Shown: piece after piece, positions 1-64,000 of the stretch
How the letters are laid out: every line of letters begins with the position of its first letter
Numbering within the stretch: the first letter of the stretch is position 1
DNA from: an uncultured Erythrobacter sp.
Lineage (GTDB): Bacteria > Pseudomonadota > Alphaproteobacteria > Sphingomonadales > Sphingomonadaceae
NCBI GenBank assembly: GCA_947502305.1
Contig: CANMZA010000001.1
Location: 1-64,000, forward strand
DNA: 64,000 nucleotides
Direction: 5' to 3'
The notes under the pieces: generated by a model
Databases searched by the model: none
Seen by the model: only the letters and a program-made list of their open reading frames with translations
Told to the model about the DNA's origin: nothing
Made by a program: the position numbers and the translations under genes

Positions 1-255
1 AGCGAGCAAGAGGTGATCGATTACCTCACGGCCAATGGCTATGACGAAAGCACGTTCGGCGATTGGTTCAGCACCGCGCAAAATACGCAAAGCGCCGCAG
101 CGCTTGAAACTAGCGAGGCCACTGAGGCGAGCGAAGGCAGCGCCAACAGAAACCCGCCGCCGCGCATTCATGAAGACTTCGACCCCCAACTTGCCTGGCA
201 ACCGGGTGAATTTGAGCAAGTCTTGCAACAAGCCCAAGCTGAGTTCTTTGGATAG
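1..255 (+). CDS. C-terminal end of an unrecognised protein (5' truncated by window edge)
   Basis: The reading frame is open from base 1 to a stop at 253-255, so this is the last 84 codons of a gene starting upstream. The visible part is acidic and polar, with an Ala/Ser/Thr/Glu-rich low-complexity stretch after a WFSTAQ segment, then a Pro-Arg patch (NPPPR) and a Gln-rich tail ending EFFG. I recognise no domain. A GTG at 13 could be an internal start, but the frame is open on both sides and nothing marks it as a real one. Function unknown. Confidence 0.55.
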   Translation, partial: SEQEVIDYLTANGYDESTFGDWFSTAQNTQSAAALETSEATEASEGSANRNPPPRIHEDFDPQLAWQPGEFEQVLQQAQAEFFG

Positions 256-544
256 GGTAGTCAGCGAATGCCCAGCGGTTTAAGAGCAGACGAACTCATC
301 AAACCGGAATAGATCGATTTCGGCGGTATTACATACTTTGTGTTCCAATTGAGCATTTCTTCAAGAATCTTGCAGAATTCTGCGTGTTATTGACGGTAAT
401 GATTGCGGCACACGCAATTGTACCTAGTTGCTTTTTTCACAACTTCTGCAAGTTCAGCGCAAAATCTGCTCCTTTTTGTTGCTCAGGACCGTAAATTGCT
501 GTCAGATGCTGTAAATTCTAACCCAAGTGGAGGCAGCAAAAAGT
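256..544. other. Intergenic region upstream of the CheBR sensory gene
   Basis: This is 289 bases, visibly more AT-rich than the surrounding coding DNA, with runs such as CTTTTTTCAC near 430. It presumably carries the promoter of the CheB-CheR gene. I saw no convincing general-stress (GGAAC/CGTT) promoter, no strong inverted repeat and no RNA gene. Confidence 0.4.
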
Positions 545-2926
545 ATGGATGAGGAAGTGGCTTTGGAGCCTGAGGCGCTTGCTCAATTGGATTTCCCGGT
601 TGTCGGTGTTGGCGCGTCCGCCGGCGGGTTAGAAGCGGTCACGGCGATGTTCCAAAACATCGAAGGCGGCACTGGCATGGCCTTCGTTTTGGTCATGCAC
701 CTTGACCCTGATCATGAAAGCATGATGGCTGAACTGCTGTCGAGCAAGACGCAAATCACCGTCAAACAGATTGCGGATAATGATCTGGTTGAACCCGATT
801 GTCTGCACGTCATCCCGCCGGGCTCCAGCCTTCGGGTCGAGGATAAGAAATTCCGCCTCGATGCTTTTAGCCAGCCGCGCGGCTTGCGGCGGCCTATCGA
901 CAGTTTCTTCATGTCATTGGCGCAGGTTCAGGGCGAAAAGGCCGCCTGCGTGGTGCTCTCAGGCACGGGCGGTGACGGCACCGCTGGCCTGCGCGTGGTG
1001 AAAGAATTTGGCGGCGTCAGCGCGGTGCAATCACCAGAAGAGGCGCGCTATGACGGCATGCCGTTTTCCGCCATTGGGACAAAACTGGTTGATTTCACTT
1101 TGTCAGCCGGGGAAATTGTTGGCCGAATAAAGGCGTTTTTCGACGGCGCGGATAAGGCTTATTTCCCAGAGAATGACAGCGCCGCTGAGCGGGTGATGTA
1201 TGAAATTTTCGGCATGCTTAAACAGAATGTCGGGATCGATTTTTCTGGCTACAAACGCTCCACGCTGAACCGCCGCCTAAACCGCCGGTTGCAACTCAAA
1301 GAGATCGACGAGGTTGAGGATTATATCCGCCAATTGTCGGGTGATCTTGAAGAGCAAGCGGGCCTCGCGAATGACTTCTTGATCAATGTCACGTCGTTTT
1401 TCCGCGACCGGGAAAATTTTGAAATCCTGCGCAAAGCGGTCATCGTCCCCTTGCTCCAGCAAAAAGATGCCTCTGACGAGGTGCGGATTTGGGTCCCCGG
1501 CTGCTCAAGCGGGCAAGAGGCCTATTCGCTGGCGATGATGATTGATGAGACGTGTATTGAGCTGAAGAAGCGCCCTCTCATCCAAATTTTTGCGACCGAT
1601 ATTGATGAACCGATGATCGATATGGCGCGGCGCGGTATTTATCCGGTTTCGATGCTGACAGAGATACCGCAGCGTTATCAGGATGCCTATACGGTTGGTC
1701 TGGATGAGCGATTTGAGATCCTCTCCCGCGTGCGCGAAATGGTGCGGTTTTCGGTCCATAATATCATTCAGGATCCGCCATTTTCAAAGGTTGATCTGAT
1801 CTCATGCCGCAACATGTTGATCTATCTGGATGACCAATTGCAAGGCGGTGTCTTGCCGCTCATGCATTTCAGCTTGCGGCCCGGCGGCCACCTGTTCCTT
1901 GGCACATCAGAAAGCGTGACGCGGCGGACGGATTTGTTTGTTGGCGTTGATCCAAGGGCACGCATTTTTAAGCGGAATGACGCGGCGAAACGGGTGCCGA
2001 TCAATTTGCCATTGGGCCAAGGCAGCAGCGAATCCTCGATGGCCCGGGGCTTGCAGCGATTGTCGCAGGAACGCGATTTCCCCCGGCATCAGAGCCTCGA
2101 TGCGACCAATTCCACCATCTATGAAAGCTATGCTCCGCCATTTGTTCGAGTGACCAATGATGGCCGGATTATCGACAGTTCGGGTGATCTCAGCCTGTTT
2201 ATGATGTCGCGGCCGGGCGATGAACGCAGTCTCGACCGATTGGCGCGCGAAGGCGTTTATGAAGTGGTCGCGCCGCTGATTAAAGACGCCGTTTCCAGCG
2301 GCGAGCGGCAGGCGATGAAAGACGTCGAAGTCGCCTCTCAATTTGGCGTTCAGGTCACCGATATTGTGGCCCATCCGATGATGGATGAAACGGTTGCGCT
2401 GATCTTCCTACCCAAAGACCGCTTGCAACCGATTGTCGATCAATTCGCTGTGCGTCCGGTAACCCGCGATCGGCAAATCGCCACTTTGCAAGATGAGCTG
2501 CGTCAGGTGCGCGGGCAGCTAAAAGCCAAGGTCGAGGAGATTGAAACGGCCAATGAGGAACTGAAAAGTTCCAACGAAGAAATGATGTCGATGAATGAGG
2601 AGCTCCAATCCGCGAATGAGGAGCTGACGACGGCCAATGAAGAGCTGAAGAATAAGATCGACGAATTGACGCTCGCAAATGCTGATCTCGATAACTTCCT
2701 GCAATCGGCGGATCTGTCGATGATCGTGGTCGATAGGGGCCTGAAAATCCGCCACGTCACCGATGCGGCGCGGCGGATGGTACCCTTGATGCGCTCTGAC
2801 GAAGGGCGCTCTTTGAGCGAGTTCAACATTCCGTTTGGCAACCTCAACGTGCTCGAAGAAGCGCGCAAAGTCATTGAGACGACCCAATCCTATTCGGTGA
2901 CGACCGAACTCAATCCTATTCGGTGA
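545..2926 (+). CDS. CheB-CheR fusion with coiled coil and truncated PAS domain (N-terminal part of a split CheBR-histidine kinase)
   Basis: This 793-residue protein begins with a CheB methylesterase-like domain: GASAGG with the catalytic Ser near residue 25, His in VMHLDPDH, and Asp in GTGGDGTAG. A CheR-type methyltransferase follows, with the helical segment YKRSTLNRRLNRRL and the SAM-binding GCSSGQEAYSLAM. A long Glu/Asn heptad coiled coil (SNEEM, ANEEL repeats) comes next, then a PAS domain that stops midway. There is no CheB receiver domain, as is usual for CheBR fusions outside chemotaxis clusters. I prefer the ATG at 545, 11 bases after GGAGG (529-533), over the in-frame GTG at 527. The stop results from a 26-bp tandem duplication; the missing half of the PAS domain begins the next ORF. 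It probably formed one sensory polypeptide with the next gene. Confidence 0.85.
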   Translation: MDEEVALEPEALAQLDFPVVGVGASAGGLEAVTAMFQNIEGGTGMAFVLVMHLDPDHESMMAELLSSKTQITVKQIADNDLVEPDCLHVIPPGSSLRVEDKKFRLDAFSQPRGLRRPIDSFFMSLAQVQGEKAACVVLSGTGGDGTAGLRVVKEFGGVSAVQSPEEARYDGMPFSAIGTKLVDFTLSAGEIVGRIKAFFDGADKAYFPENDSAAERVMYEIFGMLKQNVGIDFSGYKRSTLNRRLNRRLQLKEIDEVEDYIRQLSGDLEEQAGLANDFLINVTSFFRDRENFEILRKAVIVPLLQQKDASDEVRIWVPGCSSGQEAYSLAMMIDETCIELKKRPLIQIFATDIDEPMIDMARRGIYPVSMLTEIPQRYQDAYTVGLDERFEILSRVREMVRFSVHNIIQDPPFSKVDLISCRNMLIYLDDQLQGGVLPLMHFSLRPGGHLFLGTSESVTRRTDLFVGVDPRARIFKRNDAAKRVPINLPLGQGSSESSMARGLQRLSQERDFPRHQSLDATNSTIYESYAPPFVRVTNDGRIIDSSGDLSLFMMSRPGDERSLDRLAREGVYEVVAPLIKDAVSSGERQAMKDVEVASQFGVQVTDIVAHPMMDETVALIFLPKDRLQPIVDQFAVRPVTRDRQIATLQDELRQVRGQLKAKVEEIETANEELKSSNEEMMSMNEELQSANEELTTANEELKNKIDELTLANADLDNFLQSADLSMIVVDRGLKIRHVTDAARRMVPLMRSDEGRSLSEFNIPFGNLNVLEEARKVIETTQSYSVTTELNPIR

Positions 2927-2936
2927 CGACCGAACC
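2885..2936 (+). repeat. 26-bp tandem duplication causing a frameshift
   Basis: Bases 2885-2910 and 2911-2936 are two adjacent copies of a 26-bp unit, identical except for the final base (T versus C). As 26 is not a multiple of three, the second copy shifts the frame and creates the TGA at 2924-2926. Removing one copy joins the upstream frame to the downstream one and restores a continuous PAS domain (SYSVTTEPNQSGQSFFLRIS). The junction also makes a GTGA stop/start overlap. Confidence 0.9.
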
Positions 2937-4752
2937 CAATCAAAGCGGCCAATCCTTCTTCCTGCGGATATCGCCGTATTTCTTTACCGATGGCGCGGTT
3001 GAGGGGGCATCGCTGACGCTGGTCAATATCACTGAAGAAGTGGAGCTGCGGCGCGATCTGACGCTTCAGAGCGAGAAGCTGCATTTGGCGATGAAGGCTG
3101 CGAAAATGGGGTCTTGGGACACCGATTTGGACAACCAGATGATGGATGTCGATAGCATCGCGGCGCAAATTGGCGGGCATGAAAAAGCGGGCCGCTATGA
3201 TCGCAAGACATTTTTTGAAAACGTCGTCCCAGAGGATGCAAAGGCTCTAGCGACTGTCCATGATGCCGCACTGAAGAGCAATGAAAGCTATTCGCGCACC
3301 GTCCGCGTCAAACAGCGCGATGGCTCTATTCGCTGGGCGCAGGTCCACGCGCAGCCTTACGTCACATTGACCGGGGCGCGGCGCAAATCCGGGCTTTGGA
3401 TTGATGTTACCGAATTGATCACGCTGCAAAATGACTTGCAGGTCAAGAGCGATCGGCTGTTGCTGGCGATGGATGCCGGGACAATGGGCGCATGGGATAT
3501 GGATTTGGCCAAGGGTGTCAGTACGCTCGATCCAACCGCTGCAAAAATCGCTGGCCTTGATGCGGATGGTGAAATGTCGATTGATGACCATCTGCAGCAT
3601 GTCATGGAGGAGGATAAGGCGGAGCTTAAGGCAACAAGCCAGAAGGCCGCCAATGAGGCGACCGGATATTCTGCCACTTTGCGGATTGTGAAAAGTGATG
3701 AGCCGATGCGCTGCGTTCAGGTGCACGCCGCGCCGTACCAGTCTGACGGTGTGACCAGCCGTTTCGCAGGGGTGGTGATTGATGTGACGGAGCTGTTGCA
3801 ATTGCAGGGCGAGTTGGAGGTCGAATCCACCCGCCGTTCGCTGGCCATGCGTGCCGGGCAGATGGGTCTGGGCGAGCTTGATGTGGAAAGCGGGGAAATG
3901 ACGATTGATCCGGTTATGGCCGATCAACTTGCTTTGCCAGCCGCCGGGATCATCGCCCTGAGTGAGTTGACTGCGAACTTTGTCGAGGAAGACAAGCCGC
4001 TTGTGGAAGAGCATCTGAAGCGGGCAATTAAGAGCGGCGAGGAATATGAATATGATTTCCGCATCGATGCCCCCGGTTCAGAAATGCGCTGGATGCGGAC
4101 CCGCGGCTTACCCTACACATCCGCCGATGGACGCCGCAAAGTGGTCGGGCCGACGCTGGACGTCACCGCCCATAAACAACAAGGCGTGTTGCTCGACGAA
4201 ATGAGCCACCGGATCAAAAACCTGTTCGCAGTGATCAGCGGGTTGGTTCAAGCGGTGCCGAAAGAGCAAGAGGAATCAAAACGCATGGCCGCCGATCTGG
4301 TGGAGCGGATCGTATCGCTCGGCAAGGTCTATGATTTGGCGCGCAAAGATATTTCCGCGCAAGGGCTGGATCTCGAAGAATTGTTGTCTTCTGTGTTGGA
4401 ACCGCACCGCTCCTCTCAGGCTTTGTCTTTGAATGGCCCAGCGGTTCAGGTGAATCCGGATTTGGTGAACACCTTGACCCTGATCGTGCATGAATTGACC
4501 ACCAACACCGCGAAATACGGCGCATTCAGCGATGCCGAAGGGGCATTGGATGTGAGTTGGAGCGTCAATGAACAGGGCGCGGTTGCCATTTCTTGGAAAG
4601 AAAAAGTTCCCGGGTTTGAGGTTTCTGAACCGCATTCCGGGTTTGGTAGTTTCCTGATCGAATCTGGCATTCGCCAGCTTCATGGAAACTTTGATCGATC
4701 ATTTTCGCCGGACGGGGCAGTGATCGAATTTTCGCTACGATTGAGTGAATAA
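2923..4752 (+). CDS. PAS-HWE family sensor histidine kinase (C-terminal part of split CheBR-kinase)
   Basis: This 609-residue ORF starts in the second half of a PAS domain (SFFLRISPYFF...LVNITEEV), continuing the CheR-linked PAS of the upstream ORF. Three further PAS-like repeats follow, each opening with LAM-x-AG/AK-x-MG (near residues 51, 180 and 306). The C-terminal kinase core is of the HWE/HisKA_2 type: phospho-acceptor region DEMSHRIKN, N-box VHELTTNTAKYGA, an SWKEK segment in place of the classical WxE, and a GFGSFLIES G-box. The only possible start is a GTG overlapping the upstream TGA (GTGA), with no Shine-Dalgarno, so any translation would depend on coupling to the upstream frame. 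A response regulator gene follows 13 bases downstream and is the likely phosphorylation partner. Confidence 0.82.
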   Translation: MTTEPNQSGQSFFLRISPYFFTDGAVEGASLTLVNITEEVELRRDLTLQSEKLHLAMKAAKMGSWDTDLDNQMMDVDSIAAQIGGHEKAGRYDRKTFFENVVPEDAKALATVHDAALKSNESYSRTVRVKQRDGSIRWAQVHAQPYVTLTGARRKSGLWIDVTELITLQNDLQVKSDRLLLAMDAGTMGAWDMDLAKGVSTLDPTAAKIAGLDADGEMSIDDHLQHVMEEDKAELKATSQKAANEATGYSATLRIVKSDEPMRCVQVHAAPYQSDGVTSRFAGVVIDVTELLQLQGELEVESTRRSLAMRAGQMGLGELDVESGEMTIDPVMADQLALPAAGIIALSELTANFVEEDKPLVEEHLKRAIKSGEEYEYDFRIDAPGSEMRWMRTRGLPYTSADGRRKVVGPTLDVTAHKQQGVLLDEMSHRIKNLFAVISGLVQAVPKEQEESKRMAADLVERIVSLGKVYDLARKDISAQGLDLEELLSSVLEPHRSSQALSLNGPAVQVNPDLVNTLTLIVHELTTNTAKYGAFSDAEGALDVSWSVNEQGAVAISWKEKVPGFEVSEPHSGFGSFLIESGIRQLHGNFDRSFSPDGAVIEFSLRLSE

Positions 4753-4765
4753 GACGAGGTAGAAT

Positions 4766-5203
4766 ATGTCCCCTTCCCAAAACAGTCCAGAATTGGGCGG
4801 CCCCTCCTTGGACGGACTTTCCGTTCTGATTGTTGAGAATGAATTCCTGCTCGCGATCAATTTAGAAACGATCATGCGCGAAGCAGGTGCGACCGGGATT
4901 GAGCTAGCCTCATCGCTCGCCGATGCGAAGAAGTTGATTGATACCGCTTCCTTTGATGCGGCCATTCTGGATATCCGGTTGATGGATGGGGATTCCCTGC
5001 CGCTGGCGGAGGATTTGATTAGGCGCGGCGTGCCGGTCGTGATCCACTCCGGTCATGCCAATCTGGGCCATGCGCAGATCGTGCCGGATGCGGTGTTCCT
5101 GCCCAAACCATCGCGCCCCTCTGAAATCGTTCAGGCGGTTTTGAAGGCGCGCGGGGTCCAAGGTTCGTTCGACCTCCCCGAAACTCGCGCTGTTCAGCAG
5201 TAA
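4766..5203 (+). CDS. Single-domain response regulator
   Basis: This is a 145-residue receiver (CheY-like) domain with no output domain. The fold is visible as VLIVENE (acidic pocket), the phospho-accepting Asp in AAILDIRLMDG, Ser in VVIHSGH and Lys in FLPKP. A GAGGT Shine-Dalgarno lies at 4755-4759. It sits 13 bases after the HWE kinase and is presumably co-transcribed with it. Stand-alone receivers beside HWE kinases are common in alphaproteobacteria, where they relay or buffer phosphate, sometimes in the general stress response. The target here cannot be told from sequence. Confidence 0.88.
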   Translation: MSPSQNSPELGGPSLDGLSVLIVENEFLLAINLETIMREAGATGIELASSLADAKKLIDTASFDAAILDIRLMDGDSLPLAEDLIRRGVPVVIHSGHANLGHAQIVPDAVFLPKPSRPSEIVQAVLKARGVQGSFDLPETRAVQQ

Positions 5204-5294
5204 TAGCCGCTTTTCCCCTACTATACTGACGAGTGCGATGGCGCTGCCGCGGGCATAAATTGACCCGCGCTTCGCCGCTGCTACGGTCGCGTGT

Positions 5295-6296
5295 GTGAGC
5301 GGGGATAGAAGCACGGCAACTCAAGGATTTGTCCTCAGGCGCATTTGCGTTGCGGGGGCTAGCGGCACGATTGGCCGCGCGGTTGTGCGCGCTCTGGTGG
5401 CTGACGGGCATGAGGTCACGGCCTTGCTGCGTCCCAGCAGTGAGCAGGCCAGCGAAGGGCGCAGTCGGCAGATACCGGCAGAATTGTCGGGTGCCAGAAT
5501 TCTTGAAGGCGATCCGCTTGATGCCGGGGCGCTCGGCGCACTGTTTGAACCCGAAGGATTCGACACGGTCGTTTCCTGCCTCGCCGCACGCAGCGGTTCT
5601 GCGAAAGACGCAGAGTCGGTGGATTATCAGGCGAATTGCAACTTGCTTGCCGCCGCGCAAAATGCAGGCGCAGACCATTTTATCCTGCTTTCCGCTATCT
5701 GTGTTCAGCGTCCCCATCTGGCGTTCCAACACGCCAAATTGCGGTTTGAGGCCGAGCTGAAATCGTCTCCAATTGATTATACAATTGTGCGCCCCACGGC
5801 CTTCTTCAAATCGCTCTCCGGACAGGCCGCGCGTATCGTCAAGGGTAAGCCGTTCCTGCTGTTTGGTGATGGCGAGTTGACGCGGTGCAAGCCGATTAGC
5901 GACGCCGATCTGGCGCGATATATTGCCGATTGTGCGGTCCTGCCCGAACGGCGCGGTGCAACCTTGCCAATTGGCGGACCCGGCCCGGCGATTACGCTGA
6001 AGCAGCAGGGCGAATTGCTGTTTGAGGCAGCGGGGCGAGAGCCGCATTTCCGCTCGGTCCCCATTGCGATGTTTGATGCGGCGGCGGCGGTCCTGTCTGC
6101 GGGCGCGCGTTTCTCCGATTGGTTCGCGGAAAAGGCGGAATATGCGCGGATCGGCAAATATTACGCCACGCAAAGCATGCTGCTACTCGACCCCGAAACG
6201 GGCGATTATAGCGCGCAGGCCACTCCCGAATTTGGCGAGGACAGATTGATTGATCATTACCGCCAATTGCTATCCGAAAGGGCAAATTCAAAGTGA
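5295..6296 (+). CDS. bciA: BciA-type divinyl (proto)chlorophyllide a 8-vinyl reductase
   Basis: This 333-residue NAD(P)-binding atypical short-chain dehydrogenase has the N-terminal glycine motif GASGTIGRAV and a C-terminal stretch (KYYATQSMLLLDPETGDY, then ATPEFGEDRL) that I recognise from the BciA family. BciA reduces the C8 vinyl group of divinyl chlorophyllides with NADPH in bacteriochlorophyll synthesis. No other bch or puf gene is in the window, so this would be an outlying member of the photosynthesis gene set, or a relic if the strain is not phototrophic. The start is a GTG at 5295 with a poor Shine-Dalgarno. The stop overlaps the start of the symporter gene (GTGA), so the two are probably translated together. 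A general NAD-dependent epimerase is the alternative. Confidence 0.75.
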   Translation: MSGDRSTATQGFVLRRICVAGASGTIGRAVVRALVADGHEVTALLRPSSEQASEGRSRQIPAELSGARILEGDPLDAGALGALFEPEGFDTVVSCLAARSGSAKDAESVDYQANCNLLAAAQNAGADHFILLSAICVQRPHLAFQHAKLRFEAELKSSPIDYTIVRPTAFFKSLSGQAARIVKGKPFLLFGDGELTRCKPISDADLARYIADCAVLPERRGATLPIGGPGPAITLKQQGELLFEAAGREPHFRSVPIAMFDAAAAVLSAGARFSDWFAEKAEYARIGKYYATQSMLLLDPETGDYSAQATPEFGEDRLIDHYRQLLSERANSK

Positions 6297-8017
6297 CTGA
6301 CACAGGCCTGATTTTTACCGGCGTCAGCGCGGTGTTCTTTATGGCGCTGGTCGGTTGGATCAGTTGGCTGAAAACGCGCGGCACAGCGGATAGCAAGGAT
6401 GGCTATTTCCTCGCCGGACGCGGGCTGGGGGCGACATTCATTGCCGGGTCGTTGCTGTTGACCAACCTTTCGGCAGAACAGCTCATCGGGCTCAATGGAT
6501 CGGCCTATGGGTACAATATGTCGAGCATGGGCTGGGAAGTTACCGCCGCGATTGCCACCATTGCCATGGCGCTGGTGTTCCTGCCCAAATATCTTGCGGG
6601 CGCTTTCACGACATTGCCGGGGTTTTTGAACGATCGGTTCGATCCTGTAGTGCGGCGCATGTCGGTGGTGTTGTTCATGCTGGGATACGGCCTCGTGACG
6701 ATCCCCAGCGTGCTGTATTCAGGATCAGTCGCGGTGCTGCTGCTGTTCGACATTCCCGGCCTGACGGGGCTGGATTATTTCACGGCGCTGGCGGCGACGG
6801 TTGTGGCGATTGGTGTGACCGGTTCCGTCTATGCGATTTTCGGCGGGCTGCGCGCGGTGGCTGTGTCGGACACACTCAATGGCGCAGGGCTGTTGATCAT
6901 CGGAATATTGGTGCCGGTGTTTGGGTTGATCGCGCTGGGTGATGGCGAATTTGGCGCCGGTCTGGCAAAATTGGGCGGAGAACATACGGATAAATTGAAC
7001 GCCATCGGGAATGCTGATGCGCCGACGCCGTTTGGCACATTGTTCACCGGCATGATTTTCGCCAATTTGTTTTACTGGTGCACCAATCAATATGTGATTC
7101 AGCGGACTTTGGGCGCGCGCAGTTTGGCAGAGGGGCAAAAGGGGGTCTTGTTCTCAGGCTTTTTCAAAATCCTGGTGCCGTTCATGATGATGATCCCGGG
7201 AGTGATCGCCTACCATCTCTACGGGCCAGAATTGGGCACGATTGATGAGGCTTATCCGCGCCTGATCCGCGATGTTCTGCCGGTCTATCTCTCGGGCTTC
7301 TTTCTCGCTGTGCTTTTGGGGGCGGTGTTTTCGTCATTTAACTCGCTGCTGAACAGCGCGGCGACCTTGTTCAGCCTCGATGTCTATGCCCCTACTCGGG
7401 AAAGCGCGCGCGGCGTGCCAGTGGATGACGCAGAATTGGTGCGGGTCGCTAAAATCGCCAGCCTCGTGATTGCGCTGTTTTCCTTTGTGGTCGCCCCGAT
7501 GCTCTATTTCGCCAAAGACGGCCTGTGGCAGATCATCCGCGTCTTCACCGGGTTCTATAACATTCCGACGGTCGTGATCGTGATTGTAGGCTTGTTTACG
7601 GCACGAGTCCCAGCGTTGGGCGCTAAGATTGTGATCGTCTTTCATGTCGTCACTTACGGATTGCTGCGGTTTGTTTTTGATGAGGCGGTGACGCTGCATT
7701 TCCTTCATCAATATGCGATCCTGTTCGTGATCGAGGTCGGCATCATGCTCATTTGCGGATGGCTGCGCCCGCGCGAGGAGGCGTGGAAATTCACTCGAAA
7801 TGAGCAAGTCGACCTGACCCCGTGGCCCTTTGCAAAGCCGCTGGCGGTGACTTTGGCGTCCTGCGTGGTGTCGACCTATCTGTTATTTTCGCCCCTTGGC
7901 GCGGCATCGGCGGATGGGCCGGGCGCTTTGTTCGCTGTCTTGATAGGCGCGTTAATTGCGGCGAATTTGGCGTTATGGGCGTTAAGCTTACGATCAAATG
8001 CCAGCCATTTGGGGTGA
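6293..8017 (+). CDS. Sodium:solute symporter (SSS/SLC5 family)
   Basis: This 574-residue integral membrane protein has about 14 hydrophobic segments. Features of the family include FLAGRGLG near residue 41, an early helix with LLTNLSAEQLIGLNGSAYGY, the YAIFGGLRAVAVSDTLN region and FSSFNSLLNS in the later half. It resembles the YidK/SGLT-like sugar branch more than the proline or pantothenate branches, so a sugar is the more likely substrate. That would fit the GH42 glycosidase operon about 3 kb away on the other strand. The GTG start overlaps the bciA stop by four bases, an odd pairing functionally; co-transcription need not mean shared function. Confidence 0.85.
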   Translation: MTDTGLIFTGVSAVFFMALVGWISWLKTRGTADSKDGYFLAGRGLGATFIAGSLLLTNLSAEQLIGLNGSAYGYNMSSMGWEVTAAIATIAMALVFLPKYLAGAFTTLPGFLNDRFDPVVRRMSVVLFMLGYGLVTIPSVLYSGSVAVLLLFDIPGLTGLDYFTALAATVVAIGVTGSVYAIFGGLRAVAVSDTLNGAGLLIIGILVPVFGLIALGDGEFGAGLAKLGGEHTDKLNAIGNADAPTPFGTLFTGMIFANLFYWCTNQYVIQRTLGARSLAEGQKGVLFSGFFKILVPFMMMIPGVIAYHLYGPELGTIDEAYPRLIRDVLPVYLSGFFLAVLLGAVFSSFNSLLNSAATLFSLDVYAPTRESARGVPVDDAELVRVAKIASLVIALFSFVVAPMLYFAKDGLWQIIRVFTGFYNIPTVVIVIVGLFTARVPALGAKIVIVFHVVTYGLLRFVFDEAVTLHFLHQYAILFVIEVGIMLICGWLRPREEAWKFTRNEQVDLTPWPFAKPLAVTLASCVVSTYLLFSPLGAASADGPGALFAVLIGALIAANLALWALSLRSNASHLG

Positions 8018-8107
8018 GCGGAATGTATCGCTGTGTAAGCTGGTTGTTCAGGAGCCATACCTAGGTAGTTTGCCAAAAGAGACGGGGTTTTTTTGGAGAT
8101 CACCGCT

Positions 8108-8245
8108 ATGACGACTATTAAGAAAAAATATAAACGACCTACCCTCACCTTGTTCGGTACGGTTCGAAATCTGACCGGCGGCAGCGGTTCAGTGGGGCGC
8201 GATGGTGCAATTGCCAACTCGCGAAACACCCCCGGCGGGCGTTGA
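8108..8245 (+). CDS. Lasso-peptide-like RiPP precursor (orphan)
   Basis: This 45-codon ORF has a GGAG Shine-Dalgarno nine bases before its ATG. The translation starts MTTIKKKYKRPTLTLFGTVR. It carries the YxxPxL...G leader motif (Y8, P11, L13, G17) recognised by lasso leader-binding RRE proteins, and Thr23 sits at position -2 before a Gly. The predicted core begins GSGSVGRD, giving Gly1 and an acidic residue (Asp) at position 8, the geometry of an eight-membered Gly1-Asp8 macrolactam like that of microcin J25 (GGAGHVPE). The core would be 21 residues ending in PGGR. No lasso cyclase, transglutaminase-like protease or RRE gene lies within the window. It converges with the TauD gene, 10 bases apart. 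Function is inferred from motif alone. Confidence 0.62.
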   Translation: MTTIKKKYKRPTLTLFGTVRNLTGGSGSVGRDGAIANSRNTPGGR

Positions 8246-8255
8246 TCGAAAGCGC

Positions 8256-9179
8256 TTAAGCGATGAGGCTGGCGAGCACTCGGCGCTTGCCTACAAATGG
8301 GCGGCGACCATGCATGACGAGGAAATTGTCGATCAACGCGACATCACCCGCCAGCCAAGCCAGATCATAAGTCAGCTCATCCGCGATGGCGATGGCGGGG
8401 GCCATGTCGCCCTGAGTGATAGGCGAGCCATCGCCAAAGGTAATCGCCCGGCCCGGATCATTGCGGCTATCGGCCCAGCCGCGAAATGCCGCGATGAGTT
8501 GATTGAAGAAGGTTCGCCGCCCGTCCGGCATAATCCGCACTGCATCCAGAGCAGGCGTGGTCGCCTTTAGCGAACCATCTTTCTGCCATTCCCAACTATA
8601 GCCAAGCTGCGCCAGCCGCGCTTCCGCGCCCGCTTCGTCTGATGCGCTCAATGTGCTGCGCCACGATCGTCCTTGCCCGGAGCCTGCATCATCGCTGCTG
8701 GGCATGACATTGGTATAGCGGACGCCGTGTTCTTGCGCCCGGGCAACGAATTGCGGTGCCATCGCCGTCAAACGTTCCAATACCCAGTCAGAGCGGCAGA
8801 GCGGCGTCGCGCCCCCTTCTTGCGGGGCAATCTCGCAATAGAAGAACAATTTCGCCGGATAGAGCGGTGTCTGCGCCATTTCGTGATGCAGGAAAATCTC
8901 GGTCGTCGGGGGCGCTTCATTGGCGGTGAAGACACGCGGCGTCACATTGGTGCGCACCGCATTGGACAGCGAATCCTCATAGGTGAAGCCAGCCTCGCCA
9001 TAGCCGCCAATTGCCGCGTCGAAACTTTCCGGATCCGGCACATCAAAACCGCGAAATAGCAAAGCGCCCGCATCCTCCAGCGCCGCATCAACCGCCGCTT
9101 TGTTGGCATGCAGAAACGCCGCCAGATCGCCGCCACCCGGAATAAAACCGGGGAATTCAGAGCTGTTCATATCAGTCAT
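8256..9179 (-). CDS. TauD/TfdA-family Fe(II)/2-oxoglutarate dioxygenase
   Basis: This 307-residue protein has the metal-binding His-x-Glu-type segment EIFLHHEMAQ near the middle and the distal His in NFLVMHGRRPF, followed by the Arg-rich GKRRV that binds 2-oxoglutarate. The arrangement resembles the SyrP/clavaminate-synthase side of the family more than taurine dioxygenase itself, so taurine should not be assumed as substrate. I use the ATG at 9179 rather than the longer ORF start at 9305, which would run deep into the upstream gene; an in-frame ATG at 9170 is an alternative. The first bases overlap the end of the aldo/keto reductase gene. It is the last gene of a four-gene minus-strand operon headed by GH42. 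Confidence 0.8.
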   Translation of the reverse strand: MTDMNSSEFPGFIPGGGDLAAFLHANKAAVDAALEDAGALLFRGFDVPDPESFDAAIGGYGEAGFTYEDSLSNAVRTNVTPRVFTANEAPPTTEIFLHHEMAQTPLYPAKLFFYCEIAPQEGGATPLCRSDWVLERLTAMAPQFVARAQEHGVRYTNVMPSSDDAGSGQGRSWRSTLSASDEAGAEARLAQLGYSWEWQKDGSLKATTPALDAVRIMPDGRRTFFNQLIAAFRGWADSRNDPGRAITFGDGSPITQGDMAPAIAIADELTYDLAWLAGDVALIDNFLVMHGRRPFVGKRRVLASLIA

Positions 9180-10140
9180 AAATCGGATGGAACTTCCCAA
9201 ATGCGGCCTCTGCAAAAACGCCGGGATCGTTGAAACGGCGGTCCTGATTGAGCGAGCTGATCGCGGCCATTTCGACCGGGCTGAGGGCAAAGTCATCAAT
9301 CGCAAGGTTCTCGCGCATCCGCTCAGGCTTGCTCGTTTTGGGGATCACCGCCGTCCCGCGCTGCACACCCCAGCGCAGCAATATTTGCGCCGGTGTTTTG
9401 CCATGCGCCTGCGCCGCGACCATCACCGCCGCCGCGCCCAGCAGACTTTCGCCCGCATCGGCCATGTTGAGCTCAAAATAACTCTGCGCGCCCAGCGGCG
9501 AAAAGGCCGTCACATCGATTTCGTAGTCACTCGCGCACCGGATCAGTTTTTCTTGGCTCAGATAAGGATGCGCCTCAATCTGCAACATCGCCGGTTTAAT
9601 CCGCGCATAGGTCATCAGATCATGGATCAAGGCGGAATTGTAATTGCAAACGCCAATCCGCTTCACCAGCCCTTTATCGACCAAAGCCTCCATCGCTGCC
9701 CATGTTTCATGAAGCGGCACATTGGCGCGTTTCATCTCTGGCTCGGCGGCATCGGGATTGTTTAGCCATTCGGGCGGATAACGCTGATCAATCGGCACAT
9801 ATTCCAGCGCAATAGGGAAATGGATGAGATAAAGGTCGAGCTGCTCCAACCCCAAATCAGTCAGCGTTTTGCTGCAAGCCTCTTCGACATGCTCCGCCGC
9901 GTGAAACGTGTTCCACAATTTCGAAGTCACCCAAAGATCATCGCGCGTCACCAGCCCTTCTGCAATCGCTTGCGCCAATCCTTCGCCTGCCTCTGCTTCA
10001 TTGGCATAATCGGCGGCGCTGTCGAAATGGCGATAGCCCGCGCGCACCGCTTCCACGACGCTGGCGGCGGTGTCTTCGCGCGGTATTTTCCAAAGGCCAA
10101 AGCCGATTTGGGGCATTTTGTGCAGCATTCTAATTGGCAT
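9172..10140 (-). CDS. Aldo/keto reductase
   Basis: This 322-residue NADPH-dependent oxidoreductase has the full AKR tetrad: Asp in HFDSAADYANE, Tyr in the same segment, Lys in LWVTSKLWN and His in LYLIHFP. GVCNYNSALIHDL and the C-terminal VIPKTSKPERM cofactor motif are also present. It resembles the xylose/aldose reductase branch and probably acts on a sugar or sugar-derived aldehyde, consistent with the GH42 and Gfo/Idh genes before it. The start is uncertain: ATG at 10140 overlaps the upstream stop with GAGG directly adjacent, while ATG at 10128 has the same GAGG 12 bases upstream. Confidence 0.88.
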   Translation of the reverse strand: MPIRMLHKMPQIGFGLWKIPREDTAASVVEAVRAGYRHFDSAADYANEAEAGEGLAQAIAEGLVTRDDLWVTSKLWNTFHAAEHVEEACSKTLTDLGLEQLDLYLIHFPIALEYVPIDQRYPPEWLNNPDAAEPEMKRANVPLHETWAAMEALVDKGLVKRIGVCNYNSALIHDLMTYARIKPAMLQIEAHPYLSQEKLIRCASDYEIDVTAFSPLGAQSYFELNMADAGESLLGAAAVMVAAQAHGKTPAQILLRWGVQRGTAVIPKTSKPERMRENLAIDDFALSPVEMAAISSLNQDRRFNDPGVFAEAAFGKFHPIYD

Positions 10141-11209
10141 CCTCGAATTGAATTTGAACCGGCAGACCGGTGGCGATGCTCTGCTGCGCCGCCGCGCCCA
10201 TCACGACGCTGCGATAACCATCGCGCGCGGTGATCAGTGGCGGTCCTGCGTTCAGCAAGGCTTCGTGAAAATCGCGCTGTTGAAAGAAAGTCGCGCCGTG
10301 GTGATCGCCAGCTTCCAGAGCGTCTTGCGGGGTTTCGACAGTCTCTACCTCCACGCCCGCTTTGCTGCGCGGCGACCAAGTGACCTCGGCCTTGGGCAAT
10401 TTCACCTCCAGCTTCCCAATCGGCCCGGCGGCGCTGATCTCTTCTTGTTGTTCTGATCCTTCTGCGAACATGCAAAGATCAAGCACTCCGCGCGCTCCGC
10501 CAGCGAAATCGACCAGAACGAAAGCGTTGTCGATAATGTCGGGTACCTCGCCCTCATACATCTCGTTCAAATGGTTCACATCCTGCGCGCCGCTGGCAAA
10601 GATACGCACCGGTTCATCGCGCAAAATATGCCGCATCAAATCGAAAAAATGGCAGCATTTTTCGACCAGTGTGCCGCCAGTGTTGCGATTGAACCGGTTC
10701 CAATCGCCGACTTTTTCCAAGAATGGAAAACGGTGCTCGCGGATGGCGAGCATTTTGATATCGCCTGCTTCGCCCGCGTGAATACGCTGAACGCAGCGTG
10801 TGACAGGCGGCATATAGCGATATTCTAGACCAACCCAGAACAGGTTTTCATAATCACGCACGGCCCGTTCCAAGACGGCTGCATCGGCCACAGTGGTGCA
10901 CATCGGCTTTTCCAAAAGAACCGCCGCGCCGCTTTTCATCGCCGGGCGCACGGCATCGAAATGCGTGAAATTGGGCGAGGCGATGATGACCGCGTCGGGC
11001 TTGATTTGGGCCAGCATTTCGGCGCCGTCTGAAAACAAGCGGATGTCTTGCCCCAACGCCGCCGCTTGATCGGCCGCCGCTTTGCGCGAGCCGGCATCAG
11101 GATCGGCGATAGCGACCAAGTCGGCACCCGGCACCAGCGCAAGATTGCGCATATGTTCGCGGCCCATCATACCGCAACCGATAATGGCGTAATTTCTGGA
11201 ATGGCTCAT
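10130..11209 (-). CDS. Gfo/Idh/MocA-family oxidoreductase
   Basis: This 359-residue NAD(P)-dependent dehydrogenase opens with the Rossmann motif AIIGCGMMGREHM and carries the family Glu-Lys-Pro signature in VLLEKPMCT, where the Lys is catalytic. A His-containing segment (ATLVEKCCHFFDLM-like, near residue 180) follows in the C-terminal domain. Family members oxidise or reduce sugars, inositols and aminosugars. Position between a beta-galactosidase-like GH42 and an aldo/keto reductase suggests modified-sugar catabolism, but the exact substrate is not readable. Its stop overlaps the longer possible start of the aldo/keto reductase gene. Confidence 0.88.
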   Translation of the reverse strand: MSHSRNYAIIGCGMMGREHMRNLALVPGADLVAIADPDAGSRKAAADQAAALGQDIRLFSDGAEMLAQIKPDAVIIASPNFTHFDAVRPAMKSGAAVLLEKPMCTTVADAAVLERAVRDYENLFWVGLEYRYMPPVTRCVQRIHAGEAGDIKMLAIREHRFPFLEKVGDWNRFNRNTGGTLVEKCCHFFDLMRHILRDEPVRIFASGAQDVNHLNEMYEGEVPDIIDNAFVLVDFAGGARGVLDLCMFAEGSEQQEEISAAGPIGKLEVKLPKAEVTWSPRSKAGVEVETVETPQDALEAGDHHGATFFQQRDFHEALLNAGPPLITARDGYRSVVMGAAAQQSIATGLPVQIQFEDAN

Positions 11210-11258
11210 GCTGCGCGCTCATGTGCGCGGGCGCGGTGAATGGCAAGCGCGCTCACGC

Positions 11259-13196
11259 TCATGCCCGCGCCCAAACGGCCACACCTGCCGCCTCCAACAC
11301 CGGCGCTCCGAATACGGGCGATCCTAGGCCAAGCGGGGCGGTGTCGATTGGGCAGCCTGAATAGTTGAAGGCAAAGATATGCGAGGCCGTCCGCCGGAGC
11401 CGTAAGCCTTCGGGCAATGGGGTCAGCTCAATATCGGCCTCTGCCGCGATATTGCGCACCAAGTGATCCAAGAGCGAGCGATCAGGCCAAGCCGCGACAT
11501 AACGAATATTGCCGTGGGCAAAAACAATCCCGCGCCCATCTGGAAGCGCAAATTCCGGTTCCAGATCGCTCGAAACATCCTCGCGCCACCGCGAAATGCT
11601 CCAGTCATCCCTGCTTTCTGAAACGCCGCCGCGTAAAGATTCCACGCGGGTTACGCTCAAGGGGATCAGCCGCTGCAAATCGCCCGGGGCAAGTTCGTCC
11701 GGGATGCAGAAACTGTGCGTCTTGCTGCCTGAACGCGGGCCGATCAGAACCGGGCAATCGAGTGCGGCGAGCGTGTCGGTGAAGCGCGGCGCGGCAATAG
11801 GCATGGTGGGGACAAAGACCGCTGAGTAGCCTGTCAGATCAGCGTCGGGGCCAACAATATCGACATCAATCCCGTGCCGCCGCAACGCCGAATACCATTC
11901 ATAGGCCAGTTCGAGATAGCGAAAGCTGAGACCTTGCGGTTGGATCCCGCAAACCCATGCCGCCTCATAGGAGAAGACCAGCGCAGCGGGCGCGTCCACG
12001 CTGCTCTGATCGCCCAATTGCGCAATTGCGGCTGCCGCGCTGCGCGCTTCATCCGCGGCTTCTGCGTCGCTGCCGTCAGGGCGCAGCATTCCGGCGTGCA
12101 TTTGCTCTTGTGCGAACGGGGCCTGACGCCAGCGGAAATAGGCGGTAAATTCCGCCCCATGTGCAAATGCCTCCAGCGTCCAAAGCGCCACCATTCCGGG
12201 TAAGGGTGCAGGATTAAACCGCGCCCAGTTCACCGGGCCCGGCTGCTGCTCCATCACGCCCCAACGGCCATTCGAGCAGCCGCGATAGAGGTCGTGGTGG
12301 AAGGCCGCGATATCGGGGTGGCCTTGACGCAAATATGCCTGCTTCTCGTCATCCGAAAACCAGAATTGTTCCAGAAAGCCGAGCGGGTAACTATCCCACG
12401 TCGCCACGTCCAAATCGCGGCCAACATCATGGTGGTCAAACTCTGTGAAGAACCCCATGAAATTATGCGTGATGTCGCGGCCTGGTGATTTTTCGCGCAA
12501 AATATCGACCTGTTCACGGTTGAAGCTAACCACTTCGTCAGAGGCAAAGCGGCGGTAATCCAACCAATGTGCAGGGTTTGCTTCGGTCACGGTCAAATGC
12601 GGCGGATCGACCTCGGCAAAAGAGCGATATTCCATGCTCCAAAACACATTGCCCCAAGCGGTGTTGAGCGCGCCGATATCGCCGTATCTCTCCTTCAGCC
12701 AAATCCGAAACCGTGCCGCTGCGGCAGCTGAGAAGCCGAGCACCGTGTCGTGACAGCCATATTCATTGTCAGTTTGCCAAGCGGCAATTGCTGGGTGGCC
12801 CCCATATCTTTGTGCAACAGCAGCGGTGATCCGGCGGGATTCTTCGCGGTATCCCGTGTGCGAAAAACAATAATGACGCCGCGACCCAAACCCGCGCGTG
12901 CGTCCTTCTTCGTCGATCGCGACCATATCCGGCATTTGATCCACGAGCCATTTGGGCGGCGTGGCGGTTGGCGTACACAGCATCACACGCAGGCCTGCTC
13001 CGTGCAAAACCTCAATCGCGCGGTCCAGCCATCCCCAATCGAAAATGCCCGGTTCCGGTTCAATCCGGCGCCACGCAAATTCGCCGACCCGCACCAGCGA
13101 TAGGCCGATTTCCGCCATGCGGCGCGCGTCATCGGCCCACATTTCCTCCGGCCAATGTTCCGGGAAATAGCAACAGCCCAGCTTCACGCGCGACAC
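11259..13196 (-). CDS. GH42 family beta-galactosidase-like glycoside hydrolase
   Basis: This 645-residue protein begins GCCYFPEHWPEEMW, the start typical of GH42. The acid/base Glu lies in WQTDNEYG (about residue 147) and the nucleophile Glu is probably in WGVMEQQPG. The (beta/alpha)8 barrel is followed by a trimerisation-like domain and a short beta C-terminal domain. It lacks a signal peptide, so it is probably cytoplasmic and hydrolyses imported galactosides or related oligosaccharides. It heads a minus-strand operon with the Gfo/Idh, AKR and TauD-like genes. It is divergent from the ArsR-methyltransferase gene, with 125 bases between. Confidence 0.9.
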   Translation of the reverse strand: MSRVKLGCCYFPEHWPEEMWADDARRMAEIGLSLVRVGEFAWRRIEPEPGIFDWGWLDRAIEVLHGAGLRVMLCTPTATPPKWLVDQMPDMVAIDEEGRTRGFGSRRHYCFSHTGYREESRRITAAVAQRYGGHPAIAAWQTDNEYGCHDTVLGFSAAAAARFRIWLKERYGDIGALNTAWGNVFWSMEYRSFAEVDPPHLTVTEANPAHWLDYRRFASDEVVSFNREQVDILREKSPGRDITHNFMGFFTEFDHHDVGRDLDVATWDSYPLGFLEQFWFSDDEKQAYLRQGHPDIAAFHHDLYRGCSNGRWGVMEQQPGPVNWARFNPAPLPGMVALWTLEAFAHGAEFTAYFRWRQAPFAQEQMHAGMLRPDGSDAEAADEARSAAAAIAQLGDQSSVDAPAALVFSYEAAWVCGIQPQGLSFRYLELAYEWYSALRRHGIDVDIVGPDADLTGYSAVFVPTMPIAAPRFTDTLAALDCPVLIGPRSGSKTHSFCIPDELAPGDLQRLIPLSVTRVESLRGGVSESRDDWSISRWREDVSSDLEPEFALPDGRGIVFAHGNIRYVAAWPDRSLLDHLVRNIAAEADIELTPLPEGLRLRRTASHIFAFNYSGCPIDTAPLGLGSPVFGAPVLEAAGVAVWARA

Positions 13197-13288
13197 CTTT
13201 TTTATAGAATGCTCAAACCTTAACGCTGCGTCCTAATTCTGCAATTGCGCAAGAGCCAGCATGTGATGAAAATTATGGACCATTTACA

Positions 13289-13310
13289 CATATAAAAATA
13301 TCTTTATATG
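13289..13310. promoter_or_regulatory. 22-bp near-perfect palindrome, probable operator of the ArsR-type regulator
   Basis: The left half CATATAAAAAT (13289-13299) and right half ATCTTTATATG (13300-13310) form an inverted repeat with one mismatched pair. It sits 11 bases before the ATG of the ArsR-methyltransferase gene and in the divergent promoter region shared with GH42. ArsR-family repressors bind such AT-rich palindromes, and an ArsR-type regulator (SahR) controls the methionine/SAH cycle in other Proteobacteria. Autoregulation of the downstream met operon is therefore the likely role; this is inference. Confidence 0.6.
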
Positions 13311-13321
13311 TTGCTTCCATC

Positions 13322-14323
13322 ATGGTGATCGACGCGATCTTCAAGGCTTTGGCCGACCCCACGCGGCTGCGCACTTTGCGGCTGCTATCGGCAATGGAAT
13401 TGGCGGTCGGAGAATTGGCGCAGGTGCTGGGGCAGAGCCAGCCGCGTGTCTCTCGTCATGTTGGCATTTTGTGTGATGCCGGGCTGGCTGAGCGTCACCG
13501 CGAGGGCAGCTGGGTGTTCCTGCGTGCCGGGACAGGGGAAACGGCGCAAACCACGCCGATCCTCGCCGCGCTGGATCAGTTGCTGGCAACAGCCGAACGC
13601 GAAAATCCTGAATTTGCAAAAATCTGTGCAGATGATCGCCGCAAACTAGCCGCGATACGCACCGCGCGTGAAAGCAATGCAGAAGATTATTTCGCTCGCC
13701 ACGCCAGCGAATGGGATGATTTGCGCGCGCTGCACACCAGCGATGGTCAGGTGGAACAACTATTAGCCAAAGCGCTGGCCAACGCACCGTTGGGCTCCGT
13801 GCTCGATATTGGCACCGGCACCGGGCGCATGGCGGAATTGCTCGCCGCTCAGGCTGACCGTATCGTGGCGCTCGACAAGAACCTCGAAATGCTCAGGGTC
13901 GCGCGCGCAAAATTGCAGCATTTACCGGCCGCGCGGATTGAGCTGGTGCAAGGCGATTTTGGCGATCTGCCGTTTGGCGCGGGCACCTTTGACACCGTTT
14001 TGCTGCATCAGGTGCTCCACTTTGCGCAAGACCCGGCGCAGCCGCTGCAGGAAGCGGCGCGTGTTACGAGGCCCGGCGGCCGTATCGCCATCATCGATTT
14101 CGCCGCGCATAACCGCGAAGAATTGCGCGACCGGCACCAACATGTGCGGCTCGGCTTTGCGGACGCACAAATGCACGAATTGCTTACCGCCGCTGGATTT
14201 GCGCCCAGCGACCCGCTTGCATTGGAGGGGGGCGAATTGGTTGTGAAAATCTGGATCGGCGCGCGCCTCTCTGATGATGCAAGCACTCCCCCGTCAAAAC
14301 CTGCGACAAAAGCGACCCCATGA
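13322..14323 (+). CDS. ArsR-family regulator fused to a SAM-dependent methyltransferase
   Basis: This 333-residue protein has two domains. Residues 1-95 form an ArsR winged helix (ALADPTRLRTLRLLS, recognition helix QPRVSRHVGILCDAG). Residues 140-310 form a class I methyltransferase with motif I VLDIGTGTGRMAELLA and VALDKNLEML. It starts a tight operon with metF, metH-1, GNAT and metH-2; its stop overlaps the metF ATG (ATGA). The linked position suggests it senses S-adenosylmethionine or S-adenosylhomocysteine through the methyltransferase fold and represses the methionine synthase operon. Whether the domain still methylates anything cannot be told. A 22-bp palindrome just upstream is its probable site. 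Confidence 0.85.
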   Translation: MVIDAIFKALADPTRLRTLRLLSAMELAVGELAQVLGQSQPRVSRHVGILCDAGLAERHREGSWVFLRAGTGETAQTTPILAALDQLLATAERENPEFAKICADDRRKLAAIRTARESNAEDYFARHASEWDDLRALHTSDGQVEQLLAKALANAPLGSVLDIGTGTGRMAELLAAQADRIVALDKNLEMLRVARAKLQHLPAARIELVQGDFGDLPFGAGTFDTVLLHQVLHFAQDPAQPLQEAARVTRPGGRIAIIDFAAHNREELRDRHQHVRLGFADAQMHELLTAAGFAPSDPLALEGGELVVKIWIGARLSDDASTPPSKPATKATP

Positions 14324-15279
14324 CCCCAACTCTCGATCAGCTTCACGAACATCGCACCGCCGTCGACACGCCGCTTTTCTCCGGCTTGCCCGGCGATTTT
14401 TCCGCGAGTTTTGAATTCTTCCCGCCCAAAAGCGAGAAGATGGAGGCGCAATTATGGGATGCGGTTCAGCAGTTAAAGCCGCTCTCCCCCAGCTTCGTCT
14501 CGGTCACCTATGGCGCGGGTGGTTCCACACGCGAACGCACCCATGCGACCGTTTCTCGCATCATTGCAGAGGCGCAATTGCCCGCCGCCGCGCACCTGAC
14601 ATGTGTTGGCGCGTCAAAGGATGAAATCCGCGAAGTGGCGGAGCATTATTGGGAAGCAGGCGTGCGCCATATCGTTGCCTTGCGCGGCGATGCGGGGGAG
14701 CCGGGTGCGCCGTTTACGCCGCATCCAGACGGCTATGCCAGCGCCGCCGATCTGGTGCGCGGATTGAAAGATATCGCCGATTTCGACATCTCTGTTGCGG
14801 CCTATCCAGAAACACACCCCGATGCCGATTGCCCGCAATCTGATATCGACAATCTGAAACGCAAATTGGATGCCGGTGCGAGCCGCGCGATCAGCCAGTT
14901 CTTCTTTTCTGCCGACACGTTCTTCCGCTTCCGCGACACGCTCGCCGCAAGCGGGATTGAGCAGCCCGTTTTGCCAGGCATCCTGCCGGTGACCAATGTG
15001 GCACAGGCGCGCAAATTTGCCGGTCTGTGCGGGGCGCAAATCCCGGAATGGATGGATGGTTTGTTCGAAGGCTTGGATGAAAAACCCGCCGCGCGCCAAT
15101 TGGTCGCGGCGACCGTAGCGGCGGAATTGTGCCGTAGGCTTTATGCAGGCGGCGTGCGCGATTTGCATTTCTACACGTTGAACCGTCCAGAATTGGCCTA
15201 TGCGATTTGCCACATGCTCGGCAAACGGCCCGCCACCGCCACCGCCACCGCCTCTGGCAGCGCAGGAGCAGCGGCATGA
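14320..15279 (+). CDS. metF: 5,10-methylenetetrahydrofolate reductase
   Basis: This 319-residue FAD-dependent TIM-barrel enzyme reduces methylene-THF to 5-methyl-THF, the methyl donor for MetH. Recognisable segments are SFEFFPPKSEKME at the start (with the catalytic Glu), VSVTYGAGGSTRERT, HIVALRGDAGEPG, QFFFSADTF, LPGILPV and a C-terminal LHFYTLNRPEL. Length is slightly above the usual about 295 because of an N-terminal lead and an Ala/Thr-rich tail. Its ATG and stop overlap the neighbouring genes by four bases, so it is in the middle of a coupled operon. Confidence 0.95.
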   Translation: MTPTLDQLHEHRTAVDTPLFSGLPGDFSASFEFFPPKSEKMEAQLWDAVQQLKPLSPSFVSVTYGAGGSTRERTHATVSRIIAEAQLPAAAHLTCVGASKDEIREVAEHYWEAGVRHIVALRGDAGEPGAPFTPHPDGYASAADLVRGLKDIADFDISVAAYPETHPDADCPQSDIDNLKRKLDAGASRAISQFFFSADTFFRFRDTLAASGIEQPVLPGILPVTNVAQARKFAGLCGAQIPEWMDGLFEGLDEKPAARQLVAATVAAELCRRLYAGGVRDLHFYTLNRPELAYAICHMLGKRPATATATASGSAGAAA

Positions 15280-16349
15280 GCCTGTGCCCGAACCCTAGAG
15301 AAGCGCTCCGGACGGCAGCGAAAGAGCGGGTGCTGATATTTGACGGTGCATTCGGCACGCAAATTCAGGATCGCAAATTGACCGAAGCGGATTATGCTGG
15401 CGAATTGGGGCTGAAGGCCGATCAGAAGGGCAATAATGACATTCTCGCCCTGACGCGGCCCGATGTGATCGCGGATATTACGCGCGCTTATCTGGATGCC
15501 GGATCGGATGTGATTTCGACCAATACGTTTTCCGCCAACCGCATTTCTCAGGCCGATTATGCCGCCGAGGATCAGGTCGCCGCGATCAACATCGCCAGCG
15601 CCAAAATCGCACGCGCTCTGGCCGATGAATATGCCGAAAAAGACGCGGCCAATGGCTTGGATTGCCCGCGTTTCGTAGCGGGAGCAATTGGACCGACCAA
15701 CAAGACGCTTTCCCTAAGCCCGGATGTAGAAGACCCCGGTTTCCGCGAGATCAGCTTTGATGAATTGGTGGCGGTCTATAAGGAACAAGCCGAGGCGCTG
15801 ATTGAAGGCGGCGCGGATTTCATCTTGATCGAAACTGTGTTCGATACGCTGAATGCCAAAGCAGGCGTGATGGCGGTAAAACAGCTTGAGGCGGATTTGG
15901 GCCGCGACGTTCCCGTGATGATTTCCATGACGCTGACCGACCTGTCGGGCCGCAATTTGTCCGGCCATACGGTCGAGGCGTTTTGGTACGCTGTGCGCCA
16001 TGCCAATCCGGTCACTATCGGCCTCAATTGCAGTTTTGGCGCGGATCAATTGCGCCCTCATGTCCAAGTCTTATCGGGGATCGCGGACACTTTGTTGATG
16101 GCCTATCCCAATGCGGGCCTGCCCAATGAACTGGGCGAATATGACGAGATGCCCGCTACCACTGCGGGGCTGGTCAAGCAGTGGGCGGTAAACGGCCAAG
16201 CCAATATTCTCGGCGGTTGCTGCGGGTCTTCGCCTTCGCATATCAAAGCCATTGCCGATGCGGTGGCCGGTGTGGCGCCGCGCGCTGTGCCATCCGCGCC
16301 GACAGAAATGCGGCTGGCGGGTTTAGAGCCGTTTGTCGTGGCCGCCTGA
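15276..16349 (+). CDS. metH1: Methionine synthase, homocysteine-binding part (split MetH, N-terminal)
   Basis: This 357-residue protein is the homocysteine S-methyltransferase domain of cobalamin-dependent methionine synthase. It has ILIFDGAFGTQIQ-type start, zinc ligand Cys in GLNCSFGADQLRPH and the Cys pair in LGGCCGSSPSHI. I use the ATG at 15276, which overlaps the metF stop, rather than the open frame from 15207. The rest of MetH is a separate protein at 16891; such a split is known in several alphaproteobacteria. A GNAT gene starts five bases after the stop. Confidence 0.93.
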   Translation: MSLCPNPREALRTAAKERVLIFDGAFGTQIQDRKLTEADYAGELGLKADQKGNNDILALTRPDVIADITRAYLDAGSDVISTNTFSANRISQADYAAEDQVAAINIASAKIARALADEYAEKDAANGLDCPRFVAGAIGPTNKTLSLSPDVEDPGFREISFDELVAVYKEQAEALIEGGADFILIETVFDTLNAKAGVMAVKQLEADLGRDVPVMISMTLTDLSGRNLSGHTVEAFWYAVRHANPVTIGLNCSFGADQLRPHVQVLSGIADTLLMAYPNAGLPNELGEYDEMPATTAGLVKQWAVNGQANILGGCCGSSPSHIKAIADAVAGVAPRAVPSAPTEMRLAGLEPFVVAA

Positions 16350-16354
16350 CTGCC

Positions 16355-16894
16355 GTGACGGTTGATCGGATCACAATAGAAGCGGCGGATGCAGATGCGG
16401 CGGAGAGCCTAGCTCTGATCGGGGCGGCGACGTTTCTGGAGAGTTTTGCAGGTATTCTCGACGGCGTATCGCTGGTCAAACATTGCACCGCGCAGCATTC
16501 TGCGGCGGCATATCAAGGCCTGCTCAAAGGCGGGGCGAAAGCGTGGCTCGCAAAACTGGACGGCGCGCCGATTGGCTATGCTCTGATCTGCGCCCCCGAT
16601 TTGGAGGCGGCACAGCCGGGCGATATTGAGCTGAAGCGGATCTACTTACTCTCCAAATTCCACGGAGGCAGTGTGGCAAGCCGCCTTATGGATGCCGTGA
16701 CGGATGAGGCGCAAGATTTTCAGCGACTGCTGCTCGGCGTGAAGGACGACAATCATCGCGCCATAGCATTTTACAAAAAACAAGGCTTCGACCAGATCGC
16801 GGCAAGGCGGTTCAATGTCGGCGGGACATTATACGATGATCTCGTGCTGGCCCGCCCGCTGGTGACGCAAACCGTCAAGACGGAAAACTCATGA
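16355..16894 (+). CDS. GNAT-family N-acetyltransferase
   Basis: This 179-residue protein has a GNAT fold: [20 protein letters not shown] matches the acetyl-CoA-binding beta4/alpha3 region, followed by [21 protein letters not shown], the typical motif B. The start is a GTG at 16355, five bases after the metH-1 stop, and the TGA overlaps the ATG of metH-2 (ATGA), so it is embedded between the two halves of methionine synthase. The substrate is unknown. The longer ORF reading back to 16181 lies in metH-1 and is not used. Confidence 0.82.
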
Positions 16895-19524
16895 ATCAGA
16901 ACAACACCGCCCGTTTCATCAATATTGGTGAACGCACCAATGTCACCGGCAGCGCCCGGTTCAAAAAACTGGTCATGGCCGATGATTACGCCGCCGCCGT
17001 CGAAGTTGCGCGGCAACAGGTCGAAAACGGCGCGCAGGTGATCGACGTCAATATGGATGAAGGCTTGCTTGATGCTGAGCACGCCATGACGACATTCCTG
17101 AAATTGATCGCGGCGGAACCTGACATTGCGCGCGTGCCGGTGATGGTTGACAGTTCCAAATGGGACGTGATCGAGGCGGGACTGAAATGCGTCTCTGGCA
17201 AGCCGATTGTAAACTCGATCAGCATGAAAGAGGGCGAAGCCCCGTTTCTGGAGCAGGCGCGGCTGTGCATGGCTTACGGCGCGGCGGTGGTGGTGATGGC
17301 CTTTGATGAAACCGGTCAGGCCGATACCAAAGCGCGCAAGATCGAAATCTGCAAACGCGCGTATGATTTACTGGTCGCAGAAGGGTTTCCGCCAGAGGAC
17401 ATTATCTTCGACCCCAACATCTTTGCGGTGGCCACCGGTATCGAAGATCATGACCGATACGGCCTCGATTTTCTGGAGGCGGTGCGCGAGATCAAGGCGC
17501 AATGCCCGCATGCCAAAACAAGCGGCGGCTTGTCGAACTTGTCATTCAGTTTTCGCGGCAATGAAACCGTGCGCCGCGCGATGCATTCGGTGTTTTTGTA
17601 TCACGCTATCCCCGCCGGGCTGGATATGGCGATCGTCAATGCCGGGCAGCTTGATGTCTATGATACGATTGACCCTGAATTGCGCGATGCCTGCGAGGAT
17701 GTGATCCTGATGCGGCCTCTGCCCGGGGGCAGCGCGCATGAAAGCGCGACTGAGCGTCTGATCGCCCTTGCTGAAAGTTATAAAGGCAAATCCGTCGCTG
17801 ATGAAAAAGCCGCCGAAGAATGGCGCGGCTGGGAAGTGAAGCGGCGTTTGGAACATGCTTTGGTCAAAGGGATCGACGCGCATGTTGTTGCCGATACCGA
17901 AGAGGCGCGGGCTGCGCTTGAGGCATCAGGCGGGCGTCCGATCGAAGTGATTGAAGGGCCGCTGATGGACGGCATGAATGTCGTTGGCGATTTGTTCGGC
18001 AGCGGCAAAATGTTCCTGCCGCAAGTCGTAAAATCCGCGCGGGTGATGAAGAAGGCTGTCGCGCATCTGATCCCCCATATTGAGGATGAGAAAGAGGAAG
18101 GCGCACGGGCCAAAGGCACCATTATCATGGCCACGGTGAAGGGTGATGTGCACGATATCGGCAAGAATATCGTCGGCGTGGTTTTGCAGTGCAATGGGTA
18201 TGAAGTCATCGACATGGGCGTCATGGTTCCATGGCAGGACATCATCAAGGCCGCCAAGGATCATGATGCCGATATGATCGGATTGTCGGGCCTGATCACG
18301 CCTTCACTGGATGAAATGGTGACGGTGGCGGAGGAGATGCAGCTGGCCGGGATGACCATGCCGCTGCTGATCGGCGGGGCGACCACCAGCAAAGTGCACA
18401 CGGCCCTCAGGATTGACCCGAAATATGATGGGCCGGTGATCCATGTGCTGGATGCTAGCCGCGCGGTCGGGGTGGCGTCGAAATTGCTGTCTGATACGCA
18501 GCGTGACGGTTTTGTCACCGAAGTCGCCGATCAATACACCGCCGTGCGCGATGCGCGCGCGGGCAAGGCGGAAAAGCAATTGATGTCGCTGAGCGAGGCG
18601 CGGGCGAATTATTATGATGCCTATCTTTCGGACAAGCCGGCCCCGCCGCTGAAGCCCGGCATCCATGTTTTTGACGATTGGCCGCTGGAAAAACTGCGCG
18701 AATATATTGATTGGACGCCGTTTTTCCGCGCTTGGGAATTGCACGGCAATTATCCGGCGATCTTGCAAGATGATGTGGTCGGCGAAAGCGCGCGCAGTTT
18801 GAAAGCGGATGCGGATGCGATGCTTGACCAGATTGTTAGCGAGAAATGGCTGACGGCGCGCGGGGTTTGCGGGATGTGGCCCTGTGCCAGAGACGGCGAT
18901 GATGTGATCATTCACCGGGTCAACCGCGAAGAACATGTGCGCCTCCCTTTCCTGCGCCAACAGATCAAGAAAAGCCGCGACCGCGCCAATATGTGCCTTT
19001 CGGACTTTATTGATCCCGATGGCGATTGGATTGGCGGCTTTGCAGTTGGTATTCATGGGATTGAGGGCCATTCCGCGCGCTTTCAGGCCGACAAAGACGA
19101 TTATTCCGACATCCTGTTAAAAGCGCTCGCTGACCGTTTTGCGGAGGCTTTTGCGGAGGCGCTGCACCAGCATGTTCGCACCGATCTGTGGGGATATGCG
19201 CCGGGTGAGCAATTGACCAATCTGGCGCTGATCAAAGAAGAATATCGCGGCATACGCCCGGCGCCCGGCTATCCGGCCTGTCCGGACCATTCTTTGAAAC
19301 CAACTTTGTTCGAACTGCTTGATGCGGAGGTGAACACTGGGCTGAACCTGACGGAGAATTTCGCCATGTATCCGACGGCGGCGGTTAGCGGTTTCTATTT
19401 TGGCCATCCGGAATCGCAGTATTTTGGCGTGGCCAAGATCGGGCGTGATCAGCTAGAGGATTACGCGCAGCGCCGCGGCGTTGATCTGGCGCTTGCAGAA
19501 CGGTGGCTGCGGCCAAATCTGTGA
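16891..19524 (+). CDS. metH2: Methionine synthase, folate/B12/activation part (split MetH, C-terminal)
   Basis: This 877-residue protein carries the remaining MetH domains in order. The pterin-binding domain starts with [17 protein letters not shown] helical cap follows around 300-400. The cobalamin domain has the base-on His in [24 protein letters not shown] and [10 protein letters not shown]. The reductive-activation domain has [14 protein letters not shown] and a C-terminal [16 protein letters not shown]. It transfers methyl from 5-methyl-THF to cobalamin and on to homocysteine bound by the N-terminal protein. The ATG overlaps the GNAT stop. It is the last gene of the met operon. Confidence 0.95.
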
Positions 19525-19794
19525 TGGCGCGCGCTCTGCTGAGCGGTTCTACCTAGATTGACATTAGCCATTGTTCGCCCGCCGCAAATCCCGTGTGCGG
19601 TCGGTCAGCCGTGCATGCATCTGGCAAAACCGGCGCGACTGGTCGCAAAAACGGCAGATTCGCTGGCCAAACAATCTTAAACTGTTATTAAGTTTCTCGA
19701 ATCAGCGCGCCATTTGAGCTCAGCCGAGCTTTGCTGCGTGCGCGAATTCGTTGTGATTGGTTAGGGCTGCCTTACGAGGCAGGAGGGGTAATTA
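19525..19794. other. Intergenic region before the curli locus
   Basis: This is 270 bases between metH-2 and csgF. It contains small inverted repeats: CCGCA/TGCGG (19582-19600), GCGAC/GTCGC (19635-19646, followed by AAAA) and CTTAA/TTAAG (19676-19692). The first two could end the met transcript. The last, in an AT-rich stretch, could be part of the csgF promoter or an activator site. No gene or RNA was recognised. Confidence 0.4.
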
Positions 19795-20229
19795 ATGACA
19801 CGCTTCACCGCGTTTGCTTTGGCGATTGGATGCACTGCCGGTTTCGGCGTGATCGCATCTCCGGCGCAGGCTCAAGATTTGGTGCATACACCGATCAGCC
19901 CCACTTTTGGCGGTAACCCGTTTAATTCCAACCATATTCTTGGCACGGCCAACGCGCAGAATGACACAACCGATCCCGATGCAGTGGATCGCAACAATCA
20001 ATCCAGCATCTTTGCGCGCCAACTTGAATCGCGCTTGCTGTCGGCCTTGTCTTCGCAAATCGTCGATGCGATTTTCGGCGAGAATCCGCAGGAACAAGGC
20101 ACGATCAGCTTTGGCGGGCAGACCATCGAATTTTTCCGGTCGCTGGATGATGTGACCCTGATTATCCGCAATGACGATAATGGCGAAGAAACCCGGATCG
20201 TTATCCCGCTCTTCATTGAGGTGAATTGA
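19795..20229 (+). CDS. csgF: Curli assembly protein CsgF
   Basis: This 144-residue secreted protein has a signal peptide ending in SPAQAQ. The mature N-terminus contains the CsgF signature PTFGGNPFNSNHIL, the part that inserts into the CsgG channel, and the protein ends TRIVIPLFIEVN-like. CsgF caps the CsgG pore and couples curlin secretion to nucleation at the cell surface. Length matches E. coli CsgF (about 138). Its TGA overlaps the csgG ATG by one base (TGATG). It is the first gene of a large curli locus. Confidence 0.93.
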   Translation: MTRFTAFALAIGCTAGFGVIASPAQAQDLVHTPISPTFGGNPFNSNHILGTANAQNDTTDPDAVDRNNQSSIFARQLESRLLSALSSQIVDAIFGENPQEQGTISFGGQTIEFFRSLDDVTLIIRNDDNGEETRIVIPLFIEVN

Positions 20230-21215
20230 TGCGGGCTTTTCCTAAGATTGGCGCCAAAGTCGGATTGGCCGCCTCGCTGGCTATCGGGCTCAGCGGCTGT
20301 ATGAGCCTTGGTCAAGATGGCCGCGCGATGCTGCCAGAAGAAACCAGCCTCGCATATTTCCCAGAGGCGACGCAGACGCAAAATCTGCTGCACCAATTGC
20401 CCGGACCTCAGCGTCAGGTGGCGGTCGCGGTTTACGGCTTTAACGATCAAACTGGTCAATTCCGCCCAACAAATGGCGGCCAGACTTTGTCCCGAGCGGT
20501 GACGCAGGGTGCGAGTTCGATCCTTGCCAAGGCCTTGCAGGATGCGGGCAATCGCCAGTGGTTCACGGTGGTTGAGCGCGAAAATCTCGATAATTTGCTG
20601 AAAGAGCGCCAGATCATCGGAGAGATGCGCCGGCGTTATCTGGGTGAAGAAACAATTGATCCAAACGCTCTGCCGGCATTGTTGTTTGCAGGCGTTCTGC
20701 TGGAGGGCGGGATTGTTGGCTATGACACCAACACTGTCACCGGCGGTGCAGGCGCGGCGTTTTTGGGGATCGGGGCGCGCACGGAATATCGCCAAGATAC
20801 GGTAACGGTTTATCTGCGCGCTGTTTCTGTGCGCACGGGCGAAGTTTTGACCAATGTTCAAGCGTCCAAAACCATCGCCAGTCAGGCAATCGGCGCCACC
20901 GCCTATCGCTTCGTGGCGTTCCGCGAATTGCTAGAGGCGGAGTGGGGCATCACCTCAAACGAGCCGGACCAAGTCGCCTTGCAACAGGCGATTGAGAAAG
21001 CGGTTTACGGTCTGGTGCTGGAAGGGGTCGATCTGGGCCTGTGGCGTTTCGCTGACATGGAATCGACGCAGGCGCTGATGTCGACATATCGCGCCGAGCG
21101 AGATGGAGTTTACGACGCACGCGACGTTCAAGAAGCGGTGCGACAGGCGGGGTCTTTGACCGCGCTGACTATCGTCGAGGACGATGAAGACGAGGATTCC
21201 GAAGAGGGGTCCTAG
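20229..21215 (+). CDS. csgG: Curli secretion channel lipoprotein CsgG
   Basis: This 328-residue protein has a lipoprotein signal peptide with lipobox LSGC and, later, the CsgG hallmarks VAVAVYGFNDQTGQ, the WFTVVEREN-LDNLLKERQI region and the YLRAVSVRTGEVL strand. It forms the nonameric outer-membrane pore exporting curlins. Compared with E. coli CsgG (277 residues) it has a longer C-terminus with an acidic tail rich in Asp/Glu. The ATG at 20229 shares a base with the csgF stop; a TTG at 20226 is less likely. A strong hairpin separates it from the curlin genes. Confidence 0.95.
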   Translation: MRAFPKIGAKVGLAASLAIGLSGCMSLGQDGRAMLPEETSLAYFPEATQTQNLLHQLPGPQRQVAVAVYGFNDQTGQFRPTNGGQTLSRAVTQGASSILAKALQDAGNRQWFTVVERENLDNLLKERQIIGEMRRRYLGEETIDPNALPALLFAGVLLEGGIVGYDTNTVTGGAGAAFLGIGARTEYRQDTVTVYLRAVSVRTGEVLTNVQASKTIASQAIGATAYRFVAFRELLEAEWGITSNEPDQVALQQAIEKAVYGLVLEGVDLGLWRFADMESTQALMSTYRAERDGVYDARDVQEAVRQAGSLTALTIVEDDEDEDSEEGS

Positions 21216-21286
21216 TCAAAAGGGTTTGAAGAAGATGCGGGCCGAATAGAGATAATAGGGCGCGCATCTGGGTCGCATAAGAAAAC

Positions 21287-21318
21287 GCACGCATAGGGGC
21301 TGCAACCCCGATGCGTGC
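21287..21318 (+). promoter_or_regulatory. Strong stem-loop between csgG and the first curlin gene
   Basis: GCACGCAT (21287-21294) pairs with ATGCGTGC (21311-21318), and GGGG (21296-21299) with CCCC (21306-21309), around a six-base loop. It is followed by AGAAAA, not a U-tract, so it is more likely an mRNA-stabilising or partial-termination element than a full terminator. A second stem, CCGGCG/CGCCGG at 21346-21364, follows. Confidence 0.6.
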
Positions 21319-21406
21319 AGAAAATTTGGCGGCGATTACCTCGGCCCGGCGTTCTTTGCGCCGGAGCCATCTGTGGTCATCGCCTGAATTAACAGGTGAG
21401 GCAATT

Positions 21407-22801
21407 ATGAAGAACTACCTATACATCGCGGCATCGACGCTGGCGCTTGCTGGCGCGTTGGGCGTCAGCACATCGGCAATGGCGCAAAGCAATGACAGCA
21501 CTGTCACGCAAACCGGCACCGATAGCGATGTGACCATCACGCAGGGAGGCCCGGACGGGTTTAACGTCTCCACCGTCGATCAAAGCGCCGACAACAGCAG
21601 CGTAGTCATTGCACAAGAAGGTTTTGACCTCGGCGATCCAGCCTTGGCGACCAACACCAGCGACGTGACGCAAGCGGGCAGCGATCAATCGGTCGTCTCC
21701 ACGCAGGTGGGTGATGCCAACGGATCGACCGTCACGCAAAGCGGCACGGAGATGGAAGTGACATTGGTCCAAGGCGGGCTGGGCAACACCTCAACCGTCA
21801 GCCAGTCGGACGTAGACAATGAAGCGGACATTTTCCAAGACGGCGATGATCATTCTTCGACCATCACGCAGTCTGATAATGACGGCATCATTGATCTGGA
21901 CCAGATCGGCGTCGGTCAAACCAGCACGATCACGCAAGCCGATGACAACGACACGAATGCCGTGGTCTTGCAAACCAACGAGGACAACACCTCAACGATC
22001 CTCCAGCGCGCATCGAACAGCGACGCTTTCGTGACGCAAACCGGCCAGCGGAACACGTCAGGATTGGTGCAAGGCATTGTTTCGGACGGTCAAGAAGCGA
22101 CCATCATCCAAAGCGGCGATGACAATGTGTCGAATGTTGCTCAGGGTACTAACGGTTCTGGCCCGCTTGATGACGACAATGTCGTTTTCATTGAGCAATC
22201 GGGCAATACTAACGAAGCCGTGGTCAATCAGATCAGCGAGGAGAACTTTGCCGGTATTCTGCAAACTGGCAATGGCAATGAGGCCCGCGTCGAAAGTCAA
22301 GGCGACGGTGCGAGTTCGACAACCAACCAAGAAAATTCCGCGACGATTGAGCAATCGGGCAATGACAACTTTGCCTCCGTCAATCAGCCAGATGAAAACA
22401 ATGTCTATGACGTTTTGCAATCGGGCAATGACAACTCATCGACCGCCAATCAAAGCGGTAACGGCGATGGCGGCATGGCCTTCATCACCCAGATCGGTTC
22501 GGAGAACACATCGAGCGTGATCCAAATTGGTGCTGGCTCAGGAACGCTGAGCAATTCGGCAACAGTGTCGCAATCGGGCAGTGAAGGCGGCTCGGCGATT
22601 ACTCAGGACGGCTTCGATAACGAAGCAACCCTGACGCAATTGCTCACGTCAAACCTGGCGCTGTCTGCGATCACGCAAACCGGCAGCGCGAATGACGCGA
22701 CTGTGACGCAAGGCGGGACAGAAGATATGTCCACGATTGCGCAAACCGGTATCGGCAATTCGATCACCGTCTCGCAAAACACAATTGTGATTGCGGATTA
22801 A
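21407..22801 (+). CDS. Large curlin-repeat amyloid subunit 1 (CsgA/CsgB-like)
   Basis: This 464-residue protein has a signal peptide ending STSAMAQ. The whole mature chain consists of curlin half-repeats of the form hydrophobic-Q-x-G-x-x-N (for example TQSGTEM, IQSGDDN, LQTGNGN), roughly three dozen of them, predicting a long beta-solenoid. E. coli CsgA has five full repeats in about 150 residues, so this is about three times larger. It is Asp/Asn/Gln-rich, nearly free of aromatic residues and without Cys. It ends in SQNTIVIAD, unlike the other three large curlins. I use the ATG at 21407 after GGTGAGG; the longer frame from 21311 lacks a signal peptide. It is probably exported through CsgG and polymerised into the matrix. 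Confidence 0.88.
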   Translation: MKNYLYIAASTLALAGALGVSTSAMAQSNDSTVTQTGTDSDVTITQGGPDGFNVSTVDQSADNSSVVIAQEGFDLGDPALATNTSDVTQAGSDQSVVSTQVGDANGSTVTQSGTEMEVTLVQGGLGNTSTVSQSDVDNEADIFQDGDDHSSTITQSDNDGIIDLDQIGVGQTSTITQADDNDTNAVVLQTNEDNTSTILQRASNSDAFVTQTGQRNTSGLVQGIVSDGQEATIIQSGDDNVSNVAQGTNGSGPLDDDNVVFIEQSGNTNEAVVNQISEENFAGILQTGNGNEARVESQGDGASSTTNQENSATIEQSGNDNFASVNQPDENNVYDVLQSGNDNSSTANQSGNGDGGMAFITQIGSENTSSVIQIGAGSGTLSNSATVSQSGSEGGSAITQDGFDNEATLTQLLTSNLALSAITQTGSANDATVTQGGTEDMSTIAQTGIGNSITVSQNTIVIAD

Positions 22802-22810
22802 GAGATTGCG

Positions 22811-22838
22811 AGAGCCGCGTCAGAAATGGCGCGGCTCT
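22811..22838 (+). terminator. Hairpin after curlin gene 1
   Basis: AGAGCCGCG (22811-22819) pairs with CGCGGCTCT (22830-22838), nine base pairs, ten bases after the stop codon. There is no U-run after it. It may be a partial terminator or a 3'-end-stabilising stem that sets relative amounts of the curlins. Confidence 0.55.
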
Positions 22839-22912
22839 TGGCATTTGCGCCGCCGATCTCAGGCGGCGGGCATCAAAGTTTGAATATGAATATTTTGAGT
22901 GAGGACCAAAGA

Positions 22913-24010
22913 ATGAAGAAAACAATTTTGACCGGAGCATCAGTTTTGGCGCTTGCAATGGCCGGACCGGCTTTTGCGCAAAGCACTTCTGACGTGACGC
23001 AAACCGGCAATGGCAATGGCGCCACTGTGAACCAATCGGGTTCGAACGATGTCACGATTGAGCAGATCGGTGACAACAACGTCACGACTGCGGATCAGGC
23101 GGGCACCGATAACGAATCCACCATCATCCAATCCGGCGCTGGCCCGAACACGGCTGACGTTGATCAAGCTGGCACGGGTTCGTTTGCTGATATCACGCAA
23201 AGCGGCACCGCTGATGGCAACACGGCGACCATTGATCAGGATGCGACAACGGACACAAACTCCGGCGAAATCGAGCAAACAAGCCTGAATTCAACCGCGA
23301 CGATTACGCAATCGGGCGGCGCCAATAACGGTGCGGCAATCTTGCAAGGTGACACCACGATCCTTGGCGGCGGCGTTGCGGCGACCGACCTTTCGGATGC
23401 GGACATCACGCAAACCGGCGCGAACAACTTTTCGGTGATCGGCCAGACCGGCAACAATCAAGACGGCGACATCGAAGTCCTCGGCGACGATAATATTGGC
23501 ACTGTGCTTCAAGCTGGTTCTGATCAAATCGCACTTGTTCAAGTCTTTGGCGGCTCGAACTTGGCAAGCATTGATCAAGGCGCCGATGGCGGCAGCGCAA
23601 ACGACGCGTTCATCCTGCAGGTTGGCGATTCCGACGAAGCGGAAATCATCCAAAACAGCACCGGCAACGATGCTGATATTGGTCAAGGCGGCACGGGCGC
23701 GGGCAACTTCTCGTCCATCGACCAAGGCTTTGTCGGCGGCGCTGGCACTGGCGGCGACGACAACCAAGCATCGACCGCGCAAATCGGCTCGGGCAACTTC
23801 AGCGCGATTGCGCAAAACGCGCTCTTGGCTGGCGGTGATAACATTGCCGATGTTCAACAAGAGAACAACGACAATTCCAGCTTCATCACCCAAGAAGGCA
23901 ACATGAACTCGGCCATCGTTGGTCAGTTCGATGGCGGCAGCTCGTCGGTCATCAGCCAAACTGGCGACGGCAACAGCGTTACCGTCACTCAAGGCACACC
24001 ACCTTCGTAA
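22913..24010 (+). CDS. Large curlin-repeat amyloid subunit 2
   Basis: This 365-residue secreted protein has a signal peptide starting MKKTILTGASVLALA and cut after PAFAQ. Curlin half-repeats fill the mature part, interrupted by glycine-rich insertions (QGDTTILGGG near 150; DQGFVGGAGTGGDDN near 280). The last about 100 residues align by eye with subunit 3, and both end with a TVTQGT motif. The start at 22913 is preceded by GAGGACC. An upstream in-frame ATG (22826) has no signal peptide. It is presumably a fibre subunit exported by CsgG. Confidence 0.88.
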   Translation: MKKTILTGASVLALAMAGPAFAQSTSDVTQTGNGNGATVNQSGSNDVTIEQIGDNNVTTADQAGTDNESTIIQSGAGPNTADVDQAGTGSFADITQSGTADGNTATIDQDATTDTNSGEIEQTSLNSTATITQSGGANNGAAILQGDTTILGGGVAATDLSDADITQTGANNFSVIGQTGNNQDGDIEVLGDDNIGTVLQAGSDQIALVQVFGGSNLASIDQGADGGSANDAFILQVGDSDEAEIIQNSTGNDADIGQGGTGAGNFSSIDQGFVGGAGTGGDDNQASTAQIGSGNFSAIAQNALLAGGDNIADVQQENNDNSSFITQEGNMNSAIVGQFDGGSSSVISQTGDGNSVTVTQGTPPS

Positions 24011-24027
24011 GACGGATGTGAACAATG

Positions 24028-24052
24028 CCGGGCGAGCGGGGGGCTCGTCCGG
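24028..24052 (+). terminator. Hairpin after curlin gene 2
   Basis: CCGGGCGAGC (24028-24037) pairs with GCTCGTCCGG (24043-24052), with one G-U pair and a short G-rich loop, 18 bases after the stop. It is followed by TGTTTCCC, only weakly U-rich. Confidence 0.55.
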
Positions 24053-24127
24053 TGTTTCCCGGCCGGGAACGATTGGCCCCGAGAGCAACACAATGCAGCT
24101 CAGGGCCGACACTAGGAAGGCAAGAAT

Positions 24128-25777
24128 ATGAAAAAGACGATTTTCGCAGGGGCATCATTCCTTGCTCTGGCATCAGCAGCACCGGTTTTAGGCCAAGCGG
24201 TCACGCCAGCAGAATGCGCAGGGGCAACCAATTGCAGCGTTCTCGATCAGGATGGCGACACTTTGGTCGGTGACGTCTCTCAAACAGGCACCGGCAATGT
24301 GTCGGATATTGAGCAAGACGGCTCCACTTTGACCGCCACGGTCACTCAGGGTGCGGACGATAACATTTCCAACATCGCGCAAGACGCATCGGGTGCGGGC
24401 GCGAATGGTTTTACCGCCACAGTGACGCAAACCGGCGGCGGCGACTCAATCGTCAGCCAATCGGGCGCAGGCGCGAACAACACCGGCTTTACCGCGACCG
24501 TCAATCAGGCTGGCAACAGCGCGTCGGACATCGCGCAAACCGCAACTAATGACGATGCGGACATTTTCAGCGCGACCGTCAATCAAACGGGCGATGACCA
24601 TTCTTCGATCATCACTCAGGCGGATCAGGGCGGCGGCTCAAATGACGGTAACCTTACCGCGCTTGTGACGCAGACCGGCACCAATAACAGTTCTGACGTG
24701 ATGCAACTCAATCGTCAGCAAAACGCGACGGTGACGCAATCCGGCACTGACGGCACGTCGACTGTGTTCCAAGAAGGTCGCAGCAACACTGCGACGCTCA
24801 ACCAGTCCGGCACGACCAACGCATCCAGCATCTCTCAGGATGATGCCGGCGGCGTCGGCCAAACCGCAACGGTAAACCAGACAGGATCAAACAACACCTC
24901 GGACGTGTTCCAAGACGGCCGCAATGCTGGCGTGAATGATGGCAACAACTTTGCCAATGTCACTCAGGACGGCACCGACGGTTTTGCAACGGTTGAGCAA
25001 ATCGATCAGGCACGCGGCGACACTGCGACCATTACGCAGGGCGCGCTGACTGTCGGTAATGACGCCGCAATCGTTCAAACTGGCGACGCAGTTGACGGCC
25101 CGCCTGACACAGCCAATTCGGCTACGATCACGCAATCTGGCGGCAATGGCAGCTTCTCTGGAATCATTCAGGGTGACACCACGGCTATTGGCGGCGGTAG
25201 CGTTACTGGTGCCAGCAATGCTTCTGCAACCTCAGAGCAAAATGGCGACGATCTGGAATCGTTGATCCTGCAAGGCGGCGATGCGCAAATCGCATTCGTC
25301 ACGCAGATCGGCACTGGCGGCGAAGCAATTGTCGCTCAGGGTGATTTTGGCGGCAATGGCAGTGACGCTGACATTGATCAGTCGGGCACCAATGGCGAAG
25401 CGGTCATCTTCCAAAACAGCGACGGCAGCATTGCCGCCGTTATCCAAGGCGGCGGTGACAGCAATTCCAGCTTCATCGACCAAGGCTTCGCAGGCACCGG
25501 CACAGGCGCAGATGGCAATTTGGCATTGGTTGAGCAAAACGGCTCAAACAATGACAGCGACATCCTGCAAAATGCGGTCGATGTTGGCGGATTGAATGTC
25601 GCTGACGTGCTGCAAGAAGGCGATGACAATACCAGCCTGATCGAACAGGAAGGTTCCACCAATTCTGCAACAATCATGCAGTTTGATGGCAGCACATCGA
25701 ATGTCTTCCAAGACGGCACGGGCAATTCGACCACTGTGACGCAGGGGACCGCGCCTCTGCCACCAGTGGCGATGTAA
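24128..25777 (+). CDS. Large curlin-repeat amyloid subunit 3
   Basis: This 549-residue secreted protein has the signal peptide MKKTIFAGASFLALASAAP. The early mature part has two Cys (AECAGATNCSVL), unusual among curlins and possibly a disulfide. The rest is curlin half-repeats with Q, G and N in register, plus the glycine-rich insertions QGDTTAIGGG and DQGFAGTGTGADGN, matching those of subunit 2. It ends TTVTQGTAPLPPVAM. Subunits 2 and 3 are therefore paralogues from a local duplication, with subunit 3 gaining extra N-terminal repeats. A strong hairpin follows the stop. Confidence 0.88.
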   Translation: MKKTIFAGASFLALASAAPVLGQAVTPAECAGATNCSVLDQDGDTLVGDVSQTGTGNVSDIEQDGSTLTATVTQGADDNISNIAQDASGAGANGFTATVTQTGGGDSIVSQSGAGANNTGFTATVNQAGNSASDIAQTATNDDADIFSATVNQTGDDHSSIITQADQGGGSNDGNLTALVTQTGTNNSSDVMQLNRQQNATVTQSGTDGTSTVFQEGRSNTATLNQSGTTNASSISQDDAGGVGQTATVNQTGSNNTSDVFQDGRNAGVNDGNNFANVTQDGTDGFATVEQIDQARGDTATITQGALTVGNDAAIVQTGDAVDGPPDTANSATITQSGGNGSFSGIIQGDTTAIGGGSVTGASNASATSEQNGDDLESLILQGGDAQIAFVTQIGTGGEAIVAQGDFGGNGSDADIDQSGTNGEAVIFQNSDGSIAAVIQGGGDSNSSFIDQGFAGTGTGADGNLALVEQNGSNNDSDILQNAVDVGGLNVADVLQEGDDNTSLIEQEGSTNSATIMQFDGSTSNVFQDGTGNSTTVTQGTAPLPPVAM

Positions 25778-25791
25778 TCGAACCCAAATGG

Positions 25792-25827
25792 AAATTGCCG
25801 GGTGGGTGGGGGCTCACCCGGCAATTT
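25792..25827 (+). terminator. 13-bp perfect hairpin after curlin gene 3
   Basis: AAATTGCCGGGTG (25792-25804) pairs perfectly with CACCCGGCAATTT (25815-25827) around a ten-base loop. The stem ends in AAATT/AATTT and is followed by CTTTC. This is the best terminator-like hairpin in the curli locus and looks bidirectional. Confidence 0.7.
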
Positions 25828-25901
25828 CTTTCAAAAATGCGGGCGCTTCGCCCACATTTGCAACACCGCCCGCAAGGGCTGGACTTCAAGAGGCAATGAT
25901 C

Positions 25902-27908
25902 ATGAAATCCGTTAAGCTCACACGAACAATTTATACCGGTGCATCCATTCTTGCACTTGCCGTAGCGGCTCCTGCTTTCGCGCAGAGCACGTCGACCATC
26001 AGTCAAACCGGCACCGACAACAGCGTCGGTGTTGATCAGACCGGCAGCGGCAACGATTCCGAAATCGTCCAGGACGGCACCAGCATGAATGCTGATGTGA
26101 CGCAGGACGGGGACAACAACCTCTCCGGCATTTTGCAGGATGATGACGGCGTCGATATCGGCGATCCATCGGCCATCGTTAGCCAAACTGGCGATTCCAA
26201 CGAATCCAACATCGTGCAATCATCTACTGGCGATTCGGCTGGCCTGATGACCGCGAATGTGGATCAGACCACGGACGGAAACTTCTCTGGCGTGATCCAA
26301 ACCGCCACCGGCACAGCCGGCGACGTGGATGCTGACGTGATGCAAGCAAATGGCGCAGGCTCTGTCATTACGCAGTCCAATTCCGCCGCAGGTGCGGCAT
26401 CGGTAACGGCGATTGTGACGCAAGATGGCATTAGCTCATCGCAAATCTCGCAAAACGTTTCTGGAGGCACCAATGCGGTTTTGGCGACCGTCAATCAAAC
26501 CGGTGATGGCCATGGGTCATTGATCAATCAGGACGGCACTGGCCGCGCGCTTACGGCGCTCGTGACGCAAACCGGCGATAGCAATATATCGCAAGTCGAT
26601 CAGCTGACCGCTTCTGGCGGTACGGCCACTGTCACGCAATCTGGCACCAATGGCACTTCGACCATTTTGCAAGATCGTTTCAGCCTCAACGCGACGCTGA
26701 ATCAAGACGGCACTGGCAACAATTCTGACATCATCCAGGACGGTCCGTTCGGTTCGACGGTGACCGTCAATCAGAACGTCGCGAACACGGCTGGCGGCGG
26801 CAACGATTCCTTCGTTCAGCAGGGGCCAACCAATGACGGTGTGGGGATCAGCGCAACCGTCAATCAAGAAGGTTCAAACAACGATTCTGACATCAATCAG
26901 GACGGCACAAACAACACGCTTTTCCGCAATGTGGACGCGACGGTCACGCAATCGGGTGATGGCAACACTTCGGATGTCGATCAGACCAATCCGGGTGAAA
27001 ACGTGGATGCCATTGTCGACCAATCGGGCGACGGCAACTTCGCCTTCGTCACTCAAGCCGCCGATGGTTCTGATGGCCAAGGTGACGGAAATCTGGCGGA
27101 TGTGTCACAAACAGGCGGCGGCAACACTGCCGATGTCGACCAGACCGGAACTGGCGCGGGCAACACCGCAACAACCGTGCAAAACGGCACCGGTAGCACC
27201 GCGACGGTTCAGCAAACTGCCGGCGCAAATGGCGAAGATGCCTTTATCTTCCAGCAAGGAAGCGCTGACACCAGTTTTGCCACGATCAATCAAACCGGCG
27301 ACGGAAACCAAGGTTTGATCGACCAAAGCGGCGGCAGCAACAATTCGTCGACGATCACCCAATCTGAGGACGATGAGCTGGCTGAGAACATTCAGGACGG
27401 CAGCGACAACGTGTCTGGCATCACGCAAGCGGGCTTTAACGGGACCGTGTTTGTTGATCAGATTGGCGGGGCCAACCAGTCGTCGGTTCTTCAAGACGGT
27501 GATCTTGATGGCAACACGACCAATGTCAGCCAAACCGGCGATATGAACATCAGTACGATCAGTCAGGGTATCAACAGCCTTGCCGAAGAGAACACCATTG
27601 ATCTTGTTCAGAACGGTAACGGCAACCAAAGCACAATCCTTCAAGCGGATGGTGGCTTTACCGACGGTAACTCGATCGACATTCTGCAACAGGGTGACAA
27701 CAATGTCAGCTCCATCGATCAGGATGGTTCCAACAATGTTATCGACCTCGATCAGCTCGCGACCGGTGCAAGCAGCACAATCAATCAGGCTGGCAGCACG
27801 CTGAGTGCGACAGTTGCGCAATATGACGATGCCCATGTTTCATCTGTCAGTCAGACTGGCAGTGGTAATATGACAATTGTCACTCAGGGCACTCCGCCAG
27901 CGCCGTAA
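25902..27908 (+). CDS. Large curlin-repeat amyloid subunit 4
   Basis: This 668-residue protein is the largest curlin here. The signal peptide starts MKSVKLTRTIYTGASILALA and ends PAFAQ. The mature chain is curlin half-repeats (DQTGSGN, NQTGDGH, TQSGTNG and so on, over fifty) with occasional glycine/asparagine-rich insertions, and it closes with SGNMTIVTQGTPPAP, like subunits 2 and 3. I choose the ATG at 25902, eight bases after GAGG, over ATG at 25896 (two bases after). It would make a beta-solenoid several times longer than E. coli CsgA. Confidence 0.88.
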   Translation: MKSVKLTRTIYTGASILALAVAAPAFAQSTSTISQTGTDNSVGVDQTGSGNDSEIVQDGTSMNADVTQDGDNNLSGILQDDDGVDIGDPSAIVSQTGDSNESNIVQSSTGDSAGLMTANVDQTTDGNFSGVIQTATGTAGDVDADVMQANGAGSVITQSNSAAGAASVTAIVTQDGISSSQISQNVSGGTNAVLATVNQTGDGHGSLINQDGTGRALTALVTQTGDSNISQVDQLTASGGTATVTQSGTNGTSTILQDRFSLNATLNQDGTGNNSDIIQDGPFGSTVTVNQNVANTAGGGNDSFVQQGPTNDGVGISATVNQEGSNNDSDINQDGTNNTLFRNVDATVTQSGDGNTSDVDQTNPGENVDAIVDQSGDGNFAFVTQAADGSDGQGDGNLADVSQTGGGNTADVDQTGTGAGNTATTVQNGTGSTATVQQTAGANGEDAFIFQQGSADTSFATINQTGDGNQGLIDQSGGSNNSSTITQSEDDELAENIQDGSDNVSGITQAGFNGTVFVDQIGGANQSSVLQDGDLDGNTTNVSQTGDMNISTISQGINSLAEENTIDLVQNGNGNQSTILQADGGFTDGNSIDILQQGDNNVSSIDQDGSNNVIDLDQLATGASSTINQAGSTLSATVAQYDDAHVSSVSQTGSGNMTIVTQGTPPAP

Positions 27909-27934
27909 TCTGGCCGAGTGAAATCAGCTTAGGG

Positions 27935-27961
27935 CGGGGCGAGATCGAAAGACTCGCCCCG
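27935..27961 (+). terminator. Hairpin after curlin gene 4
   Basis: CGGGGCGAG (27935-27943) pairs with CTCGCCCCG (27953-27961), nine base pairs with a nine-base loop, 26 bases after the stop. It is followed by TCTGCC, not a clear U-tract, so termination may be partial. Confidence 0.58.
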
Positions 27962-27988
27962 TCTGCCTGAAACGAGTATGATAAGAAT

Positions 27989-28657
27989 ATGAGAGCGATA
28001 ATGAGAAACCCAACCAAACTGCTGCCCAACATGTTGCAAGCCGCCGCGGCCTGCGCATTGCTGAGCGCGGCAATGGCTTCTCCGCTTGCCGCTCAAGATT
28101 TCACAGATATCGATGTGCCTGCTGCAGGCGCGGAGAATGTTTTTGTTGAGCAGATCGGGAACGGCAACGAAGTTGAACTCGATCAAGCCTCAAACAGCCA
28201 AACCGCTGAGCTGAGCCAAGACGGGAACAGCAATTTTGCGATTATCGATCAAACCGATGACGGCGCACATTTTGCCCGCGTCACTCAGGCGGGCGATGAC
28301 AATTCTGTGTCCCTGACTCAGGCTGGCGACGGTCAAGCGGCTGCGATTTTGTCGCAGACCGGCACCAACAACAATGCCTCGCTGTTCCAGCGCGATAACG
28401 GCATTATCGGCAGCGCGGCTGGGATCGTGCAAACCGGTTCTGACAATTCGCTGGTGCTGATCCAAGATGGGTCGGATAATCAGGCGCGCCTCGTTCAAAA
28501 TGGCGATGCCAACACGATGACCGCGACGCAGCTGGATTCTGGCAACCGGCTCGACTGGGTTCAGGACGGCACCGGCCTTTCCGATTTGGAGATCACCCAA
28601 TCGGGCGGCGCGGCGATGCAAATCACTCAAACCAACACCGCAGGCACAGGCCGCTGA
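27989..28657 (+). CDS. Smaller curlin-repeat protein, candidate nucleator (CsgB-like)
   Basis: This 222-residue secreted protein has a signal peptide ending SPLAAQ, then about 15 curlin half-repeats (VEQIGNGN, SQDGNSN, TQAGDDN, LQNGD-type). Some are divergent and include charged residues, as is usual for CsgB-type minor subunits. Size and position at the end of the curlin series make it the best candidate for nucleator or fibre anchor, but there is no sequence proof that it is CsgB rather than another major subunit. An alternative ATG at 28001 has a closer GAGAG. The next ORF begins directly after its stop. Confidence 0.8.
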   Translation: MRAIMRNPTKLLPNMLQAAAACALLSAAMASPLAAQDFTDIDVPAAGAENVFVEQIGNGNEVELDQASNSQTAELSQDGNSNFAIIDQTDDGAHFARVTQAGDDNSVSLTQAGDGQAAAILSQTGTNNNASLFQRDNGIIGSAAGIVQTGSDNSLVLIQDGSDNQARLVQNGDANTMTATQLDSGNRLDWVQDGTGLSDLEITQSGGAAMQITQTNTAGTGR

Positions 28658-28701
28658 CCCGCGCGCTGACCCATCCGCTGACACCCGCGCTGACACCAGC
28701 C

Positions 28702-29556
28702 TTGGGCGCGGCGGCGGCGAAATGCGCTGTGACAGGCGCGCTGCTTGGTGCATCGCTGAGCATGGCAGTCAGCGCATTTGCGCAAAGCAATCCGCATAAT
28801 GTGGCGCGCGGCGATGCCGCTTTTGTTGAGCAAGCTCCAGAACAAGTGGGTGGTGCGCAGGAGGCTACTGCGGCTGCCCCTGCTCCCGAACAAGGGCGCG
28901 AGCAGCCACAAAATCTGCAACCGGCCCAAGTGGACGCCTCTTCCAAAGTCTATTTCCCTGAGCCCATCACACCGCAAGCCACCGCGCGCGCGCGCGCTCA
29001 AACACGGTCGGCTCAGCAAGAGCAATTGCCGAGCCAGCCAGCACCCGCCAATGCGGCGCTGTCACAAATTCCCAGCGGTCAGCAGGGCGGCCAAGACGGG
29101 CAGAATGTTGCCCAATTGACCGAAGGCGACACCAGCAGCGCCTTGGCGCAATTGAGCGCGGCGGAACGGCAGGTCCTGCTCGAAGCGGTCGAAGGAACCG
29201 ACATTTGCGAACGCGGCAGCGATATTCCCGCATTGCAGGAATTGTGCGCAGGGCGGATCGAAACGCGCTCGGCTGAATTCACACAAGAAACCAGGGGCTC
29301 TGCCGAAGACAATTTGCTCGGTGGCGGACTAGACAGCGCCCGGATCGCCACGCTGGAGGCCGCGATTGCTAGGCTGGCCCGCAATTCAGGCAGCTCGGAT
29401 GATTTTTCAAACCAAGTTATCGCGTCCGTCGCGCTTGGCTCTGCGACGTTGACGGATGCTCAGGCGACCTCTGCCGAAGGAGATCCGACGGCTGATTTGA
29501 CGCCTGAGACGCAGGCTTTCGTCAATGCGATTGTGCAGCAATTGGGCGGCAATTGA
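28702..29556 (+). CDS. Unknown secreted protein of the curli locus
   Basis: This 284-residue ORF has no recognised domain. With the TTG at 28702 it has a good signal peptide (GALLGASLSMAVSAFAQ). A Pro/Gln/Ala-rich disordered stretch follows to about 150, then a helical region with two Cys (ICERGSDIPALQELCAGR) likely to form a disulfide, and a C-terminal helix. The start is doubtful. TTG 28702 lacks a Shine-Dalgarno, and the frame stays open back to a CTG at 28654 that overlaps the stop of the previous gene (CTGA). It lies between a curlin gene and csgH, so a role in curli assembly or anchoring is an inference from position only. Confidence 0.65.
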   Translation: MGAAAAKCAVTGALLGASLSMAVSAFAQSNPHNVARGDAAFVEQAPEQVGGAQEATAAAPAPEQGREQPQNLQPAQVDASSKVYFPEPITPQATARARAQTRSAQQEQLPSQPAPANAALSQIPSGQQGGQDGQNVAQLTEGDTSSALAQLSAAERQVLLEAVEGTDICERGSDIPALQELCAGRIETRSAEFTQETRGSAEDNLLGGGLDSARIATLEAAIARLARNSGSSDDFSNQVIASVALGSATLTDAQATSAEGDPTADLTPETQAFVNAIVQQLGGN

Positions 29557-29578
29557 GACGGATATGAGGAACAGGTCG

Positions 29579-29962
29579 ATGCGAAACTTTGTGCAAAAAC
29601 TCGCCGCCGGAGTGCCGGCATTGGCGATTTTGGCCGGGGGCACTGTCGGAGGCGGCGGCGCGGCGCAAGCGGGATCGGGCGGGGAGCCTCAGCAAGCACT
29701 ATCGCTCAATGTTGCAGAGACGGCGGGCAATGTGGAAATTCAGCTGATCGCATTGTCATCGGTGACGCAGCAAATCGAATATGAGATCGAGCTGATCGGC
29801 AATTCCCGCGCCCGGCACAGCGGCAACACGTCCATTCCGGCGGGTGACCGGCAGGTCCTCTCTCGCCTCACCACCAATGTTACTGGCACATGGTGCGCGC
29901 GCGTGAATGTGACCGAAGCAAGCGGCGAACAATACACTTTGACCGCTGGCGAATGCGAATAA
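29579..29962 (+). CDS. csgH: Curli-associated chaperone CsgH (CsgC-like)
   Basis: This 127-residue secreted protein has a signal peptide ending around GAAQAG and a C-terminal immunoglobulin-like domain. The domain carries the CsgH pattern YEIELIGNSRARHSGNTS, then LSRLTTNVTGTWCARVNVTE. CsgH is the alphaproteobacterial counterpart of CsgC, a periplasmic inhibitor of premature curlin amyloid formation. Two Cys are present (WCAR and GECE). I use the ATG at 29579, nine bases after AGG within GAGGAACAGG; the ATG at 29564 is an alternative. It closes the curli locus. Confidence 0.82.
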   Translation: MRNFVQKLAAGVPALAILAGGTVGGGGAAQAGSGGEPQQALSLNVAETAGNVEIQLIALSSVTQQIEYEIELIGNSRARHSGNTSIPAGDRQVLSRLTTNVTGTWCARVNVTEASGEQYTLTAGECE

Positions 29963-30082
29963 GCACAATTTGAAGGCGCGGCGGCGCCTATGTGCACAAT
30001 TATTTTCCTCGGTCTGACGCTTGCGCGATTGACGCCAGTTTTCGCATCCGCAACATAGAGCGCGCCTGCTGGAAGTGATTCT

Positions 30083-30310
30083 GGCGTCTCTCGCGGGAGA
30101 GACTGAATGCGAGAAGTCGCAAACGGCGCCGAAGGAGCAACCGCCTCGGAAACTCTCAGGCAAATGGACCGCGAACAGGCATAGGCACTCTGGAAAGAGT
30201 GGCAGCATTGCGCCGAGTGAGCGTGCGCCGTCACCACCGAAGGGGAAGGCGCCGCGCCGTTTTGGGCGGGGCGCTAAGCTCTCAGGTAATCCCGACAGAG
30301 GGGGCAGGAA
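30083..30310 (+). promoter_or_regulatory. Tandem glycine riboswitch
   Basis: Two glycine aptamers lie in tandem in the leader of the gcv operon. Aptamer 1 (about 30086-30208) has the conserved GGGAGAGACTG, GCGCCGAAGGAGCAA and AACTCTCAGGCAAATGGACC elements. Aptamer 2 (about 30209-30310) has GCGCCG...CACCGAAGGGG and GCTCTCAGGTAATCCCGACAG. This is the known glycine riboswitch that turns on glycine cleavage genes when glycine is abundant. The short linker is typical. The expression platform would be the about 50 bases before the TTG start. Confidence 0.92.
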
Positions 30311-30359
30311 CCGCGTCTTGGACAAGGCGCATGCACGACCTGCTTTGGGATTTGATATT

Positions 30360-31529
30360 TTGAGCGACAGCCAACACGATGACGATGCCGCCGAAGAGAT
30401 CGGCCTAGGCACTTTGCCGCTTGATGCGTGGCACCGGGCGCGGGGCGCGCGGATGGTGCCGTTTGCGGGTTACGAGATGCCGATCCAATATTCTGGCGAA
30501 CAGATCAGCCATGGCGGCGGGATCGTCGCAGAGCACAATTGGACGAGGGACAGCGCCAGCCTGTTTGACGTGTCGCATATGGGCCAGCTTGGCGTGAGCG
30601 GTGCCAGCCCAGATGTGGATGCGGGTGCGGCGCTGGAGGCTTTGTTGCCCGGCGGGATTAGGTCGCTGAAGGAAGGGCGCATGCGCTATTCCCTGTTGCT
30701 GAATGATGATGGCGGCATTCTTGACGATTTGATGGTGACGAATGCTGGCGAACAATTTGGTCTGGTGGTGAATGGGGCGTGCAAATGGGATGATATCGCC
30801 CATCTGCGCGAACATTTGCCGGATGATATTACGCTCACTCATTATGACGAAAATGCCTTGCTGGCTTTGCAAGGGCCAAAAGCGGCGGATGTGCTCACCG
30901 CTTTGGTGCCAGAGGCTGGCGCGTTGACGTTTATGACCGCGTGCTCCGCTGATTGGGATGGGGTGCCGCTATGGATATCGCGCGCGGGTTATACCGGCGA
31001 AGACGGCTTTGAGATCGCGGTGCCGGGCGAATTTGCTGAAAAACTGGCCGATGCGCTGACCGCGGATGCGCGGGTGGAGCCTGCTGGACTGGGCGCGCGG
31101 GACAGTTTGCGGCTGGAGGCGGGATTGCCGCTTTACGGGCATGATATGACCGACAGCGTCGATCCGGTAAGCGCCGATTTGACTTTTGCCCTTACCAAGA
31201 AACGCCGCGAAACCGGCGGCTGGATGGGGCATGAGGCTGTGATGAAAGTCTTGGATACAGGCCCCGCTCAGCGCCGCGTCGGATTGCTCTTAGATGGCCG
31301 GATGCCTGCCCGCGAAGGGGCAGAAGTCTATTCCGGCGACACCAAAATTGGGACCGTGTCCAGCGGCGGTTTTTCGCCAACGTTGGGCCGTCCGATTGCG
31401 ATGGCGATGATTGATGCTGCCTATGCCGGTGACGGCGCGCAGCTGACTTGCGCCGTGCGCGGCAAACACTTGCCCGCAACCACCGCCCCAATGCCTTTTG
31501 TCCCGCACCGCTATTTTCGAGGGAGCTGA
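30360..31529 (+). CDS. gcvT: Aminomethyltransferase (glycine cleavage T protein)
   Basis: This 389-residue protein transfers the methylene group from the H-protein aminomethyl arm to tetrahydrofolate and releases ammonia. Family segments seen are ARMVPFAGYEMPIQY, DVSHMGQ, ISRAGYTGEDGFEI and DSLRLEAGLPLYGHD. The start is uncertain: the frame is open back to 30075, but that stretch is the riboswitch. I choose TTG at 30360, nine bases after GGGA, which gives the usual short lead before the conserved LPLDAWHRARG. It heads gcvT-gcvH-gcvPA-gcvPB, with gcvH starting three bases after its stop. Confidence 0.92.
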   Translation: MSDSQHDDDAAEEIGLGTLPLDAWHRARGARMVPFAGYEMPIQYSGEQISHGGGIVAEHNWTRDSASLFDVSHMGQLGVSGASPDVDAGAALEALLPGGIRSLKEGRMRYSLLLNDDGGILDDLMVTNAGEQFGLVVNGACKWDDIAHLREHLPDDITLTHYDENALLALQGPKAADVLTALVPEAGALTFMTACSADWDGVPLWISRAGYTGEDGFEIAVPGEFAEKLADALTADARVEPAGLGARDSLRLEAGLPLYGHDMTDSVDPVSADLTFALTKKRRETGGWMGHEAVMKVLDTGPAQRRVGLLLDGRMPAREGAEVYSGDTKIGTVSSGGFSPTLGRPIAMAMIDAAYAGDGAQLTCAVRGKHLPATTAPMPFVPHRYFRGS

Positions 31530-31532
31530 TCA

Positions 31533-31904
31533 ATGCCGCGTTATTTTACTGAAGAACATGAATGGATTGATGTTGAAGGCGATAGCGCCACGGTCGGCAT
31601 CACGGATTATGCGCAAGAACAATTGGGCGATATCGTCTTTGTTGAATTGCCCGATGTCGGCGCGATGCTCGACAAAGGCGGCGATGCGGCCGTGGTCGAA
31701 AGCGTCAAAGCCGCCAGCGATGTCTATTCCCCGATTAGCGGCGAAGTGACCGAAGCCAATGGCGCGCTCGAAGACGAACCGGCGCTGGTCAATTCCTCTC
31801 CCGAAGAAGAAGGCTGGTTCTTCCGCCTCACCGTCGGCGACAAGGATGAGCTGATCGGGTTGATGGACGATAAAGCCTACAAGGCGTTCGTCGACAGCCT
31901 GTAA
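31533..31904 (+). CDS. gcvH: Glycine cleavage system H protein
   Basis: This 123-residue protein is the lipoyl carrier that shuttles the aminomethyl group between P, T and L proteins. The lipoylated Lys lies in [14 protein letters not shown], and the start [10 protein letters not shown] and end [12 protein letters not shown] are typical. Length is standard. It begins three bases after the gcvT stop with GAGGGAGCTG upstream. Confidence 0.96.
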
Positions 31905-32007
31905 ATTGGCGTGGTTTTGACGTCATCCGGCCTGATCTGGCCGGCGTAACTTGCACGAAGATTATGCGCGCTTCTCGGCTTGGCTGAGGGGTTTGGAGAT
32001 CAAGACA

Positions 32008-33399
32008 ATGCGTTACCTGCCCCTCACTGACACCGACCGTAGCGATATGCTGGAACGTATTGGCGCATCCTCTATCGATGATCTGTTTGTTGATGTTCCA
32101 GAGATTGCGCGGCTGGATGGGCCGATCCGCGATTTGCCGATGCACGCCTCTGAAATGGCGGTGGAACGGCATATGAAAGCCCGCGCGGGCAAGAATGTCG
32201 CCGCCGGTGATGCGCCGTTTTTCTTGGGCGCGGGTGCCTATCGCCACCATGTCCCGGCCAGCGTCGATACTGTGATCCAGCGCGGCGAATTCCTCACCGC
32301 TTACACCCCGTATCAGCCTGAGATCGCGCAAGGCACGCTGCAAATGCTGTTTGAATTTCAAACGCAAGTGGCGCGGCTCTATGGCTGCGCGGTGGCGAAT
32401 GCCTCGCTCTATGACGGGTCAACCGCCTGTTGGGAGGCCGTCGCAATGGCAACCCGCGTGACCAAGCGTAAGCGTGCGGTTTTGTCGGGCGCGCTGCATC
32501 CGCATTACAGCGAAGTCGTCAAAACCATGGCGCAATTTACCGGCGAAACCATCGCCGATGCCCAGCCATCGATCCAGACGGAGCCGGATTTAGAAGGGCT
32601 GACCAGCCGCATTGATGAGGACACCGCCTGCGTCGTGGTGCAATATCCCGATATTCTTGGCCGGATCAGCGACCTGTCAAAAGTCGCCGAAGCCGCCCAT
32701 GCGAAGGGCGCGTTGCTGGTGGTGGTCAACACTGAACCGGTGGCGCTTGGCGCGATCAAATCGCCGGGTGAACAGGGCGCCGATATTGTTGTGGGCGAAG
32801 GGCAAGCGATTGGTGTTGGTTTGCAATTTGGCGGGCCGTATCTGGGCTTGTTCGCGGTGCGCAATCCCAAACATGTGCGGCAGATGCCGGGCCGTTTGTG
32901 CGGGGAAACAACGGATGCAGAGGGTAAACGCGGTTTTGTCCTGACGCTTTCCACGCGTGAACAGCATATTCGGCGCGAGAAGGCGACCTCGAACATCTGC
33001 ACCAATTCCGGGCTCTGCGCCTTGGCGTTCAGTGTCCATATGACTTTGCTGGGCGAAAAAGGCTTGCGCGAATTGGCGGCGGAAAATCACCGGCTGGCCT
33101 GTCATGCGGCGGATCGCTTGGCTCAGGTGCCGGGCGTGTCGCTGCTCAATGATGCGTTCTTCAATGAATTCACGCTGATGTTGGATAGCGAGACATGGGG
33201 CGGGCAGTCTGCACGCGAAGTGGTGCGCGTTCTCGCCGATCGCGGTGTCTTGGGCGGGGTGTCGCTGGGGCGGCTTTATCCTGGGGTTGAGGCGTTGCAG
33301 CAGGCTTTGTTAGTCGCGGTGACGGAAATGACCACCACGCAAGATATTGAGACATTGGCCAGCGAGCTGGAACAATTGGTTCAGGAGGCGGCACAATGA
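32008..33399 (+). CDS. gcvPA: Glycine dehydrogenase (decarboxylating) subunit 1
   Basis: This 463-residue protein is the N-terminal half of the P protein in its two-subunit form. It contains [14 protein letters not shown] at the start, [27 protein letters not shown] and [11 protein letters not shown] start at the ATG at 32008, ten bases after GGAG; the open frame from 31951 lacks the conserved start. Together with gcvPB it decarboxylates glycine. The stop overlaps the gcvPB ATG (ATGA). Confidence 0.95.
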
Positions 33400-34964
33400 A
33401 CGCGCCCAATAAATCCGGCTGGAAACCGACAATGACCGCTGCACAAGACGGCATGCATCAAGGACCGGCAACCACCACGGGCAACCGCGCCTTGATGCTC
33501 GAAGAGCCGCTGATTTTTGAAATTGGGCATGCGGAGACGACCGGCGTTGATCTGCCGGAAATCGACCCTGCCGCGCCCAATCGCTTGGCCGGGCTGGGGC
33601 GCACTGATCCCATCGGTTTGGTCGGTCTGACAGAGCCGGAAACCGTGCGCCACTATACGCGTCTCAGCCGTCAAAATTACGGGATTGATCTGGGTTTCTT
33701 CCCGCTGGGATCGTGCACGATGAAGCACAATCCGCGCCTCAATGAAAAACTCGCGCGCCTTCCCGGCTTTGCCGATATCCACCCGCTCGCGCCGCAATCC
33801 AGCGTGCAGGGCGCCTTGCAGGTGATCCATGAATTGGGCGATTGGCTGTGCAAGCTGACCGGCATGCCATCGGTCGCGATGAGCCCCAAAGCGGGCGCGC
33901 ATGGCGAATTGTGCGGTATCCTTGCGATCCGCGCCGCGCATACGGCAAAGGGCAATCCGCGCGAGGTCGTATTGGTCCCCGAAAGCGCGCATGGCACCAA
34001 TCCTGCAACGGCGGCATTTGCGGGCTATAAGGTCGATAACATCCCGGCCACACCAGAAGGACGCGTCGATGTTGAGGCCTTGAAGGCGCGGCTGGGCCCG
34101 GATGTGGCGGCGGTGATGATCACCAATCCCAACACTTGCGGATTGTTTGAAAAAGATTTCCGCACCATCGCCGATGCCGTCCATGACATTGGCGGATACG
34201 TCTATTGCGACGGCGCGAATTTCAACGCGATTGTGGGCCGCGTGCGCCCCGGCGACCTTGGCGTCGATGCGATGCATATCAATCTGCACAAGACTTTCTC
34301 AACCCCGCATGGCGGCGGCGGGCCGGGGTCAGGCCCGGTTGTGTTCTCAGAGGCTTTGGCGCCGTTTGCGCCGCTGCCTTTTGTGCGCAAATATGCCGAT
34401 GGCACCTATGATCTGGTCGAAGAAGAACAACGCGAGGCGAGCCGGGGCCAAGCCTTTGGCCGGATGACCGCGTTTCATGGGCAAATGGGCATGTTCACCC
34501 GCGCGCTGACTTATATGCTCAGCCACGGGGCGGACGGGTTGAAACAAGTCGCCGAAGACGCCGTGCTCAACGCCAATTACATTTTGCGCAGTCTTGAGGA
34601 CATCTTGCATGCGCCTTTCGCAGATAGCGGGCCATGCATGCATGAGGCTTTGTTTGGCGATAAGGATTTTGGCGGCGGTCTCTCCACGCTCGATCTGGCC
34701 AAAGGGCTGATCGATGAAGGCTATCACCCGATGACGGTGTATTTCCCATTGGTGGTGCACGGCGCGATGCTGGTTGAGCCGACAGAGACCGAAAGCAAGG
34801 CCAGCATTGATCAATTCATCACAGCGTTTCGCAGCGTGACGGAGCGTGCCTTGGCCGGGGATGAAAGCCTGAAGCAAGCGCCCTATTACGCGCCGCGGCG
34901 GCGGCTCGATGAAACGGGGGCGGCGCGTAAGCCGAAGCTGGCTTGGGAAGAGACAGCCGAGTAG
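33396..34964 (+). CDS. gcvPB: Glycine dehydrogenase (decarboxylating) subunit 2
   Basis: This 522-residue subunit binds pyridoxal phosphate. The PLP Lys is in [17 protein letters not shown]. Other family segments are [28 protein letters not shown] and [13 protein letters not shown]. It is fully in line with the family length. It ends the gcv operon and converges with the flippase-like gene, with 41 bases between them. Confidence 0.96.
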
Positions 34965-35005
34965 CAGGCTGGGAGCAACAGAGCGGAAGAATTGCGGCGG
35001 CGGTT

Positions 35006-36409
35006 TTAGGGCGCGGGGTTGCTGACTTGGTCGCTTGAATCTGCGCCTTTGGTCCCGCCTTCCTTCACGCTGCCTTCTTTCGGGTCGCCTTTGACCGTGA
35101 TCTTGATCTCTTGCAGGTTCAAAATCGCAACATAAAACCCGACCACGGCCAGCGAACTGGACCCCAAAACGGCAAAGGCCGCGCCCTTCGCCCCGTTCCA
35201 ATCAATCGCCGTCTCCAGCAGCAGCAGGGCCAAGATTGTCGGCACTGCGCGGACCAAAAACGCCGTGCCTGCGCGCCCGGCTGATACCAGCAATGATTCC
35301 AGGCTGGCCCCGACCAATTCCACCGCACCTGCAATGGCGAGGATAACCATCGCCCAGTAGAACGCGCTGAAATCTTCTTGAGCGATCACACTCAAGGCCC
35401 AGCGTCCGCCGAACAAAGCCACCAGCACCGCGATTACGCCTGCAACAACGGCGATATTGGCCATTCGCCGCGCCATAAACAGGGCGTTTTCCTGCGCGTG
35501 AACCAATTCGGGGAAGATCGCCTTGGAAACGGTTTGCGCCAAGGAAACCAGCGCCTGACCCAATTGCGCCGCCACCCGGAAACCGCCTGCAAGCGCCGCG
35601 CCGCCAAATGTGCCGACCAGCAGAATGATGACTTGCTTGCCGGCAATATTCAGACTGCCGGACATATTGGTCGACCATACAAACCGCCACGCATCGGCGT
35701 GTTTCGCCGGGATACGCCGCAGGCTGAGCGCGCTGAGATCAATCCGGTCAATCCGCGCCGCCGCAATCCACAGAGCGATGGCGACGGCCACCTCTGACGC
35801 GGCCCATGCCAGAATAAAGCCCATCACATTGGGCATAAACACCACCGCCAGCACCGCGCCCAATGCGCGGATCAGCGGCTGGACCGCCTCGGCGGCGGTA
35901 GCGGTCGCATACTTAAACCGCAGGCGCAGAAGGCCCGTTGGGGTTGTCCGGATCGACAGCAAAGAGACAACGCAATAGCCAAAGGTCAGCCACAAAAGGT
36001 CCGCTGGCAATGGCAACCAGAGCGGTATGCTGACCACCACAAGTCCAGCGGCGACTGTCCCCATCACGATCGAAAGTAGGTCGAGCGCGATTGCAAAGCC
36101 GGTCGCTTCGCACACAGCGCTGTCCTCGCAATCTGCGGCACCCGCGCCGCCATCGGACCCAGTTTCGGGCCCTGCTGCCAGCTGTGCTTCCGGCCCGCTA
36201 TCGGTCGCGCCCCAACGCACGATAAATTGCCATGTTTGGAAATTGGCCAGACCAGTGATCACCTGCCCCAGCGCCACAATGATCGCAAAGTGGCCGAAAC
36301 TCTCAATACCCAGCGTGTTGGTCGCAAGGTATAGGTAAACAAGGCTCATCACCGCGTTGAAACCGCGCCCGCCGAGCAGCCAAGCGATATTGGAAAACAG
36401 ACGTTTCAT
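35006..36409 (-). CDS. Polysaccharide/lipid flippase-like membrane protein (Wzx/MATE-like fold)
   Basis: This 467-residue protein has about 12-14 hydrophobic segments and a start (KRLFSNIAWLLGGRGFNAVMSL, ALATNTLG-like) typical of polysaccharide biosynthesis proteins that flip undecaprenyl-linked sugars. An internal cytoplasmic loop holds an unusual Gly/Ala/Asp-rich insertion near residue 90. The C-terminal tail is hydrophilic with several Lys/Glu repeats (KGDPKEGSVKEGG). I start at the ATG at 36409 rather than upstream. The gene follows a MobA-like nucleotidyltransferase on the same strand with 39 bases between; the two probably act in surface polysaccharide or lipid synthesis. Confidence 0.75.
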   Translation of the reverse strand: MKRLFSNIAWLLGGRGFNAVMSLVYLYLATNTLGIESFGHFAIIVALGQVITGLANFQTWQFIVRWGATDSGPEAQLAAGPETGSDGGAGAADCEDSAVCEATGFAIALDLLSIVMGTVAAGLVVVSIPLWLPLPADLLWLTFGYCVVSLLSIRTTPTGLLRLRFKYATATAAEAVQPLIRALGAVLAVVFMPNVMGFILAWAASEVAVAIALWIAAARIDRIDLSALSLRRIPAKHADAWRFVWSTNMSGSLNIAGKQVIILLVGTFGGAALAGGFRVAAQLGQALVSLAQTVSKAIFPELVHAQENALFMARRMANIAVVAGVIAVLVALFGGRWALSVIAQEDFSAFYWAMVILAIAGAVELVGASLESLLVSAGRAGTAFLVRAVPTILALLLLETAIDWNGAKGAAFAVLGSSSLAVVGFYVAILNLQEIKITVKGDPKEGSVKEGGTKGADSSDQVSNPAP

Positions 36410-36448
36410 GGGTGAGTGAGATCTCCGAATGCGGCGCAATTGCCGCTT

Positions 36449-37258
36449 TTATTCGGAAAGTTCTCCCTCGCGCCGTTTGAGGATTTTTTCTGTGACATCG
36501 AAAGTGCGCTGATTATCGACATCAATCGCGTAATGCCCGTCGGACAATTCAACCGGCACCAATTTGATGCCGAACCTTTTTGACACCTGCTCGAACAGTT
36601 TTTCTTTCGCGCCGTTGCCAAGGCGAAAACGGATCAGGTTCATCAGGCCAAATGCCTTGATAATGCGGCTGGGGAATTTTACAAATTGCCCGCCGCCGCG
36701 CATGATTTCCGCCGCGCCCAGCGCTTTTGGTCCGCCGATCCAATACATATTGCAGTTGGAAAAGCCGCCATCTTTAAATTCGTAAAACTTCGCTTGGCCT
36801 TGCGGATCGGCGGCCATCACGTCTTCCTTGCGCGCCAGCCCCGCCGCCGCGCCTGCATCGGTGGCCAAGCATTTGCCGATAAATTCGGCGTAACCTTCCG
36901 GCGTCACCAGACAATTGTCAGCGGTGGTGATCAGCAGCGGAAATTCCGCTCCCTCAGCCCCGGAAAACACACTATCGACAAGGTTGAATTTGCCTTCTGC
37001 AAAGGTCAAACGCCCTTCTGCGATCAGCGGCGCAATGGCCGGTAGAGCGGCGATTTCATCCGCTTCATGTGCGACGATACGAATGGCACCAACCCGGTCA
37101 CAGGCGGCGACTTGTTTCACCACACGTTCGACCATCGGAATGCCCAGCACAGGGACAACGCATTTCTGCGCCACGCCCGCATTTGCCGCGAGCGGGTCGA
37201 GCGCGCCGGAACGTTTGCCGGCCATAATCAGCGCGGTCACTTTTGTATTCTGTGTCAT
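36449..37258 (-). CDS. MobA-like NTP transferase
   Basis: This 269-residue protein has the nucleotidyltransferase signature ALIMAGKRSG at the N-terminus, with CVVPVLGIPMVERVV and a metal-binding-type ITTADNCLV. It belongs to the MobA-like fold that activates sugar phosphates, polyol phosphates or molybdopterin. Pairing with a flippase-like gene favours a role in a surface glycan or phospholipid head group rather than molybdenum cofactor. The start at the ATG 37258 is preceded by a purine-rich stretch; the open frame reaching 37507 is not used. Confidence 0.78.
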   Translation of the reverse strand: MTQNTKVTALIMAGKRSGALDPLAANAGVAQKCVVPVLGIPMVERVVKQVAACDRVGAIRIVAHEADEIAALPAIAPLIAEGRLTFAEGKFNLVDSVFSGAEGAEFPLLITTADNCLVTPEGYAEFIGKCLATDAGAAAGLARKEDVMAADPQGQAKFYEFKDGGFSNCNMYWIGGPKALGAAEIMRGGGQFVKFPSRIIKAFGLMNLIRFRLGNGAKEKLFEQVSKRFGIKLVPVELSDGHYAIDVDNQRTFDVTEKILKRREGELSE

Positions 37259-37373
37259 AGTCTGCTGCTTTAGCGCCAAACGGATTTCTGCGCAAAGCAA
37301 GTAAAGGTGCGTCTTGTGCAACTTTTTGTCGCAGACCATGACGCGGCCGGTAACACCGCCTATGCGTTGGCCC

Positions 37374-38129
37374 ATGCGTATCATCTTTTCTCGCAAAGGT
37401 TTTGACAGCAGCGCGGGCGGCGGACCGTCGCCTATCGTCATGAGCAGCGATGGATCGGCGCGCCCGATCAGCCTGCCGATACCTGATAGCAAGGGCGCAT
37501 CGCGCACGACCTATGATGATCTTGGCCTTGGCGAACACGCCGCGCATGCGAGCCGGAGTAAGCTGTCTGGCCAAAACCTTTGCCACAATGACCCGATGTT
37601 CGTGCCTGGCGCGGCGGGCGCGGGGGAGTGTTTCTTCGGACAATGCGGCGCCGCACAAACCCATTTGGAGCGCCAAGGGGTGGGCATTGGCGATGTCTTT
37701 GTGTTCTTCGGATTGTTCGCAGATAGTGAGAGCGGAGAACCGCATCACCGCATTTTCGGCTATCTGCGCGCGCAGCAGATCATCCCTTTGGCAGATGGCG
37801 CTCCGCCGGAATTGCAGGCGCTGGATCACCCGCACGCCATCGCCATGCATGCATCGAATGACGTCATCTGGCGCGGGGAAGGGCAGGTGGCGGCGCGCGC
37901 CTCTGATGCCTTGCGCCTGACGATACCGGGCGGCCCGCCGAGTATGTGGCGAAAGCCGGCATGGTTGAAACCGGGCGGCCTATCCTATCACGACCGGGCA
38001 TCACGCTGGGCAGTGCGCGGGCAATTGCAAAGCGTCGCGCGCGGTCAGGAATTCGTTGCAGATATTGGCCGCAGACAGGCGCCACGCGAATGGCTCGCGC
38101 AGGTAATCGCCGAGATTACGGCAACCTGA
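37374..38129 (+). CDS. Nmad3-like putative nucleotide-modification protein
   Basis: This 251-residue protein begins MRIIFSRKGFDSSAGGGPSP and has SLPIPDSKGA and TTYDDLGLG shortly after. That is the start I associate with the Nmad3 family (nucleotide modification associated domain 3), predicted from gene context in phages and bacteria to act with DNA or RNA base modification enzymes. No catalytic residues are established for the family as far as I know. Here it stands alone: no thymidylate synthase-like, glycosyltransferase or restriction gene lies near. Its stop directly abuts the stop of the convergent 3-hydroxyisobutyrate dehydrogenase gene. Family assignment is by recalled N-terminal motif. 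Confidence 0.68.
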   Translation: MRIIFSRKGFDSSAGGGPSPIVMSSDGSARPISLPIPDSKGASRTTYDDLGLGEHAAHASRSKLSGQNLCHNDPMFVPGAAGAGECFFGQCGAAQTHLERQGVGIGDVFVFFGLFADSESGEPHHRIFGYLRAQQIIPLADGAPPELQALDHPHAIAMHASNDVIWRGEGQVAARASDALRLTIPGGPPSMWRKPAWLKPGGLSYHDRASRWAVRGQLQSVARGQEFVADIGRRQAPREWLAQVIAEITAT

Positions 38130-38996
38130 TCAAAGCGTTTTGATAATCCCGGAGAAATCGAGCGCGCCATTGTCCTGCGCAAAGGCTTCGTAAATCTCCT
38201 GCGAATGCTTGCCCAGCGGCGTTTTCGCACCAGAAGCCTCCGCTGCCTCCATCGCCAATCGCAGATCTTTGAGCATCAAAGCCGAGGCAAAGCCGCCCTG
38301 ATAATCATTGTCTGACGGGCTTTGCGGCCCAACGCCGGGGACGGGGCAATAGCTGGTCATCGACCAACATTGTCCCGACGATACGCTGGAAATGTCATAG
38401 AATGTCTGAGCGTCGAGGCCGAGTTTATCCGCCATCGAAAATGCCTCTGCTGTGCCGATCATTTGCACCGCCAGCAGCATATTGTTGCAGATTTTCGCCG
38501 CCTGTCCGTTGCCCGCATCGCCTGCATGGATCACGGCTTTGCCCATCGCATTCAGGACTGGCTCTGCGCGGGCAAAGGCATCGCCGCTGCCGCCGACCAT
38601 AAAGGTCAGCGTCCCGCCATTTGCCGCCGCGATCCCGCCAGAAACGGGCGCGTCGACCATGTCGTATCCTGCGCCCTGCGCCGCTGCGATCACGTCGCGC
38701 GCGGTCGCAACATCAATGGTCGAACAATCGAGCAGCACCGCGCCTGCTGGTGTAGAGGGCAGAACGTCGCTTTCATAAACCGCTTTCACAATCGCCCCAT
38801 TTGGCAACATGGAAACGACGGCCTCGGCATCGGCGCAGGCTTCAGAAGCGCTGGTGAAGGTTTTGCACTCGGCCTCTTTCGCAGCGGCCAGCGCGTCTGC
38901 GCTAAGGTCAAAAGCGCGCACATCATGGCCCGCCTTCACAAGGTTGGCGGCCATCCCGCCGCCCATATTGCCCAGTCCGATAAAGGCGATTTTCAT
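38130..38996 (-). CDS. mmsB: 3-hydroxyisobutyrate dehydrogenase
   Basis: This 288-residue NAD-dependent enzyme oxidises 3-hydroxyisobutyrate to methylmalonate semialdehyde in valine degradation. It has the Rossmann start IAFIGLGNMGGGMAANL, the family DAPVSGGIAAANGGTL and the catalytic Lys in GNGQAAKICNNM. I use the ATG at 38996. It is the last gene of a four-gene minus-strand valine operon. Confidence 0.94.
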   Translation of the reverse strand: MKIAFIGLGNMGGGMAANLVKAGHDVRAFDLSADALAAAKEAECKTFTSASEACADAEAVVSMLPNGAIVKAVYESDVLPSTPAGAVLLDCSTIDVATARDVIAAAQGAGYDMVDAPVSGGIAAANGGTLTFMVGGSGDAFARAEPVLNAMGKAVIHAGDAGNGQAAKICNNMLLAVQMIGTAEAFSMADKLGLDAQTFYDISSVSSGQCWSMTSYCPVPGVGPQSPSDNDYQGGFASALMLKDLRLAMEAAEASGAKTPLGKHSQEIYEAFAQDNGALDFSGIIKTL

Positions 38997-39045
38997 GTGA
39001 TATTCCTCTTCCTTAGGCTCGTTCACGCGGTGTCTTGGACGAAGG

Positions 39046-39852
39046 TTAGCGCCCTTTCCAAACGCCTTCACGCTTCTCGATAAAGGCGGCCATGCCCTCT
39101 TTCTTATCCTCACTCGCGGTGAGAATTTGGAAGATGCGGCGTTCTACGATCAGGCCTTGGTCCAGCGTCATTTCAAACGCTGAATTGACCATTTCTTTGT
39201 TCGCAATGGTTGCCATCGGGGGCATTCCCGCGATCACGCTGGCGGTTTTGATTGCCTCGCCAATCAGGTCCGCTTGCGGCACAAAGCGAGCGATCAAGTT
39301 GGAACGCTCCGCCTCTTCTGCGCCCATCATCCGGCCCGTCAGACACATTTCCATCGATTTCGATTTGCCAATCGCGCGGGTCAAACGCTGCGATCCGCCC
39401 ATGCCGGGGGCCACGCCGAGTTTAATCTCTGGCTGACCAAATTTGGCATTGTCGGACGCGATGATGAAATCGGCCATCATCGCCAATTCGCACCCGCCGC
39501 CCAAGGCGAAGCCGTTCACCGCAGCGATCCAAGGCTTGCGGGTCTTCTTCACAATCTCGCTGGTCCAAGGCGAGAAGAAGTCGTCGAGATAGAAATCTGC
39601 CGCGGCTTTGTCCGACATTTCCTTAATGTCCGCGCCCGCTGCAAACGCTTTCTCACCCGACCCGGTCAGGATCGCGCAGAGCTGGCTGTCATCGGCTTGA
39701 TAAGCGGCGAAGGCTTGGATCAATTCTTCCAGAACAACCGAGTTTAAGGCGTTCAAAGCCTTGGGCCGGTTGATCGTCAGCAAAGTGACACCTTTTGCGC
39801 CCTGCGCGTCGGTCTGCGCGGTGATGGTTTCGTAGGCGGTGTTGTCTGTCAT
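39046..39852 (-). CDS. Enoyl-CoA hydratase
   Basis: This 268-residue crotonase-fold protein has the oxyanion-hole segments AFAAGADIKEM and ALGGGCELAMMADF, and the catalytic Glu pair in FGQPEIKLGV and PGMGGSQRLTR. In this operon it most likely hydrates methacrylyl-CoA. It starts at the ATG at 39852, which overlaps the stop of the upstream hydrolase gene (ATGA). Confidence 0.93.
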   Translation of the reverse strand: MTDNTAYETITAQTDAQGAKGVTLLTINRPKALNALNSVVLEELIQAFAAYQADDSQLCAILTGSGEKAFAAGADIKEMSDKAAADFYLDDFFSPWTSEIVKKTRKPWIAAVNGFALGGGCELAMMADFIIASDNAKFGQPEIKLGVAPGMGGSQRLTRAIGKSKSMEMCLTGRMMGAEEAERSNLIARFVPQADLIGEAIKTASVIAGMPPMATIANKEMVNSAFEMTLDQGLIVERRIFQILTASEDKKEGMAAFIEKREGVWKGR

Positions 39853-40922
39853 TTCAGCGGTTTCCATTCTTCATCGGCAGGCAGCGGAGCAAAAATGCTG
39901 TCGATCAGCTCGCCGCTTACTTCAGCCGGAGTTGGCGGGTCCCATTTCGGGTCGTTCGTTTTATCGGTGATCACGGCGCGGACACCCTCGGCGAAATCGG
40001 GACGATTCAAGACGCGCGACGCGATCCGGTATTCCATCACCATATTGTCTGCAAAGGTAGGCAGATCAGTGCTTGTCGCCAGCTGGCGCAGCGCGACTTT
40101 GCATGTTTGTGGGCTTTTAGTGCCGAGCGTGTCGCGCTCTTTCACGGCCCATTCGTCACCCTCTTCGATAGCCGTTTCGAGGCTGGCGAGGATGTCTTCA
40201 TAATCGTCAGAGGCGAAATGTTTCGCAATCTTCAGCGCATTGGCCTCAATCCGAGCATCGGGCGGCGTACCAACCGGTTCGGACAGGATGCCGGAAATAC
40301 GCTCCGGTCGCTCGATAATGCGGGCCTTAAGATCATCAAGCATTTCGCTGGGAACGTAATGCGTGGCAAGGCCCGTCCACAGCGCCTCTGCCCCGTCAAG
40401 CCGCGCGCCGGTCAGCGCGAGGAATTGTCCAAGCCGCCCGCCCATGCGCGACAGATACCATCCGCCGCCAACATCGGGAAATAGGCCGATCCCGGTTTCG
40501 GGCATGGCAAAACGGGTGTTTTCGGTTGCCACGCGGAATTTGGCGGGTTGAGAAATGCCGACCCCGCCGCCCATCGTGATCCCATCCATAAATGCGACCA
40601 CGGGCTTGGGATAGGTGAACAGCTGATGGTTTAATTGATATTCGTCATGGAAGAATTTGCGGCCAGAAACGCCGCCATCATTCAGCGCAGAATCGCGCAA
40701 AAATGCGATATCGCCGCCGGCGCAAAAGCCGCGCGTGCCTTCCGCATGATCGATTATGATCGCTTCGACCGCGTCGTCTTTTTCCCACGCGGTCAATGCT
40801 GCGCTCATGGCGTGACACATCGGCAAGGTCAGCGCGTGCAGCGCCTTGGGCCGGTTGAGCGAAATATGGCCGATCGGGCCATTGGTGCGGATGATTACGT
40901 CTTGAGTGATGGGGTCTGTCAT
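39849..40922 (-). CDS. 3-hydroxyisobutyryl-CoA hydrolase
   Basis: This 357-residue crotonase-superfamily protein is longer than hydratases and has the hydrolase-type pattern RGFCAGGDIAFLRD, DGITMGGGVGISQPAKFRVA and MPETGIGLFPDVGGG. It frees 3-hydroxyisobutyrate from CoA in valine breakdown. It lies between the acyl-CoA dehydrogenase and hydratase genes in the same operon, with a four-base overlap downstream. Confidence 0.93.
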   Translation of the reverse strand: MTDPITQDVIIRTNGPIGHISLNRPKALHALTLPMCHAMSAALTAWEKDDAVEAIIIDHAEGTRGFCAGGDIAFLRDSALNDGGVSGRKFFHDEYQLNHQLFTYPKPVVAFMDGITMGGGVGISQPAKFRVATENTRFAMPETGIGLFPDVGGGWYLSRMGGRLGQFLALTGARLDGAEALWTGLATHYVPSEMLDDLKARIIERPERISGILSEPVGTPPDARIEANALKIAKHFASDDYEDILASLETAIEEGDEWAVKERDTLGTKSPQTCKVALRQLATSTDLPTFADNMVMEYRIASRVLNRPDFAEGVRAVITDKTNDPKWDPPTPAEVSGELIDSIFAPLPADEEWKPLK

Positions 40923-40993
40923 ATTTCTTCCCTGCCCGCATGGATGGGGCGTAGTTCTGGGCGTGTTGGCGCTGAAATCTGCTGCTGCGACCT

Positions 40994-42139
40994 TTACTGC
41001 CTCAGCAGATCGCGGCCAACGATCATGCGCATCACTTGATTGGTGCCTTCCAAAATTGAATGGACCCGCAAATCGCGCCAGAACCGTTCAATCGGATAAT
41101 CACGCAGATAGCCGTAACCGCCGAACAATTGCAGCGCGTCATTGACGATTTTACTGCCATTATCGGTCGCCAGCCGTTTTGCCATGGCGGAAAAGCGCGA
41201 TTTGTCCGGCGCGTTTTCGGTGACTTTGACCGCCGCCAAATAGAGCAGCGCGCGCGCCGCCTCCAGATCGGTGGCCATATCGGCGAGCATGAATTGCGTG
41301 TTTTGAAAATCGGCGATCTGGGTATCAAATTGCTTGCGGTCTTTGGTGTAGGCAATCGCTTCATCGAGGCAGCGTTGCGCGCCGCCCAGCGAACATGCGC
41401 CAATATTCAAACGTCCGCCATCCAGCCCCATCATGGCAAAGCGGAACCCTTCGCCTTCATCGCCGACGCGGTTTGCAACGGGCACGCGGGCGTCTTCAAA
41501 GATCACTTGCGCGGTGGGTGATGCGTTCCAGCCCAGCTTTTTCTCTGGCGCGCCGAAGCTGACGCCGGGTGTGTTTTTGTCGATCACGAGGCATGTGATG
41601 CCCTTAGTCTTATGCTCGCCGGTGCGCACCATCGTGACATAGATGTCGTTGACGCCGCCACCGGAGATGAATTGTTTGGTGCCGTTCAAAACATAATGGT
41701 CACCGTCCAGCACCGCATTGGTCTTCAGCCCCGCCGCGTCCGAACCGCTGCCCGGTTCGGTCAGGCAATAACTGGCGATTTTATCCATCGTGATGAGATC
41801 AGGCAGATAGCGCTCTTTAATCTCGCTTCCGCCGAATTGGTCGATCATCCATGCGGCCATATTGTGGATTGAGATAAAGGCAGACGTGGTGGGACAGCCA
41901 TAGGCCATCGCCTCCATAATCAGCGCAGCCTCTAACCGGCCAAGCCCGATGCCGCCTGATTCTTCGGAAACATAAATCGCGCCAAAGCCAAGCTCAGCGG
42001 TCTGTCTGATCGTCTCCAGCGGGAAGATGTGTTTCTCATCCCATTCCCCGGCATGCGGAGTGATGTTGTCGGCGGTGAACCGCTGGGCCATTTCTTGAAT
42101 GGCGAGCTGGTCTTCGGTGAGGGAGAATTGTCCTTGCAT
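40994..42139 (-). CDS. Acyl-CoA dehydrogenase, probably isobutyryl-CoA specific
   Basis: This 381-residue FAD enzyme has the family segments CLTEPGSGSDAAGLKT, VLNGTKQFISGG and LFGGYGYLRDYPIERFWRD, with the catalytic Glu expected in ILEGTNQVMR near the end. Being first in an operon with the hydrolase, hydratase and 3-hydroxyisobutyrate dehydrogenase, it most likely oxidises isobutyryl-CoA to methacrylyl-CoA. Short-chain acyl-CoA specificity cannot be proven from sequence alone. Confidence 0.92.
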   Translation of the reverse strand: MQGQFSLTEDQLAIQEMAQRFTADNITPHAGEWDEKHIFPLETIRQTAELGFGAIYVSEESGGIGLGRLEAALIMEAMAYGCPTTSAFISIHNMAAWMIDQFGGSEIKERYLPDLITMDKIASYCLTEPGSGSDAAGLKTNAVLDGDHYVLNGTKQFISGGGVNDIYVTMVRTGEHKTKGITCLVIDKNTPGVSFGAPEKKLGWNASPTAQVIFEDARVPVANRVGDEGEGFRFAMMGLDGGRLNIGACSLGGAQRCLDEAIAYTKDRKQFDTQIADFQNTQFMLADMATDLEAARALLYLAAVKVTENAPDKSRFSAMAKRLATDNGSKIVNDALQLFGGYGYLRDYPIERFWRDLRVHSILEGTNQVMRMIVGRDLLRQ

Positions 42140-42299
42140 AACGCCCTATTTAGCCCCTGCGCGGCGCGGATAAAAGGGCATCTTTCCTGCTTTGTTTGAT
42201 AGGGGAGAGATAGTGCCCGATAAGGGCGTATTCGGTTAGCAATCGATGTTTCTTCAGAAATTATGTAACCCAACCGCCGCCGACTGCGTATGATTAGGT

Positions 42300-42731
42300 A
42301 TGACCAAGACAAAGCCTCCGCAGGCTGCGCGCCTTTTGCTGATTTACAACGCCGATAGCGGCATCATCAATGCGTTGATGCATGCGGTGCATAAGCAAGT
42401 CTCGCCCGAGACCTATCCCTGCTCCTTATGCGCGATCACCTATGGCGCGGTGTCGATGCATGGCGAATGGCGGCGGTTTTTGGATGATCTGCCGATGGAG
42501 GTAGTGATCCACCACAAGGATGATTTTGAAGCGGCCTATCCAGGCCACTCGATCCCGCTACCCGCGATTGTGCTTGCCGATAGGGCCGGCAATTTGCGCG
42601 AAGTGGTCCCGGCGGCCCAATTGGATGCGACCGCGGATACGCTTGAATTGATGAGCCGTGTTGAGACAAATTTGGCGGCTGAGAATAGCCAACAGGCCGT
42701 CCACCGGACCGATGCGATCATGGGGGCGTAA
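42300..42731 (+). CDS. Conserved hypothetical with a CxxC motif
   Basis: This 143-residue soluble protein is not assigned to a family. It begins with a possible beta strand (RLLLIYNADSG), has a CSLC pair near residue 41 in YPCSLCAITYGAV, and a later strand PAIVLADRAGNLREVV. The pattern suggests a thioredoxin-like fold with CxxC, but this is speculative. It stands alone on the plus strand between the divergent acyl-CoA dehydrogenase gene and the convergent ridA. No function is proposed. Confidence 0.7.
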   Translation: MTKTKPPQAARLLLIYNADSGIINALMHAVHKQVSPETYPCSLCAITYGAVSMHGEWRRFLDDLPMEVVIHHKDDFEAAYPGHSIPLPAIVLADRAGNLREVVPAAQLDATADTLELMSRVETNLAAENSQQAVHRTDAIMGA

Positions 42732-42749
42732 TCTTCGCAGATTGGCGCT

Positions 42750-43130
42750 TTATTCGATCAGCGCCTCTGCCTCGATTTCAACTTTCCATTCTGCCCGGCA
42801 TAGCCACGCGGCACCAACCATGGTTGCCGCTGGTTTTGCGCTACCAAAGAATCGCGCATGGACGGCGCCCACCGCATCTTGATCACTCGGGTCCGTTAAA
42901 AACATTCGGGTGCGCACGACATCTTTTGCGGATCCGCCCAATTCCTCAATCGCCGCAACAATAATGGCCAGGCATCTTTCTGCTTGCGGGGCGACGCCGC
43001 CTGGTGTGGTGGATCCGTCCGGTTCGACCGGACCGGTGCCCGCGACGATTATCCTGTTGCCATCCCTAACCGCCCGGCAAAACCCAAATTGATCCTCAAA
43101 CGGTGATCCTGATGTGGCGCGCATTCTCAT
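42750..43130 (-). CDS. RidA/YjgF-family protein
   Basis: This 126-residue protein has the RidA fold. Segments seen are FCRAVRDGNRIIVAGTGPV, ERCLAIIVAAIEELGGSAKDVVRTRMFLTD-type middle and a C-terminal VEIEAEALIE. The usual active-site Arg is in the DVVRTRMF region. RidA proteins hydrolyse reactive enamine/imine intermediates of amino acid metabolism; members outside the archetypal group have varied roles. I choose ATG 43130, seven bases after AGGA. It lies last in the operon headed by mmsA. Confidence 0.9.
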   Translation of the reverse strand: MRMRATSGSPFEDQFGFCRAVRDGNRIIVAGTGPVEPDGSTTPGGVAPQAERCLAIIVAAIEELGGSAKDVVRTRMFLTDPSDQDAVGAVHARFFGSAKPAATMVGAAWLCRAEWKVEIEAEALIE

Positions 43131-43151
43131 GATCATATCCTGTTTTTCAGC

Positions 43152-43682
43152 CTACAGCGCCCGGCATTCATCACCTTGAGCCGCCTTGGCCGCTGCGACA
43201 TATTCCTCTTCAGTCGGGGCCAAACGGCGGATCAGGATAATGCCTTTTTGCGATGGCGAATGGGTGACGTCTTCGGCTTCGGTTACGGGCGCGTAGGGGG
43301 TGCCGCCAGCGGGCCGCAGCAGCACCGTTTCTTGCGCCTCGACATTGCCGCGGATTGTGCGGAAATTGTTGGTTTGCGCATCGAAGAATGACAGCGACGA
43401 ATAGCCGCTGAATTGCCCCATCGCGACCCGTACACCGTTCGGTGCGGAGCTCAGATCAAACCGGCATGCTGAATAGGCAAGGTCGGGGGAGGGGCGCACG
43501 ACGCTTTGTGTTTCGGCGGTCATGCGCGGGGCCAAGTTAAAGCCGTGGAGCGGCGTGCCGCGCTGCCCCAGCATGGTATAGGCGCGGTCCATTATGAAAG
43601 TGGGCGCATAATGCAAAATGCCGAAATGCGCCGCGGCCCCTAATAATGCCGCAAGAGTGAGGGGGGCGAATGTGCTCCTCAT
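43152..43682 (-). CDS. DUF1254-like protein
   Basis: This 176-residue protein has an N-terminal hydrophobic segment (signal anchor or signal peptide) and a core with RPSPDLAYSACRFDLS and VAMGQFSGYSSLSFFDAQTNNF, which matches the N-terminal pattern of DUF1254. It pairs with the DUF1214 gene upstream by an ATGA overlap; the two domains often occur together or fused. Function is unknown. Confidence 0.72.
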   Translation of the reverse strand: MRSTFAPLTLAALLGAAAHFGILHYAPTFIMDRAYTMLGQRGTPLHGFNLAPRMTAETQSVVRPSPDLAYSACRFDLSSAPNGVRVAMGQFSGYSSLSFFDAQTNNFRTIRGNVEAQETVLLRPAGGTPYAPVTEAEDVTHSPSQKGIILIRRLAPTEEEYVAAAKAAQGDECRAL

Positions 43683-44278
43683 GCTGGGTCTCCGCCGCAT
43701 TCAAGCCGCTCAACACGCGGCGCATTGATCATCTCTACCGGACTTTCCAGAACGCCGTCATCGGGGACATAGAGCCGGAATGTGAGATCAAAATCGCCGC
43801 CCGCTTTGCTCGAAATCCACCCTTCTGCGCCGCTTGGACGCTGGGGCGAAATTATCGCCGACCAGGGCCCGTCACCTGCGCGGCTGGCATCGAAGCTGAG
43901 CGCGTCGTCAGTGTTGGACGGGAGGAAATTACTCTCATTATAGAGTGTCACGGACCACCAGCGCGCCGGCATTTTTGCGCCGCTGATCCGGTAAGTGCAA
44001 TCTTCGGTGAACGCTCGGCCGCTATCATCGGTGAGCCGGGTGAAATACACCGCCTCTGTATTGGCGAGGGCCAGCAAGCCATGCCGCGCAATCCGCGCCC
44101 GGAAATAGGGGCTCGCTTCGGCTGATCCCATCGCAAAATCGCCATGCCAGCCATTCACTTCGATCGGACCGCCAGTGCGGCGATCACCGGGCAACAGGCC
44201 AGACATCGCCAATGCTGAATAGGCACCAATGCCAATCCCGATCAGCGCAAACCCCAACCAGATGAATAGGCGTTTCAA
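43679..44278 (-). CDS. DUF1214-like protein
   Basis: This 199-residue protein has one N-terminal membrane segment and the DUF1214 pattern: CTYRISGAKMPARWWSVTLY, then NESNFLPSN and FDLTFRLYVPDD. It is the partner of the downstream DUF1254 protein. Both are probably exported to the periplasm. Function is not known; it lies in the mmsA operon but no metabolic link is evident. Confidence 0.78.
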   Translation of the reverse strand: MKRLFIWLGFALIGIGIGAYSALAMSGLLPGDRRTGGPIEVNGWHGDFAMGSAEASPYFRARIARHGLLALANTEAVYFTRLTDDSGRAFTEDCTYRISGAKMPARWWSVTLYNESNFLPSNTDDALSFDASRAGDGPWSAIISPQRPSGAEGWISSKAGGDFDLTFRLYVPDDGVLESPVEMINAPRVERLECGGDPA

Positions 44279-44283
44279 GCTGC

Positions 44284-44841
44284 TTACCCCTCACAACGTT
44301 TGCTAGGGTATCTGTCGGGCACATTGGGTGCATCGCCGTCAGATGTGGCGAGCAATTCTATGGTTTCGGCGCCAGTCCCCTCGGTGATCAGCGATAGCCG
44401 GGTTTTCTGCTCCCACGTTTCCCCTTCGCCCTCCATCGCCAAGGTCAGGACCACATCATCGCCCTCTGCGGCGGCGTCTGTCACTATGCCGATGGATTCG
44501 TAGAACAAAATTTCGCTGCCGCTGATTTCCATGCGGAGGTCGGATTCGGGCAAGCACGTCCCCTCGACATAATCCCAGACCCCTTGGAAACGGGCCGGGA
44601 TCAAGGCAGCGGTCCCGGCCGCACCTTCGCCTGCCACACTTTCGCCCGCAGCCTCTTGGGTCGCCGCGTCTTCGCTCGCCGCATCTTCAGTCAATGCGCC
44701 CGCTGCTTCATCCGGCTGCTCCGAAATGGCGGCCTCGGCCAGGGCAGCGCCGGGTTCCTCAGACGCATTATCCGGCGCGTCGCCGCATGCGCCCAGTGAC
44801 AGCGCCAACGCCGCGACAAATCCTATCGAACTCAGCCGCAT
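44284..44841 (-). CDS. Predicted lipoprotein
   Basis: This 185-residue protein has a lipoprotein signal with lipobox ALSLGACG (Cys19). An Ala/Glu-rich acidic linker follows (about 25-80), then a small beta-rich domain with Cys pairs (EGTCLPES and SKRCEG). It is unrecognised. It lies six bases after mmsA and five before the DUF1214 gene on the same strand, suggesting co-transcription. Confidence 0.75.
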   Translation of the reverse strand: MRLSSIGFVAALALSLGACGDAPDNASEEPGAALAEAAISEQPDEAAGALTEDAASEDAATQEAAGESVAGEGAAGTAALIPARFQGVWDYVEGTCLPESDLRMEISGSEILFYESIGIVTDAAAEGDDVVLTLAMEGEGETWEQKTRLSLITEGTGAETIELLATSDGDAPNVPDRYPSKRCEG

Positions 44842-44847
44842 TTGCGA

Positions 44848-46341
44848 TCACCCCATAGTCGGAATGACAAACGCATTTCCGCCATCTGGCGAGCCATCGG
44901 GCCAACGCTGCGTGACCTTTTTCTTCTTTGTCCAAAAGGCCAGACCTTCGGTGCCATATTGGTCGATATCGCCAAAGCCAGAGCGTTTCCAACCGCCAAA
45001 ACTGTGATAGCTGACGGGCACAGGGATCGGCACATTGATACCGACCATGCCGACATTCACGCGGCTCGCAAATTCGCGCGCTGCATGACCATTACGCGTG
45101 AAGATTGCGACGCCATTGCCATATTGATGCTCGCTCGGCAGGCGCACGGCTTCTTCGAAATCTTTTGCGCGCACGATCTGCAAAACTGGGCCAAAGATCT
45201 CTTCTTGATAGCTGCTCATTTGCGGGGTCACGTGGTCGATCAAGGTTGGGCCAACGAAGAACCCATCCTCATGCCCTTGCAGGCTGAACCCGCGCCCATC
45301 GACGACGATCTCGCCGCCTTCGGCCTCGGCGGTGTCGATCCATTGTTCGATCCGCGCTTTATGTTCCGGCGTCACAACCGGGCCGTAATGCGCCTCTGGA
45401 TCGTTCGACACGCCAATCCGCAGCGCCGCAATAGCAGGCAGCAGCTTTTCACGAAGCCGGTTCGCCGTATCCTCGCCCACCGGCACCACCACGGGCAACG
45501 CCATGCAGCGTTCGCCCGCCGAACCAAATGCCGCGCCGGTCAAATCATTGACCACCTGATCGAGGTCAGCATCCGGCATCACAATGCCGTGGTTCTTTGC
45601 TCCGCCAAACGCCTGCACTCGCTTCCCATGCTCCGCGCCGCGGTGGTAAATGTAGTTGGCGATGTCGCTGCTGCCGACGAAACTGATCGCAGGAATATCA
45701 GGGTGATCGAGGATCGCATCGACCATTTCTTTGTCGCCATGCACGACTTGCAACAGACCCTCTGGCGCGCCTGCCTCCACAAACAATTCCGCCAGCCGCA
45801 CGGGCACGCTGGGATCGCGTTCGGACGGTTTCAGGATAAAGGCATTGCCCGCCGCGATTGCCATGCCGAACATCCACATCGGGATCATCGCTGGGAAATT
45901 GAACGGCGTGATGCCAGCGCCAATGCCAAGCGGTTGGCGCATCGAATAGACATCAATGCCGGGGCCAGCGCCGGGCGTGTATTCGCCTTTGAGCACTTGC
46001 GGAATGCCGCAGGCAAATTCGATCACTTCCAATCCGCGCTGCACATCACCTTTTGCATCGTCGACGACTTTACCATGTTCGCTCGACAACAGCTCGGCGA
46101 GCTCTTGCATGTTCTCTTCGATCAGCTCTTTGAACTTGAACATCACCCGCGCGCGTTTCTGCGGATTGGTCGCGGCCCATTCTGGTTGAACCGATTTCGC
46201 CGTCGCCACCGCCTGTTCAAGAAGCGCCGCATCACCCAGAGCAACCTCTGCCTGAATTTCGCCCGTGGACGGGTTCCAGACCTGCGCCTTGCGCGCGGGG
46301 GCCGGGGAGGGCGTGGGCATGAAATGATCGATCTGACGCAT
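44848..46341 (-). CDS. mmsA: CoA-acylating methylmalonate-semialdehyde dehydrogenase
   Basis: This 497-residue aldehyde dehydrogenase converts methylmalonate semialdehyde to propionyl-CoA at the end of valine breakdown. MmsA-type segments are GITPFNFPAMIPMWMF, FILKPSERDPSVP, FVGSSDIANYIY and the catalytic Cys in GSAGERCMALPV. It heads its own operon (with the lipoprotein, DUF1214, DUF1254 and RidA genes), separate from the other valine genes 2.7 kb away on the same strand. An ORF of 511 codons runs antisense through the whole gene; it is a codon-bias shadow. Confidence 0.95.
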   Translation of the reverse strand: MRQIDHFMPTPSPAPARKAQVWNPSTGEIQAEVALGDAALLEQAVATAKSVQPEWAATNPQKRARVMFKFKELIEENMQELAELLSSEHGKVVDDAKGDVQRGLEVIEFACGIPQVLKGEYTPGAGPGIDVYSMRQPLGIGAGITPFNFPAMIPMWMFGMAIAAGNAFILKPSERDPSVPVRLAELFVEAGAPEGLLQVVHGDKEMVDAILDHPDIPAISFVGSSDIANYIYHRGAEHGKRVQAFGGAKNHGIVMPDADLDQVVNDLTGAAFGSAGERCMALPVVVPVGEDTANRLREKLLPAIAALRIGVSNDPEAHYGPVVTPEHKARIEQWIDTAEAEGGEIVVDGRGFSLQGHEDGFFVGPTLIDHVTPQMSSYQEEIFGPVLQIVRAKDFEEAVRLPSEHQYGNGVAIFTRNGHAAREFASRVNVGMVGINVPIPVPVSYHSFGGWKRSGFGDIDQYGTEGLAFWTKKKKVTQRWPDGSPDGGNAFVIPTMG

Positions 46342-46483
46342 GAGGGGTATCTCCTAAATTCGTTGCGCCCCAAATGACGCTACGGCGGGCATGTGGCAAG
46401 GGGCAGATGCCTGCTTAAATTGGGAGCATGCACAAATGAATTGACCTGAGCGCCGCGCCCTTGCAAATGCGCCGGCAGCCCAA

Positions 46484-46557
46484 GCGGGTGTAGCTCAATG
46501 GTAGAGCAGCAGCTTCCCAAGCTGACGACGAGGGTTCGATTCCCTTCACCCGCTCCA
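46484..46557 (+). tRNA. tRNA-Gly(CCC)
   Basis: A full cloverleaf can be drawn: acceptor GCGGGTG (46484-46490) with CACCCGC, D arm GCTC-AATGGTA-GAGC, anticodon loop TTCCCAA (anticodon CCC), T arm GAGGG-TTCGATT-CCCTT, then discriminator T and encoded CCA (46555-46557). The 27-43 pair of the anticodon stem is G-A. It stands alone, not in a tRNA cluster. Confidence 0.95.
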
Positions 46558-46706
46558 ACCCCTACCTTGCAAACAAATGCGTAAGCCGTGCCCCTATCCA
46601 ACCCGGCGGATCGGTTGGGTATTGCCAATAGAATGGCGGGCGCGCAGTATTTCCTCGTTCACATATTCGAATTTTTCGCAGAACTCGGAATTGAAGGAGC
46701 AGTCTG

Positions 46707-48047
46707 GTGACCGGGTACGATCCCAATTTTATTAGCGATAAGATCAGTATTCCTATGCCGACATTTGGCCGGAAGCTCGCAGGCTCAGTTTTTCAAGATG
46801 ATGCGGTTTTGCGAGAGGGGATATATTCCGATCACACGCATTTCACGGTCGTCGTCAACAAAGACACTAAGCAGCCCGTATTCGCGGCGGTGAATATCGA
46901 CCAGACCAAATTTGTCGATTCGCGCGATCACAAGGAAGAAATTGAGCGCCGATTTGGCAAGAAATTCGGTAAGCGCGGGTGGCGCAGAAGCGGCGATTTT
47001 CCCAAGGGCGCGGTGCTGGAAAACGAATATTACAAAGACCGCAAAGGGCCCAATGGAGAAGAGATCCCGAACCCCTATGATCGCGGCCATATGGCGATGC
47101 GTTTCAACAATATGTGGGGTGACAGTCTGGGCGCGGTGCATGATGCGGGTAAGGCGACCTTCATTTGGGCAAATGCGGCGCTGCAGCACAAGAACCTTAA
47201 TCAGGATGAATGGCGCGCGCTCGAAGAAGACATTGTGCGCGATTTCATGGATGATGCGAATGATCGCTTATCCGTCTTTACGGGGCCGATTTACGGCGAC
47301 CTTGACCGCCACGTCCATATCAGCGCCAGCGAATCTGGCCGCGCCCCGGCGGGTTTTTTCAAGGTCATTTGTTTCCAATCGAAATTTGAAGGCCGCGCCG
47401 ATGAATTGGGCGTTTTGGCGTTTGCGATTTTTCAGGATGCGAGCGTCCTGCGCGATGCCAAGGGATCAGCGACGGTCAAAACCGATCGCCGGTATCAGGT
47501 GACGATCAAAGAACTCTCCAACCTAACCGGCCTCAATTTTGGCAAGAAATTGTTCGATGCCAATCCGCTAATTTACTTCGCAGATTCGGCAGAGAAACTG
47601 GATCGCAATGTCTTTCGCGTGCCTGAGCGTATTCCGGTTGATACGCCCGATGATCTGGTGCCCGTTCAAGATCACACGCGCAGCGGCGTTGAGGATTTAA
47701 GAGAGCGCGAGATTGTGATCAATTCGGCGATGATTGATCCAAAGCCCGGCCAGCAGGCAGGCGAGTGGGTGTCCTTGCACAATCGCGGCAGCGGCCGCCG
47801 CGAGCTCAATGACTGGGTGTTGACCGATAGGGTGGGGCGCAAGCTGGTTTTTAAAGGCGCAATCAATTCGGGCGAATCCCTGCGCATATCGGGCCGCGAT
47901 CTTGACCCGGTCAAACTGCCCAATCGCGGCGGCAGCCTGATGCTGCGAGACCGCGATGGGGTGTTGATCGACCACGTAACGTGGAACGGCAATGATCTGA
48001 AACGGGTGGAGCGCGGCATGGCCTATCTGTTTGAACGCGGACAATAA
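46707..48047 (+). CDS. NUC1-type DNA/RNA non-specific endonuclease with C-terminal lamin-tail domain
   Basis: This 446-residue protein has a beta-beta-alpha-metal nuclease domain. The DRGH motif is in NPYDRGHMAMRF, and the metal-binding Asn lies in the FIWANAALQHKNLNQDEW segment. After about residue 335 comes a beta-rich lamin-tail (LTD) domain (MIDPKPGQQAGEWVSLHNRG, then ELNDWVLTDRVGRKL). No signal peptide is evident, which is odd, as NUC1 family members are usually secreted or organellar. It starts with GTG at 46707, seven bases after AAGGAG. LTD domains are often appended to nucleases and surface proteins. Candidate roles are nucleic-acid scavenging or an antibacterial/defence effector; neither is shown. 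Confidence 0.85.
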   Translation: MTGYDPNFISDKISIPMPTFGRKLAGSVFQDDAVLREGIYSDHTHFTVVVNKDTKQPVFAAVNIDQTKFVDSRDHKEEIERRFGKKFGKRGWRRSGDFPKGAVLENEYYKDRKGPNGEEIPNPYDRGHMAMRFNNMWGDSLGAVHDAGKATFIWANAALQHKNLNQDEWRALEEDIVRDFMDDANDRLSVFTGPIYGDLDRHVHISASESGRAPAGFFKVICFQSKFEGRADELGVLAFAIFQDASVLRDAKGSATVKTDRRYQVTIKELSNLTGLNFGKKLFDANPLIYFADSAEKLDRNVFRVPERIPVDTPDDLVPVQDHTRSGVEDLREREIVINSAMIDPKPGQQAGEWVSLHNRGSGRRELNDWVLTDRVGRKLVFKGAINSGESLRISGRDLDPVKLPNRGGSLMLRDRDGVLIDHVTWNGNDLKRVERGMAYLFERGQ

Positions 48048-48063
48048 ACGCCCTTGCTCCGGC

Positions 48064-48858
48064 CTATCTGGGCGGCATGCGGATCGCCCCATCCAGCCGG
48101 AATTGGTGCCCATTAATGTAAGAATTGCGCGCAATCTCGCAGATCAGCGAGGCAAATTCCTCTGGTTCACCCAGGCGTTTGGGGAAGGGGACGCTGGCAT
48201 TGAGCTGATCCCACATTTGCGGATTGCGGTCCTTCATCCCCAGCATGAGCGGCGTTGCGAAAATCCCCGGCATCACTGAATTGACGCGAATGCCCAGCTG
48301 CATCAAATCGCGCGCCATGGGCAGGACGAGGCCGTTCACCCCGGATTTGCACGAACCATAGATGACTTGGCCGATTTGCCCGTCCTGCGCCGCGACACTG
48401 GCGGTAAGGGTGATGGAGCCGCGTTCGCCGTCATCAGTGACCGGATCGCTGTTCGCCATGCCGAGCGCCGAAATGCTGGCGATGCGGTAACTGGCGACCA
48501 GAATGCCTTGCGCGCCAAAAGCGTAATCCTCGGTGGAGAGGCGTTTATATCCGCCCGTTTCCTTGTCGAACCCGATGGTCTTGCCGCGTTTGCTGGCCAT
48601 GGCGCAGTGGATCGTCACGCGTTCTTGACCATTGGCGGCGCGGGCGGCGGCAAAGCCGGCCTCAACCGATGCCTCATCCATAATATCGACATGGTGGAAC
48701 GTGCCGCCAATCGCCGCCGCGTGCTCTTCCCCATCGGCATCATTGATGTCGAAAATGGCGACCTTCAAACCTTGCTGCGCCAAAGCCGCCGCGCTGGCCC
48801 GGCCCAATCCTGATGCGCCGCCAGTGACGATGGCGGCCATTCCTGCTTCCAGTTTCAT
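48064..48858 (-). CDS. Short-chain dehydrogenase (3-hydroxyacyl-CoA dehydrogenase type II-like)
   Basis: This 264-residue SDR has the cofactor motif VTGGASGLGRASAAAL, catalytic Tyr and Lys in YGSCKSG and a C-terminal NGHQFRLDGAIRMPPR. The overall pattern (long substrate loop, VMPGIFATPLM) resembles 17beta-HSD10/type II 3-hydroxyacyl-CoA dehydrogenases that act in branched-chain (isoleucine) or fatty acid oxidation. That would fit the valine genes nearby. I use the ATG at 48858. It converges with the nuclease gene. Confidence 0.85.
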   Translation of the reverse strand: MKLEAGMAAIVTGGASGLGRASAAALAQQGLKVAIFDINDADGEEHAAAIGGTFHHVDIMDEASVEAGFAAARAANGQERVTIHCAMASKRGKTIGFDKETGGYKRLSTEDYAFGAQGILVASYRIASISALGMANSDPVTDDGERGSITLTASVAAQDGQIGQVIYGSCKSGVNGLVLPMARDLMQLGIRVNSVMPGIFATPLMLGMKDRNPQMWDQLNASVPFPKRLGEPEEFASLICEIARNSYINGHQFRLDGAIRMPPR

Positions 48859-48965
48859 GCTCTCTCCTGATGTATTTGCGCCGCTGAGGTTAGGCGGCAA
48901 TGCGCCGCGCCGCTAGCTATTCAATTGGGGTCAAATTGTTGAAACTTGCATGCTAGGGGACGGGC

Positions 48966-49529
48966 ATGGATTCCTTCCTTCTATGCCTCATCCTGACATT
49001 TGCGATCGCGCTGGGCGGGCGTGAGCAGCTGATTATCGCGCAATTTTCTGAAAACCCCGGACAAACCCCGCCTTTGCTGGCGACCGGCGTGTTTTGCGCG
49101 GTGCTGAGCGCGGGGCTCATGGCCTATGCTGGCGCGCATATCGCCGCGATCCTGCCGCCGCGCGCTGCTGATATGCTGGTCGCTTTTGCGCTGGCGGCGG
49201 CGGCGCTTGAGTTGGCGTGGCCGGTCAAAGTGAAAGCGATGAAAGAGCCGACCCGGTCCTATATCGCGATCGGTGCCGTTGTGTTCGTGCGGCAAGTCGG
49301 TGATGCGGCGCGGTTCGTGATCTTCGCCTTCGCAGCCGAAGCGGTTTACCCGACCACCGCGCTGATCGGCGGAGCGATTGGCGGTGCGGCTGCGGTGGGT
49401 CTGGGATGGGCGATTGGGCTGGGGCGTTTGCAGAAATTCCCGCTGCGCGCGTTCCGCATTGCTTTGGCGGTTTGTGCATTTCTTGCGGCATTGGTGATCG
49501 GATTAAATGCTCGTTACACATTCCTGTAA
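48966..49529 (+). CDS. GDT1/TMEM165-like membrane protein with altered motif
   Basis: This 187-residue protein has six hydrophobic segments in two repeats of three. The repeat openings are where GDT1 (UPF0016) cation transporters carry E-x-G-D-[KR]-T/S. Here they read ALGGREQL and RQVGDAAR, so the conserved acidic/GD motif is only partly kept. It could be a divergent paralogue with lost or changed cation transport. It starts at the ATG 48966, which follows a long gap divergent to the SDR gene. Confidence 0.65.
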   Translation: MDSFLLCLILTFAIALGGREQLIIAQFSENPGQTPPLLATGVFCAVLSAGLMAYAGAHIAAILPPRAADMLVAFALAAAALELAWPVKVKAMKEPTRSYIAIGAVVFVRQVGDAARFVIFAFAAEAVYPTTALIGGAIGGAAAVGLGWAIGLGRLQKFPLRAFRIALAVCAFLAALVIGLNARYTFL

Positions 49530-49673
49530 TCGCTTTATACGATCACTGCGAATTGCATTTGTGATGAAACCAATCCTCGGCCCGTCCATTGATAGTGTGA
49601 ACCCCGACACGGCGCCGCCGCCCAATATCACGGGCCGGCTTGGCGCGTAACACTCTAAAATAAGGAGCATTAT

Positions 49674-50135
49674 ATGCTTGATCCAAACAACAATTCCGTC
49701 ACCCAAATGGTTGCCGAAATCAATGGCCTGCTGGCCGATCACTTTGCACTGTATGTGAAAACGAAGAACTTTCACTGGCACGTAAAGGGGCCACGTTTCC
49801 GCGATTTGCACCTGTTGTTCGATGAACAAGCCTTGGAAATCCAAGGCCAGATTGACGTCATCGGCGAACGCGCCCGCAAATTGGGCGGCGACACGATCAC
49901 ATCGGTGGGCATGATCGCATCGCATACGCAGGTGAAGGATCAGGATAGTGCCGCCGTCACGCCAGAGGATATGATCACCGAATTGCGCGACGACAACGCC
50001 GCAATGGTGCGCCGTTTGAAGGCGATGAAGGAAACTGCCGATGCCGCAGGTGACAATGCAACCGACGGCCTGATCGATGATTGGACCGACGCGGCAGAGG
50101 AACGCGTGTGGTTCCTCAATTCGCTGCTCGGCTAA
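49674..50135 (+). CDS. dps: Dps-family DNA-binding ferritin-like protein
   Basis: This 153-residue protein has the Dps ferroxidase ligands: His in FHWHVKG, then Asp and Glu in FDEQALEIQGQID, as well as the family start LLADHFALYVKTKNF. Dps forms a 12-mer that stores iron and protects DNA from oxidative damage. It has an AGGAG Shine-Dalgarno and is followed by a clear intrinsic terminator. Confidence 0.95.
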   Translation: MLDPNNNSVTQMVAEINGLLADHFALYVKTKNFHWHVKGPRFRDLHLLFDEQALEIQGQIDVIGERARKLGGDTITSVGMIASHTQVKDQDSAAVTPEDMITELRDDNAAMVRRLKAMKETADAAGDNATDGLIDDWTDAAEERVWFLNSLLG

Positions 50136-50182
50136 ATTCCGCCAGAGATCGGGCGCAAACAACACCCGATAACACCCGATAT

Positions 50183-50227
50183 AAGGCCGCCCCTCGCAAT
50201 CACGCGATTGCCGGGGGCGGCCTTTTT
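50183..50227 (+). terminator. Intrinsic terminator after dps
   Basis: AAGGCCGCCCC (50183-50193) pairs with GGGGCGGCCTT (50214-50224), with a further inner CGCAAT/ATTG(C) pairing, followed by TTTTTG. It is the clearest rho-independent terminator in the window. Directly upstream is a ten-base tandem repeat (AACACCCGAT twice, 50161-50180). Confidence 0.88.
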
Positions 50228-50255
50228 GCTATGCCGCCATGATGAGGCTCCTACT

Positions 50256-50900
50256 ATGATCGACGTTACCATGATTTCCGGCGCGGATGACGCCGCAATC
50301 GCCGAATGGACCGCCGCGCGATTGCGGGACAGTGGCGCGCGAGAGAGCGAGACAATCGCCGTGCCGGGCGGATCGACACCGTTTCCGATCTTTGCGCATT
50401 TGGCCGCCAGCGATCTCGATTTCACCCGGTTTGCCATTTACCCGACCGATGACCGGATCGTCCCGCAGGATCACCCGGCCTCCAACACCGGCAAGATTTC
50501 CGCGATCTTTGAACCGGCGGGCGCCTATGTTGGCGATTTGTCAGAGGCGGTGCTGGCCCCGCGCACTTTTGGCGAGGTGCAATTTGACCTCGTCTGGCTG
50601 GGCATGGGGGCGGATGGGCATGTCGCCTCGCTATTCCCCAATACCGATCCGCAAACCGATGACGCCGCGCCTATTCGCCGCATCACGCCCGACCCGCTGC
50701 CGCCAGAGGCTCCGTTTGACCGCGTCACTTTGACGATGCCGGCTTTGCTGCGAACGCGCCATTTGATGTTTGTGATCCGGGGCGAGGAAAAACTGGCCGT
50801 GTTTGAAGCGGCAAGGCGCGTCGAGCATGATTTGCCCATCGCCCGTTTGCTGAGCGCTGCGGGCGCGCGCGATGATCTCACGATTACATGCTTCACCTGA
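50256..50900 (+). CDS. pgl: 6-phosphogluconolactonase
   Basis: This 214-residue protein has the family segments AVPGGSTPFPIF, YPTDDRIVPQDHPASNTG and GMGADGHVASLFPNTD. It hydrolyses 6-phosphogluconolactone in the oxidative pentose phosphate or Entner-Doudoroff pathway. It starts at the ATG at 50256. The downstream Nudix gene overlaps its 3' end by 13 bases. Confidence 0.93.
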   Translation: MIDVTMISGADDAAIAEWTAARLRDSGARESETIAVPGGSTPFPIFAHLAASDLDFTRFAIYPTDDRIVPQDHPASNTGKISAIFEPAGAYVGDLSEAVLAPRTFGEVQFDLVWLGMGADGHVASLFPNTDPQTDDAAPIRRITPDPLPPEAPFDRVTLTMPALLRTRHLMFVIRGEEKLAVFEAARRVEHDLPIARLLSAAGARDDLTITCFT

Positions 50901-51382
50901 TTGCGGCGCTTGCTGAACGCGCTTTGCCCGCGCCGATCCACCGCGCTTTGCTGCCGGCGGCGCATGCGGTGCGGCATCGCTGGCGGCGTTTTCGCAAGGT
51001 CCCGATTGCGGGTGTTAGCGTGGTGCTCACCAATTTTTCTGGCGATGTGCTGTTGCTGCGCCATTCTTACGGACCGGATGTCTGGGCCTTGCCCGGCGGG
51101 GGTATAAAAGCGGGCGAGAATATTGCCGAATGCGCCCGCCGCGAAGTGCAAGAGGAATTGGGCATCGAGGTTGCCGCGATAGAGGCGCTGGGCACAATCG
51201 AAGAGACATTATCAGGATCGCCGCACACCGCGCATCTGTTTGCCGCCACAATCAACGCGCGCCCGCGGCCAGATCGGCGCGAAGTGCTGGAGGCGCGTTT
51301 CTTCCCCTCCCATTCGCTGCCGGAACCCTTGGGCGAAGTGACGCGGCGCCGCATTGATGTGTGGCGCGGGCGTTCTGGTTGA
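50888..51382 (+). CDS. Nudix hydrolase
   Basis: This 164-residue protein has a complete Nudix box GGGIKAGENIAECARREV followed by QEELGIEV, preceded by VLLLRHSYGPDVWALP. It hydrolyses some nucleoside diphosphate derivative; substrate unknown. The ATG lies within the end of pgl, suggesting translational coupling. Confidence 0.9.
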   Translation: MLHLIAALAERALPAPIHRALLPAAHAVRHRWRRFRKVPIAGVSVVLTNFSGDVLLLRHSYGPDVWALPGGGIKAGENIAECARREVQEELGIEVAAIEALGTIEETLSGSPHTAHLFAATINARPRPDRREVLEARFFPSHSLPEPLGEVTRRRIDVWRGRSG

Positions 51383-51446
51383 GCCGGTCGGCTGACTTGG
51401 CTGGCTGAGCTGGCTGGTTGAGCCGGCCCGCAAATTCACCACGCCG

Positions 51447-52595
51447 CTAAAGCAGTGACAATTGCGCATTGTCCTTGGGGCGCTGGGCCGCATCGCCGTG
51501 ATCCAGATTTGATAGTGTCAGCCCCATCAACCGGATCGGCATGGCAAGCGGCAAGGCCTCTGACAGCAATTCGCGGCTGATCCTTGCGAAGGTGGCCTTA
51601 TCCTCGATCCATTCACTCGCAGGTTTTGGGCCGATAGATTGGGACCGCGTCATGTTCTGGAAATCGGTAAATTTCACCTTTAACGTCACGGTTCGGCCTC
51701 TGGCTTTGGAATTCTCAATCCGTTCCCACACGATGTCGATAATTTCCTCCAGCGTCTCGCGCAGTTCTGCGCCGCTGGATTTATCCTCGCTAAAGGTTCT
51801 CTCGCCGCCCACGGATTTACGCACACGGTGCGCGCTGACCGGGCGCAGGTCGATGCCGCGCGCGGCGCGAAACAGATAATCGGCGAAGGATCCGAAATTG
51901 GCGCGTAGAAACTCAATATCTTTGAGCGCCAAATCGCCGCCGGTTTCGATGCCAAGGCGTTTCATCTTCTCCTCCGCCTTTGGCCCGACGCCGTGAAACC
52001 GCCGGATCGGCAATTGCGCGACAAAATCGGCCCCTTCGCCCGGACGGATCACGCACATGCCATCGGGCTTGTTTTGGTCGCTGGCGATTTTGGCCAGGAA
52101 TTTGTTGTAGCTCACCCCTGCGCTCGCGGTCAGCTGCGTCTTGGCCTTGATCTCTTGCCGGATCAGCTGCGCAATGCGGGTGGCGGAACCAATGCCTAGG
52201 CGGTCCTCGGTCACGTCCAAATAGGCCTCATCCAGGCTCAGTGGTTCGACATGCGGCGTGTGGTGTTCAAACACCGCTCTGATCTCGCGGCTCGCCTCTT
52301 TGTAAGCATCAAATCGGTGGCGCACGAAGATCAGATCGGGACAGCGCCGTTTCGCCGTCACCGAAGGCATCGCGCTTTTGACGCCGAATTTGCGCGCCTC
52401 ATAACTCGCCGCCGCCACGACGCCGCGCCCGCCCGCGCCGCCCACTGCAACGGGTTTGCCGCGCAGGCTGGGATCGTCGCGCTGTTCAACGCTGGCAAAG
52501 AATGCGTCCATATCGACATGAATGATCTTGCGTAGGCCTCCGCCGGAGCTTGGCGCGCCTTCATCATCGTCATCGGTGGAAACGGCATCGGACAT
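51447..52595 (-). CDS. dinB: DNA polymerase IV
   Basis: This 382-residue Y-family polymerase has VDMDAFFASVEQRD with the first catalytic Asp and SLDEAYLDVTE with the second Asp/Glu pair, plus VSYNKFLAKIASD and the helix-hairpin-helix region RRFHGVGPKAEEKMKRLGI. It carries out translesion synthesis. The ATG at 52595 is used. A short Asp/Glu-rich lead precedes the palm. The upstream end is divergent from the MFS gene. Confidence 0.95.
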   Translation of the reverse strand: MSDAVSTDDDDEGAPSSGGGLRKIIHVDMDAFFASVEQRDDPSLRGKPVAVGGAGGRGVVAAASYEARKFGVKSAMPSVTAKRRCPDLIFVRHRFDAYKEASREIRAVFEHHTPHVEPLSLDEAYLDVTEDRLGIGSATRIAQLIRQEIKAKTQLTASAGVSYNKFLAKIASDQNKPDGMCVIRPGEGADFVAQLPIRRFHGVGPKAEEKMKRLGIETGGDLALKDIEFLRANFGSFADYLFRAARGIDLRPVSAHRVRKSVGGERTFSEDKSSGAELRETLEEIIDIVWERIENSKARGRTVTLKVKFTDFQNMTRSQSIGPKPASEWIEDKATFARISRELLSEALPLAMPIRLMGLTLSNLDHGDAAQRPKDNAQLSLL

Positions 52596-52746
52596 AAGCG
52601 GCAAAATAGGCGCATTGCCCGCGCGAAGAAAGGACTGAACCCCAATTTGGACGCGGTAGGGCGGAACCAAGGCGCGTTCGGCGGATTTTGTGCACATGCG
52701 AAAAGAAGAGTGGCAATCAGATCAAGCAGTCGGCAAAGGACGGATC

Positions 52747-54012
52747 GTGTCTGCGCAATCTTCTTCTACACCCACTGGTCCTGCAAAACAGCTTGGCGAA
52801 ACCGAGCTGATTTGGATGATGGCGATGTTGATGGCGTTGCAGGCATTTGGCATTGATGCGATCCTGCCCGCGCTTGACGATATGGCCGTCGCCCTCGCGG
52901 TGGAGGGGAATAACCGGCAATTTGTCATCGGCGTCTTCCTGCTCGCAGCGGGTGTTGGCGCGCTGGTCCCCGGCGCTTTGGCAGACAGATTTGGACGGCG
53001 GCCGATTTTGCTGGGGTCCATCGCGGTCTATATCGCGCTGTCGCTGGCCAGCGCGCTCGTCACCAATTTCGATCAATTGATCGCGATCCGCGCGGTTCAG
53101 GGCTTCTTTGGCGCGGGCATTGTTGCGCTGCCTCCGGCGATTATTCGTGACCGGGTGGGCGGCGATAAAATGGCCAAGATGATGAGCCTGATTTTCGTCA
53201 TCTTCCTGATGGTCCCAGCGATCGCGCCCAGCATCGGAGAGCTGATCTTGCTGGTTGCAGATTGGCGCGCGATCTTTGCGGCGATGGCTTTGCAGGGGAT
53301 TTTGGTCGGCAGCTGGGTGTATTTTCGCCTGCCGGAAAGTCTGACCGACGAGAACCGCCAGCTGATCGAGCCGCGCGTGATCGCCCGCAATATGGGCCGC
53401 GCCCTCAGCCAGCGCAGCGTTGTCGGCTATATTCTGGGCAGCAGTTTGGTGTTTGGCGCGCTGTTCGGTTTCATCAATTCATCGCAGCAATTGATCACAG
53501 AAACATTTGACGCAGGCGACCTGTTCCCGATTGTCTTCGGTATCTGCGCCGGGTCGATGGCCGTGGCAAGCTGGTCCAATTCGCGCATTGTTGAACGGTT
53601 TGGCGCGCGACGGGTTAGTCATACGGCGCTGTTTGCGTTTATTTTTGTCGCCGGTTTGCAGGTTTGGTTCGCGTTTCAGCCGGACGAATCCTTGTGGCAT
53701 TTTGTCCCGTTAATGGCGATCAACATGATGCTGCTCGGCTTTATCGGCAGCAATTTTGGCGCGATTGCGATGAACCCGTTTTTCAGCATAGCGGGCGCAG
53801 CCAGTTCCATGCACGGTTTCGTCCGCATGACGACGGCGGCGCTGCTGGGCGGGCTTATCGGATATTCCTATGACGGCACGGCTCAGCCTTTGGCGCTGGC
53901 ATTGCTGGCCAGCGGGCTGGTGTGTTTGGCGCTGGTTGTCTTTAGCGAAAAGGGCAAATTGTTCGGCCCGCCCGATGCGCAATTGGGCCCGACAAAAATG
54001 CGCAATGTTTAA
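52747..54012 (+). CDS. MFS transporter, Bcr/CflA drug efflux type
   Basis: This 421-residue protein has 12 hydrophobic segments, the MFS loop GALADRFGRRPILLGS and the family AFGIDAILPALDDMA start typical of Bcr/CflA exporters (drugs, sulfonamide, bicyclomycin). The GTG at 52747 sits six bases after AAAGGA and is preferred to the ATG at 52690, which would give a polar lead. Substrate unknown. Confidence 0.85.
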   Translation: MSAQSSSTPTGPAKQLGETELIWMMAMLMALQAFGIDAILPALDDMAVALAVEGNNRQFVIGVFLLAAGVGALVPGALADRFGRRPILLGSIAVYIALSLASALVTNFDQLIAIRAVQGFFGAGIVALPPAIIRDRVGGDKMAKMMSLIFVIFLMVPAIAPSIGELILLVADWRAIFAAMALQGILVGSWVYFRLPESLTDENRQLIEPRVIARNMGRALSQRSVVGYILGSSLVFGALFGFINSSQQLITETFDAGDLFPIVFGICAGSMAVASWSNSRIVERFGARRVSHTALFAFIFVAGLQVWFAFQPDESLWHFVPLMAINMMLLGFIGSNFGAIAMNPFFSIAGAASSMHGFVRMTTAALLGGLIGYSYDGTAQPLALALLASGLVCLALVVFSEKGKLFGPPDAQLGPTKMRNV

Positions 54013-54023
54013 GGGTGCTGGAT

Positions 54024-55583
54024 CTATTCGGACCCAATTTTCCGCCAGGCCAGTTCGGCAAATTCGCATAAAAGCGGCCGCGTATCGCGCGGGTCAACAA
54101 TATCCTCAACGTTAAACCTCTCGGCACTGCGGAAGGGGGAGGTTACTTTGGCCAGCCGCGCCTTGATCGCTTCCAATTCTGCTGCGGGATCGCCGCCTTG
54201 TTCGGCGACCGCCTCTAGGTCGGATTTATACGCAACCTCTAAACCGCCCGCAATCGGCAGGCTGCCCCAATCGCCCGACGGCCAGCAGAACCGGTATTGA
54301 TAGCGTTCCGCATTGCTCATCGCGCTGCCGGCGATACCGTATGCCCGGCGCAGGACGATACTGGCGAGCGGGACGCTTGCGCGGTAGATCGCGTTCATCG
54401 CTTGCACGCCGTAACGGATCGTACCCGCCATTTCCGCCTCGCGCCCGATCATAAAGCCGGGATTGTCGACCAGATGCACAATCGGCAGGCGGAATTGATC
54501 GGCCAATTTGACGAAACGCTCGACCTTTTCCGACGTCTTCGCCTCCCACGATCCGCCCAGATAGGATGGATCGCTGGCAATGACCGCCACTGGATATCCA
54601 TCCAGCCGCGCCAGCGCCGTGATTGCCGCGCGGCCCCAATTTTTGCCGATCTCAAAAACCGTGCCGCTATCGAGGATCAAATCCATCGCGCGGCGCATGG
54701 AATAGACCTGTTTTTGGTCATGCGGGACCAGCGATAGCAAGGCTTCCTCGCGCCGGTCCACCGGGTCGGTGCAAGCGGCGCGGCGCGCGTGCTGCCCAGC
54801 ATATTCGGGCATAAAGCTGAGGAAATGGCGCGCGCGGGCGAAGGCTTCTGCCTCGCTGGCGACTTCATCATCGACGACGCCATTGCGGGTATGAATATCA
54901 ACGCCCCCCAGCGCTTCTTTGGCGGCAACCGGGTCTTTGGGCCCTTCATAAGCGCTGCCCATGGCATCGACGACAGCTGGGCCAGCGGCAAACAATTGCG
55001 ACAATCCGCGCACCATGATCGAATAATGGCTGGCCACCACCCGCGCCGCGCCAAGCCCGGCGGTCGGCCCCAGCGCCAGCGCCACGACGGGCACGGTTTC
55101 AAGGTTTTGCACCACATCGCCCCAGCCGGGGACCGCCGGGATGTAAGTCGCACCGATTTGCTCAAGCGTCTTGACCGATCCGCCGCCGCCAGTGCCGTCA
55201 ATCATGCGAATGATCGGCAGTTTTAGCTCATGGGCCATGGTTTCTGCCTGAACCATTTTGCGCGCGATCCCAGCATCGGCCGCACCGCCGCGAATGGTGA
55301 AATCATCGGCAGTGGCGACAACCGCGCGGCCATTGACGGTGGCTTTGCCGAACAGGAACGGGGCGGGGGTGACGCCGGTTAAATCGCCGTTTTCGTCATA
55401 GGATGCGGAGCCTGCAATCTTGCCGATTTCGCGGAAAGACCCCGGATCGCACATCGCGCCAAGCCGCGCGCGTGCATCCATTTTGCCGCGCCCATGTTGC
55501 CGCGCGAGTTTGTCCGGCCCGCCCATTTGTTCGGCCAGCGCCTCTCGGTGGCGGAGTTCTTCGAGTTCTTTGGACCAAGTCAT
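54024..55583 (-). CDS. Acyl-CoA carboxylase, carboxyltransferase (beta) subunit
   Basis: This 519-residue crotonase-like carboxyltransferase has the N-terminal segment REALAEQMGGPDKLARQHGR, then GKMDARARLGAMCDPGSF and, in the C-terminal half, LVDNPGFMIGREAEMAGTIR. The two GG-containing oxyanion regions of the biotin-dependent transferases are present. It works with the biotin carboxylase/carrier subunit upstream. The substrate (acetyl-, propionyl-, methylcrotonyl- or another acyl-CoA) cannot be set from sequence; the mixture of features does not clearly match MccB or PccB. It starts at the ATG 55583, with the subunits separated by 124 bases and two hairpins. Confidence 0.85.
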   Translation of the reverse strand: MTWSKELEELRHREALAEQMGGPDKLARQHGRGKMDARARLGAMCDPGSFREIGKIAGSASYDENGDLTGVTPAPFLFGKATVNGRAVVATADDFTIRGGAADAGIARKMVQAETMAHELKLPIIRMIDGTGGGGSVKTLEQIGATYIPAVPGWGDVVQNLETVPVVALALGPTAGLGAARVVASHYSIMVRGLSQLFAAGPAVVDAMGSAYEGPKDPVAAKEALGGVDIHTRNGVVDDEVASEAEAFARARHFLSFMPEYAGQHARRAACTDPVDRREEALLSLVPHDQKQVYSMRRAMDLILDSGTVFEIGKNWGRAAITALARLDGYPVAVIASDPSYLGGSWEAKTSEKVERFVKLADQFRLPIVHLVDNPGFMIGREAEMAGTIRYGVQAMNAIYRASVPLASIVLRRAYGIAGSAMSNAERYQYRFCWPSGDWGSLPIAGGLEVAYKSDLEAVAEQGGDPAAELEAIKARLAKVTSPFRSAERFNVEDIVDPRDTRPLLCEFAELAWRKIGSE

Positions 55584-55593
55584 TTTTGTTTTC

Positions 55594-55686
55594 CGCACCC
55601 CATCCGGGGTGCGATTTCCTCGCGCCTATCGGCGCTGCGGGCGCGCGCCAAAAGACATGGGCGGGCTTGCGGTTGCTGCGCAACCG
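55594..55686 (-). promoter_or_regulatory. Two hairpins in the gap between carboxylase subunit genes
   Basis: CGCACCCC (55594-55601) pairs with GGGGTGCG (55606-55613) around a four-base loop, 11 bases before the beta-subunit ATG on the minus strand. CGGTTG (55670-55675) pairs with CAACCG (55681-55686) just after the upstream stop. They could attenuate or stabilise the transcript between the two subunits, or sequester the ribosome site. No U-tract is present after either. Confidence 0.45.
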
Positions 55687-55707
55687 TTTGGTGCTTGTCG
55701 CGGTGGA

Positions 55708-57627
55708 TCATTTTGTTGGCTCTATTGCGCTAGGCTCCACTACGCACAGCACGGCGTCTACCTGCACTTGCCCGCCTTCGCTGGCTTCGAGGCCGGTCAC
55801 GGTGCCGTCGAAGGGCGCGGTGAGGGCGTGTTCCATCTTCATCGCTTCTAGCACCATGAGGCGCTCGCCTGCTTTGACCGCTTGGCCATCGGTGACATCC
55901 ACGGCGATGACCTTGCCCGGCATTGGCGCGATGATTGCGCCGTCTGCGGCGGAGGCTGCTCCGGTGTGGCCGCCTTCTGGTGCAAAGGCGACGCGAGCGA
56001 TGTTACCGCGTTCATTCACAATTGCTGCAGCTGGCTCACGGTGCAGAACGCCGAACGTGGCGAAGTAGTCTTTTGCATCGTGCCGAACGTTTCTCGGCTC
56101 TTTACCGACATAGACACTTGATGATCCGCGCGGTTCGCTGTTCAGTCTGAAACCCGGCATCTGGTCGATTAGCTCGCGCTGTTCCCATTCGAGGTCTTTC
56201 TGGAAGCTCTCGGTCAGTCTCGACAGCGCTTCGCTTACGGTTTGGTCGGAGATTGGAGTGCTTAAAAGTTCGTCGCCCAATCTTTCAATCAACCCTGTAT
56301 CAAGTTGAGCACCGCGGAATGGTTCGCAATCAAGGCATTCGTAGAGAAAGCCCATATTGGTCGAGAGAGGCGCGACAAAGCCTTCCCCAATAAATCTGAG
56401 CAAGCCTTGGATTGCATTCTCACGACTGTCGTCATGCTTGATCAGTTTGGCGATCATGGGGTCGTAAAACGGGCTGACTTCGGCCCCTTCCTCGACTCCA
56501 GTTTCTAGACGCTGTTCAAAAACGTCGCCTTGAAACCGGAATGTGTCCAGCCGCCCCGTACTCGGCAAAAATCCCTTCGCCGGGTCTTCCGCATAAAGCC
56601 GCGCTTCAATCGCATGACCATTGATCGACAGCTCTTCCTGCTTCACCGGAATCGCCTCACCGCTCGCAACCCGCAACTGCCACTCCACCAAATCCACCCC
56701 GGTGATTTCCTCAGTCACCGGATGCTCAACCTGCAAACGTGTGTTCATCTCCATAAAGAAAATGCGGTCCGCCCTCAGCCCTTCTGAGGCGTCAGCGATA
56801 AACTCAATCGTGCCCGCGCCCTCGTAATCCACCGCTTTCGCGGCGCGCACGGCGGCGGCGCAAATCTCTTCGCGGGTTGCCGCGTCCATGCCCGGCGCAG
56901 GGGCTTCCTCGATCACTTTTTGGTGGCGGCGTTGGAGTGAGCAATCGCGTTCGAACAAATGCACCACATTGCCGTGGCTATCGCCGAACACCTGCACCTC
57001 GATATGACGCGGCGAGGTGATCCACTTCTCCAGCAGCACTTCATCATTGCCGAAACTGGCCTTCGCCTCGCGCCGGCAGCTTTCCAGCGAGGCGGCGAAG
57101 TCGGCGGCATCATCGACTTTGCGCATGCCCTTACCGCCGCCGCCTGCGACGGCCTTGATCAGCACCGGATAGCCAATCGCATCGGCCTCTTTAGACAATC
57201 GCTCCACCGATTGATCCGCGCCCAAATATCCCGGCGTCACTGGCACGCCAGCGGCAATCATGCGCTCTTTCGCGGCATCTTTCAGGCCCATCGCACGGAT
57301 GCTTTCCGGCTTTGGCCCGACCCAGATGAGGCCAGCATCGATCACAGCCTGCGCGAAATCTGCATTCTCAGACAGAAATCCGTATCCGGGATGGATCGCC
57401 TCCGCGCCGGTTTCTTTGGCCGCCGCGATGATCTTTTCGCCGACAAGATAGCTTTCCGCAGCAGGCGAGGGGCCAATGTGCACGGCCTCATCGGCGCTGC
57501 GCGTATGCAAAGCCTTCGCATCGGCATCGGAATAGACCGCGACGGTCGCCACGCCCATGTCGCGCGCGGTGCGCATGATACGGCATGCAATCTCGCCGCG
57601 ATTGGCAATCAGGAGTTTCGTGATCAT
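55708..57627 (-). CDS. Acyl-CoA carboxylase, biotin carboxylase and biotin carrier (alpha) subunit
   Basis: This 639-residue protein contains an ATP-grasp biotin carboxylase (start KLLIANRGEIACRIMRTA, GYGFLSENADFA, ATP loop AVAGGGGKGMRKV, EMNTRLQVEHPVTE) and a C-terminal biotinyl domain with the biotinylated Lys in VLEAMKMEH. It carboxylates biotin with ATP and bicarbonate for the downstream beta subunit. Its ATG overlaps the stop of the NTF2-like gene (ATGA). Length fits the alpha subunits of MCC/PCC-type carboxylases. Confidence 0.93.
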   Translation of the reverse strand: MITKLLIANRGEIACRIMRTARDMGVATVAVYSDADAKALHTRSADEAVHIGPSPAAESYLVGEKIIAAAKETGAEAIHPGYGFLSENADFAQAVIDAGLIWVGPKPESIRAMGLKDAAKERMIAAGVPVTPGYLGADQSVERLSKEADAIGYPVLIKAVAGGGGKGMRKVDDAADFAASLESCRREAKASFGNDEVLLEKWITSPRHIEVQVFGDSHGNVVHLFERDCSLQRRHQKVIEEAPAPGMDAATREEICAAAVRAAKAVDYEGAGTIEFIADASEGLRADRIFFMEMNTRLQVEHPVTEEITGVDLVEWQLRVASGEAIPVKQEELSINGHAIEARLYAEDPAKGFLPSTGRLDTFRFQGDVFEQRLETGVEEGAEVSPFYDPMIAKLIKHDDSRENAIQGLLRFIGEGFVAPLSTNMGFLYECLDCEPFRGAQLDTGLIERLGDELLSTPISDQTVSEALSRLTESFQKDLEWEQRELIDQMPGFRLNSEPRGSSSVYVGKEPRNVRHDAKDYFATFGVLHREPAAAIVNERGNIARVAFAPEGGHTGAASAADGAIIAPMPGKVIAVDVTDGQAVKAGERLMVLEAMKMEHALTAPFDGTVTGLEASEGGQVQVDAVLCVVEPSAIEPTK

Positions 57628-58163
57628 TGCGGCATCTCCGGCGCGCCAATTGCGGCGCATTCACTGGGCGGGATCATCGAGAAACTGGTGTTGGCCACTT
57701 TCCACCCATCATTGTCGGTTTTCACCAGACTCAGGGAATTAACCCCGCAATGGCTCGTCCGCCCCTGCGGAATGAACCGGTACGGGCCCCACACATGCGC
57801 CATATCCCTTTCGATATTGACGGAGGAAATAGTCATCACCTCGTCCACTTGCGCCGTGGATCGCTGCCACACGGCCAGATGATCGGGCACGGGTATGGTT
57901 ATGATTGCGGTATTTTGCGGGTTCATCCGATTGTGAATGAAGATCATCCCCTCTGGCACCATCATCTCGGAAAGCGCGGTTTTGTCCGAATTGCGAATGG
58001 CGGCGAAGAACATGTCCACCGCCTCCAGCACTTCGCCGCGTTCAGTCAGCGGCATCGCCGGATCTGATGGCGCCTCTGATGGTGCGTCTGTCGCAGCGTT
58101 GAGCGGCGCGACCGGAACAAATGCAGCGGCGGCAAACGCCATGGTAGGGATCAGAAATTTCAT
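57624..58163 (-). CDS. Secreted NTF2-like (SnoaL/DUF4440-type) protein
   Basis: This 179-residue protein has a signal peptide (MKFLIPTMAFAAAAFVPVAP) and an NTF2-like domain with EAVDMFFAAIRNSDKTALSE and VWGPYRFIPQG patterns. It is of unknown function. It overlaps the biotin carboxylase start by four bases and lies 33 bases after crtB, so it links the carotenoid and carboxylase genes in one run. Confidence 0.72.
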   Translation of the reverse strand: MKFLIPTMAFAAAAFVPVAPLNAATDAPSEAPSDPAMPLTERGEVLEAVDMFFAAIRNSDKTALSEMMVPEGMIFIHNRMNPQNTAIITIPVPDHLAVWQRSTAQVDEVMTISSVNIERDMAHVWGPYRFIPQGRTSHCGVNSLSLVKTDNDGWKVANTSFSMIPPSECAAIGAPEMPQ

Positions 58164-58196
58164 AGGGCGAAGTGCTACGCTGACGCAGCGCTCGCT

Positions 58197-59174
58197 TCAA
58201 GCGGTGTGGTTATCTGTGGGCCGGAAATCCTTGATGCCCCATGTGATCTCCCCGTCGGGATGCTTCTCGCGGTTGATCGCGGCGGATAGGAATGCGCGCG
58301 CACCATACAGCGCCTTTTCCCAGCGCGGCACAAAGGTGCGGCTGTTCCACGCTTCGGTCCCTCGGCTGCGGACCTTACGGCCGATTGCGCCATAAATGCG
58401 CGCGGCGGATAAGACGGCCCAGCGGCTGCGGAATGGCAGGCGTTCTGCACCCACGCGCGCGGCGGCTTCGTGTTTTTCGACCAGAGCCACCAGACGCGCC
58501 GCCATATCGGCCAATTCTTCGCGGTGATGCGGCTTGGTGTGCTGCCCCGGCTCAATGTCTTCTTCCACCAGCCACATGACCGGCAAATAACACCGGCCCG
58601 CCGCGTCATCTTCGACGATATCGCGAGCGATGTTGGAGAGTTGAAACGCCAACCCAAGATCATTGGCCCGGTCCAGCGTGTTTTGATCCTTGGGATCGAC
58701 GCCCATGACCACCGCCATCATCACGCCCACCGCGCCCGCCACGTGATAGCAATACCGCATCATGTCGGCCTCTGTCCGGGGCCGCCAATCTTCTGCGTCC
58801 AGCGCAAATCCAGCGATCACGTCTTCGGCCATTGCCGGGGTCAATCCGCATTCGCGCGCAACCACGCCCAGCGCATCAAAGGCCGGATCGCCGGTCGGCT
58901 CCCCCTCAAACGCCAACGCCGTCAGTTTGCGGATCAGCGCGAGCCGCGTTTCCAAATCGGATTGATCGCCCAATTCGCCGCCCATGACTTGATTGTCGGC
59001 AATGTCATCACAACGGCGGCACCACGCATAAAGCAGCCATGCCCGCTCGCGCGTTTCGCTTTCGAACAATTGCGAGGCAGCGGAGAAACTTTGCGAGCCG
59101 AATTTGATGGCCTTGTGCGCATGGTCCACCAAAGTGGCGCGGCGCTCTGCGTCTATTTTCGTGCGGTCAGACAT
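58197..59174 (-). CDS. crtB: Phytoene synthase
   Basis: This 325-residue enzyme joins two geranylgeranyl diphosphates to phytoene. It has the aspartate-rich motifs in WCRRCDDIADN and in FQLSNIARDIVEDDAAGRCY, plus AGAVGVMMAVVMG. I start at the ATG 59174. It lies last of the crt genes in the crtY-crtI-hypothetical-LOG-crtB run, 104 bases after LOG. Confidence 0.95.
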   Translation of the reverse strand: MSDRTKIDAERRATLVDHAHKAIKFGSQSFSAASQLFESETRERAWLLYAWCRRCDDIADNQVMGGELGDQSDLETRLALIRKLTALAFEGEPTGDPAFDALGVVARECGLTPAMAEDVIAGFALDAEDWRPRTEADMMRYCYHVAGAVGVMMAVVMGVDPKDQNTLDRANDLGLAFQLSNIARDIVEDDAAGRCYLPVMWLVEEDIEPGQHTKPHHREELADMAARLVALVEKHEAAARVGAERLPFRSRWAVLSAARIYGAIGRKVRSRGTEAWNSRTFVPRWEKALYGARAFLSAAINREKHPDGEITWGIKDFRPTDNHTA

Positions 59175-59278
59175 CCGTCTGACCTTTGCTATGGCCGCCT
59201 GCTCCCTCCACCCGACCACCCGGATTATCACACCGGTTTGGGATCCGGGTGGCAACGGCGCGAGCGTTAGCGAGCATA

Positions 59279-59860
59279 TTAAAGATCATCGGCCTTCATC
59301 CGAAATATCGGCGTATGGGGCTCGTAAGCGGCCATTTTAGCTAGCAGATCGGCCAGATTGTCCGCAGCGATCAAAATGTTCTGATGCGCGGGGCGGACAA
59401 AGCCGACCTGAGCCATTTTGGCGTTGAAGGCGATCAGATCGTCGTAAAAGCCAAAAGCGTTGAGCAGGCCAACAGGATCGGAGTGATAGCCTAGCTGCGC
59501 CCAGCTCATCGCTTCCCACAATTCGTCCATCGTGCCGACGCCGCCGGGGATGGTGACAAAACCATCGGACAGATCGGTGAAACGCTGCTTGCGTTCATGC
59601 ATGCCGGTGACGGTGATGAGTTCGTCGCAATTGTGATTGGCAACCTCGGAATTCACCAGCGCCTCTGGGATCACACCGATCACCTCGCCGCCCGCATCCT
59701 TCGCGCCATTGGCCACCGCGCCCATCAGGCCCAGCCGCCCGCCGCCATAGACGACGCCAATGCCGCGCTCCGCTAAGCCGGTGCCGACTTCGCGCGCGAG
59801 TTCGATATAGCGCGGGTCTTCGGGCGTGGCCGATCCGCAATAGATGGCGAGACGTTTCAT
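59279..59860 (-). CDS. LOG family (cytokinin riboside 5'-monophosphate phosphoribohydrolase-like) protein
   Basis: This 193-residue Rossmann-like protein has the LOG signature VTIPGGVGTMDELWE and VYGGGRLGLMGAVANGA. LOG proteins cleave the ribosyl-phosphate bond of nucleoside monophosphates; the natural substrate in bacteria varies. It is embedded among carotenoid genes, and its ATG overlaps the stop of the upstream hypothetical by four bases. Confidence 0.92.
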   Translation of the reverse strand: MKRLAIYCGSATPEDPRYIELAREVGTGLAERGIGVVYGGGRLGLMGAVANGAKDAGGEVIGVIPEALVNSEVANHNCDELITVTGMHERKQRFTDLSDGFVTIPGGVGTMDELWEAMSWAQLGYHSDPVGLLNAFGFYDDLIAFNAKMAQVGFVRPAHQNILIAADNLADLLAKMAAYEPHTPIFRMKADDL

Positions 59861-60312
59861 GGGTTTCCTTCAAGCGTCCAGTTTGTTCCGCAAACATGCC
59901 GATAAAGGGGGGCAAGTAGCTCTTTGTTCTCAGGGCGCAATGCCTGAAACTGAGGTTCAGGAAACGTCTGGATCTCGTACTCCCCTTTTTCCCGGTCCCA
60001 TATCTGGGATTCGATTGGAGTGGAGGACGAGTTCTCGCAATCAATCGCCACCCTAACGTCGCGCGCAACGCCAACCCGAATGGGAGTGTCCGCATTCTCC
60101 GCTGACCTTAAGTAGGCCCTTACCAGGGCAATCGGATAGGCCTGCCCATTGACGAGACCATCGCTCGAATAGTTCGCATCGTACTGCAAGTGCCGCTCAT
60201 CCGTTTGGTAGATATCGGTCCATGCGTGCTCATGTGGCTCCGCAACGAAGATCGAGACATCATCCGTTACTGAGGAGGACGAAAGAAGAAGGGCGATGAG
60301 CAGATTGATCAT
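59857..60312 (-). CDS. Small hypothetical secreted protein within the crt operon
   Basis: This 151-residue protein begins with a short hydrophobic segment (INLLIALLLSSSS), a likely signal peptide. It contains two Cys (AIDCENSS and HVCGTNW) but no recognised domain. Both ends overlap neighbours by four bases: its ATG with the crtI stop and its TGA with the LOG start. By eye its base composition is less GC-rich than the flanking crt genes, with more AGG/AGT-type codons, which may indicate a recent insertion. Function unknown. Confidence 0.6.
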   Translation of the reverse strand: MINLLIALLLSSSSVTDDVSIFVAEPHEHAWTDIYQTDERHLQYDANYSSDGLVNGQAYPIALVRAYLRSAENADTPIRVGVARDVRVAIDCENSSSTPIESQIWDREKGEYEIQTFPEPQFQALRPENKELLAPLYRHVCGTNWTLEGNP

Positions 60313-61886
60313 CCCGCCGCCTTAACTGCCAAATCCTCCAGCACAATCCCAGCCGTCGCTTTCGCGCTGCCGACGACGCCGGGGATGCCTGCGCCCGGAT
60401 GGGTGCCCGCGCCGACGAGGTAGAAGTTCTCAATCTCATCATCGCGGTTGTGCCCGCGCAGATAGGCGCTTTGCCACAAAAGCGGCTCTAGGCTGAAGGC
60501 GCTGCCCATATGGGCGGCGAGGTCTTGTTGGAAATCCTTCGGTGCATAGCTGAATTTGGTCACGATCCGGTCGTGAATATCTGGGATCAGGCGGCGGCCC
60601 ACTTCGTCGAGCACCATTTTTTCCAGCTTGGGTCCGACCTCATCCCAATCGACCGGCATTTTGCCCATATGTGCCACGGGCACCAGCGCGTAAAACGTGC
60701 TTTTACCCGGAGGCGCCATGCTCGGATCGGTGACCGTGGGGTGGTGCAGATAGATCGCGAAATCTTCCGGCAACACGCCATTGTCAAAAATGTCTTCGAG
60801 CAATTCTTTATAACGGTTCGCGAACAGGATCATGTGATGGGCAATGCCCGGCCATGTCCCCTCCAGCCCGAAATGCACCACAAACAAAGACGGCGAGAAA
60901 CTCTTGCGCTTCAGCGATTTGGCCATCTTTGGCCCGCGCGGGGATTCCGACAGCAAATCCTTATAAGAATGCATGATGTCGCCATTGGAGGCGACCGCGT
61001 CAAAGCGTTCTTTCCAGCCCGATTTGGTTTCCACCTGGTCGGCGCGATTGCCCATTGTGTGGATTTGCACAACCGGATCACCGACCCGCATGGTCCCGCC
61101 CAGCCGTTCAAAATGGCGCACCATGCCCGCGATCAAACGGTTGGTGCCGCCGCGCGCCCACCAGACGCCGCCGTCTTTTTCCAGCTTGTGAATGAGAGCA
61201 TAGATCGACGAGGTCTTCATCGGATTGCCGCCAACCAGCAACGAGTGGAAGCTGAACGCCTCGCGCAATTTGGGGTGGGTGATATATTTTGACACCATCG
61301 AATAGACGCTGCGCCAGGCTTGCTCTTTGATCAGCGCCGGGGCAGCTTTCAACATGGTTTTGAAATCGAGGAACGGGACAGTGCCCAGCTTCAGATAGCC
61401 TTCCTCATAGACCCGCGCGGAATATTCGAGGAATTCTTGATAGCCGACCACATCATCCGGGTTCAGCTTGGCGATTTCGGCGTTCAAATCCGCTTCGTCA
61501 TTCGAATAATTGAAATTGGTGCCGTCGGGCCAATTGAGCCGGTAAAACGGCATGACTTTCATCAATTCAACATCATCGGCAATGTCGTGCCCCGTCAGCT
61601 GCCACAGCTCCTCTAGGCACGGCGGATCAGTGATCACGGTTGGGCCCGCGTCGAAGGTAAATCCGTCTTTTTCCCAGAAATACGCCCGCCCGCCGGGCTT
61701 ATCCCGCGCCTCGACAACGGTCGTGTTGATCCCGGCGGATTGCAGCCGGATTGCTAGCGCCATTCCGCCAAAGCCCGCGCCAATCACGCACACCGATTTC
61801 CCGGCATATTTTTCGGCCAAAGCAGGGTTGATCCCTTTCGCCCCGTTCAAGGCCGGGTTGAGGTCGAGTTTTGCATCAGCATTCAT
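60309..61886 (-). CDS. crtI: Phytoene desaturase
   Basis: This 525-residue FAD-dependent enzyme has the dinucleotide motif VIGAGFGGMALAIRL, then DKPGGRAYFWEKDGFTFDAG and, near the C-terminus, VGAGTHPGAGIPGVVGSAKA. It introduces the double bonds that convert phytoene to lycopene. I use the ATG at 61886; an extended frame upstream lies between it and crtY. It lies two bases after the crtY stop. Confidence 0.95.
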   Translation of the reverse strand: MNADAKLDLNPALNGAKGINPALAEKYAGKSVCVIGAGFGGMALAIRLQSAGINTTVVEARDKPGGRAYFWEKDGFTFDAGPTVITDPPCLEELWQLTGHDIADDVELMKVMPFYRLNWPDGTNFNYSNDEADLNAEIAKLNPDDVVGYQEFLEYSARVYEEGYLKLGTVPFLDFKTMLKAAPALIKEQAWRSVYSMVSKYITHPKLREAFSFHSLLVGGNPMKTSSIYALIHKLEKDGGVWWARGGTNRLIAGMVRHFERLGGTMRVGDPVVQIHTMGNRADQVETKSGWKERFDAVASNGDIMHSYKDLLSESPRGPKMAKSLKRKSFSPSLFVVHFGLEGTWPGIAHHMILFANRYKELLEDIFDNGVLPEDFAIYLHHPTVTDPSMAPPGKSTFYALVPVAHMGKMPVDWDEVGPKLEKMVLDEVGRRLIPDIHDRIVTKFSYAPKDFQQDLAAHMGSAFSLEPLLWQSAYLRGHNRDDEIENFYLVGAGTHPGAGIPGVVGSAKATAGIVLEDLAVKAAG

Positions 61887-61888
61887 GC

Positions 61889-63115
61889 CTAATTCTCCGT
61901 CGGAGTGTCTGATTGCGCGGTGCCTTTTAACGGCTTTCCGCTTTTGAACATCGCCGCAATGGCGCTGTGAATAGGTACGGGCGGTTCGCCCCACAGGACG
62001 CGCATTTTATCCAGCGGGCGGGACCGTGCGGCATAGAACCGTTCGATCAGCCCTTCGCGCAATTTGTAAAAGCGTTGGAACACTTTCACCCGGCGTTCCG
62101 GTTTGGCGGCGAAGAACAAGAAACGGGCGAGCAAGCGGTAATATCCGGTCTTCGCCCAATGCCGCCGCGCACGCGCCGCAAACAAGGCGGACAATTGCGG
62201 CCCGGTCAAATCCGCTTCCTCTGCCGCCAATAGCGCGTTTTCAACCGCCACGCACATCGTATAGCTGGTGAGCGGATGGACGAACCCGCCGCGCGCGCCT
62301 GCAATCGCGACGCCGGGGATGGCGATTTCATCTTGATAAGCGCCAAAATCGCCGCCCGTCAGAACCGGCAGAACGCCGGCCTCATGCCCGACAATCGCAT
62401 TGTCTTGCCAGCCATGATCGCGCGTATATTGGTCAATCCGGCCCGACAGAGCGCCGCGGTCAAGTTTTGGATCATCGGCGTAATAGGTGTCTTCAACAAA
62501 CACGTCATGGGAGCTGAGCGGCAGCGTATAGACAAATCGGTATGCGCCGCCATTGCCATGCGGGGCAAGCTGTTCGACATTGGCGTCCATGATCACCGGA
62601 CGTTCCAATCCGTGCGGCTCGCTCAGGCGCATATGCCGCCCCAGAAACACTTGCCATCCGCCGCGCAAATGGGCGGAACTTTGGAACGACCGGCAATCGA
62701 TAACCGCGCGCGCCTCTAACCGGGTGCCGCCTTCTAAATCCACGCCATGCGCGTCCAAATTCGCTGCTTTACAGCCCAGCATCACGGCGGTGTCTGGCAA
62801 TTCGCGCACCAAACCTTCGTGAAATTCGCTGCTGGCCATTGACCAGTAAGCGGTTTGCAGGGTGCGGCGATATTTGGGAAATTCGACGTCATAACCCGCA
62901 TCCCAGCCTGTTTGCCGAAATCCGGACAGCAATTCGCGGCCAGCTTCTGATAAATCGCTGTCAAACCAGCTCCAACGGTGATTGCCGCCGATGGTTTTGC
63001 CAGATTCGATCAGCGCCAGCCGAAACTCAGGGCGGGCCCGGTGCAGGGCGAGCGCGATCAGCCCGCCAGCAAGGCCGCCGCCAACAATGGCCACATCGAA
63101 TTGGGAATCGCTCAT
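61889..63115 (-). CDS. crtY: Lycopene beta-cyclase (CrtY type)
   Basis: This 408-residue FAD-binding protein has VAIVGGGLAGGLIALAL, then GKTIGGNHRWSWFDSDL, the CrtY hallmark, and FVEDTYYAD and GARGGFVHPLTSYTMC in the later half. It cyclises lycopene to beta-carotene. The ATG at 63115 is used; a TTG at 63121 is two codons longer. It heads the crt run; the upstream region has a 12-bp tandem repeat. Confidence 0.95.
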   Translation of the reverse strand: MSDSQFDVAIVGGGLAGGLIALALHRARPEFRLALIESGKTIGGNHRWSWFDSDLSEAGRELLSGFRQTGWDAGYDVEFPKYRRTLQTAYWSMASSEFHEGLVRELPDTAVMLGCKAANLDAHGVDLEGGTRLEARAVIDCRSFQSSAHLRGGWQVFLGRHMRLSEPHGLERPVIMDANVEQLAPHGNGGAYRFVYTLPLSSHDVFVEDTYYADDPKLDRGALSGRIDQYTRDHGWQDNAIVGHEAGVLPVLTGGDFGAYQDEIAIPGVAIAGARGGFVHPLTSYTMCVAVENALLAAEEADLTGPQLSALFAARARRHWAKTGYYRLLARFLFFAAKPERRVKVFQRFYKLREGLIERFYAARSRPLDKMRVLWGEPPVPIHSAIAAMFKSGKPLKGTAQSDTPTEN

Positions 63116-63180
63116 GCGCAAACCGCCGTAGTGCAGGGTCGCGCGCGGGGCAATATTGCAGGATAAGCAACATGGCCCCT

Positions 63181-63212
63181 TACGGGGCGCGATACGGGGC
63201 GCAATACGGGGC
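63181..63212. repeat. 12-bp tandem repeat (2.7 copies) in the crtY/ompV divergent region
   Basis: TACGGGGCGCGA (63181-63192), TACGGGGCGCAA (63193-63204) and TACGGGGC (63205-63212) follow directly. They lie between the divergent crtY and MipA/OmpV-like genes, in the probable promoter zone. Possible roles include a repeated binding site; there is no direct evidence. Confidence 0.75.
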
Positions 63213-63319
63213 TTTGAACAGGCACCGGGCGCGCTGTTTGGAAAGGGAATGGAGGCACGCTCAGCAAAACATCCCGCCGTTCAGCGAAACAAAAGGCCGC
63301 GTGGTTAGTATGTGCTTCT

Positions 63320-64000
63320 ATGACAAGCAAAAACCCGATCCGCATCATCGCTTCAACCGCCGTGCCATTCGCCGTCTCAACCGCCGTTCTGGGCGCGCCC
63401 TGTATGGCGGCGCCTGTTTGGGCGGCTGATGGCGTGTCTGACGAAGGTGCTGCCGAGACTAGCGCGATTGCCGAGACTGGCGATACAGCGCAAACGGCAC
63501 AGCAGCCGCAAGCTACGCAGCAACCCGGACCTCCGTCAGGCGTCAGCGGTAGGCCGGATGCTGGCCAAGGCGGCCCTCCTTTTAAACCGGTGTTTGACGA
63601 AACATGGGCGACCGTTGGCATCGGTGCCGGATTGGTGCCGAGCTATTCCGGTTCTGATGATTACCGTGTCTTTCCGTTGCCGCTGATTGTTGGCCGGGTC
63701 GGCGGGGTCGGGATCAGTCCGAATGGGCCGGGTTTCAACCTTGATGTGCTGTCCGCTGCACCGTCGCGCGGGCCCGCCAAACCCAGCGTCTCTTTCGGAC
63801 CTTCTTTCCGGTTTCGCAACGACCGGGCCAATCAAATCGAAGACCCCGTGGTCCAATTGGCGGGCGAACTCGACACCGCGATCGAAGTCGGCGTGAATGG
63901 CGGCGTCAGTTTTCCCGGCGTGCTGACGGGCGGTGACCGTTTGAGCGTTTCGGCGCAGGTCCGCTGGGATATTCTGGGCGCGCATGACGGGATGCTGTTT
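63320..64000 (+). CDS. MipA/OmpV-family outer membrane protein, N-terminal part (runs off window)
   Basis: An open frame starts at the ATG 63320 and is still open at the window end (227 codons). It has a signal peptide (VPFAVSTAVLGAPCMAAPV) and a Gln/Pro/Ala-rich linker. The MipA/OmpV start WATVGIGAGLVPSYSGSDDY follows, then FPLPLIVGRVGGVGISPNGP. The family forms small outer-membrane beta-barrels with roles in scaffolding or efflux-linked osmoadaptation. The stop and C-terminal strands lie beyond the window. Confidence 0.85.
   Translation, partial: MTSKNPIRIIASTAVPFAVSTAVLGAPCMAAPVWAADGVSDEGAAETSAIAETGDTAQTAQQPQATQQPGPPSGVSGRPDAGQGGPPFKPVFDETWATVGIGAGLVPSYSGSDDYRVFPLPLIVGRVGGVGISPNGPGFNLDVLSAAPSRGPAKPSVSFGPSFRFRNDRANQIEDPVVQLAGELDTAIEVGVNGGVSFPGVLTGGDRLSVSAQVRWDILGAHDGMLF

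Follow-up and report, generated by a model that had tools for sequence, protein, structure and literature searches.

The region between positions 19795 and 29962 of the window, by which we mean the whole stretch analysed here (the first 64,000 nt, forward strand, of contig CANMZA010000001.1 in assembly GCA_947502305.1 of an uncultured Erythrobacter sp.), is, to judge from its sequence, a genuine curli operon for amyloid surface fibres in an Erythrobacter-type bacterium. As a whole it is very probably best explained as a CsgE-less, CsgH-bearing alphaproteobacterial curli (type VIII secretion) operon that uses the assembly route proposed below and includes a gene, designated X, as a core part. 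All genes of the operon lie on the + strand in one single cluster, as follows.

19795..20229, + strand: csgF, 144 aa, partner of the CsgG channel; PF10614 at 100.4 bits (cut-off 25.8)
20229..21215, + strand: csgG, outer-membrane secretion channel; PF03783 at 197.8 bits (cut-off 20.8)
21407..22801, + strand: giant curlin c1, 464 aa; PF07012 in 14 stretches; orthologue in the related locus L130 74% identical
22913..24010, + strand: giant curlin c2, 365 aa; PF07012 in 13 stretches; orthologue in L130 51% identical
24128..25777, + strand: giant curlin c3, 549 aa; PF07012 in 15 stretches; orthologue in L130 75% identical
25902..27908, + strand: giant curlin c4, 668 aa; PF07012 in 20 stretches; predicted 52-strand beta-solenoid
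27989..28657, + strand: small curlin c5, 222 aa; PF07012 in 6 stretches; CsgB-like, putative nucleator
28702..29556, + strand: gene X, 284 aa, lying between c5 and csgH; its TTG start is uncertain, as the frame is open further upstream
29564..29962, + strand: csgH, predicted periplasmic anti-aggregation chaperone; NF041112 at 35.9 bits (cut-off 35)

Gene content, conservation, co-occurrence and the predicted curlin fold were established directly. The initial annotation had placed a csgF-csgG-csgH core with four giant curlins and a smaller one at these coordinates, which the Pfam and NCBIfam family matches bore out, and the curlin lengths (464, 365, 549, 668 and 222 aa) were as it had given them when the start codons were re-read; the Pfam queries for c2 and c4 began one codon early and one codon late, respectively. 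PF07012 whole-protein scores ranged from 64 to 162 bits across the five curlins, and phmmer matched c4 to PDB 8c50, a solved curli chain, with an E-value of 3.5e-25; these family scores together with this match exclude chance. The initial annotation lacked gene X, as well as at least four curlins that this genome encodes at unlinked sites.

The csgG start codon (ATG, 20229) overlaps the csgF stop codon, a lipoprotein-like LSGC was seen by eye near the CsgG N-terminus, and this CsgG was the sole match in the whole genome at E ≤ 1. The csgH assignment is marginal in score, 0.9 bits over the NCBIfam cut-off, and phmmer against the PDB gave nothing below E 0.46. Its cysteines are far apart (WCARV...GECE) with no CxC, and such distant cysteines, not CxC, mark CsgH among the CsgC/CsgH chaperones in the part of Taylor et al. 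(2016; PMC4838910) considered here. The start of csgH at 29564 or 29579 lies 7 or 22 nt past the X stop codon, the longest open frame running from 29525. Regulatory scans of the locus yielded 12 terminator sites compared with 13.0 in shuffled sequences, and seven promoters compared with 4.4 (sd 2.1). Hairpins seen by eye 3′ of the giant genes were considered as attenuators and dropped on the terminator counts. Between 16000 and 34000 the only RNA family at the gathering threshold was a glycine riboswitch downstream.

The initial annotation had also remarked that neither CsgE nor CsgD is encoded here. For CsgE this was found to extend well beyond the locus: the best match in the whole genome reached 11.2 bits against a cut-off of 25, and none of the 114 genomes of the genus had a match at E ≤ 0.01. 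No CsgD was apparent among the neighbouring open reading frames, as judged by reading the list of frames. How curlins are exported without CsgE in alphaproteobacteria has been a question since at least 2012, when Dueholm et al. (PMC3521004) stated, in the part of their paper drawn upon here, that alternative proteins must take over the role of the missing Csg proteins.

The giant curlins carry recurrent N-x-[AS]-x-[VI]-x-Q motifs with 11 residues as the commonest spacing, and a repeat census showed the core residues to be alike in both strands of the repeats. AlphaFold2 modelled c4 with 52 strands (mean pLDDT 79.7, pTM 0.77). When the model was compared by VIA-align with 71 chains from Foldseek, curli 8c50 came first by a wide margin (Z 40.0, rmsd 8.3 over 339 residues; next row Z 17.5), and the other solenoids in that list (Z 7.6 to 17.5) were read as sharing the architecture only. 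Foldseek itself gave no PDB match to the model at E ≤ 0.001, 8c50 being at rank 43 with E 7.4. The long beta-solenoids first proposed from the sequence are thus supported for c4, the sole curlin modelled, by AlphaFold2 and VIA-align, though Foldseek alone was without a match. The giant and small curlins are predicted, plausibly in our view, to form a mixed-subunit amyloid matrix. That the giants would instead be stand-alone surface adhesins using the CsgG channel, and not fibre subunits, is improbable: they are indeed of great length and divergent, some are not linked to csgG, and in six genomes unlinked copies adjoin an OmpA-like gene (PF00691 confirmed in both of those tested), but their repeats and 11-residue spacing correspond to those reported for the fibre-forming Pontibacter CsgA, whose structure, 8c50, c4 resembles.

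The locus was compared with its relatives in a set of 53 loci, the window locus counted in, in which annotation covered the strand of csgF or X only and curlins were called by our own repeat pattern; G013 (CsgF-positive), G460 (from the class set, below the cut-off) and L013 were left out, as were L085 and L111, which are truncated at contig ends. Of the 53 loci, 52 had csgF, 51 csgG, 48 X and 47 csgH, and 49 contained csgG plus X or csgH; csgH went undetected in L108, L109 and L115, though X and the small curlin are present there. In the 49 with csgG plus X or csgH, giant curlins numbered zero to five per locus (141 in total, 324–886 aa, median 568). For every one of the five curlins, reciprocal best hits turned up among the 52 related loci, in 48 of them for c5 and in 6 to 13 for the giants. 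Operons of this kind are also present in the cultured relatives Erythrobacter longus DSM 6997 and Erythrobacter sp. NAP1 (loci L125 and L131). A core of CsgF, CsgG, the small curlin, X and CsgH is kept in most relatives, and the giants turn over in number, order and sequence. The present genome has at least four further curlins at three unlinked places, so that one CsgG stands for at least nine curlins; G020 has no giant at its csg locus and four elsewhere (639–972 aa), and in two of seven relatives checked no unlinked curlins were found at E ≤ 1e-5. The longest curlin frame has 668 aa within the locus and 779 aa genome-wide, and one relative has a frame of 1115 aa.

Such variation could also be read as noise, the copy number of the giants reflecting recent tandem duplications without functional meaning. 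Giant number and order do vary widely, and c3 and c4 are swapped in L130 and L120. Between the curlins and their orthologues in the two closest relatives, however, identity is 50–75%, as against 27–46% in the best alignments between paralogues within the genome, and dN/dS was 0.08 to 0.29 when c1–c5 were paired with their counterparts in the nearest relative. The giant copies are therefore old and kept, and this explanation, which we hold to be highly improbable, is already disfavoured. On these sequence comparisons c1–c5 appear to be under purifying selection; dN was well below dS for csgF, csgG, csgH and X as well as for c1–c5 against the nearest relative.

Gene X, with a dN of 0.256 and a dS of 1.542 in that comparison, is confined within the genus to genomes with secretion genes: it occurs in 38 of the 114 genomes, namely in 38 of the 42 that are CsgF-positive and in none of the 72 that are CsgF-negative. 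A search of 385 genomes of the class matched its own genome only, and plasmids gave no match. The product has a signal-peptide-like N-terminus by eye and is probably secreted. Alignments revealed conserved C169 and C182 in the motif GTDIC..LC..RIETRS.EF and conserved short Gln-centred motifs at Q122, Q138 and Q150. No significant relative was detected in Pfam, NCBIfam, PHROGs or the PDB; the X of the window matched no Pfam family at E ≤ 10, and thus neither PF07012 (curlin) nor PF10627 (CsgE), and at E ≤ 0.1 none of 40 X members had CsgE among its family matches. We infer that X is a hitherto undescribed accessory protein of the curli system that may substitute for CsgE, and that it belongs to the core, outside any described family, and would act on the export or nucleation of curlins, either within the periplasm or at the channel.

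Two more specific roles for X were weighed. X may be produced together with the small curlin as a protein that caps or associates with the fibre, secreted to anchor or terminate the solenoid and not acting on the channel, which we consider possible though rather unlikely. Consistent with this, the small curlin is directly followed by X and then csgH in 41 of the 53 loci, as also in L098 and L110 on the assumption of a late csgH start within the open frame, and the Gln-centred motifs look, by eye, faintly like half curlin repeats. A relationship of X to the curlins was nevertheless rejected, as hhalign against the giant-curlin profile gave a probability of 0.1 (E 0.43) and PF07012 did not match.

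Alternatively, X would replace CsgE as an adaptor in the periplasm, delivering curlins to CsgG and shutting the vestibule of the channel, and operons without CsgE would have evolved adaptors of their own; we regard this as unlikely. The lack of any CsgE match in the 114 genomes of the genus and the restriction of X to CsgF-positive genomes speak for it, and lineage-specific adaptors would explain why different small genes occupy the slot after the last curlin. In L075, L092 and L113 the X slot holds a different gene without detectable similarity to X, so X is replaceable, and other small genes also follow curlins in L152, L153 and L155; in L154 and L156 no slot gene could be made out. The slot genes of L075, L092, L113, L153 and L155 had no Pfam match at E ≤ 0.1. 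Against the replacement of CsgE, X has no sequence similarity to CsgE, and its AlphaFold2 model is poor (mean pLDDT 60, pTM 0.24), a mostly irregular chain with short helices that gives no hint of a folded cap. Any resemblance of X to the other slot genes is likewise doubtful: with 20 shuffles for each of the six, hmmsearch scored L155 at 8.6 and L153 at 5.8 bits compared with 5.7 bits for the best of 120 shuffles, L075, L092, L113 and L152 remained within the shuffle range, and hhalign probabilities were 0.2–5.3.

Curli of Escherichia coli are built from one major subunit of 151 residues. The present locus shares with the csgBAC/csgDEFG system the CsgG channel, CsgF, curlin-repeat subunits and a CsgC-like chaperone, and differs in lacking CsgE, in forming a single one-strand cluster and in having the extra gene X. 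Closer are the alphaproteobacterial systems described, in the part considered, by Dueholm et al. (2012; PMC3521004), with which it has in common the missing csgC, csgD and csgE, the presence of csgH, several csgA/B-like genes (up to six there) and long curlins (there up to 529 aa and 22 repeats, with CsgA variable and CsgB constant in size, CsgA and CsgB being distinguishable only in Gammaproteobacteria). Its longest curlins exceed theirs in length, and X stands between the final curlin gene and csgH, where that part of the paper names no such gene, the terms ‘unknown gene’ and ‘hypothetical’ being absent from its text. The locus likewise shares N-ψ-ψ-Q repeats, the beta-solenoid and many repeats and copies with the curliome of Sleutel et al. 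(2023; PMC10192328), who reported curlins of 4–62 repeats in up to 30 copies per genome and the regular, nearly centrosymmetric repeats and beta-solenoid of Pontibacter korlensis CsgA (8c50); that survey counts copies per genome and, in the parts covered, says nothing on unlinked subunits or on partner genes in the operon such as X. As for the CsgC/CsgH chaperones of Taylor et al. (PMC4838910, in part), the subfamily match and two distant cysteines are common to both, and X separates the last curlin gene from csgH here. Among the literature matches listed, judged by title and opening abstract, with most subscription journals and supplements outside the scope, there was no report of curli in Erythrobacter or Sphingomonas or of an X-like gene.

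The initial annotation had ranked the locus as the window's leading candidate for an under-described system. This holds only in part: it does not hold for the layout without CsgE and CsgD or for the long, multiple curlins, which are covered by the parts of PMC3521004 and PMC10192328 cited above; it does hold for X. The five-curlin layout itself, with four giants in the same gene order, recurs in 12 of the 53 loci, the window included, and is ordinary in the group. Long and multiple curlins are thus already known, and the new element is X.

In the route that we propose, the curlins would pass the inner membrane by Sec, be held unfolded in the periplasm by CsgH and exit via the CsgG channel; CsgF and the small CsgB-like curlin would capture them at the surface, and the latter would nucleate growth; the giants would then polymerise end to end into long acidic beta-solenoids. 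The giant subunits would be an exchangeable payload that may be encoded elsewhere in the genome, and X, once secreted, would take part in curlin export or nucleation, working at the channel or in the periplasm. What CsgH, the small curlin and X do, like the secretion route and the mixed fibres, is inferred from the findings above.

A conserved secretion–nucleation core that is separate from interchangeable giants offers a natural setting in which to ask how a single channel and nucleator cope with many long amyloid proteins. In the genus X is found only alongside secretion genes, its dN is far lower than its dS, and none of the four family or structure libraries searched describes it; it is a concrete candidate for CsgE-less export. 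A bolder reading, to which we give only a low probability, is that X founds a new curli core family replacing CsgE in Sphingomonadales, with one CsgG serving at least nine scattered curlins; if this is true, and the other slot proteins act likewise, each CsgE-less lineage would have evolved secreted adaptors of its own.

Pfam, NCBIfam and ORF analyses bore out the csgF-csgG-csgH core, the four giant curlins (c1-c4) and the smaller curlin of the initial annotation, and the window locus is a genuine curli system. A further gene, here termed X and absent from the earlier gene list, lies between the small curlin and csgH:

19795-20229, csgF (CsgF, Pfam 100.4 bits)
end at 21215, csgG (CsgG, Pfam 197.8 bits)
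four giant curlins, 464, 365, 549 and 668 aa (Pfam curlin repeats in 14, 13, 15 and 20 stretches)
small CsgB-like curlin (c5), 222 aa (Pfam curlin repeats in 6 stretches)
28702-29556, X, 284 aa, with its stop 7 or 22 nt before csgH
end at 29962, csgH (NCBIfam 35.9 bits, a narrow margin over the cut-off of 35)

The window curlins are acidic (c1: D+E = 62 versus K+R = 4). Downstream of csgH, a glycine riboswitch (RF00504, 59 bits) was detected at 30084-30181, and is followed by ORFs which we take to resemble glycine-cleavage genes.

CsgF was present in 42/114 genus genomes and in 13/149 sampled family genomes, the window's own genome being included in both counts. Fifty-two stretches, representing 40 of the 41 other CsgF-positive genus genomes (without G013) and the 12 other CsgF-positive genomes of the family sample, were annotated together with the window. 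Among these 53 loci, csgF was detected in 52, csgG in 51, X in 48 (including two remnants, L118 and L119) and csgH in 47. The commonest order was csgF, csgG, giant curlins, small curlin, X and csgH, with three giants in 16 loci, four in 12 and two in 8; the survey of curlin number and size proposed in the initial annotation thus revealed the four-giant layout to be ordinary. Operons of this kind occur in Erythrobacter longus, E. dokdonensis, E. donghaensis, E. colymbi, Erythrobacter sp. NAP1, Qipengyuania flava and Sphingopyxis italica, csgF falling outside the analysed stretch in some of them. Giants (at least 300 aa) were counted over the 49 loci with csgG plus X or csgH; none was found in 1 locus, one in 3, two in 13, three in 18, four in 12 and five in 2, and the 141 giants measured 324-886 aa (median 568), although the detector, a repeat pattern, may overlook short or degenerate curlins. 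L108, L109 and L115 carry an additional small curlin-like gene before or overlapping the CsgB-like curlin, and csgH was not detected in these three loci. The X-locus of a MAG labelled Microbacterium sp. matches that of Q. flava in its genes and their sizes (L149 and L150), and the MAG label is probably wrong.

Within the genus, X occurred only together with CsgF. It was found in 38/114 genus genomes, corresponding to 38 of the 42 with CsgF and none of the 72 without. In two of the four exceptions, G004 and G278, a different gene occupies the X slot (L075 and L092), in G259 a contig end interrupts the locus (L085), and the fourth, G013, is 74% complete and was left out of the stretch survey. 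X matched 11/149 family genomes, ten of them among the 13 with CsgF, the eleventh (G062) being weak (23.5 bits). In the class sample of 385 genomes, where no more than six candidates were scored per genome and weak relatives may escape, X was found solely in the own genome and CsgF in seven, six above cut-off. In G184, the start of csgF is joined to the end of X (L118, 1962-2582), and neither csgG nor curlins were detected on the same strand of the 20-kb stretch; this fusion is likely the scar of a deleted curli operon. L119 (G203) holds remnants only.

By eye, the N-terminus of X resembles a signal peptide; the N-terminal half is of low complexity, and the conserved C-terminal half contains two cysteines and the motif GTDIC..LC..RIETRS.EF. 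The window protein matched no Pfam family at E <= 10, and 40 members hit seven families, each matching one member (best E 0.0097). Searches of NCBIfam with the window protein (E <= 1), of PHROGs with 30 members (E <= 0.01) and of plasmids gave no match, and PDB gave two matches only (E 1.7 and 2.4). AlphaFold2 predicted, with low confidence (pLDDT 60, pTM 0.24), short helices within an otherwise irregular chain.

A different gene family, with the common motif R.RGQQPTPE..AREIGPD, occupies the X slot in three loci:

L075, 9990-10550
L092, 2637-3227
L113, 11764-12288

These genes adjoin a small curlin of distinct type, and their products had no Pfam match at E <= 0.1. Different small genes also follow the last curlin in L152, L153 and L155. 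A relation of X to the other slot genes was not demonstrable by comparison; the different small genes would fit lineage-specific adaptors.

The long beta-solenoids expected of the giants were supported for c4, the sole curlin modelled. Its AlphaFold2 model (mean pLDDT 79.7, pTM 0.77) has 52 strands, and VIA-align on the Foldseek candidates superposed it on the Pontibacter korlensis CsgA chain 8c50 with Z 40.0 (rmsd 8.3, 339 residues, 29% identity), the second-best row having Z 17.5; by sequence, c4 matched 8c50 at E 3.5e-25. Foldseek itself, however, yielded no hit in the PDB at E <= 0.001, with 8c50 in 43rd place (E 7.4). Core-facing residues are near-identical between the two strands of the counted repeat pairs.

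When the nine curlins of the own genome were compared with the 52 related loci, the small curlin had a reciprocal best hit in 48 and the four linked giants in only 6, 12, 10 and 13. An unlinked 779-aa curlin was the reciprocal partner in 35, a 708-aa one in 6 and the other two in none; many giants of relatives are therefore closer to an unlinked curlin of the own genome than to the linked ones. Orthologues of all five window-locus curlins are present, at 50-75% identity, in the two closest relatives (L104/L130 and L073/L120); in both, c3 and c4 stand in reverse order. Rough Nei-Gojobori dN/dS values against L130 were 0.136, 0.290, 0.076, 0.116 and 0.146 for c1 to c5. Against L104, of the same genome as L130, dN and dS were 0.035 and 0.534 for csgF, 0.046 and 0.904 for csgG, 0.256 and 1.542 for X, and 0.186 and 1.014 for csgH, several dS values being close to saturation.

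Besides its single CsgG, the own genome (3.25 Mb) encodes at least four more curlins at three other places, all far from the sole csgG:

C1:2100442-2104140 (L010), curlin pair, 779 and about 381-392 aa
C1:1443042-1444226 (L011), curlin, about 340 aa
C2:1002058-1004184 (L012), curlin, 708 aa

An additional weak match at C1:442360 (15.2 bits) was under the cut-off. Divergent from the 708-aa curlin lies a gene (L012, 9592-10173) for a weakly YbjN-like protein (20.6 bits, cut-off 22). In ten hand-chosen relatives searched at E <= 1e-5, unlinked curlins were present in five of the seven with CsgF (G020, G030, G021, G248 and G209) and not found in G250 and G004, and the three without CsgF had no curlins. 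G020 has zero giants at its csg locus and four elsewhere (639-972 aa), and G030 has an unlinked curlin of 1115 aa. One CsgG appears to serve many giant curlins, both linked and unlinked. In six genomes (the own genome, G020, G021, G030, G209 and G248), an OmpA-like gene adjoins the unlinked giants:

L010, 3159-4118
L161, 8623-9549
L162, 5113-6105
L164, 9985-10890
L157, 6040-6960
L163, 4965-6083

PF00691 was confirmed in both genes tested, and the product is a possible surface or peptidoglycan anchor.

CsgG, CsgF and CsgB are established components of E. coli curli. Based on this biology and on the CsgC/CsgH chaperones as presented in the consulted part of PMC4838910, curlins would be exported by Sec, protected in the periplasm by CsgH and secreted through CsgG; the small curlin would nucleate at CsgF, and the giant subunits would then add growth.

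The consulted parts of the literature already describe Alphaproteobacteria without csgC, csgD and csgE, with csgH present in many, up to six csgA/B homologues in some genera and a CsgA maximum of 529 aa and 22 repeats (PMC3521004), and, in a later survey, 4 to 62 curlin repeats and up to 30 copies per genome (PMC10192328). Many giant curlins are thus not new as such, and the view of an under-described system does not hold for them or for the absence of CsgE and CsgD; it does hold for X. Beyond the window, CsgE was not detected in any genus genome (0/114), and its tasks are therefore either unneeded or carried out by a different protein. Of the genes in the operon, X is the strongest candidate, since it was found solely together with the secretion genes and its position is between the presumed nucleator and the chaperone; a role in anchoring or in association with the fibre is, however, just as compatible with these data. 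In either role, X is an undescribed core gene of a CsgE-less curli system, and therein lies the chief value of this locus.
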